Positions 1-23,223 of a stretch of 23,223 nucleotides of DNA are shown here, one piece after another. Position 1 is the stretch's first letter; every line of letters begins with the position of its first letter. The notes under the pieces are model-generated. The model had not been told where the DNA came from. It made no database searches and worked only from the letters and a program-made list of their open reading frames with translations. This DNA is from a virus. The position numbers and the translations under genes were made by a program. The DNA is taken from positions 1 to 23,223 of the IMG/VR virus record IMGVR_UViG_3300022929_000222; one strand, 5' to 3'.

Positions 1-687
1 TTCTAGTCCGCTAACATCAATTGTTTGTCCGTCACTGGCAATAATTGCCTGCGAAATATCAGGGTCAATAAGATCGCCAACTGCTTGAATTGCTCCACCT
101 GCAAGAGCACCAACTGCACCAGTTTTAATTGATTTACCAACTGCTGTTGCAAGTTCTTTACCTTGTAAAATATCTTTTGTGGCTCTTGCCAAGAAACCTG
201 CTACAGCACCACCAAGTGGTCCGCCTGCCATAGCCGCCGCTGATGTTAGAATAGCAACCGCTACTGTTGCTTTTCCTGGATTTGCTTTTGCCCAATCGCT
301 TACTGCTTTTACAGCACCTACTACTTTTGAATCTTTGTCGCCAATTTTCTGTTTAAGTTCATTAAACTTGGCATCCATATTTTGCACTGGTCCTGCTTTT
401 TTAATAGCAGCACCAAGGTCATCAATCTTTTTGTTTATTGCACTTGCTACGTTGCCAACAGCATCAGCACCTTTACCTATTGCTGTTCTATTAGAACCTG
501 CTGCTGTTGCGCCTTGTTCAATACTTGTAAATAAATTTTTAATTTGGTCTGCTGAAAGATTTGCTTCAGTAACTATTTTTTCAACATCAGATACCCAAGG
601 CTGGATTACCTTTTGTTCTAGCAATAGCATATCAGGATCGTTCCATCCTTCAGTAATATATCTTTTTTGTAATTGTTCTAATCTCAT
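1..687 (-). CDS. Probable capsid-internal (protease-processed) protein, partial at left edge
   Basis: An open frame of 229 codons on the minus strand starts at ATG 687-685 and is still open at base 1, so the C-terminus is missing. It starts one base after the stop of the upstream gene, so the two are probably co-translated. The N-terminus reads MRLEQLQKRYITE|G. Residues 11-14 (I-T-E|G) match the (I/L)xE|(A/G) consensus cut by the T4 prohead protease gp21, and the leader resembles the capsid-targeting leaders of T4 internal proteins. Residues about 40-130 are helical and Ala/Lys/Asp-rich. Residues about 140-167 are a hydrophobic Ala/Gly stretch that could cross or disturb a membrane, and similar Ala/Gly-rich sequence follows. 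I do not recognise a named family. A packaged protein ejected with the DNA is inference from the leader and the neighbour; another virion role is possible. Confidence 0.7.
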   Translation of the reverse strand, partial: MRLEQLQKRYITEGWNDPDMLLLEQKVIQPWVSDVEKIVTEANLSADQIKNLFTSIEQGATAAGSNRTAIGKGADAVGNVASAINKKIDDLGAAIKKAGPVQNMDAKFNELKQKIGDKDSKVVGAVKAVSDWAKANPGKATVAVAILTSAAAMAGGPLGGAVAGFLARATKDILQGKELATAVGKSIKTGAVGALAGGAIQAVGDLIDPDISQAIIASDGQTIDVSGLE

Positions 688-688
688 T

Positions 689-1567
689 TTATAACATCTT
701 TAATAATTTTTGTTTGTCACCTGTACGCAGTGTGGCAATTTGTTTTTGTATTTCCGGAGGTACGTCTGTACCTTTAAATGCATCTGCTGCTGATTGTGCA
801 GCACCCTTGGCTCCGCCTTGCTGTGCATCTTGAGGAGCAACTCCTGTTCCTGCATCTGCTTGTCCACCTTCATCACGTGCAATTGCATTTCTTACTGCTG
901 CCATGAATATACTATCTAATTGCTTATCTGACAAAGTAACAGCAGCATCTTCTAATATAAAGTTTGCTTCACTCCAATCTATAGATTGATTTACTGCCTG
1001 TTTGTTTTGTTCGCTAGGTGGAACTATTTTTTTCTTAGCACCTTTAATTGCTAAATTGTTATCTGGATTACCTTCAGGTTGTTTCTGTGTAGTATTCTGT
1101 GCAGGTTTTTGTGCATTAGGATCAGCATTCTGTGCAGGTTTTTGTGCATTAGGATCAGCAACAGCATCTTTAGCACCAGCAACAGCACCTTTAGTAACAT
1201 CTGCTACACCTTTACCTACTGCTTTGGTAGCATCAACTGCTCCTTTTGCTGCTTTGCCAGCAGCCGCGCCAATTTTTTGTCCTGTAGTCATCTTGGACAT
1301 TTCTTGTTCTGCATCACCTGTAGGATAATTGTTTTTTCTTAAAAAATCTATTACTATCTGTGGTGTAGCATCTTTGCCTATTTTACCAAGATGTACGTTA
1401 AATTGCTTTTTTAGCCAGTTGGCTTCTTTGCCTACTTCTAAATTACCCTTGGCTTTATCACCAGTTGTGCCTGGCACGAAAGATTTTGCTCTATCTTTCA
1501 GACGTGATAAGAAGCCTTGCGGTGCTTCATCGAGCTGTTTTTCTATCAGAATTTCGTTTAAACGCAT
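689..1567 (-). CDS. Probable capsid-internal protein with Ala/Lys repeat region
   Basis: 292 codons, ATG at 1567-1565, stop at 691-689. The N-terminus MRLNEILIEKQLDE|A shares the MRL opening of the downstream gene. It has an L-D-E|A site at residues 12-15 that fits the gp21 prohead protease consensus, with a weaker L-I-E|K at residues 7-10. Residues about 96-137 are a run of Gly/Ala/Lys/Val helix-type repeats, similar in character to LEA or histone-H1-like tails. Next come two exact copies of an 11-residue unit (NADPNAQKPAQ type), a Gln/Pro/Asn linker, and a conserved-looking C-terminal segment of about 100 residues. The strong Lys content of the middle would suit DNA contact. It is the first gene after the 1568-2060 non-coding region and lies 31 bases from an AATAAATA late-promoter motif. 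No named homologue recognised; the internal-protein role is inference. Confidence 0.75.
   Translation of the reverse strand: MRLNEILIEKQLDEAPQGFLSRLKDRAKSFVPGTTGDKAKGNLEVGKEANWLKKQFNVHLGKIGKDATPQIVIDFLRKNNYPTGDAEQEMSKMTTGQKIGAAAGKAAKGAVDATKAVGKGVADVTKGAVAGAKDAVADPNAQKPAQNADPNAQKPAQNTTQKQPEGNPDNNLAIKGAKKKIVPPSEQNKQAVNQSIDWSEANFILEDAAVTLSDKQLDSIFMAAVRNAIARDEGGQADAGTGVAPQDAQQGGAKGAAQSAADAFKGTDVPPEIQKQIATLRTGDKQKLLKML
1094..1159 (-). repeat. 33-bp tandem duplication inside the internal-protein gene
   Basis: Two identical, directly adjacent 33-base units (1094-1126 and 1127-1159) encode two copies of an 11-residue Asn/Ala/Asp/Pro/Gln/Lys unit. Perfect identity at third codon positions points to a recent in-frame duplication of a disordered linker, for instance by slippage. 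Confidence 0.95.
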
Positions 1568-1597
1568 TAATCTACATCCATAACTGTTATGTAATGT

Positions 1598-1605
1598 TAT
1601 TTATT
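1598..1605 (-). promoter_or_regulatory. Late-promoter-like octamer AATAAATA
   Basis: On the minus strand AATAAATA lies 30 bases upstream of the ATG at 1567. It differs from the T4 late -10 element TATAAATA at one position. The identical octamer occurs in both orientations in front of gp55 and gp48, which supports its use by the phage's gp55 sigma factor. No -35 element is expected for this promoter class. Confidence 0.55.
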
Positions 1606-1620
1606 CAATTACACTGTTAG

Positions 1621-1638
1621 TAAGATCTAAAGATCTTA
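1621..1638. repeat. Perfect 8-bp inverted repeat
   Basis: TAAGATCT, a two-base AA spacer, then AGATCTTA: an exact palindrome that directly abuts the hairpin at 1638-1664. It could form a short hairpin in either strand's RNA or be a protein-binding site. It lies just upstream (minus-strand sense) of the AATAAATA promoter motif. Confidence 0.8.
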
Positions 1639-1670
1639 TGCGTTTTCGCTAACGCTCAACGCATTTTTTT
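1638..1670 (+). terminator. Rho-independent terminator-like hairpin reading rightwards
   Basis: ATGCGTT (1638-1644) pairs with AACGCAT (1658-1664) around a 13-base loop, followed by seven T on the plus strand (1664-1670). This is a standard intrinsic-terminator layout for plus-strand transcription. No plus-strand gene lies to its left, only minus-strand genes, so it may stop antisense transcription. Read on the minus strand it is not followed by a T run. Confidence 0.6.
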
Positions 1671-2060
1671 CTCTTATACATTATATATGTGATTACAACA
1701 ATTACGAAGTAATTTTGTTAGCATCATGTAGATAGTAGAGCCACAATTCGCCCGTTGCCGGACGAATTGGTTTGTTGAGCTTCATGTGAGTTAGCGTCAC
1801 CAACCTGTTAAAGAAGATTACATATAATATGTGCGGAGGCGGCAGACCGTCAACCCCCTACTTCAGCATTCGCAATATCCGCGGAAAGCAGTTAATCCCT
1901 AACAGTCGAAATTACTTGCTTTGTGGTTGTATCTTTTTTACAGAGCCACATCTTTTATGCCTGTAGTTAGCATTATCCTTGCAACGCACCAGTATCTGAT
2001 CACACGAGTAGTGTGACCTCAAGGTGAGTCGAGGTACCCCGACCAAACTGTGTTGCTATG
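1671..2060. other. Non-coding, GC-raised region with multiple stem-loops (candidate structured RNA)
   Basis: No gene-sized frame is present on either strand. By hand count, 1741-1920 is about 47% GC and 1981-2040 is 55%, while flanking coding lines run near 20-35%. Stem-loops seen: 1700-1714 (AATTAC/GTAATT, GAA loop); 1744-1769 (CAATTCG/CGAATTG with an inner CCG/CGG); 1820-1832 (ACATA/TATGT); GCGGA 1833-1837 with TCCGC 1878-1882; 1922-1950 (TGTGG/CCACA); and 2000-2016 (TCACAC/GTGTGA). A TGCTAAC/CGCTAAC-type heptamer recurs on the minus strand. I could not fit a tRNA, tmRNA, RNase P RNA or group I intron core. It lies downstream of the GIY-YIG gene and upstream of the internal-protein genes on the minus strand. 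Candidates are a small RNA, a long leader, an origin or a degraded gene. Confidence 0.5.
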
Positions 2061-2510
2061 TTAAGCCTTGTTTTTGATGTGTCTTTCTAAGAGTGCCTTG
2101 CGCAATTTATCTGAACCGCCTACTCTAACATTAATAATGCCGTTGTAATATTCATCTGATTCCAAAACTCTACGGTCAAACTGCTCTCGTGCTTCAAGGT
2201 AAGACATTTCACCTCTACCATTACACATATAAAGTATTTCTCTTGTAAAGTTTTGTGGGCCTAGGGCTTCAACATCTGCTTGTAAGTTATCGGATGATCC
2301 CCAATAATCTTGCCAATCTGATTCTTTGTATCCACGCCTTTTGTTTTTCTTGCCTTTGAGAGGTGGTTTAGTGGTCTTAAATTTGGCTAGTTTTTTGCCT
2401 ATGTATTTTTTATTATTTGTTTTGTTGGTAATAAGATAAACAAAGCCTTCATATTCATCTGCTATGGAGTCTATTTCTTTGCCTTCAAATGTCCAACTAG
2501 GATTCGTCAT
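2061..2510 (-). CDS. GIY-YIG-like endonuclease-family protein
   Basis: 149 codons, ATG at 2510-2508. The GIY-YIG fold is suggested by G22-F-V-Y-L26, then Y36-I-G38-K-K ten residues later. A basic segment follows (residues 43-62), then W66-x-x-Y69-W70-G-S-S, a candidate metal-binding Glu at E106 in S-Y-L-E-A-R, and N127 in G-I-I-N. The spacing and order fit a small single-domain nuclease of the type found in T4-like phages. No separate DNA-binding domain of the Seg/I-TevI kind is visible, so a homing role is not supported. The reading frame overlaps the end of the upstream small gene by 14 bases, and the gene is last in the gp47-gp46 operon. A role in processing DNA or recombination intermediates is inferred from that position only. 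Confidence 0.75.
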   Translation of the reverse strand: MTNPSWTFEGKEIDSIADEYEGFVYLITNKTNNKKYIGKKLAKFKTTKPPLKGKKNKRRGYKESDWQDYWGSSDNLQADVEALGPQNFTREILYMCNGRGEMSYLEAREQFDRRVLESDEYYNGIINVRVGGSDKLRKALLERHIKNKA

Positions 2511-2742
2511 CAGTCTTACTTACTTTCGAAGGTCGACCAACCATGCCTTTTCTGGATTTTTTTCTTTCTTGCCTTTTATCTTGTATTTCTTTTCTTCTTA
2601 TACTAGCAAAGTTACGTATTTCTGACAGCCAAAAGCGTGATTTGATTCCTGCTTCGTCTGAACCTTTGTATTCAAAACGTTCTTGCCACTTAAAATAGTT
2701 TTGGAACGCTTCAATCATTTTGTCGTGACTGTCAGTTGCCAT
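2497..2742 (-). CDS. Small basic conserved-type protein of the gp46/47 operon
   Basis: 81 codons, ATG at 2742-2740, three bases after the gp46 stop, and overlapping the next gene by 14 bases, so it is translated within a tight operon. It is a mostly helical, charged protein. An aromatic/acidic N-terminal half (F13, Y16-F-K-W19, F23-E-Y25) is followed by the helix around L39-S-E-I-R-N-F and a strongly Arg/Lys-rich segment (residues 49-66). Near the C-terminus G68-R-P-S-K resembles an AT-hook core. No cysteine motif, signal peptide or membrane segment is present. I do not recognise a named function. DNA or RNA contact is a reasonable guess from the charge pattern and the neighbours, but nothing in the sequence proves it. 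Confidence 0.65.
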   Translation of the reverse strand: MATDSHDKMIEAFQNYFKWQERFEYKGSDEAGIKSRFWLSEIRNFASIRRKEIQDKRQERKKSRKGMVGRPSKVSKTDDES

Positions 2743-2745
2743 GTA

Positions 2746-4524
2746 TTATTGGATTATTTCTATATCATTTGAATATGAAGTAAATCCATTCTCCTTAATA
2801 ACTTTAAGAACGTGATTTACACGCCCTGCTAAATCGTCTCTGTGAGAAATTAGGAACACATTTTTGCTTCTTTCACGTGTCATCTTTTTAAGAATACCAA
2901 TACTGCTTTCAACACCTGCACTGTCCATGCCGCTGTCTACAAGTTCATCAATAAACAATAAATTAATACCGTGATATAATGATTCCCAAACATCTCTAAA
3001 TGCCCAACTTAAACTTAAAATGAGTCTATTTCGCTCACCTCTACTGAGGTTATCGAAGTCTAAGTCCTGTCCTAGTTGTGTAATAACTACCGTTAAATCG
3101 TTCTGAAATTCAACAATGTGCGGCAATCCTACCTTAGCAAGATAGTAAGTTAGGCGTTGATTTAGATATGCTAAATTCTGTTCAATAATCTTTTTACGCA
3201 CAAAACTATCTTTATTTGTAAGCAACTTATATAAGAAATCCATATGATCTTTTTCTTTTGTCAGATCATTTAATGTTTCAAAACTTATTTCTTGTATTGC
3301 AGTTTCTTTCAAATCAGCAATTTGTTCAGAATACGGATTATCTTCTGTTTGTTTTTGTTCTAGTTCTTTCTGTAAACTTTCAACTGTGTTTCGATGGTTA
3401 TATGCTTCTTCAACACTATCATATTCTGTATGCGGACAACTTTCTAAATCTCCAATATCAGAAACAATTTTTGCGTGTTCAGCATATTGCGTTTCATTAG
3501 TTGCAATTTGCTGTGCTGCTTCTTGTAATAACGTTTCTTTATCTTTTAGAATTTCGTCTTGCTTTGCATCATGTAACTCTTGTCCGCATGCATAGCACTT
3601 GTGATCTTTTAGTGCAGCAATTTCCTTATCTAATTTTTTAATTAGTTTTTCTTGCTTGTCATTGTCAGCAGTAATATTCGCCATCCAACGCTGTGCTTCA
3701 TCAAGAGAACGTTTTTTATCGTTGAATCTTTCCCAACATTTATGTGCTTCAATTTCTGCTTCAATGTCAATACGTTCAAGTGCTGCGATACTTGCTTCTA
3801 AAGACTTTATGTTTTCTTGTTTTGTATCTTCCCATATACGCTGTTTGCGTTCTAAACTTTGAATATTTTCTTCTATTCTTTCGTTACTTGTTTTTACTGT
3901 TTCTATTCTAGTATTTTCTGCATTGATACTATCTCTGTTAACTTTCATTTTCTCTCTTAGTACTTCTGCTTTTTCTGAAAGCATTGTAATACCAAGCAAT
4001 TGTTCGATAATAGCACGTTGATCATTGTTCTTCATTGATAAGAATGGTTCAGTATATGTGTTCAAAGCAAGAATATGTTTGAACATATCGTGACTCATTC
4101 CAAAAAGTGCTTCGATATCTTTCTGTGTCTCTCTACTATCACCTTGTGCTTCGTCAGTATCTGTAGGTTCTTGTTCAGTTCCGTTTACAGTAAACTTTAG
4201 AACATTGGGCTTTCTGCCTCTGTGTATGCTATATTCTACTCCGTCTTTTTCAAAATCAATAGAAACCAACATACCCTTACCGTTAATTTTATTGATAAGA
4301 TTATCTCTCTTAATATTTGTAAGAGCATTTCCATAGATTGCATAACTTAATGCGTTGACGATAGTTGTTTTACCAGTGCCGTTTCTGGAACCGCTACCGT
4401 CGCCGCCTAAGTCTAGGTTTTCACCTAACACAAGTGTAAGTTCTCCTTTGTCAAAATCAATTGCTTGAGTTTGATTACCCACACTCATAAAGTTTTTTAC
4501 CGTTATGTTTTTAATTCTTATCAT
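2746..4524 (-). CDS. gp46: Recombination endonuclease subunit gp46 (Rad50/SbcC-like ATPase)
   Basis: 592 codons, ATG at 4524-4522, overlapping the gp47 stop as ATGA. It is the SMC/Rad50-type ATPase partner of gp47. In T4 this complex degrades cut host DNA and resects ends for recombination-dependent replication. Visible in order: the N-terminal Walker A core N48-G-T-G-K-T-T54 in an ATPase half-domain; a long coiled coil rich in Glu/Lys/Gln, about residues 160-440; the zinc-hook C310-Y-A-C313 at its apex; the ABC signature L493-S-R-G-E-R498; and Walker B ending in D526-E527 (L-L-F-I-D-E-L), with a D-loop and H-loop region after it. Length is close to T4 gp46 (about 560). All catalytic elements are intact. 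The downstream small gene begins three bases after the stop. Confidence 0.96.
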   Translation of the reverse strand: MIRIKNITVKNFMSVGNQTQAIDFDKGELTLVLGENLDLGGDGSGSRNGTGKTTIVNALSYAIYGNALTNIKRDNLINKINGKGMLVSIDFEKDGVEYSIHRGRKPNVLKFTVNGTEQEPTDTDEAQGDSRETQKDIEALFGMSHDMFKHILALNTYTEPFLSMKNNDQRAIIEQLLGITMLSEKAEVLREKMKVNRDSINAENTRIETVKTSNERIEENIQSLERKQRIWEDTKQENIKSLEASIAALERIDIEAEIEAHKCWERFNDKKRSLDEAQRWMANITADNDKQEKLIKKLDKEIAALKDHKCYACGQELHDAKQDEILKDKETLLQEAAQQIATNETQYAEHAKIVSDIGDLESCPHTEYDSVEEAYNHRNTVESLQKELEQKQTEDNPYSEQIADLKETAIQEISFETLNDLTKEKDHMDFLYKLLTNKDSFVRKKIIEQNLAYLNQRLTYYLAKVGLPHIVEFQNDLTVVITQLGQDLDFDNLSRGERNRLILSLSWAFRDVWESLYHGINLLFIDELVDSGMDSAGVESSIGILKKMTRERSKNVFLISHRDDLAGRVNHVLKVIKENGFTSYSNDIEIIQ

Positions 4525-5531
4525 AGGTCTCGATAAATCTCCGTAAGCATACGCCTGTCATAGGTTTCGCTATCTAACTGTTCAATCTGATTGAGTACAA
4601 TTGTGTCAACACTTTCAAACGAAAGATCAATAGGATCAACATTTGATTCCACTTCTACCTTTTCCGGTATAAGCATTAGTTCTCGCAATTTAAACTGCGG
4701 AATAAATTGTTCTTTAATAAAGTTTGCTTCTTCAAATGTAATTTGTACATCAATTGTTACTCTTGCATGCATGTTTTCTTTTAGATGATCTTCTGGCTTT
4801 TCAAGCAACTGCGAAAGTCTGAAAGTTCTAAACACAGGTTGTCCTGGCCAAGTCTTGTATTCAGGCTTACCGCCCCAATCTAAAAACATCATTCCACGTT
4901 CGTCATCCCATGCATCTGCATAGTTGTGTGGAAATGCGTTACCAATATATGTTACATTTCCTTTAGTTTGCCTTTTATGAAAATGTCCCGAGAACACGTA
5001 CTCTTGATTAACAAAGTGATCTGGCTGTAATTCTCCATGATCAGGCATTTCTACCATAGCATTCATTTTAAAGTACGGTAATTCAAAGTGTCCAAATACA
5101 TATCTACTTTGTATGTCTTTAACACCCTTCCATTCTTCGCCAACTAACCAAGGAAGTAATGTAACTTCTCCTTCTGTAAACTGTTCTGTGATAGGAACAA
5201 TATTAGGAAATAGTCGCATAAACTCAACACTATTGATTTCACGTTTGTCTTTATAAAACAAATCATGGTTACCAACCATAAAATAAGTTTTTTCAAATGT
5301 TTCGTTGAGTCTTTCTAAATTAGAAACTGTATAGTTCATTGTGCTGACATCAGTAGTCGCACGGTTGTGGTGCCAATCTCCTAAAAAGATACAAGTTTCA
5401 GCACCAGCGGCTTTTGCTTCTTTGCAAAACCATTTAATAAATTCTTCACAATCTGTGTTGTGAATCCTGCTACCAGACTTCATACCAAAGTGAATGTCGG
5501 TAAAGCAGGCTGCTTTCTTAAATAACGGCAT
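4521..5531 (-). CDS. gp47: Recombination endonuclease subunit gp47 (Mre11/SbcD-like)
   Basis: 336 codons, ATG at 5531-5529, with AAGGAG (5542-5537) six bases upstream, which fixes the start. It is the metallophosphoesterase nuclease partner of gp46. Motifs in order: D12-I-H14; G51-D52-W-H-H; G87-N88-H89-D90; G147-H148-F; and G182-H183-F-H185. These supply the metal ligands of the Mre11 family. A C-terminal capping segment follows (about residues 240-336), and the length matches T4 gp47 (about 339). It is the first gene of a minus-strand operon with gp46, and the ATGA overlap suggests translational coupling and equal amounts. The TTGACA/TACAAT promoter lies directly upstream, with a predicted leader of only about a dozen bases. 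Confidence 0.96.
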   Translation of the reverse strand: MPLFKKAACFTDIHFGMKSGSRIHNTDCEEFIKWFCKEAKAAGAETCIFLGDWHHNRATTDVSTMNYTVSNLERLNETFEKTYFMVGNHDLFYKDKREINSVEFMRLFPNIVPITEQFTEGEVTLLPWLVGEEWKGVKDIQSRYVFGHFELPYFKMNAMVEMPDHGELQPDHFVNQEYVFSGHFHKRQTKGNVTYIGNAFPHNYADAWDDERGMMFLDWGGKPEYKTWPGQPVFRTFRLSQLLEKPEDHLKENMHARVTIDVQITFEEANFIKEQFIPQFKLRELMLIPEKVEVESNVDPIDLSFESVDTIVLNQIEQLDSETYDRRMLTEIYRDL

Positions 5532-5549
5532 TTATTCTCCTTGCTTTAT

Positions 5550-5578
5550 ATTGTAACGGATATCTTTAATAATGTCAA
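5550..5578 (-). promoter_or_regulatory. Consensus sigma70-type promoter for the gp47-gp46 operon
   Basis: On the minus strand TTGACA (5578-5573), a 17-base spacer, then TACAAT (5555-5550). The -35 is a perfect consensus and the -10 has one mismatch. The TGA stop codon of gp55 lies inside the TTGACA box. The start of transcription would be near 5543, just before the AAGGAG ribosome-binding site. This suggests early expression by unmodified host polymerase. Confidence 0.8.
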
Positions 5579-6396
5579 GATTTTTTCTTATCTTTATCGT
5601 GACTAGGATGTGAATCTGCATTTTGTCTAGTCCAACTCGGATTCATTCCGTTCATTTCTAGTATGTCATCTCTAATGTTTTGGTTGCGTTTTTCAATATT
5701 AATGATTCTAACAAATGAATTAGTTACAGCCGCAGTATAGTAAGCAAATGGATTTTGCGATTTTGATTCATCAAATTGCAATCCAATCTGTGCTAATTGT
5801 AAAATGGCCTGTCCTTTCATTTCGTCATTGTAAGTATAGCCACGTACATTACCTCTTGTTGCATATCGTTCGCATAGTTTCATCCACATTCTAGCAAGTT
5901 CGTTTGTAGCCTTTCCTGCTTTAGGATTAAAGAAACCGTTTTCCATACCACCTTCCCAATGACTTTTGCCAACACATATCAAGTTGTTCTTTTCATCAAA
6001 TTTCCAATGTTGAAATGGTGGAAAGTTTACTTTAACATGTCTATCAGCGGTTGTCTTTTTTGTTTTTTTGCGTGATAAATCTTCTGGAATGTGGTCGAAT
6101 GTCATAATACGGAAAACTAAGTCCGTTTTTTGCATTTTTCTATAATCTATATCGAATTCTTTTGCAGGAATTTTCTTGCCAGCAGCCTCTACGGCTGCTT
6201 CGTGATTTGCTTTTGCGAGTCTAGCAGCACGGTTTCTTTTTGCTTGTGCTATAGATCGTATGTTAATTTTTTCAAGACTTGGCAGAATAATGTCGTATTG
6301 ATGGTATTCAGGGTCGACAAAGGAGCAGAAAGCGGATTTACTTTTGTGTATTTGTGCCAATAAGTCTCTGTTGTTTAGATATTTGACTTTTTTCAT
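5575..6396 (-). CDS. gp55: Late-transcription sigma factor gp55
   Basis: 273 residues from ATG 6396-6394, preceded by AGGAG at 6414-6410. The frame stays open further upstream to 6594 but would overlap gp48 and has no ribosome site there. In T4, gp55 replaces the host sigma factor and recognises TATAAATA late promoters. The N-terminus K5-Y-L-N-N-R-D-L-L matches the T4 opening (Y-V-N-N-K-E-L-L). The core at about residues 163-262 (N165-E-L-A, G-Y-T-Y-N-D-E-M, F-D-E-S-K, N-P-F-A-Y-Y-T, then a helix with I-E-K-R-N-Q-N) aligns with the T4 core. Odd points: about 100 extra residues lie between these parts, and the C-terminus ends in a Lys/Asp tail with no obvious copy of the T4 hydrophobic/acidic sliding-clamp-binding end. 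The gene stands alone between two promoters. Confidence 0.92.
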   Translation of the reverse strand: MKKVKYLNNRDLLAQIHKSKSAFCSFVDPEYHQYDIILPSLEKINIRSIAQAKRNRAARLAKANHEAAVEAAGKKIPAKEFDIDYRKMQKTDLVFRIMTFDHIPEDLSRKKTKKTTADRHVKVNFPPFQHWKFDEKNNLICVGKSHWEGGMENGFFNPKAGKATNELARMWMKLCERYATRGNVRGYTYNDEMKGQAILQLAQIGLQFDESKSQNPFAYYTAAVTNSFVRIINIEKRNQNIRDDILEMNGMNPSWTRQNADSHPSHDKDKKKS

Positions 6397-6416
6397 AATT
6401 TTTGAAGTTCTCCTAA

Positions 6417-6427
6417 TATTTATTATA
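6417..6427 (-). promoter_or_regulatory. Promoter candidate for gp55 (AATAAATA overlapping TATAAT)
   Basis: On the minus strand TATAAT (6427-6422) overlaps AATAAATA (6424-6417), just upstream of the gp55 ribosome site. No good -35 lies 17 bases upstream (TTATTT). Either host sigma or gp55 itself could use it; the latter would give positive feedback. Confidence 0.5.
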
Positions 6428-6445
6428 ATAGCACATAATGAAAGA

Positions 6446-6453
6446 AATAAATA
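6446..6453 (+). promoter_or_regulatory. Late-promoter-like octamer AATAAATA for the baseplate operon
   Basis: AATAAATA lies 37 bases upstream of the gp48 ATG, with a GAGGA ribosome-binding site (6474-6478) between them. It is the only good late-promoter match before a 16.7-kb run of co-oriented baseplate genes and faces away from the gp55 promoter motif. Confidence 0.6.
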
Positions 6454-6490
6454 GAGTAAAGTAATCAAAAGATGAGGAAATATTACCAAA

Positions 6491-7642
6491 ATGGCATTAT
6501 CAGTTAATCCGGTATCGCAGTTAGTACAAAAAGTGGATTCAGAAGTCAGTGCTGCACTAGAAGCAGTAGAGACAGGCGTGCCTAAAATAGGCAACGCTTT
6601 AGAAAAAGCAAAACTAGATGCTAAACTAGCTCAACTAGGCGGAGACCTAGGTAGTGGTCTCAACATGGCCACAGCAACTGGCAGCGAACTTTTAGAAAAT
6701 GTTACTACTGGAATGGGTAGTGTTGTCAATAATAATCTTGGAGGAGGACTGCCAGATAATCTTGCAGGAATAGATGGAGCAGCAGAGGCTGTAGGTAATT
6801 TTGGAAGTCTTGTAGGCGATACTGTAAAAGACTTTGGAAACGCTGGTGTTGGTAATGAAATAAGTTCACTTGCAAGTAAATTTACAGGAGGCAATCTAGC
6901 AGGCGGTGCCCAAGCAATAGCAGGTAAAATTGCAGAGGCTGCAGGTGCACTGAATGATTTTTTAAGTTTGAAACGTGGTGCTGGTCTTCCTAAGGGAGGA
7001 GAATTGTTCCAGACGTCAGGTGCAGGCATAGAAGTCTTGCCACAGACAGGGGCAGATTGGAGAGTAAGAATTGCATGTGATTGGAGTTTGTTTCCAGGTA
7101 ATCCACAGTTTGAATTATTACAAAAGTCTCAAGGCGCTGTATTTCCTATTTTACCTGATATTACTTTTTCAACAAAAGCAAATTATACACAAATTGATCC
7201 TATACATAATAACTATCCCTTCCAAGCCTATAAAAATTCACAGATTGATGAAATAATGATTTCTGGTACGTTTATAGTAGAAGATGAAACTCAAGCAGCA
7301 TACTGGATAGCAATGACAACTTTCTTTAAGACAATGACAAAAATGTTTTTCGGTCAAGGTGCAAATGTAGGTGCACCACCGCCAGTATGTAGATTAACAG
7401 GTTATGGTGCAAGTGTATTTGATAACGTTCCTGTTGTTGTTAAGTCTTTCTCAGTTGACCTAAGCAGTGATGTGCAATACAAACGTTGTAATGCTTTTGG
7501 AACAAATACTTGGGTACCAATTGAAAGTTCCGTTAATGTAACTGTACAACCAGTTTACAACAGAAGAAATTTAAGGCAGTTTAGTTTAACAGATTATGCC
7601 AAAGGCAATCTAAAGACACCGTCAGGTAAAGGTTACTTATAA
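6491..7642 (+). CDS. gp48: Baseplate tail-tube cap protein gp48
   Basis: 383 residues. In T4, gp48 sits on the baseplate hub and starts tail-tube assembly. The N-terminal half (about residues 1-175) is Ala/Gly/Leu-rich with few aromatic residues and looks helical or flexible. The C-terminal half is the conserved core: W-R-V-R-I near residue 192; F-P-I-L-P; Y-P-F-Q-A-Y-K-N-S-Q; a Y-W-I-A-M-T-T-F-F-K-T-M-T-K-M helix; then P-P-P-V-C-R-L-T-G-Y-G and N-V-P-V-V-V-K-S-F. This core is the type annotated as gp48 in marine T4-like phages; I see little direct likeness to T4 gp48 itself. The length is similar (T4 about 364). The stop overlaps the next start as TAATG. First gene of the late operon. Confidence 0.8.
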   Translation: MALSVNPVSQLVQKVDSEVSAALEAVETGVPKIGNALEKAKLDAKLAQLGGDLGSGLNMATATGSELLENVTTGMGSVVNNNLGGGLPDNLAGIDGAAEAVGNFGSLVGDTVKDFGNAGVGNEISSLASKFTGGNLAGGAQAIAGKIAEAAGALNDFLSLKRGAGLPKGGELFQTSGAGIEVLPQTGADWRVRIACDWSLFPGNPQFELLQKSQGAVFPILPDITFSTKANYTQIDPIHNNYPFQAYKNSQIDEIMISGTFIVEDETQAAYWIAMTTFFKTMTKMFFGQGANVGAPPPVCRLTGYGASVFDNVPVVVKSFSVDLSSDVQYKRCNAFGTNTWVPIESSVNVTVQPVYNRRNLRQFSLTDYAKGNLKTPSGKGYL

Positions 7643-7941
7643 TGGCTACGTATTCACAAGCATCACCGTATTCAGCAACAAGACAAAATAACTTGTACCT
7701 TGAATTGTTAAGCATCAGACCTGTACCAGCAGAGCAGGATGATTACTTATATACTATAGAAAATCAATATAACAGACGTCCTGATCTATTAGCATATGAT
7801 TTGTATGGCGATTCTAAACTATGGTGGGTATTTGTGCAAAGAAACATGGAAACAATAAAAGATCCTATATACGACTTTGTTGTAGGAACAAAAATTTATA
7901 TACCTAAAGAGTCTAACCTCAAAAGATATTTAGGAGTTTAA
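7642..7941 (+). CDS. gp53: Baseplate wedge protein gp53 (short form)
   Basis: 99 residues, starting in the TAATG overlap with gp48. In T4, gp53 is the wedge subunit that ties neighbouring wedges together around the hub. The conserved core is visible: N42-Q-Y-N-R-R-P-D-L-L-A-Y, then Y-G-D-S-K-L-W-W-V-F-V-Q-R-N (about residues 54-69). A LysM-like end follows (about 70-95) with F-V-V-G-T-K-I-Y-I-P. It is about half the length of T4 gp53 (196 residues), yet start, stop and both conserved blocks are intact, so it looks like a natural compact form. One base separates its stop from the next ATG, and AGGAG at 7932-7936 serves that gene. Confidence 0.87.
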   Translation: MATYSQASPYSATRQNNLYLELLSIRPVPAEQDDYLYTIENQYNRRPDLLAYDLYGDSKLWWVFVQRNMETIKDPIYDFVVGTKIYIPKESNLKRYLGV

Positions 7942-7942
7942 A

Positions 7943-10504
7943 ATGGCTGACTTGGAAGAGTACAGGATTCAGTCAAATGGCAGTGCAGCAAATGTCAACA
8001 TCACTGATGAGGTTAAACAGCAGCCTTATATCACTACAAGAATTAATGGAAAAGACGCTAAGGTTTACGGAACACAGCAACAGTTAGACGATTATAAAAA
8101 TAAAAAACCAGACGGCACATCAAAAATTGCTTTTAAGACCGATACCTCAGTAAGAGAAGTAGATGTTCAAAAAATTGTTGACGAAACAAGAGCGGTACTT
8201 AATATAGATAAGCCCGTTAAAAATGCATCAGAATCTGCATCAGATGGTAGAGATGCACAAGGCACCGTAGAGAAACCGTATAGTTCTCCGTCCGGAAATA
8301 ATTTAGGTAGTACATTTCCAAATCCATTAGCAGATTTTGCATCAATAAATCATTTGTGGACCATGGCTGTACTTACACCAAAGCAATTTAATAATCCTAA
8401 CTTGTATAGAAACTCGGTAGGACTAGGATTTGCGTCACAGAGCTATGATGTTTCTAGCACTGTAACAAGACAAAATCAATCTGGTAGTTTTGAAGATACT
8501 AGAACTGCTACATTACAGTCAAGCATTGTTTTTAGTAGTGCTGGTAGAGCAGATGCAGAAAGAGTAAACACCAAGTACGGAAAACCTGAATATTTTGTAG
8601 ATAATTTTCAAATGACATCTATAATTGCAGCAACACCGATGACAGGAAATCAAAATGCAATTAACTTCACATTTGATATACTTGAACCTTTTTCAATGGG
8701 ATTATTTTTGCAAAGTTTACAGAATGCAGCAATTAAAGCAGGTTACGTAAATTATTTAGATTCGCCATTCTTGCTTAAACTTGATATGATAGGATTTGAT
8801 GAAAGTGCAAAAATTAAGAAAACAATTAAACCTAAATACTTTATTTTAAAATTAAAAAAAGTTACCTTTACAGTTGATGAAACAGGAAGCAAGTATGCAG
8901 TTGAAGCATATCCTTATAACCATCAAGGCTTTTCAGATACAGTGGATACAGCATTCACTGACATTAACATAAGCGTAACAACAGATACAGGGTCTGACGC
9001 AGATTCTAATGCAGATGAAAAAGGCACAGTGAGAGATTTATTAGCAACTGGTAAAAATAGTTTGGTCGCTTTACTAAACAAAAATGAAGAACTTAATGTC
9101 AAACAGGGAAGATATGATATAAAAGATCGATATGAAATACATTTTCCTGAAAAGTCCAATCAACGATTTACAAAAAACGATCAGTTCAGTAATGATGCAA
9201 ATGCAAGTGCAAGTTTCAGTCCTGCAGGATCTGGACAAAAAACTGTAGGCGGAACAGATGTAGATTCTACTACAAGTAAAGACATTGGTAATAATCCTAT
9301 TTCTAAATCTAAATTTGGATTTGATGTTAGAAAGGGAGGTAACTTTCCTTTCAAAACTGACAAAGATGTAGTTGACGAAGAAACAGGCCGTGTCAAAAGA
9401 GGCATCATGCAAATAGACGAATCTGCAAGATCATTTCATTTTACACAGAAACAAAAATTAACAGATATCATAACACAAGTTATTCTAAGTTCGACTTGGG
9501 CTAAAGAAACAACACAAAAGGCTACAAAAGCAGACGGTATGGTAGATTGGTTCAAGATTGATACACAAATAGAATTCCTAGATTATGATGCATCTATTGG
9601 AGATTTTGCAAAAAAATATGTTTATAGAGTTGTGCCTTTTAAAGTTCATTCTAGTATTTTTAGCAATCCGAATGCAATACCCGTTGGATATGACACTTTA
9701 GAAAAACAAATTCAAAAAAAATATGAATATATCTATTCAGGACAGAATACAGAAATTTTAAGTTTTGATATAGAAATAAATTATCTATTTTACAGCGGAG
9801 CAAATCCACAATCAGAAACAAAAACCAAAGACGAACAAAATAGAGATAATAAAGGTCCTGGCGAAAACAAACCTTTAGAAACAAAACAAAGTAAAGGTAA
9901 TGAACCTAAAGCGCAGGCTGCTAACCTAGGTAAAAGTAAAGTTAAGAAAAATCCAGATCTATTTAATACACTAAGAGGCGGTTCAGGTGACATAGGTGTA
10001 GAACAAAAAATTGCTGAAAGTTTTCATGATGCTTTTATCAATGTTACAAGTTCAGATTTAGTAAGGATTAGTTTTACAATCATGGGCGATACCTATTACT
10101 TGGTTGATAGTGGTCTAAGTAATTATTTTGCCGCACAAGGTTCATCTACACAAATTACAGAAGACGGCACAATGAATTACGAAAGTAACGATGTTTACAT
10201 ATACTTGACATTTAGAACTCCTGCAGATATTAATGAAAAAACTGGAGGATTTGAATTTGATGAAGGAGTAAGTCCTTTCAGCGGAATTTACAGAGTAATT
10301 AAAGTTATTAGTAAATTTGAAGGCGGAACATTTAAACAGGATCTTGAATGTGTAAGAATGCAGGCACAGCCAACAGACTTTGATGGAGAAAAATTATCTA
10401 CAGATAAAAAAGGTTCAACTGTTGAAGTGCTTGGCGAAAGCAAAGAAATTACAAATAGTAGTGAAGAGCAAGGCATTTATGACGATATTGGAGCAGACAT
10501 TTAA
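7943..10504 (+). CDS. Large virion structural protein, probable baseplate hub component
   Basis: 853 residues with a clear ribosome site (AGGAG, six-base spacing). It lies between gp53 and gp5, where marine T4-like phages carry a large structural protein. The N-terminus (1-115) is polar and charged. A first folded region (about 120-345) is beta-rich with F-T-F-D-I-L-E-P-F-S-M-G and K-L-K-K-V-T-F-T-V-D segments of tube/hub character. A Ser/Asp/Gly-rich linker spans about 350-460. A second folded region (about 475-625) follows, then a Lys/Gln/Asn/Glu-rich linker (about 632-675), and a third beta-rich region (about 675-825) ends in an acidic tail. A gp27-like partner for the gp5 spike is a reasonable inference, since no other gp27 candidate lies here, but I cannot prove it by motif. 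The stop overlaps gp5 as TAATG. Confidence 0.72.
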   Translation: MADLEEYRIQSNGSAANVNITDEVKQQPYITTRINGKDAKVYGTQQQLDDYKNKKPDGTSKIAFKTDTSVREVDVQKIVDETRAVLNIDKPVKNASESASDGRDAQGTVEKPYSSPSGNNLGSTFPNPLADFASINHLWTMAVLTPKQFNNPNLYRNSVGLGFASQSYDVSSTVTRQNQSGSFEDTRTATLQSSIVFSSAGRADAERVNTKYGKPEYFVDNFQMTSIIAATPMTGNQNAINFTFDILEPFSMGLFLQSLQNAAIKAGYVNYLDSPFLLKLDMIGFDESAKIKKTIKPKYFILKLKKVTFTVDETGSKYAVEAYPYNHQGFSDTVDTAFTDINISVTTDTGSDADSNADEKGTVRDLLATGKNSLVALLNKNEELNVKQGRYDIKDRYEIHFPEKSNQRFTKNDQFSNDANASASFSPAGSGQKTVGGTDVDSTTSKDIGNNPISKSKFGFDVRKGGNFPFKTDKDVVDEETGRVKRGIMQIDESARSFHFTQKQKLTDIITQVILSSTWAKETTQKATKADGMVDWFKIDTQIEFLDYDASIGDFAKKYVYRVVPFKVHSSIFSNPNAIPVGYDTLEKQIQKKYEYIYSGQNTEILSFDIEINYLFYSGANPQSETKTKDEQNRDNKGPGENKPLETKQSKGNEPKAQAANLGKSKVKKNPDLFNTLRGGSGDIGVEQKIAESFHDAFINVTSSDLVRISFTIMGDTYYLVDSGLSNYFAAQGSSTQITEDGTMNYESNDVYIYLTFRTPADINEKTGGFEFDEGVSPFSGIYRVIKVISKFEGGTFKQDLECVRMQAQPTDFDGEKLSTDKKGSTVEVLGESKEITNSSEEQGIYDDIGADI

Positions 10505-12297
10505 TGGCAATACAAAGAAGAAAACCTGCCGGTGAAACACGCGGTGTAAATTTAGGATCAGGAGTTTACCTTGCAAAAGTTGTGAGTGTAATGGATCCTT
10601 CATTTAACGGTCGACTGCGTGTGACTTTATTAAAATCACAAGGTAATGACATAGGCGCTGACAACCAAACTTACACCGTTAATTACGCATCGCCTTTCTT
10701 TGGATATACTCCTTTTCCGGCAATGGGCAAAAACAACGAAGACTTTAACGATACACAAAAATCATATGGAATGTGGTTTGTTCCACCTGATGTAGGTGTC
10801 ACTGTTATGTGTGTATTTGTTGACGGCAATCCAGGAGAAGGTTATTGGTTTGCTTGCCTACCACCAAACTTTGCCAACAACATGGTTCCGGCAATAGCAG
10901 GTTCTACCGAAGTAGCGTTAACTGATGCAGATAAGAAAAAGTTTGATACTAAACAGCCACTTCCAGTAGGAGAAATTAATAAAAGATTTAATCAAGAAGC
11001 AGCAGAAAAAGATCCAGATAAAATTAAAAAACCTGTTCATCCTATAGCAGATAGATTTCTTGAACAAGGAACACTCGAAGATGATGTTAGAGGCGTAACA
11101 ACAACTTCGGCAAGAAGACAAACACCAAATGCTGCCTTTGGTATTTCTACTCCAGGTCCGTTAGATTGGAGAGACGGAAGCAAAAGAATGACCACAGGAC
11201 CTACCGACAATCAATCACTTACTCCTGTTGCAGTAAGTAGGCTAGGCGGCACACAATTTGTCATGGACGACGGTGACGATAGATATGTTAGGCAGACCAC
11301 AGCAGACAAAGGACCTGTCAAATATATTGATGTGATTGAGAAAAGATTTGCTGATGCAGAAAATGCACCAACTAATGAAAAAGGCGAGCCAACTGTACCT
11401 TACAATGAATATGCTAGAATAAGAACAAGAACCGGACACCAACTTCTTTTACATAATTCAGAAGATTTAATTTACATAGGAAACAGTAAAGGCACAGCAT
11501 GGGTAGAATTAACTTCTAATGGTAAAATAGATATCTATGCAGCAGACAGTATAAGTGTACACACAGAAAACGATTTGAATATAAAAGCAGACAGAGACGT
11601 TAATATTGAAGCAGGAAGAAATATAAACATGAAAGCCACTGCCGAATATGTTTCTGACAAAGAATTGCATAGAAGGGACGAAGAAGGAAATCCTATACCT
11701 AAAATACAAGATGGTAACGAATACGAAGCAGGTAGAATTCAAATAGAAAGTGCATTCAATACTAACATATTGATAGGTGCAAATGGTAAGATAGAAACTA
11801 GAACTTATAAAAATAAAGATGATGTAGATGTAAATGGCTCACTAGATATTAGTGTAGTAGGATCGACTAAAATTTCTACAGGTTACGGAGTAGTTGCACC
11901 TCATGATTTTGAACTTAAAGTATTTGGTGATACACTTGTTAAAACAACTGGTAACTTAGATTTAAATACAGATGGAAATAATGCTTACACAGCAGGCGGA
12001 ACTACTGATATTTTAAGTGGCGGCAACCATACTGAGACAGCAGCAGAAATTCATATGAACGGACCAGAGGCTAGACAAGCAGAAGAGGCTAGACAAGCAG
12101 CAACTATTGCAGCATTACATCTTCATACAACTTTGTTTACAAATCCAGATGTTGGATGGCCTAAATTGAAGTATAATGATGGAACTATTAAAACAATTAT
12201 GAAACGTGTACCAATGCATGAACCTTGGCCGTTACATGAAAATAATTCACCTGCGTTACAAAATGTAACATTTACAGACAGGGAACTTGAGGAGTAG
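10504..12297 (+). CDS. gp5: Baseplate hub/spike protein gp5, no visible lysozyme domain
   Basis: 597 residues, starting in a TAATG overlap with GGAG ten bases upstream. In T4, gp5 is the central spike that punctures the outer membrane. Residues about 20-125 form the OB-fold: V-Y-L-A-K-V, F-N-G-R-L-R-V and a G-V-T-V-M-C-V-F-V-D-G-N-P-G-E-G-Y-W block. A polar linker spans about 130-240. A VgrG-like segment (about 245-330) includes L-G-G-T-Q-F-V-M-D-D-G-D and R-T-G-H-Q-L-L-L-H. It is followed by a repetitive triple-beta-helix region with I-D-I-Y-A, D-L-N-I-K-A, D-V-N-I-E-A and N-I-N-M-K-A repeats. The C-terminus has a helix with a duplicated E-A-R-Q-A and an H-E-P-W-P-L-H-E-N motif. The T4 lysozyme insert between OB-fold and helix is not recognisable. 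Similar length to T4 gp5 (575) comes from the longer linker and helix. Confidence 0.9.
   Translation: MAIQRRKPAGETRGVNLGSGVYLAKVVSVMDPSFNGRLRVTLLKSQGNDIGADNQTYTVNYASPFFGYTPFPAMGKNNEDFNDTQKSYGMWFVPPDVGVTVMCVFVDGNPGEGYWFACLPPNFANNMVPAIAGSTEVALTDADKKKFDTKQPLPVGEINKRFNQEAAEKDPDKIKKPVHPIADRFLEQGTLEDDVRGVTTTSARRQTPNAAFGISTPGPLDWRDGSKRMTTGPTDNQSLTPVAVSRLGGTQFVMDDGDDRYVRQTTADKGPVKYIDVIEKRFADAENAPTNEKGEPTVPYNEYARIRTRTGHQLLLHNSEDLIYIGNSKGTAWVELTSNGKIDIYAADSISVHTENDLNIKADRDVNIEAGRNINMKATAEYVSDKELHRRDEEGNPIPKIQDGNEYEAGRIQIESAFNTNILIGANGKIETRTYKNKDDVDVNGSLDISVVGSTKISTGYGVVAPHDFELKVFGDTLVKTTGNLDLNTDGNNAYTAGGTTDILSGGNHTETAAEIHMNGPEARQAEEARQAATIAALHLHTTLFTNPDVGWPKLKYNDGTIKTIMKRVPMHEPWPLHENNSPALQNVTFTDRELEE
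12066..12100 (+). repeat. 17-bp direct repeat in gp5
   Basis: Two identical 17-base copies (12066-12082 and 12084-12100) with an 18-base period encode the repeated E-A-R-Q-A(-E) heptad-like unit near the gp5 C-terminus. A small, recent in-frame duplication. Confidence 0.85.
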
Positions 12298-12300
12298 TAT

Positions 12301-12738
12301 ATGAAAAAGATATACAATCAAAAATCGGTAGCAGTCAACCAGGCCAGTGTTGGTAGTCAGGGAGCAAATACTTTTACATATAGAGGTTTTTCTTCAAAAA
12401 ACAAAAAAAGTGGATTCAAATTGTATGATATTGATTTGGTAAAACAAGATATTATCAATCATTTCTATATAAGGAAAGGTGAGAAACTAGAAAATCCTAC
12501 TTTTGGCACAATAATATGGGATATGTTGTTTGAACAGTTTACTGAAGAAGTCAAAACCCTAATTGCTAATGACGTTGAAACTATCATAAACTATGATCCT
12601 AGAGTGGTAGTACAGAGTGTCACTGTAGATAGCACAGAGCAGGGCATAAGGATTGAAGCAGATGTAGTATATGTTCCCTTTAATGTTACTGAAAGAATGC
12701 GGTTTAATTTCGACAGAAACAACTCGGTTATAAACTAA
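12301..12738 (+). CDS. gp25: Baseplate wedge protein gp25
   Basis: 145 residues, ATG six bases after a GAGGAG ribosome site that ends at the gp5 stop. gp25 belongs to the GPW/gp25 family and forms, with gp6 and gp53, the conserved core bundle of contractile-injection baseplates that links wedge to sheath. Signature elements seen: the family motif R58-K-G-E-K-L-E-N-P-T-F-G-T with its E-x-x-x-x-x-P-x-F-G pattern, a following helix I-W-D-M-L-F-E-Q, and a C-terminal beta pair ending in F-N-V-T-E-R-M-R-F-N-F. Length is near T4 gp25 (132). An N-terminal polar tail of about 30 residues is extra. Followed by a 45-base gap before gp6. Confidence 0.93.
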   Translation: MKKIYNQKSVAVNQASVGSQGANTFTYRGFSSKNKKSGFKLYDIDLVKQDIINHFYIRKGEKLENPTFGTIIWDMLFEQFTEEVKTLIANDVETIINYDPRVVVQSVTVDSTEQGIRIEADVVYVPFNVTERMRFNFDRNNSVIN

Positions 12739-12754
12739 GCAGTTAATTACAAGG

Positions 12755-12762
12755 GCTAAATA
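12755..12762 (+). promoter_or_regulatory. Weak late-promoter-like site before gp6
   Basis: GCTAAATA matches six of eight positions of TATAAATA in the only sizeable gap (45 bases) of the late operon, 21 bases before the gp6 ATG. It could add internal transcription of gp6 and the giant gene. AGGA at 12770-12773 is the likely gp6 ribosome site. Confidence 0.3.
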
Positions 12763-12783
12763 TTACGATAGGATAATACTTTA

Positions 12784-15700
12784 ATGAGCACAACGTCAAG
12801 ACAAAACAATTTAATACTTAATCAAGACTGGACACGCATCTATCAAACGTTTAGAAATGCGGATTTCAAGTCCTATGATTTTGAAAATATACGCCGAGTT
12901 ATTATCTCGTATCTACGTGAAAATTATCCAGAAGATTTCAATGATTATATTGAAAGTTCTGAATATATGGCTCTAGTTGATGCTGTTGCATTTCTAGGTC
13001 AAAGTATTAGTTTCAGACTAGATCTAGCAAGTAGAGAGAATTTTCTAGAACTAGCAGAACGTAAAGAAAGTGTGCTTAGAATAGCAAGAATGCTTTCTTA
13101 CAATGCTAAAAGAAATATTGGTGCAACTGGACTTTTAAAATTTAATTCTATAAGCACATCAGAAAATATTATAGATAGTAATGGTAGGAATTTAGCACAG
13201 CAGACTGTAAAATGGAATGATCCTACAAATACAAACTGGGCGGAACAATTTATTTTAGTTCTTAATGCTGCTATGGCAGACAACACAGAATTTGGAAGAA
13301 GCCAAGGTGCCGCCAACATACAAGGAATACCTACTGAGCAATATAGATTTAGAACTACATCTAATGACGTGCCTTTATTCAATTTTACTAAAAGTGTTGC
13401 TGGCAGAAATATGGCTTTTGAAATAGTAAGCACAACTTTTAAAGATCAAGAAATTGTATACGAAGAAGCACCTACACCTGGAAACCAATTAGGATTTTTG
13501 TATAGACAAGACGGCAAAGGTAGTGCAAGTGCAAACACAGGATTCTTCTTACAGTTTAAGCAAGGTAGTTTAGAGTTTGCAGACTTTAGTATAGATACAC
13601 CTACTACAAATGAAACCATTGCAATTGAAACAGATAACATTAACAATGATGATTTGTGGTTGTTTGGCTTAAACAGTTTAGGCGGTCAGGAACAAGAGTG
13701 GACTAAGGTTAATAATCTAACAGGAAATAATATTGCTTATAATAGTATTGTTGGTAACATAAAAAATATATTTTCAGTTTCAACGCAACCTAATGATAAA
13801 GTCAATCTAGTATTTGCTGATGGCACATATGGAAATTTACCACAAGGATCATTTAGAACATATTACAGAGTAAGTAACGGACTTGAATATTCTATTGCCC
13901 CTAATGATATGAAAGGAATATCAATAGATATTAACTATGTAAATAAGTCTGGCATAGCACATACATTAACAGTAAATTTAGGATTACAATATACAGTAAA
14001 CAACGCAGCAGCAACTGAAAGCACAGATACAATACGACAAAATGCTCCTGCACTTTATTATACACAAAACAGAATGGTAACAGGAGAAGATTATAATCTT
14101 GCTCCATTAGCCAGTTCTCAGAATATTTTAAAAATAAAAGCAGTCAATAGAACTTCAAGCGGTATTAGTAGAAACTACGACATAGTAGACGCTAGTGGAA
14201 AGTATAGTGCTGTAAATGTTTTTGCAGACGATGGGTACATCTATAAACAAGAATCAGAAAGAAGTTTATTTTTAAAATTCACAAGTAAGACTGAAATAAT
14301 TAATTTCTTAAGAAACAATATTGAAGGTGCATTTACTGACAAAGACTTATACAATTTTTATATTACAAAATATGAAAGGGTTGCGTTTAGTGAACAAACA
14401 ACAGTTTGGACCAGTATAACAAATGATTTAAACAGTGGTACAGGTTATTTTACAAACACTATTGACAATAGTTTACTTAAAGTAGGAACCTATTCAACAA
14501 GCAGTTTAAAATTCTTAACAGTTGGTTCAGCAATTAAATTTACTGCACCAGACGGTTATCATTTTATGACAAACCAAAACAATAAGTTAATGATGGGAGA
14601 ACCAGATCATACAGGAAGCTCAAAATATGTATGGGCTAAAGTACAATCAATTGTAGGTGATGGAACAAATGCTGATAGAGGAGCATTAGCAAACGGTCTA
14701 GGACCTATAACATTTAATGAGAATATTCCAGAAGGAGCAATAGCAACTGCCATTGTGCCTAAATTTGTAAATGATTTAGATGTAGCATTAGAGACAGAAA
14801 TTACAAATCTAATGTTTGCTAATTTAAATTTTGGTTTACGATACGATACTGCTGATACTTCATGGAAGATTATACAAAATCAAAATTTAGATTTGGTAAA
14901 CAACTTCAGTTTAGGTAAAGCAGGCGATACAACAAGTGAAAATTTAGATGCATCTTGGTTGTTTGCATTTGTTAAAGATAACGATCAATACGTAATAAGA
15001 ATTAGAACACTCAATTACATATTCGGTAGTGTTCAACAAAATAGATTTTATTTTGACAAAAATGAAATTGCATACAATAATTTGACAGGTAGAATTGCAA
15101 AAGATACAGTTAATGTTTTAGGAATTAACAGTCAGACTAATAGTTCTACAGCGTTAGGTAGAGATTACAAGTTTGAAATTACTGATACTATAGAATTTGA
15201 TGATGGATACGAAAGTGCTAAAGAAATTAAACTAAGTTTTAGTGATACTGACAACGACGGTGTTGTTGATGATCCAGATTCATTTATACAGGTGGCAGGC
15301 GCAGATGTAGAAGCAAATTACTTGTTTTTTGTGAAAACAATAGATGAGTATGGAACTAATATTCTTAATCTTTTTGATAATACAAACGATGCAATTATTA
15401 TTAGAAATAAAGAATCAGATGTAAATGTAAATGACTTCGATAATAATCAATTAATTTATTTTAGTGATGTTGCAGAAGATGTTGTCAAAAGAGTTAATAA
15501 AACAACAAATACTCTTGACTTAGACAGTTCCTATGTTGCATACGTTGGAAGAAGAAATTTAAAATTCCAATACACACATTCTGCTAGTGAAAATAGAAGG
15601 ATAGATCCTAGTGTAACTAACATTGTAGACCTATACCTGTTAACTAAGAACTATGATATTGCATATAGAAATTATCTAGCAGGTGCAACTGCTGAGCCTG

Positions 15701-16338
15701 TTGCTCCTACAACAGATAGCCTAAGAATTGAATTTGGAGCAAATCTAAATGCAATTAAAACTATTAGTGACGAAGTAATTTATCATCCTGTACAATATAA
15801 AGTTTTATTTGGTTCTAAAGCACCAACAAAATTGCAGGCTGAATTTAAGGTTGTAAAAAATCCTGATAAAGCAATTAATGATAATAATCTTAAAGTAAGA
15901 ATTGTAAATGCAATTAATACATTCTTTGGAATACAAAACTGGGACTTTGGCGATAGATTTTATCTCAGTGAATTAACAACTTATGTCATTAATACTGTAT
16001 CGCCTGATGTTACTAATTTTGTAATTTTACCTAGATCATCAGCACAGTCATTTGGTAGTTTATTTGAAATACAAAGTAAACCAGATGAAATTTTTGTTAG
16101 TGGTGCAACAGTAGATGACATTAAAATAGTTACTAGCATTACCGCTGCTGAAATCAGAGCAAGTACAGGAACCATAGAAAGTGATTCACAATCAAACACT
16201 ACAAGTTCTAGTACGACAGGCGCTACAAGTTCTTCAAGTACAACTTCTACAACAAGTTCTTCAGGTGCTTCTTCAAGTACTTCAAGCTCAACTACAACGA
16301 GTACGTCAGGTTCTAGCAGCGGAGGTTCTAGTTACTAA
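12784..16338 (+). CDS. gp6: Baseplate wedge protein gp6, enlarged, with Ser/Thr tail
   Basis: 1184 residues against 660 in T4. gp6 dimers form the inner ring of the baseplate and hold wedges to gp25 and gp53. The N-terminal 120 residues carry the family signature: D-F-E-N-I-R-R-V-I-I-S-Y-L-R, then D37/Y-type P-E-D-F-N-D-Y-I-E-S-S-E-Y, L-V-D-A-V-A-F-L-G-Q-S and R-L-D-L-A-S-R-E-N-F-L. The core ending is also clear at about 960-1125 (Y-K-V-L-F-G, R-I-V-N-A-I-N-T-F-F, L-S-E-L-T-T-Y). The middle holds several hundred extra beta-rich residues, including D821-T-D-N-D-G-V-V-D829, a thrombospondin type-3-like calcium loop. Residues 1133-1184 are almost only Ser, Thr, Gly and Ala. The stop overlaps the next gene as TAATG, and GGAGG inside the tail serves it. 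Confidence 0.94.
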   Translation: MSTTSRQNNLILNQDWTRIYQTFRNADFKSYDFENIRRVIISYLRENYPEDFNDYIESSEYMALVDAVAFLGQSISFRLDLASRENFLELAERKESVLRIARMLSYNAKRNIGATGLLKFNSISTSENIIDSNGRNLAQQTVKWNDPTNTNWAEQFILVLNAAMADNTEFGRSQGAANIQGIPTEQYRFRTTSNDVPLFNFTKSVAGRNMAFEIVSTTFKDQEIVYEEAPTPGNQLGFLYRQDGKGSASANTGFFLQFKQGSLEFADFSIDTPTTNETIAIETDNINNDDLWLFGLNSLGGQEQEWTKVNNLTGNNIAYNSIVGNIKNIFSVSTQPNDKVNLVFADGTYGNLPQGSFRTYYRVSNGLEYSIAPNDMKGISIDINYVNKSGIAHTLTVNLGLQYTVNNAAATESTDTIRQNAPALYYTQNRMVTGEDYNLAPLASSQNILKIKAVNRTSSGISRNYDIVDASGKYSAVNVFADDGYIYKQESERSLFLKFTSKTEIINFLRNNIEGAFTDKDLYNFYITKYERVAFSEQTTVWTSITNDLNSGTGYFTNTIDNSLLKVGTYSTSSLKFLTVGSAIKFTAPDGYHFMTNQNNKLMMGEPDHTGSSKYVWAKVQSIVGDGTNADRGALANGLGPITFNENIPEGAIATAIVPKFVNDLDVALETEITNLMFANLNFGLRYDTADTSWKIIQNQNLDLVNNFSLGKAGDTTSENLDASWLFAFVKDNDQYVIRIRTLNYIFGSVQQNRFYFDKNEIAYNNLTGRIAKDTVNVLGINSQTNSSTALGRDYKFEITDTIEFDDGYESAKEIKLSFSDTDNDGVVDDPDSFIQVAGADVEANYLFFVKTIDEYGTNILNLFDNTNDAIIIRNKESDVNVNDFDNNQLIYFSDVAEDVVKRVNKTTNTLDLDSSYVAYVGRRNLKFQYTHSASENRRIDPSVTNIVDLYLLTKNYDIAYRNYLAGATAEPVAPTTDSLRIEFGANLNAIKTISDEVIYHPVQYKVLFGSKAPTKLQAEFKVVKNPDKAINDNNLKVRIVNAINTFFGIQNWDFGDRFYLSELTTYVINTVSPDVTNFVILPRSSAQSFGSLFEIQSKPDEIFVSGATVDDIKIVTSITAAEIRASTGTIESDSQSNTTSSSTTGATSSSSTTSTTSSSGASSSTSSSTTTSTSGSSSGGSSY
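16180..16335 (+). repeat. Low-complexity Ser/Thr/Gly coding tract at the gp6 C-terminus
   Basis: 52 codons (residues 1133-1184). From residue 1140 to 1183 only Ser, Thr, Gly and Ala are used, with irregular repeats of AGTTCTTCAAGTAC-type units. It is likely disordered. The final GGAGG (16321-16325) doubles as the ribosome-binding site of the next gene. Confidence 0.9.
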
Positions 16339-19300
16339 TGGCAGATAAAGTTTACCCCAACAGTCAGTTACCTATTAGAAAAAGTTCAGAGCTCCTTCCA
16401 GAAACGTTTAGAACTGATACTAATGATAAATTTCTTTCAGGTGTAGTAGATCCACTTGTACAACCTGGTGCGCTAGACAAACTTTCAGGATACGTTGGTA
16501 GAAGATTTGGTAAAACATATAAAGGAGACACGGTATATCTTGACACAGATAATACTTTAAGAAGTAGATATCAATTAGAGCCTGGTGTTACTGTTGAAGA
16601 TAACCAAGTTGTAACAAAGTTTTATGATTATTTAGATTTTAAAAATATAGAAACTTTTTTTGCTAATACTAATCAAAGAGACGATAAGACTACATTCCAA
16701 GAACATTATAGTTGGAATCCTCCTATTGATTGGGATAAGTTTATAAACTATAGAGAATACTATTGGATACCATCAGGACCACCAACTGTGGCAGTCTTTG
16801 GCCAGAGTCAAACAGTCCAGTCTACTTATAAAGTAAATCAAGGTACTGGTTCATCTTGGGTGTTTACACCGGATAGTTTTACAAATAATCCTACACTTAC
16901 TTTATATAGAGGACAGACATACGAATTTACAATAAATTCTCCAGGTGAACCTTTCGTGCTAAGAACAAACTACGACACAGGTAGTTTAAATTATGAACCA
17001 CTAAAAACATATTTTCCAGGTGACCTAGCAGTTTTTGACGGAAAACTTTGGAGAGCAAAAGAAGAAATAAGTCCTACTGACGGTAGTACAATTGATGTTG
17101 ATAGTCAGGATTGGGAATTAGTAGATAGTAATGCTTCGTTTAATAGTTTAATTTATAACGATGGTGTAACAAACAACAGTGTAGAAGTAGGTACTTTAAC
17201 TTTTGAAGTTCCAATGAATGCACCAGATGTGCTTTATTACCAAAGTGCAACCGATCCCAACAGGTTAGGTAGATTTATAATTGCGGATATTGGAAGCAAC
17301 ACAGCAATAAATGTTGAAAAGGAAATCATTGGTAAAACTTATTACACCAGTGCTAATGGAATTGAATTTTCAAATGGCATGGTAGTAGAATTTAGAGGCC
17401 AAGTTGAAAGTGAAAAATATGCAACAGATACTTGGCTTGTTGAAGGAATAGGAAAAGCAATTACTTTAATTAGATTTTCCGATCTTATTCCACCAAACAT
17501 TAGTGCGAATACTCCTGAAATATTATTTGATAATCAAGGATTTGATACACAACCGTTTGATGATGCTACATTATATCCTGCCAATAAAGATTATGTTACT
17601 ATTAATAGAAGCAGTCCTGATTCAAATCCCTGGAGTAGATACAACAGATGGTTCCATAGAAGTGTACTAGAATACGCATTTAGATATAGAGATGATGATT
17701 TTGATGCACTAGAAACAGCAAGGGCTAAACGTCCTATTATAGAATTTCACCCAGGTATAAAACTTTACAAACAAGGTACTATTGCAAAAGCGTCTGTCGA
17801 TTATGTAGATGATTATACAACAGATGTGTTTTCTTCTATAGAAGGAAGCACTGGTTACAATGTAGACGGAGAATTTTTGTTTGAAGGAGCAAGAGTGCTT
17901 GTTACAGCAGATACTGACAGCCTTGCTAATAACAAAATTTACGAAGTTAATTTTATTGTACATAATGGTGTCAAGCAAATTACACTAAAACAAACATCAG
18001 ACAGTACGCCTTCACTTAATGAATGTGTTCTTGCTAGTAGAGGAAAAAATAACAGTGGTAAAATGTTTTACTTCAATGGAATGTCTTGGCAAAAAAGTCA
18101 GGAGAAAACAACTGTAAACCAAGCACCGTTATTTGATAGTTTTAATGAAAATGGTATTGCACTTGATGATTCGTTAACATATCCTGTAAGTACTTTTACA
18201 GGAAGTAAAATTTTCAGTTACAAACAAGGTAACGGCCCTATTGACTCTGAACTAGGAATTAGTATTTCATATCAAAACATTGATAATGTGGGAGATATTG
18301 AATTTAATTGGGATTGGGAAACAGAGTCTTTCACCTACACAATTAACCAGCAAGCAATTGTTGATTACACAAATAAACATTATTATCAAGTAAATGGCGA
18401 ATATGAAAACGGTTGGATAAGAACACAATCTAAATATTTACAGCCTATAGTTGATAGTGTAAAAGTTGTAAATGCTACCAACACAATTATTACTGACGTA
18501 ATAAATTTTGAAAATTATAATGATACTATTGAAATTATATTTTATTTGAACGGTAACAAATTAGAAGAATCATTTGTACGTGTAGGAAACGAGTTTACCT
18601 TTGACACGCAGTTTCAACCTAATGATATTATTACTATTAAATTAATAGGTGAAATAGTTCCAGAAACTGGATACTATGAAATTCCTGTTGGATTAGAAAA
18701 AAATCCGTTAAATGAAAACTTAGAATATTTTACTCTTGGACAAGCAACTGATCATGTTAAAACAGCATTAGAATTTGACACAAGATTTACAGGTGTACTT
18801 CCAGGAGTATCTAATCTAAGAGATATATCAGACTTTACTAGTAATGCAAAAAGATTTTTAAAACATTCGGGTGTAGCAGCATCTGCATTATTGATGCTTG
18901 CTGATAAAGAAATTAATATTATTAAATCTTTGCAATATGCTAAAAAACAATATTCGTTGTTCAAAGAAAACTTTATTAAAAAATCTTATGAAGTTGATGA
19001 TACTGAAAGCATACCTGATCTAGTAGATGCAATTTTTGAAGAACTTACCAAAACAAAAAGTTCAGTAAGTGCATTTGCAGACAGTGATACACTAGGTACA
19101 GGAGCATTTACCAAATTAAGTTATGTAGTTGAAGATACAGGTCTTAAAACGTTTACACTAAGTGAACCTTTTGATTTAGATACTTTAAGTAGACGTGCTG
19201 TATATGTTTACAAAAATAATTCACAACTGTTACATGGTATAGACTATACATTTGATAGTCAGTTTGCATTTTTAACACTGTTGGGAGATTTAACAGAAGG

Positions 19301-22300
19301 CGACACTATTGAGATAAGAGAGTATGTATCTACAGCAGGTTGTCATGTACCACCAACACCTACATCAGTAGGTTTATATAAAAAATATACTCCAAGTAAA
19401 TTTACGGATGATACATATAGAGAACCACAAGAAGTGATTCAAGGGCATGACGGAAGTATTACAGTTGCATATGGAGACTTCCGAGATGATGTGTTATTAG
19501 AATTAGAATACAGAATTTACAATAACATCAAACAGTCTTATGATCCTAGTGTGTTTGATTTAGATTATAATTTAGGCGGTTATTATAAAAATTCTGTTTT
19601 TACAAAAAATGAATTTGATTCAATTGCAAGCCAAGAATTTTTAAAATGGGTAGCAAATACAAATCTCGGATATACCGCTAACACGTATCTAAAAGAAACA
19701 GAAACGTTTACTTACACATATTCAAATATGACAACACCAGACGGTGATGAAAATTTACCAGGATGGTGGAGAGGTGCGTACAGTTATTTCTATGATACAG
19801 ATAGACCACACAGATGTCCTTGGGAAATGCTTGGCTTTAGTGAAAAACCAAGTTGGTGGGACTCAGAATATGGTGCCGCCCCTTATACAAGTGGAAACCT
19901 TATATTGTGGGAAGATTTACGAGATGGTATAATTAGACAAGGCGAACGAGCAGGTACACATAAAAGGTATGCTAGGCCTTCTTTATTAAGACATATTCCT
20001 GTAAATGAACATGGTGAATTATTAAGTCCTCTTGACAGTGGCTTAGCAACAAACTTTACTTTTGTTAACAATAAAGGTAGTTTTAAACTGGGAGATATTG
20101 CTCCTGTTGAATATGCATATCGTAGTAGCTCAGAGTTTCCTTTTGTTGTAACAATTGCTTTGTGTTTGCTTCGCCCATTTGAATATATTGTTGCAAATTT
20201 TGATAGAAGTAAAACAAAACGTAATGTAGCAGGACAGATTATAAGCAAAAATACAGGCATCTTTATTAAGCCTAACGAACTTATATTACCTGAAGTTGGA
20301 AATACTGACATCACAAGCGGCTTAGCATTTTACATTAGCAGTTATCTGAAATCACAAGGAAAACCAGTTGCAGATGCGCAAAATATACTTTCTCATGTTA
20401 ATGTAAGGTTAAGCAATAGATTAAATGGATTCGTAGATAAAACACAGCAGAAGTACTTGTTAGATTCAAAAAGTCCTGCTGCTGCAAGTTCAAGTATATT
20501 CATTCCACAAGAAAATTATAATATCTATTTTAATGTTTCTTCACCGATTCAGACAGTAAGTTACAGCGGAGTTATATTTGAAAAAACAGAAGGCGGATGG
20601 ATTATTAATGGTTATGACGATGTAAATCCTTACTTTAGAATTTTCAAGGCAGTTCCTAATCAGAAAGATCCGACAATATCAGTTGGAGGAATAAGTGCAA
20701 CATTTGTTAATTGGACAACTGGTCAACTTTATAATAACGGTGCTATTATACAGTATAGAAATATGTTCTATAGGGCAAAACTTACCCACACAAGTTCGGA
20801 AAATTTCGAAACAGATAATTGGACCAAGTTACCAGAGTTGCCTATAATTGGCGCTGCAACTGCACAACGCAGAAGAAACTTTAATCCGTTTGCTACAGAA
20901 GATATTAGTTATGGAACTACACTTAGAACAGTGCAAGAAGTAGTAGACTTTTTATTAGGTTATGAACATTTCTTGAAAACACAAGGTTTTAGTTTTGAAA
21001 ACTATAACGCTGATAATCAAGCGATGCAGGATTTCACAACTGCTGCTAAAGAATTTATGTTTTGGACACAGAATGAATGGTCAGTTGGATCATTACTTGC
21101 AGTAAGTCCAGGAGCAGAAAAAATAAAAGTTACAGTTCCAGTAGGTGTTGTAGACAACATACTTGACAGTTTTTATGAGTATAACGTATTAACAGATACA
21201 GGTGAACCTATTGATGTAAAAAACTTCAATGTCAATAGGGAATTCCAAACATTTACATTTAATATAAATGATACCACAAAAGGATTATTCTATCTTAAAT
21301 TAAATTATGTTCTAAAAGAACATGTTGCTATCTTTAATGATAGAACAGTTTTCAACGATGTTATATTTGATAAGCCGACAGGTTACAGACAAGAACGTAT
21401 CAAGGTTCAAGGATTCAGAACAGTAGATTGGGACGGGGATTATACTTCTCCTGGATTCTTATTTGACAATGTTAATATTGCATCATGGCAGCCATTTAAC
21501 GATTACAAACTAGGTGATATAATAAATTACCAAGGTGTAAATTATACAAGTAAACGTAATCATACAAGTGGTGAAGAATTTAATCAACAAATTTATACTG
21601 TGCTTGATTCAACACCTGAGAAAAGACTAGTACCTAATTTTGATTTTAAAATTAACCAAATGGAAGATTACTTTGATGTTGACACTGAAGGATTGTCAGA
21701 AAGTCAAAGAGATTTAGCAAGACATACGATTGGTTACCAACCAAGAACTTACTTACAAAATTTGTCAGAAGATAGTGTAACACAGTTTAGATTATACCAA
21801 GGGTTCATTAGAGAAAAAGGAACTAAAAATTCTTTTACAAAGATATTTGAAAAACTTGGTAGAACAGAAAATGCTGGAGTAGATTTAAAAGAAGAATGGG
21901 CATTTAAAGTTGGACAACTTGGCGGAACTGATCAAAGTAAAGTCATAGAACTAAAATTAGACACAGATAACTTTGTTCTAAATCCTCAGCCTCTGTTAGT
22001 AACTAATACAACTAACAATGCTGCAATCGATAGATATTATAGAGTAAACCAAAGCGATTTCTATCTATCACCTTTGCCTTATACAACTGAGATCAATCCT
22101 ACTACCTCAGATAAACAATACTTACGTACTGCTGGTTATGTAAAAGTAGATCAAACAAAATATGTTGTAGCAACCAGAGACGATATTACAAATATCGATA
22201 TTAGTGGTGTTCTAAACAATGATCATATATGGATAACATTTGATAAGCAAGAATGGACAGTACTTAGAGTTAATTTTGCAAATGAATTACCTATCACAAA

Positions 22301-23223
22301 TATTGCGACTGAAAAGAACAAAGTAACTGTAACGTTTACAAAAAGACATAATTTAATTGTTGACGACTTTATAGGATTTAAAACATTTGGAGATATTGAC
22401 GGTTTTCACAAAATTACTGAAGTGACGAATTTTACAATTGCTTTCGAAACCGAAAATCCACCAGCAGATACAGGATTTGAGCCTAGTACATTAACATATC
22501 CTATTCTTCTTAACAACGCAAGATTTAAAGATTATGATTCGTTAGATTTAGAACAGACAGCACTTTTAGATAACACATCTAAATTATATATTGACAATAA
22601 TGGTAACAATAGATGGGAAGTTGTTGAAAAGAAAAAACAATTTAGTGCAAAGAAAATTACAACATATGGTACTACTGATCCTAAACACACAGGTAAAAAA
22701 GTTTTATATGCAGAAGCATTAAATCAAACTATTGCTTCTATACCAGGTTCGGGCATTACAGTTGCTTACGTTGAAACATCAGATGGCTTAGCAGTCAAAC
22801 AAATTTTACAACCTACTTCAGGTTTTACTACAGCAGTGGCAAATACATTTGGTGAAGAACTTGCAATTACATCAGATAATGAATGGTTAATAGTAGGGTC
22901 TCCAGGTGCAAGCGGAGTGCCTTCCAACTATCAAGGTATTTTTAGCACATTTAAAAATTATGCTGCTAACGATATTGTATTATATGAAGGACAACTATGG
23001 AAAGCAAAAACAAGTATCACAGGTGACGGCAGTACTATAAATGTATACACTGAAGATTGGGAACAAACATTTAATATTAAAGCGTCTGAAAGTGGTACAA
23101 ATGCAGGATATAGTAATCAAGGTATGATTTCTATATACAGATATAGTGCTAACCAATGGAACTTTGTAGAAAGTCTTGTAAGTCCTAGACCAGATGGTGA
23201 TAATTTCTTTGGAAGCAAAATTA
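16338..23223 (+). CDS. Giant baseplate-associated structural protein, partial at right edge
   Basis: The frame opens at ATG 16338-16340 in a TAATG overlap with gp6, GGAGG 12 bases upstream, and is still open at 23223: 2295 codons visible. I read it as uninterrupted. By position it replaces or follows T4 gp7 (1032 residues), the peripheral wedge protein, but is far longer. Notable parts: an N-terminal block with W-N-P-P-I-D-W-D-K-F-I-N-Y-R-E-Y-Y-W (about 131-148); a Trp-rich block at about 1140-1195 with C-P-W-E-M-L-G-F and W-W-D-S-E-Y-G-A-A-P-Y-T; a block near 1570-1600 with E-F-M-F-W-T-Q-N-E-W; four carbohydrate-binding-like modules (about 219, 1459, 1717 and 2203); and an FG-GAP-like start at about 2171. 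No signal peptide or enzyme motif. A baseplate or short-fibre component touching the host surface is inference. Confidence 0.82.
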   Translation, partial: MADKVYPNSQLPIRKSSELLPETFRTDTNDKFLSGVVDPLVQPGALDKLSGYVGRRFGKTYKGDTVYLDTDNTLRSRYQLEPGVTVEDNQVVTKFYDYLDFKNIETFFANTNQRDDKTTFQEHYSWNPPIDWDKFINYREYYWIPSGPPTVAVFGQSQTVQSTYKVNQGTGSSWVFTPDSFTNNPTLTLYRGQTYEFTINSPGEPFVLRTNYDTGSLNYEPLKTYFPGDLAVFDGKLWRAKEEISPTDGSTIDVDSQDWELVDSNASFNSLIYNDGVTNNSVEVGTLTFEVPMNAPDVLYYQSATDPNRLGRFIIADIGSNTAINVEKEIIGKTYYTSANGIEFSNGMVVEFRGQVESEKYATDTWLVEGIGKAITLIRFSDLIPPNISANTPEILFDNQGFDTQPFDDATLYPANKDYVTINRSSPDSNPWSRYNRWFHRSVLEYAFRYRDDDFDALETARAKRPIIEFHPGIKLYKQGTIAKASVDYVDDYTTDVFSSIEGSTGYNVDGEFLFEGARVLVTADTDSLANNKIYEVNFIVHNGVKQITLKQTSDSTPSLNECVLASRGKNNSGKMFYFNGMSWQKSQEKTTVNQAPLFDSFNENGIALDDSLTYPVSTFTGSKIFSYKQGNGPIDSELGISISYQNIDNVGDIEFNWDWETESFTYTINQQAIVDYTNKHYYQVNGEYENGWIRTQSKYLQPIVDSVKVVNATNTIITDVINFENYNDTIEIIFYLNGNKLEESFVRVGNEFTFDTQFQPNDIITIKLIGEIVPETGYYEIPVGLEKNPLNENLEYFTLGQATDHVKTALEFDTRFTGVLPGVSNLRDISDFTSNAKRFLKHSGVAASALLMLADKEINIIKSLQYAKKQYSLFKENFIKKSYEVDDTESIPDLVDAIFEELTKTKSSVSAFADSDTLGTGAFTKLSYVVEDTGLKTFTLSEPFDLDTLSRRAVYVYKNNSQLLHGIDYTFDSQFAFLTLLGDLTEGDTIEIREYVSTAGCHVPPTPTSVGLYKKYTPSKFTDDTYREPQEVIQGHDGSITVAYGDFRDDVLLELEYRIYNNIKQSYDPSVFDLDYNLGGYYKNSVFTKNEFDSIASQEFLKWVANTNLGYTANTYLKETETFTYTYSNMTTPDGDENLPGWWRGAYSYFYDTDRPHRCPWEMLGFSEKPSWWDSEYGAAPYTSGNLILWEDLRDGIIRQGERAGTHKRYARPSLLRHIPVNEHGELLSPLDSGLATNFTFVNNKGSFKLGDIAPVEYAYRSSSEFPFVVTIALCLLRPFEYIVANFDRSKTKRNVAGQIISKNTGIFIKPNELILPEVGNTDITSGLAFYISSYLKSQGKPVADAQNILSHVNVRLSNRLNGFVDKTQQKYLLDSKSPAAASSSIFIPQENYNIYFNVSSPIQTVSYSGVIFEKTEGGWIINGYDDVNPYFRIFKAVPNQKDPTISVGGISATFVNWTTGQLYNNGAIIQYRNMFYRAKLTHTSSENFETDNWTKLPELPIIGAATAQRRRNFNPFATEDISYGTTLRTVQEVVDFLLGYEHFLKTQGFSFENYNADNQAMQDFTTAAKEFMFWTQNEWSVGSLLAVSPGAEKIKVTVPVGVVDNILDSFYEYNVLTDTGEPIDVKNFNVNREFQTFTFNINDTTKGLFYLKLNYVLKEHVAIFNDRTVFNDVIFDKPTGYRQERIKVQGFRTVDWDGDYTSPGFLFDNVNIASWQPFNDYKLGDIINYQGVNYTSKRNHTSGEEFNQQIYTVLDSTPEKRLVPNFDFKINQMEDYFDVDTEGLSESQRDLARHTIGYQPRTYLQNLSEDSVTQFRLYQGFIREKGTKNSFTKIFEKLGRTENAGVDLKEEWAFKVGQLGGTDQSKVIELKLDTDNFVLNPQPLLVTNTTNNAAIDRYYRVNQSDFYLSPLPYTTEINPTTSDKQYLRTAGYVKVDQTKYVVATRDDITNIDISGVLNNDHIWITFDKQEWTVLRVNFANELPITNIATEKNKVTVTFTKRHNLIVDDFIGFKTFGDIDGFHKITEVTNFTIAFETENPPADTGFEPSTLTYPILLNNARFKDYDSLDLEQTALLDNTSKLYIDNNGNNRWEVVEKKKQFSAKKITTYGTTDPKHTGKKVLYAEALNQTIASIPGSGITVAYVETSDGLAVKQILQPTSGFTTAVANTFGEELAITSDNEWLIVGSPGASGVPSNYQGIFSTFKNYAANDIVLYEGQLWKAKTSITGDGSTINVYTEDWEQTFNIKASESGTNAGYSNQGMISIYRYSANQWNFVESLVSPRPDGDNFFGSKI
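16992..17123 (+). other. Carbohydrate-binding-like module 1 of the giant protein
   Basis: Residues about 219-262. The pattern Y-F-P-G-D-L-A-V-F-D-G-K-L-W-R-A-K, then D-G-S-T-I-D-V and a closing D-W-E fits the CBM5/12-type chitin-binding layout (aromatic, G-D-x-V, G-x-x-[WY]-x-A, W). It is close in sequence to module 4. Confidence 0.6.
20712..20834 (+). other. Carbohydrate-binding-like module 2 of the giant protein
   Basis: Residues about 1459-1499. Opening W, then L-Y-N-N-G-A-I-I-Q-Y-R-N-M-F-Y-R-A-K, with a closing D-N-W. Same module layout, weaker match because the G-D is N-G. Confidence 0.5.
21486..21608 (+). other. Carbohydrate-binding-like module 3 of the giant protein
   Basis: Residues about 1717-1757. 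W-Q-P-F-N-D-Y-K-L-G-D-I-I-N-Y-Q-G-V-N-Y carries the start of the module well (aromatics, G-D-I, G-x-x-Y), but the closing Trp is missing. Confidence 0.45.
22848..23222 (+). other. FG-GAP-like beta-propeller segment interrupted by carbohydrate-binding-like module 4
   Basis: F2171-G-E-E-L-A-I-T, W-L-I-V-G-S-P-G-A and later G-M-I-S-I-Y-R-Y, then D-N-F-F2291-G-S-K-I repeat the integrin-alpha/FG-GAP blade pattern. Between G-S-P-G-A and the next strand sits a module (22944-23069) with D-I-V-L-Y-E-G-Q-L-W-K-A-K, D-G-S-T-I-N-V and D-W-E, nearly the same as module 1. The propeller continues past the window edge. Confidence 0.55.

Follow-up and report, generated by a model that had tools for sequence, protein, structure and literature searches.

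The two genes that adjoin at the left end of the window, which we call A and B, probably encode late head proteins with a capsid-targeting-like leader that would be cut by a gp21-type protease, and may act as prohead-core or internal proteins. By the window we mean the whole stretch analysed, the 23,223-base record IMGVR_UViG_3300022929_000222 of a T4-like phage of an uncultured marine group, whose DNA gave no match among 50,697 phage records. Both genes are on the minus strand, and the features of the locus are given below, with an arrow marking each predicted cut.

1..687, minus strand: gene B, of which the N-terminal 229 aa are present (contig end); relatives have about 600-1,073 aa.
565..648, minus strand: predicted piece of B that follows the leader, residues 14-41, with VTE↓A at its end; E41 in 27/27 relatives, followed by A in 26/27.
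649..687, minus strand: leader of B, residues 1-13 (MRLEQLQKRYITE↓G); (I/L)xE↓(G/S) in 26/27 aligned relatives.
689..1567, minus strand: gene A, 292 aa, basic (pI 9.2), predicted gp21-processed head-core or internal protein with IMG/VR homologs and distant Rak2-like jumbo phage homologs.
1526..1567, minus strand: leader of A, residues 1-14 (MRLNEILIEKQLDE↓A); E14 invariant in 25/25.
1541-1567, minus strand: alternative or first cut of A after E9, residues 1-9; E9 in 22/25.
1598..1605, minus strand: -10 element of a T4-type late promoter, AATAAATA, lying about 36 nt before the ATG of A.
About 1640-2056, minus strand: structured RNA of about 400 nt, between a GIY-YIG-like gene (2061-2510) and gene A.

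The preliminary description had both genes starting with MRL and reaching (I/L)xE↓(G/A) within 15 residues, and this was found to be exact when the translations were read: the N-terminus of A is MRLNEILIEKQLDE↓APQGF, containing L12-D13-E14↓A15, and that of B is MRLEQLQKRYITE↓GWNDP, containing I11-T12-E13↓G14. MRL starts are rare (7/827 genes of the related records). Such a motif in one sequence is weak on its own, [IL]xE[AGS] standing near the N-terminus in 56/827 genes of six related records against 29 expected, and two neighbouring MRL starts add little proof. For A, IMG/VR yielded 13 loci with relatives; for B it yielded 88, of which 80 were kept. Twenty-seven B proteins were aligned, down to 28% identity to the first. 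Their leaders vary in length from 13 to 29 residues, yet all end as described above except one, which reads LTE↓Q (1/27). At least two [ILV]xE↓[AGS] sites are present in the first 45 residues of 26 of the 27 proteins, one branch having them at 13 and 41, the other at 17-19 and, as a rule, again seven residues further on. Along B, the conserved sites are concentrated near the N-terminus and at about residues 570-640, which would leave pieces of several hundred residues. B is probably a large precursor that is cut several times.

Among 25 relatives of A, the leader start M(R/K)(L/I/V/F) is kept and P3 of E14 is L or I, with V in 2/25. The P1' residue after E14 is A in 12, R in 8 and K in 5, and the next one is usually Pro, while E9 has I, L or V at its P3 in 20/25. 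Since P1' is A, R or K and the earlier (I/L/V)xE at residue 9 is conserved, the exact cut position in A, E9 or E14, is uncertain. The LDE↓A site first proposed for A was sustained as a motif with an invariant Glu, but weakened as a precise cut by R or K at P1' in 13/25 relatives and by the second site at residue 9. The bodies of the two proteins are Ala/Lys-rich, as had been described, their Ala+Lys content reaching the 99.7th percentile for A and the 98.8th for B among 579 proteins of related phages. The most conserved stretch of B (SDWAKANPGKA...ILT.AAA..GGP.GG, residues about 131-168) is hydrophobic and Gly-rich, with KD up to 1.96; it is borderline for a membrane span and, as a speculation, leaves room for a delivery role.

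The leaders are found far beyond chance. In the six related records, M(R/K)(hydrophobic)x(D/E/N/Q)(hydrophobic)..E was observed at 12/827 gene starts against 3/4,416 internal Met (P = 6e-8; this P value and the next are descriptive, as the relatives are not independent and counts overstate the number of events). When 762 proteins from the six records were ranked blindly by their excess of [IL]xE[AGS] over shuffles, the top entries included gp22, gp23 and a protein with an MKTF leader, and three of the B proteins were also among them. Site-like conserved Glu columns amount to 62/1,005 (6%) over 96 ortholog groups, to 3/8 in B (Fisher P = 0.01 against the overall 6%), to 7/40 in gp22 and to 4/22 in gp23. 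Because the leaders are conserved across divergent relatives and the leader pattern is enriched at N-termini, chance alone was rejected as their source.

Peptidase_S77, the gp21-type prohead protease, was detected in 15/25 related, mostly partial records (8/11 and 7/14), and gp23 in 8/11. The window itself, a 23-kb fragment, contains no Peptidase_S77 gene; gp21 does occur on two contigs with a B that shares 99% and 96% identity, respectively, with that of the window. In the large related records the gene order is A, B, portal, gp21, gp22, gp23, where portal, gp22 and others are named from sequence and position. T4 gp21 cuts after L/I-X-E, and core proteins are cut into several pieces (PMC9026906). 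As in gp21 substrates, the P1 residue is Glu with L or I at P3 in 26/27 B leaders and at E14 in 25/25 A proteins (V at P3 in 2), and the gp23 cleavage site in the related records reads YL(S/N/A)E↓S. Processing of the leaders by a gp21-type prohead protease, as suggested at the outset, is supported by the conserved sites, by the encoded protease and by the site excess shared with gp22 and gp23.

A late-promoter-like element, as had been noticed upstream of the pair, lies at 1605-1598 on the minus strand. Sites of the AATAAATA type number 3 in the window against 18 expected from shuffles. The late element lies 29-46 nt upstream of A in five of the six large related records and upstream of B in the sixth, and the motif NATAAATA stands upstream of 38/43 A ORFs. 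In one related record NATAAATA is depleted (25 sites against 85 expected), and most of the sites that remain immediately precede a gene (25 sites, 20 genes). By this motif, A and B may be transcribed late. Among 32 distinct loci, nearly all have an ORF with an A-type leader end immediately before B; 2 of these are cut by a contig edge, some are too divergent for BLAST and 1 record has a different order. Together with the promoter before A, this agrees with the two-gene late cassette proposed earlier, and it points to the pair as a conserved core feature with a fixed position in this phage group rather than a variable weapon. Elsewhere in the window, divergent late-promoter-like elements were observed at 6424 (minus strand) and 6446 (plus strand), one preceding the gene at 6491 and the other a minus-strand gene whose product resembles gp55, so that this putative late sigma factor may itself be under the control of a late promoter.

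The preliminary description had also called for a search for similar leaders on other proteins; they were found on unrelated late proteins of related records, but within the window only A and B carry the pattern. A protein of related records starting with MKTF(K/R)(E/D)YL(A/T)E↓S falls in phrog_14802 'virion structural protein'. Its relatives in PA5oct and CBB were found in virions by mass spectrometry (CBB: PMC5259590), and the phrog_14802-like protein of PA5oct is marked ESI-MS/MS. Presence in virions is thus established for this type of protein, which neighbours the A relative in jumbo phages, whereas A and B are predicted virion proteins. A nucleotidyltransferase in L112 (6250-6960, minus strand) and in L160-L173 has the leader MRINDLLxE and a late promoter usually 12 nt upstream; its leader consensus is MRI(N/K/T)(D/E)L(L/I)xE. 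It matches Pfam NTP_transf_2 just under the cut-off and phrog_36119, and could be a candidate packaged enzyme reminiscent of T4 Alt. The N-termini of cyanophage nucleotidyltransferases are shorter and different (MKKL(L/I)SEL). In L133, a cytidylyltransferase-like protein (PF01467; 9384-10001, plus strand) has the leader MRINEIFLTE↓D, and a 96-aa protein, MKLNELFNAIEQNKKRMESATAGATASGNIA (11796-12083, plus strand), has an MKLNELF leader followed by a copy of the gp23 post-cut sequence, ESATAGATxxGN(V/I)A, so that the sequence after the gp23 maturation site of the same phages recurs in it.

Neither the Pfam scan, with nothing over the cut-off, nor the PHROG scan, with no match better than E 0.02, assigned A or B to a family, and B, including full-length B, had no match among the isolated phages of INPHARED. 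The PDB sequence search and Foldseek with both structure models gave no match for either protein, the models being of low confidence (pLDDT 58.8 and 54.5). The only distant jumbo phage match was that of A, over residues 1-76, to a protein of Vibrio phage 2.275.O in INPHARED (E 2e-3). This relative belongs over its whole length to phrog_16152 (E 8e-25), which is present in Rak2-like jumbo phages (CBB_211, 121Q gp558 and RaK2 ORF048). Members of phrog_16152 share with A an (L/M)xE leader end and a similar C-terminal helix, and their neighbourhood is also alike: the gene before them encodes a phrog_14802 protein, and the one after them a larger protein whose Trp-rich modules look like portions of B; in contrast, they are shorter than A, at about 180 aa, and have R, D or A after the leader Glu. 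In the jumbo phages the relatives of A are flanked by the sheath and head-completion (gp4) genes on one side and by an ATPase gene on the other. CBB_211 and 121Q gp558 are labelled structural protein, but for CBB_211 this label was not counted as proteomic evidence, since the mass-spectrometry table of CBB contains CBB_210 (60.5% coverage), 213 and 214 while 211 and 212 are absent (PMC5259590). Members of phrog_16152 in NC_019526, NC_027364 and others carry the annotation 'Hsp70 heat shock protein', apparently an error copied from record to record; we did not believe this label, the Vibrio phage relative having no Pfam match.

The T4 record gives MKTYQEFIAE↓A as the start of IPII and IPIII, so that the ten-residue IPIII leader used earlier for comparison is right, and IPI begins MKTFKEFTSTTTPVSTITE↓A, with a leader ending ITE. 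T4 internal proteins have leaders of 10-19 residues, of which ten suffice for targeting, and are described as basic (PMC9026906). A and B resemble IPI, IPII and IPIII in their short leader with an MK/MR start and an (I/L)xE end before a small residue, in their late promoter and, for A, in the basic body; the 19-residue IPI leader ends in ITE exactly as that of B. The leader of A and B is nevertheless of the form MR(L/I)xx(I/L) and not MKTYQEF, and their bodies have no detectable similarity to those of the internal proteins, the Pfam, PHROG and INPHARED searches having revealed no similarity to IPI, IPII, IPIII or Alt. Moreover, B is much larger, with several conserved sites, and the A-B pair is conserved and syntenic whereas the T4 set is variable. 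The core proteins gp22, gp67 and gp68 of T4 are alike in having several (I/L)xE sites per protein and a place near gp21, but A and B, with their Ala/Lys-rich composition, bear no similarity to them; the related phages moreover possess a gp22-like gene in addition to A and B, with an acidic gene occupying the gp67/68 position. In the giant phages SPN3US and phiKZ, head propeptides occur and one precursor is cut several times by the prohead protease (PMC10052503). Such serial cutting is what the predicted scheme of B would involve, but the SPN3US motif is AxE and no homology of A or B was found.

The sites, the leaders and the late promoter motif are sequence evidence, from which we infer cleavage of A and B and their presence in proheads or virions. 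In the explanation we prefer, the A and B precursors would be synthesized late and, by analogy with T4, brought into the prohead core by the N-terminal leader. The gp21-type protease would then remove the leaders after (I/L)xE, and B would be cut again, probably more than once. Afterwards the mature pieces would either remain in the head or make up the core, and they may exit together with the DNA. Against this explanation stand the P1' residues of A, which are R or K in about half of its relatives, unlike the A/G/S/T of gp23 and B, the CBB virion table, from which the A relative CBB_211 and its neighbour CBB_212 are missing (PMC5259590), the failure of the searches to reveal any similarity to IPI, IPII, IPIII or Alt, the low confidence of the structure models and the non-independence of the relatives.

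The preferred explanation includes two sub-cases, which differ in the fate of the mature pieces. A and B may be scaffold-like core proteins, as T4 gp67/gp68 are, which would be cut up and largely expelled before packaging with nothing ejected, and we regard this as a real possibility, although short of an even chance. The absence of CBB_211 and CBB_212 from the virion table would be in accordance with such a fate, as would the several sites per B protein, the gp22-like site excess, the position near gp21-gp22-gp23, and the conservation and fixed gene order; however, the clustering of the B sites would leave pieces of several hundred residues, and A is basic, as T4 internal proteins are. In the other sub-case A and B would be DNA-ejected effectors for anti-defence or host takeover, comparable to T4 IPI and Alt, which we consider unlikely even though the leader type and the basic A agree with it and other leader carriers are enzymes (the nucleotidyltransferase and the cytidylyltransferase-like protein), reminiscent of Alt. 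No effector domain was detected in A or B by Pfam, PHROGs, PDB sequence or fold search, with models of low confidence, and both are syntenic core genes over wide divergence, not hypervariable ones. Anti-defence genes of the T4 IP type are variable accessories. The conservation and fixed order of A and B over wide divergence therefore suggest a role in core assembly or delivery rather than hypervariable anti-defence, and the ejection with DNA and the anti-defence or takeover role that the preliminary description had put forward do not follow from the leader, the cut sites and the cassette.

Outside the preferred explanation, the leaders may stay uncut, A and B being neck, tail or membrane-linked assembly proteins in which (I/L)xE is kept for another reason. 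The position of the jumbo phage A relatives between the sheath and head-completion (gp4) genes and the ATPase gene is consistent with this, as is the hydrophobic, Gly-rich character of the most conserved B stretch. Nevertheless, the sites end leaders of variable length, they are serial and enriched at the N-terminus, and the site excess is common to B, gp22 and gp23, so that we find uncut leaders quite improbable.

Upstream of A, the existence of a structured RNA is well supported. Over 347 nt the element shares 87% identity with that of a relative, the B proteins of the two being only about 36% identical. Its consensus fold, built from 15 sequences, has 80 pairs with 96% of cells paired, and compensatory double changes were observed at 31 pairs, compared with 4-6 after sliding the partners by 1-3 columns. 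Rfam contains nothing for this RNA of about 400 nt, and blastn against INPHARED gave no match. A conserved 24-mer of it was found in at least 119 IMG/VR stretches and in 0/84,980 bacterial and archaeal genomes. Of 48 distinct instances, 45 have an A-like leader gene after the RNA, and of 44 with enough flank, 43 have a GIY-YIG-like gene before it. The RNA and A-B might form one functional unit, in which a prohead RNA for packaging, core assembly or delivery would work alongside A and B, the latter being cut serially and inserting its hydrophobic, Gly-rich segment into the host membrane on ejection. The fixed gene order (45/48) is the one observation from which a functional link is drawn, and we hold this unit to be very doubtful.

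Altogether, these results would add an uncultured marine T4-like group to the phages with capsid-targeting leaders as described for T4, and in this group the leader-bearing pair appears as a conserved core feature and not as a variable anti-defence set. The A-B locus also leads to a previously unlisted large structured phage RNA. Finally, packaged proteins could be listed by a sequence rule, an N-terminal M(R/K)(L/I)xx(I/L)...(I/L)xE that is frequently accompanied by a late promoter, and such a list would take in the leader-bearing nucleotidyltransferase.
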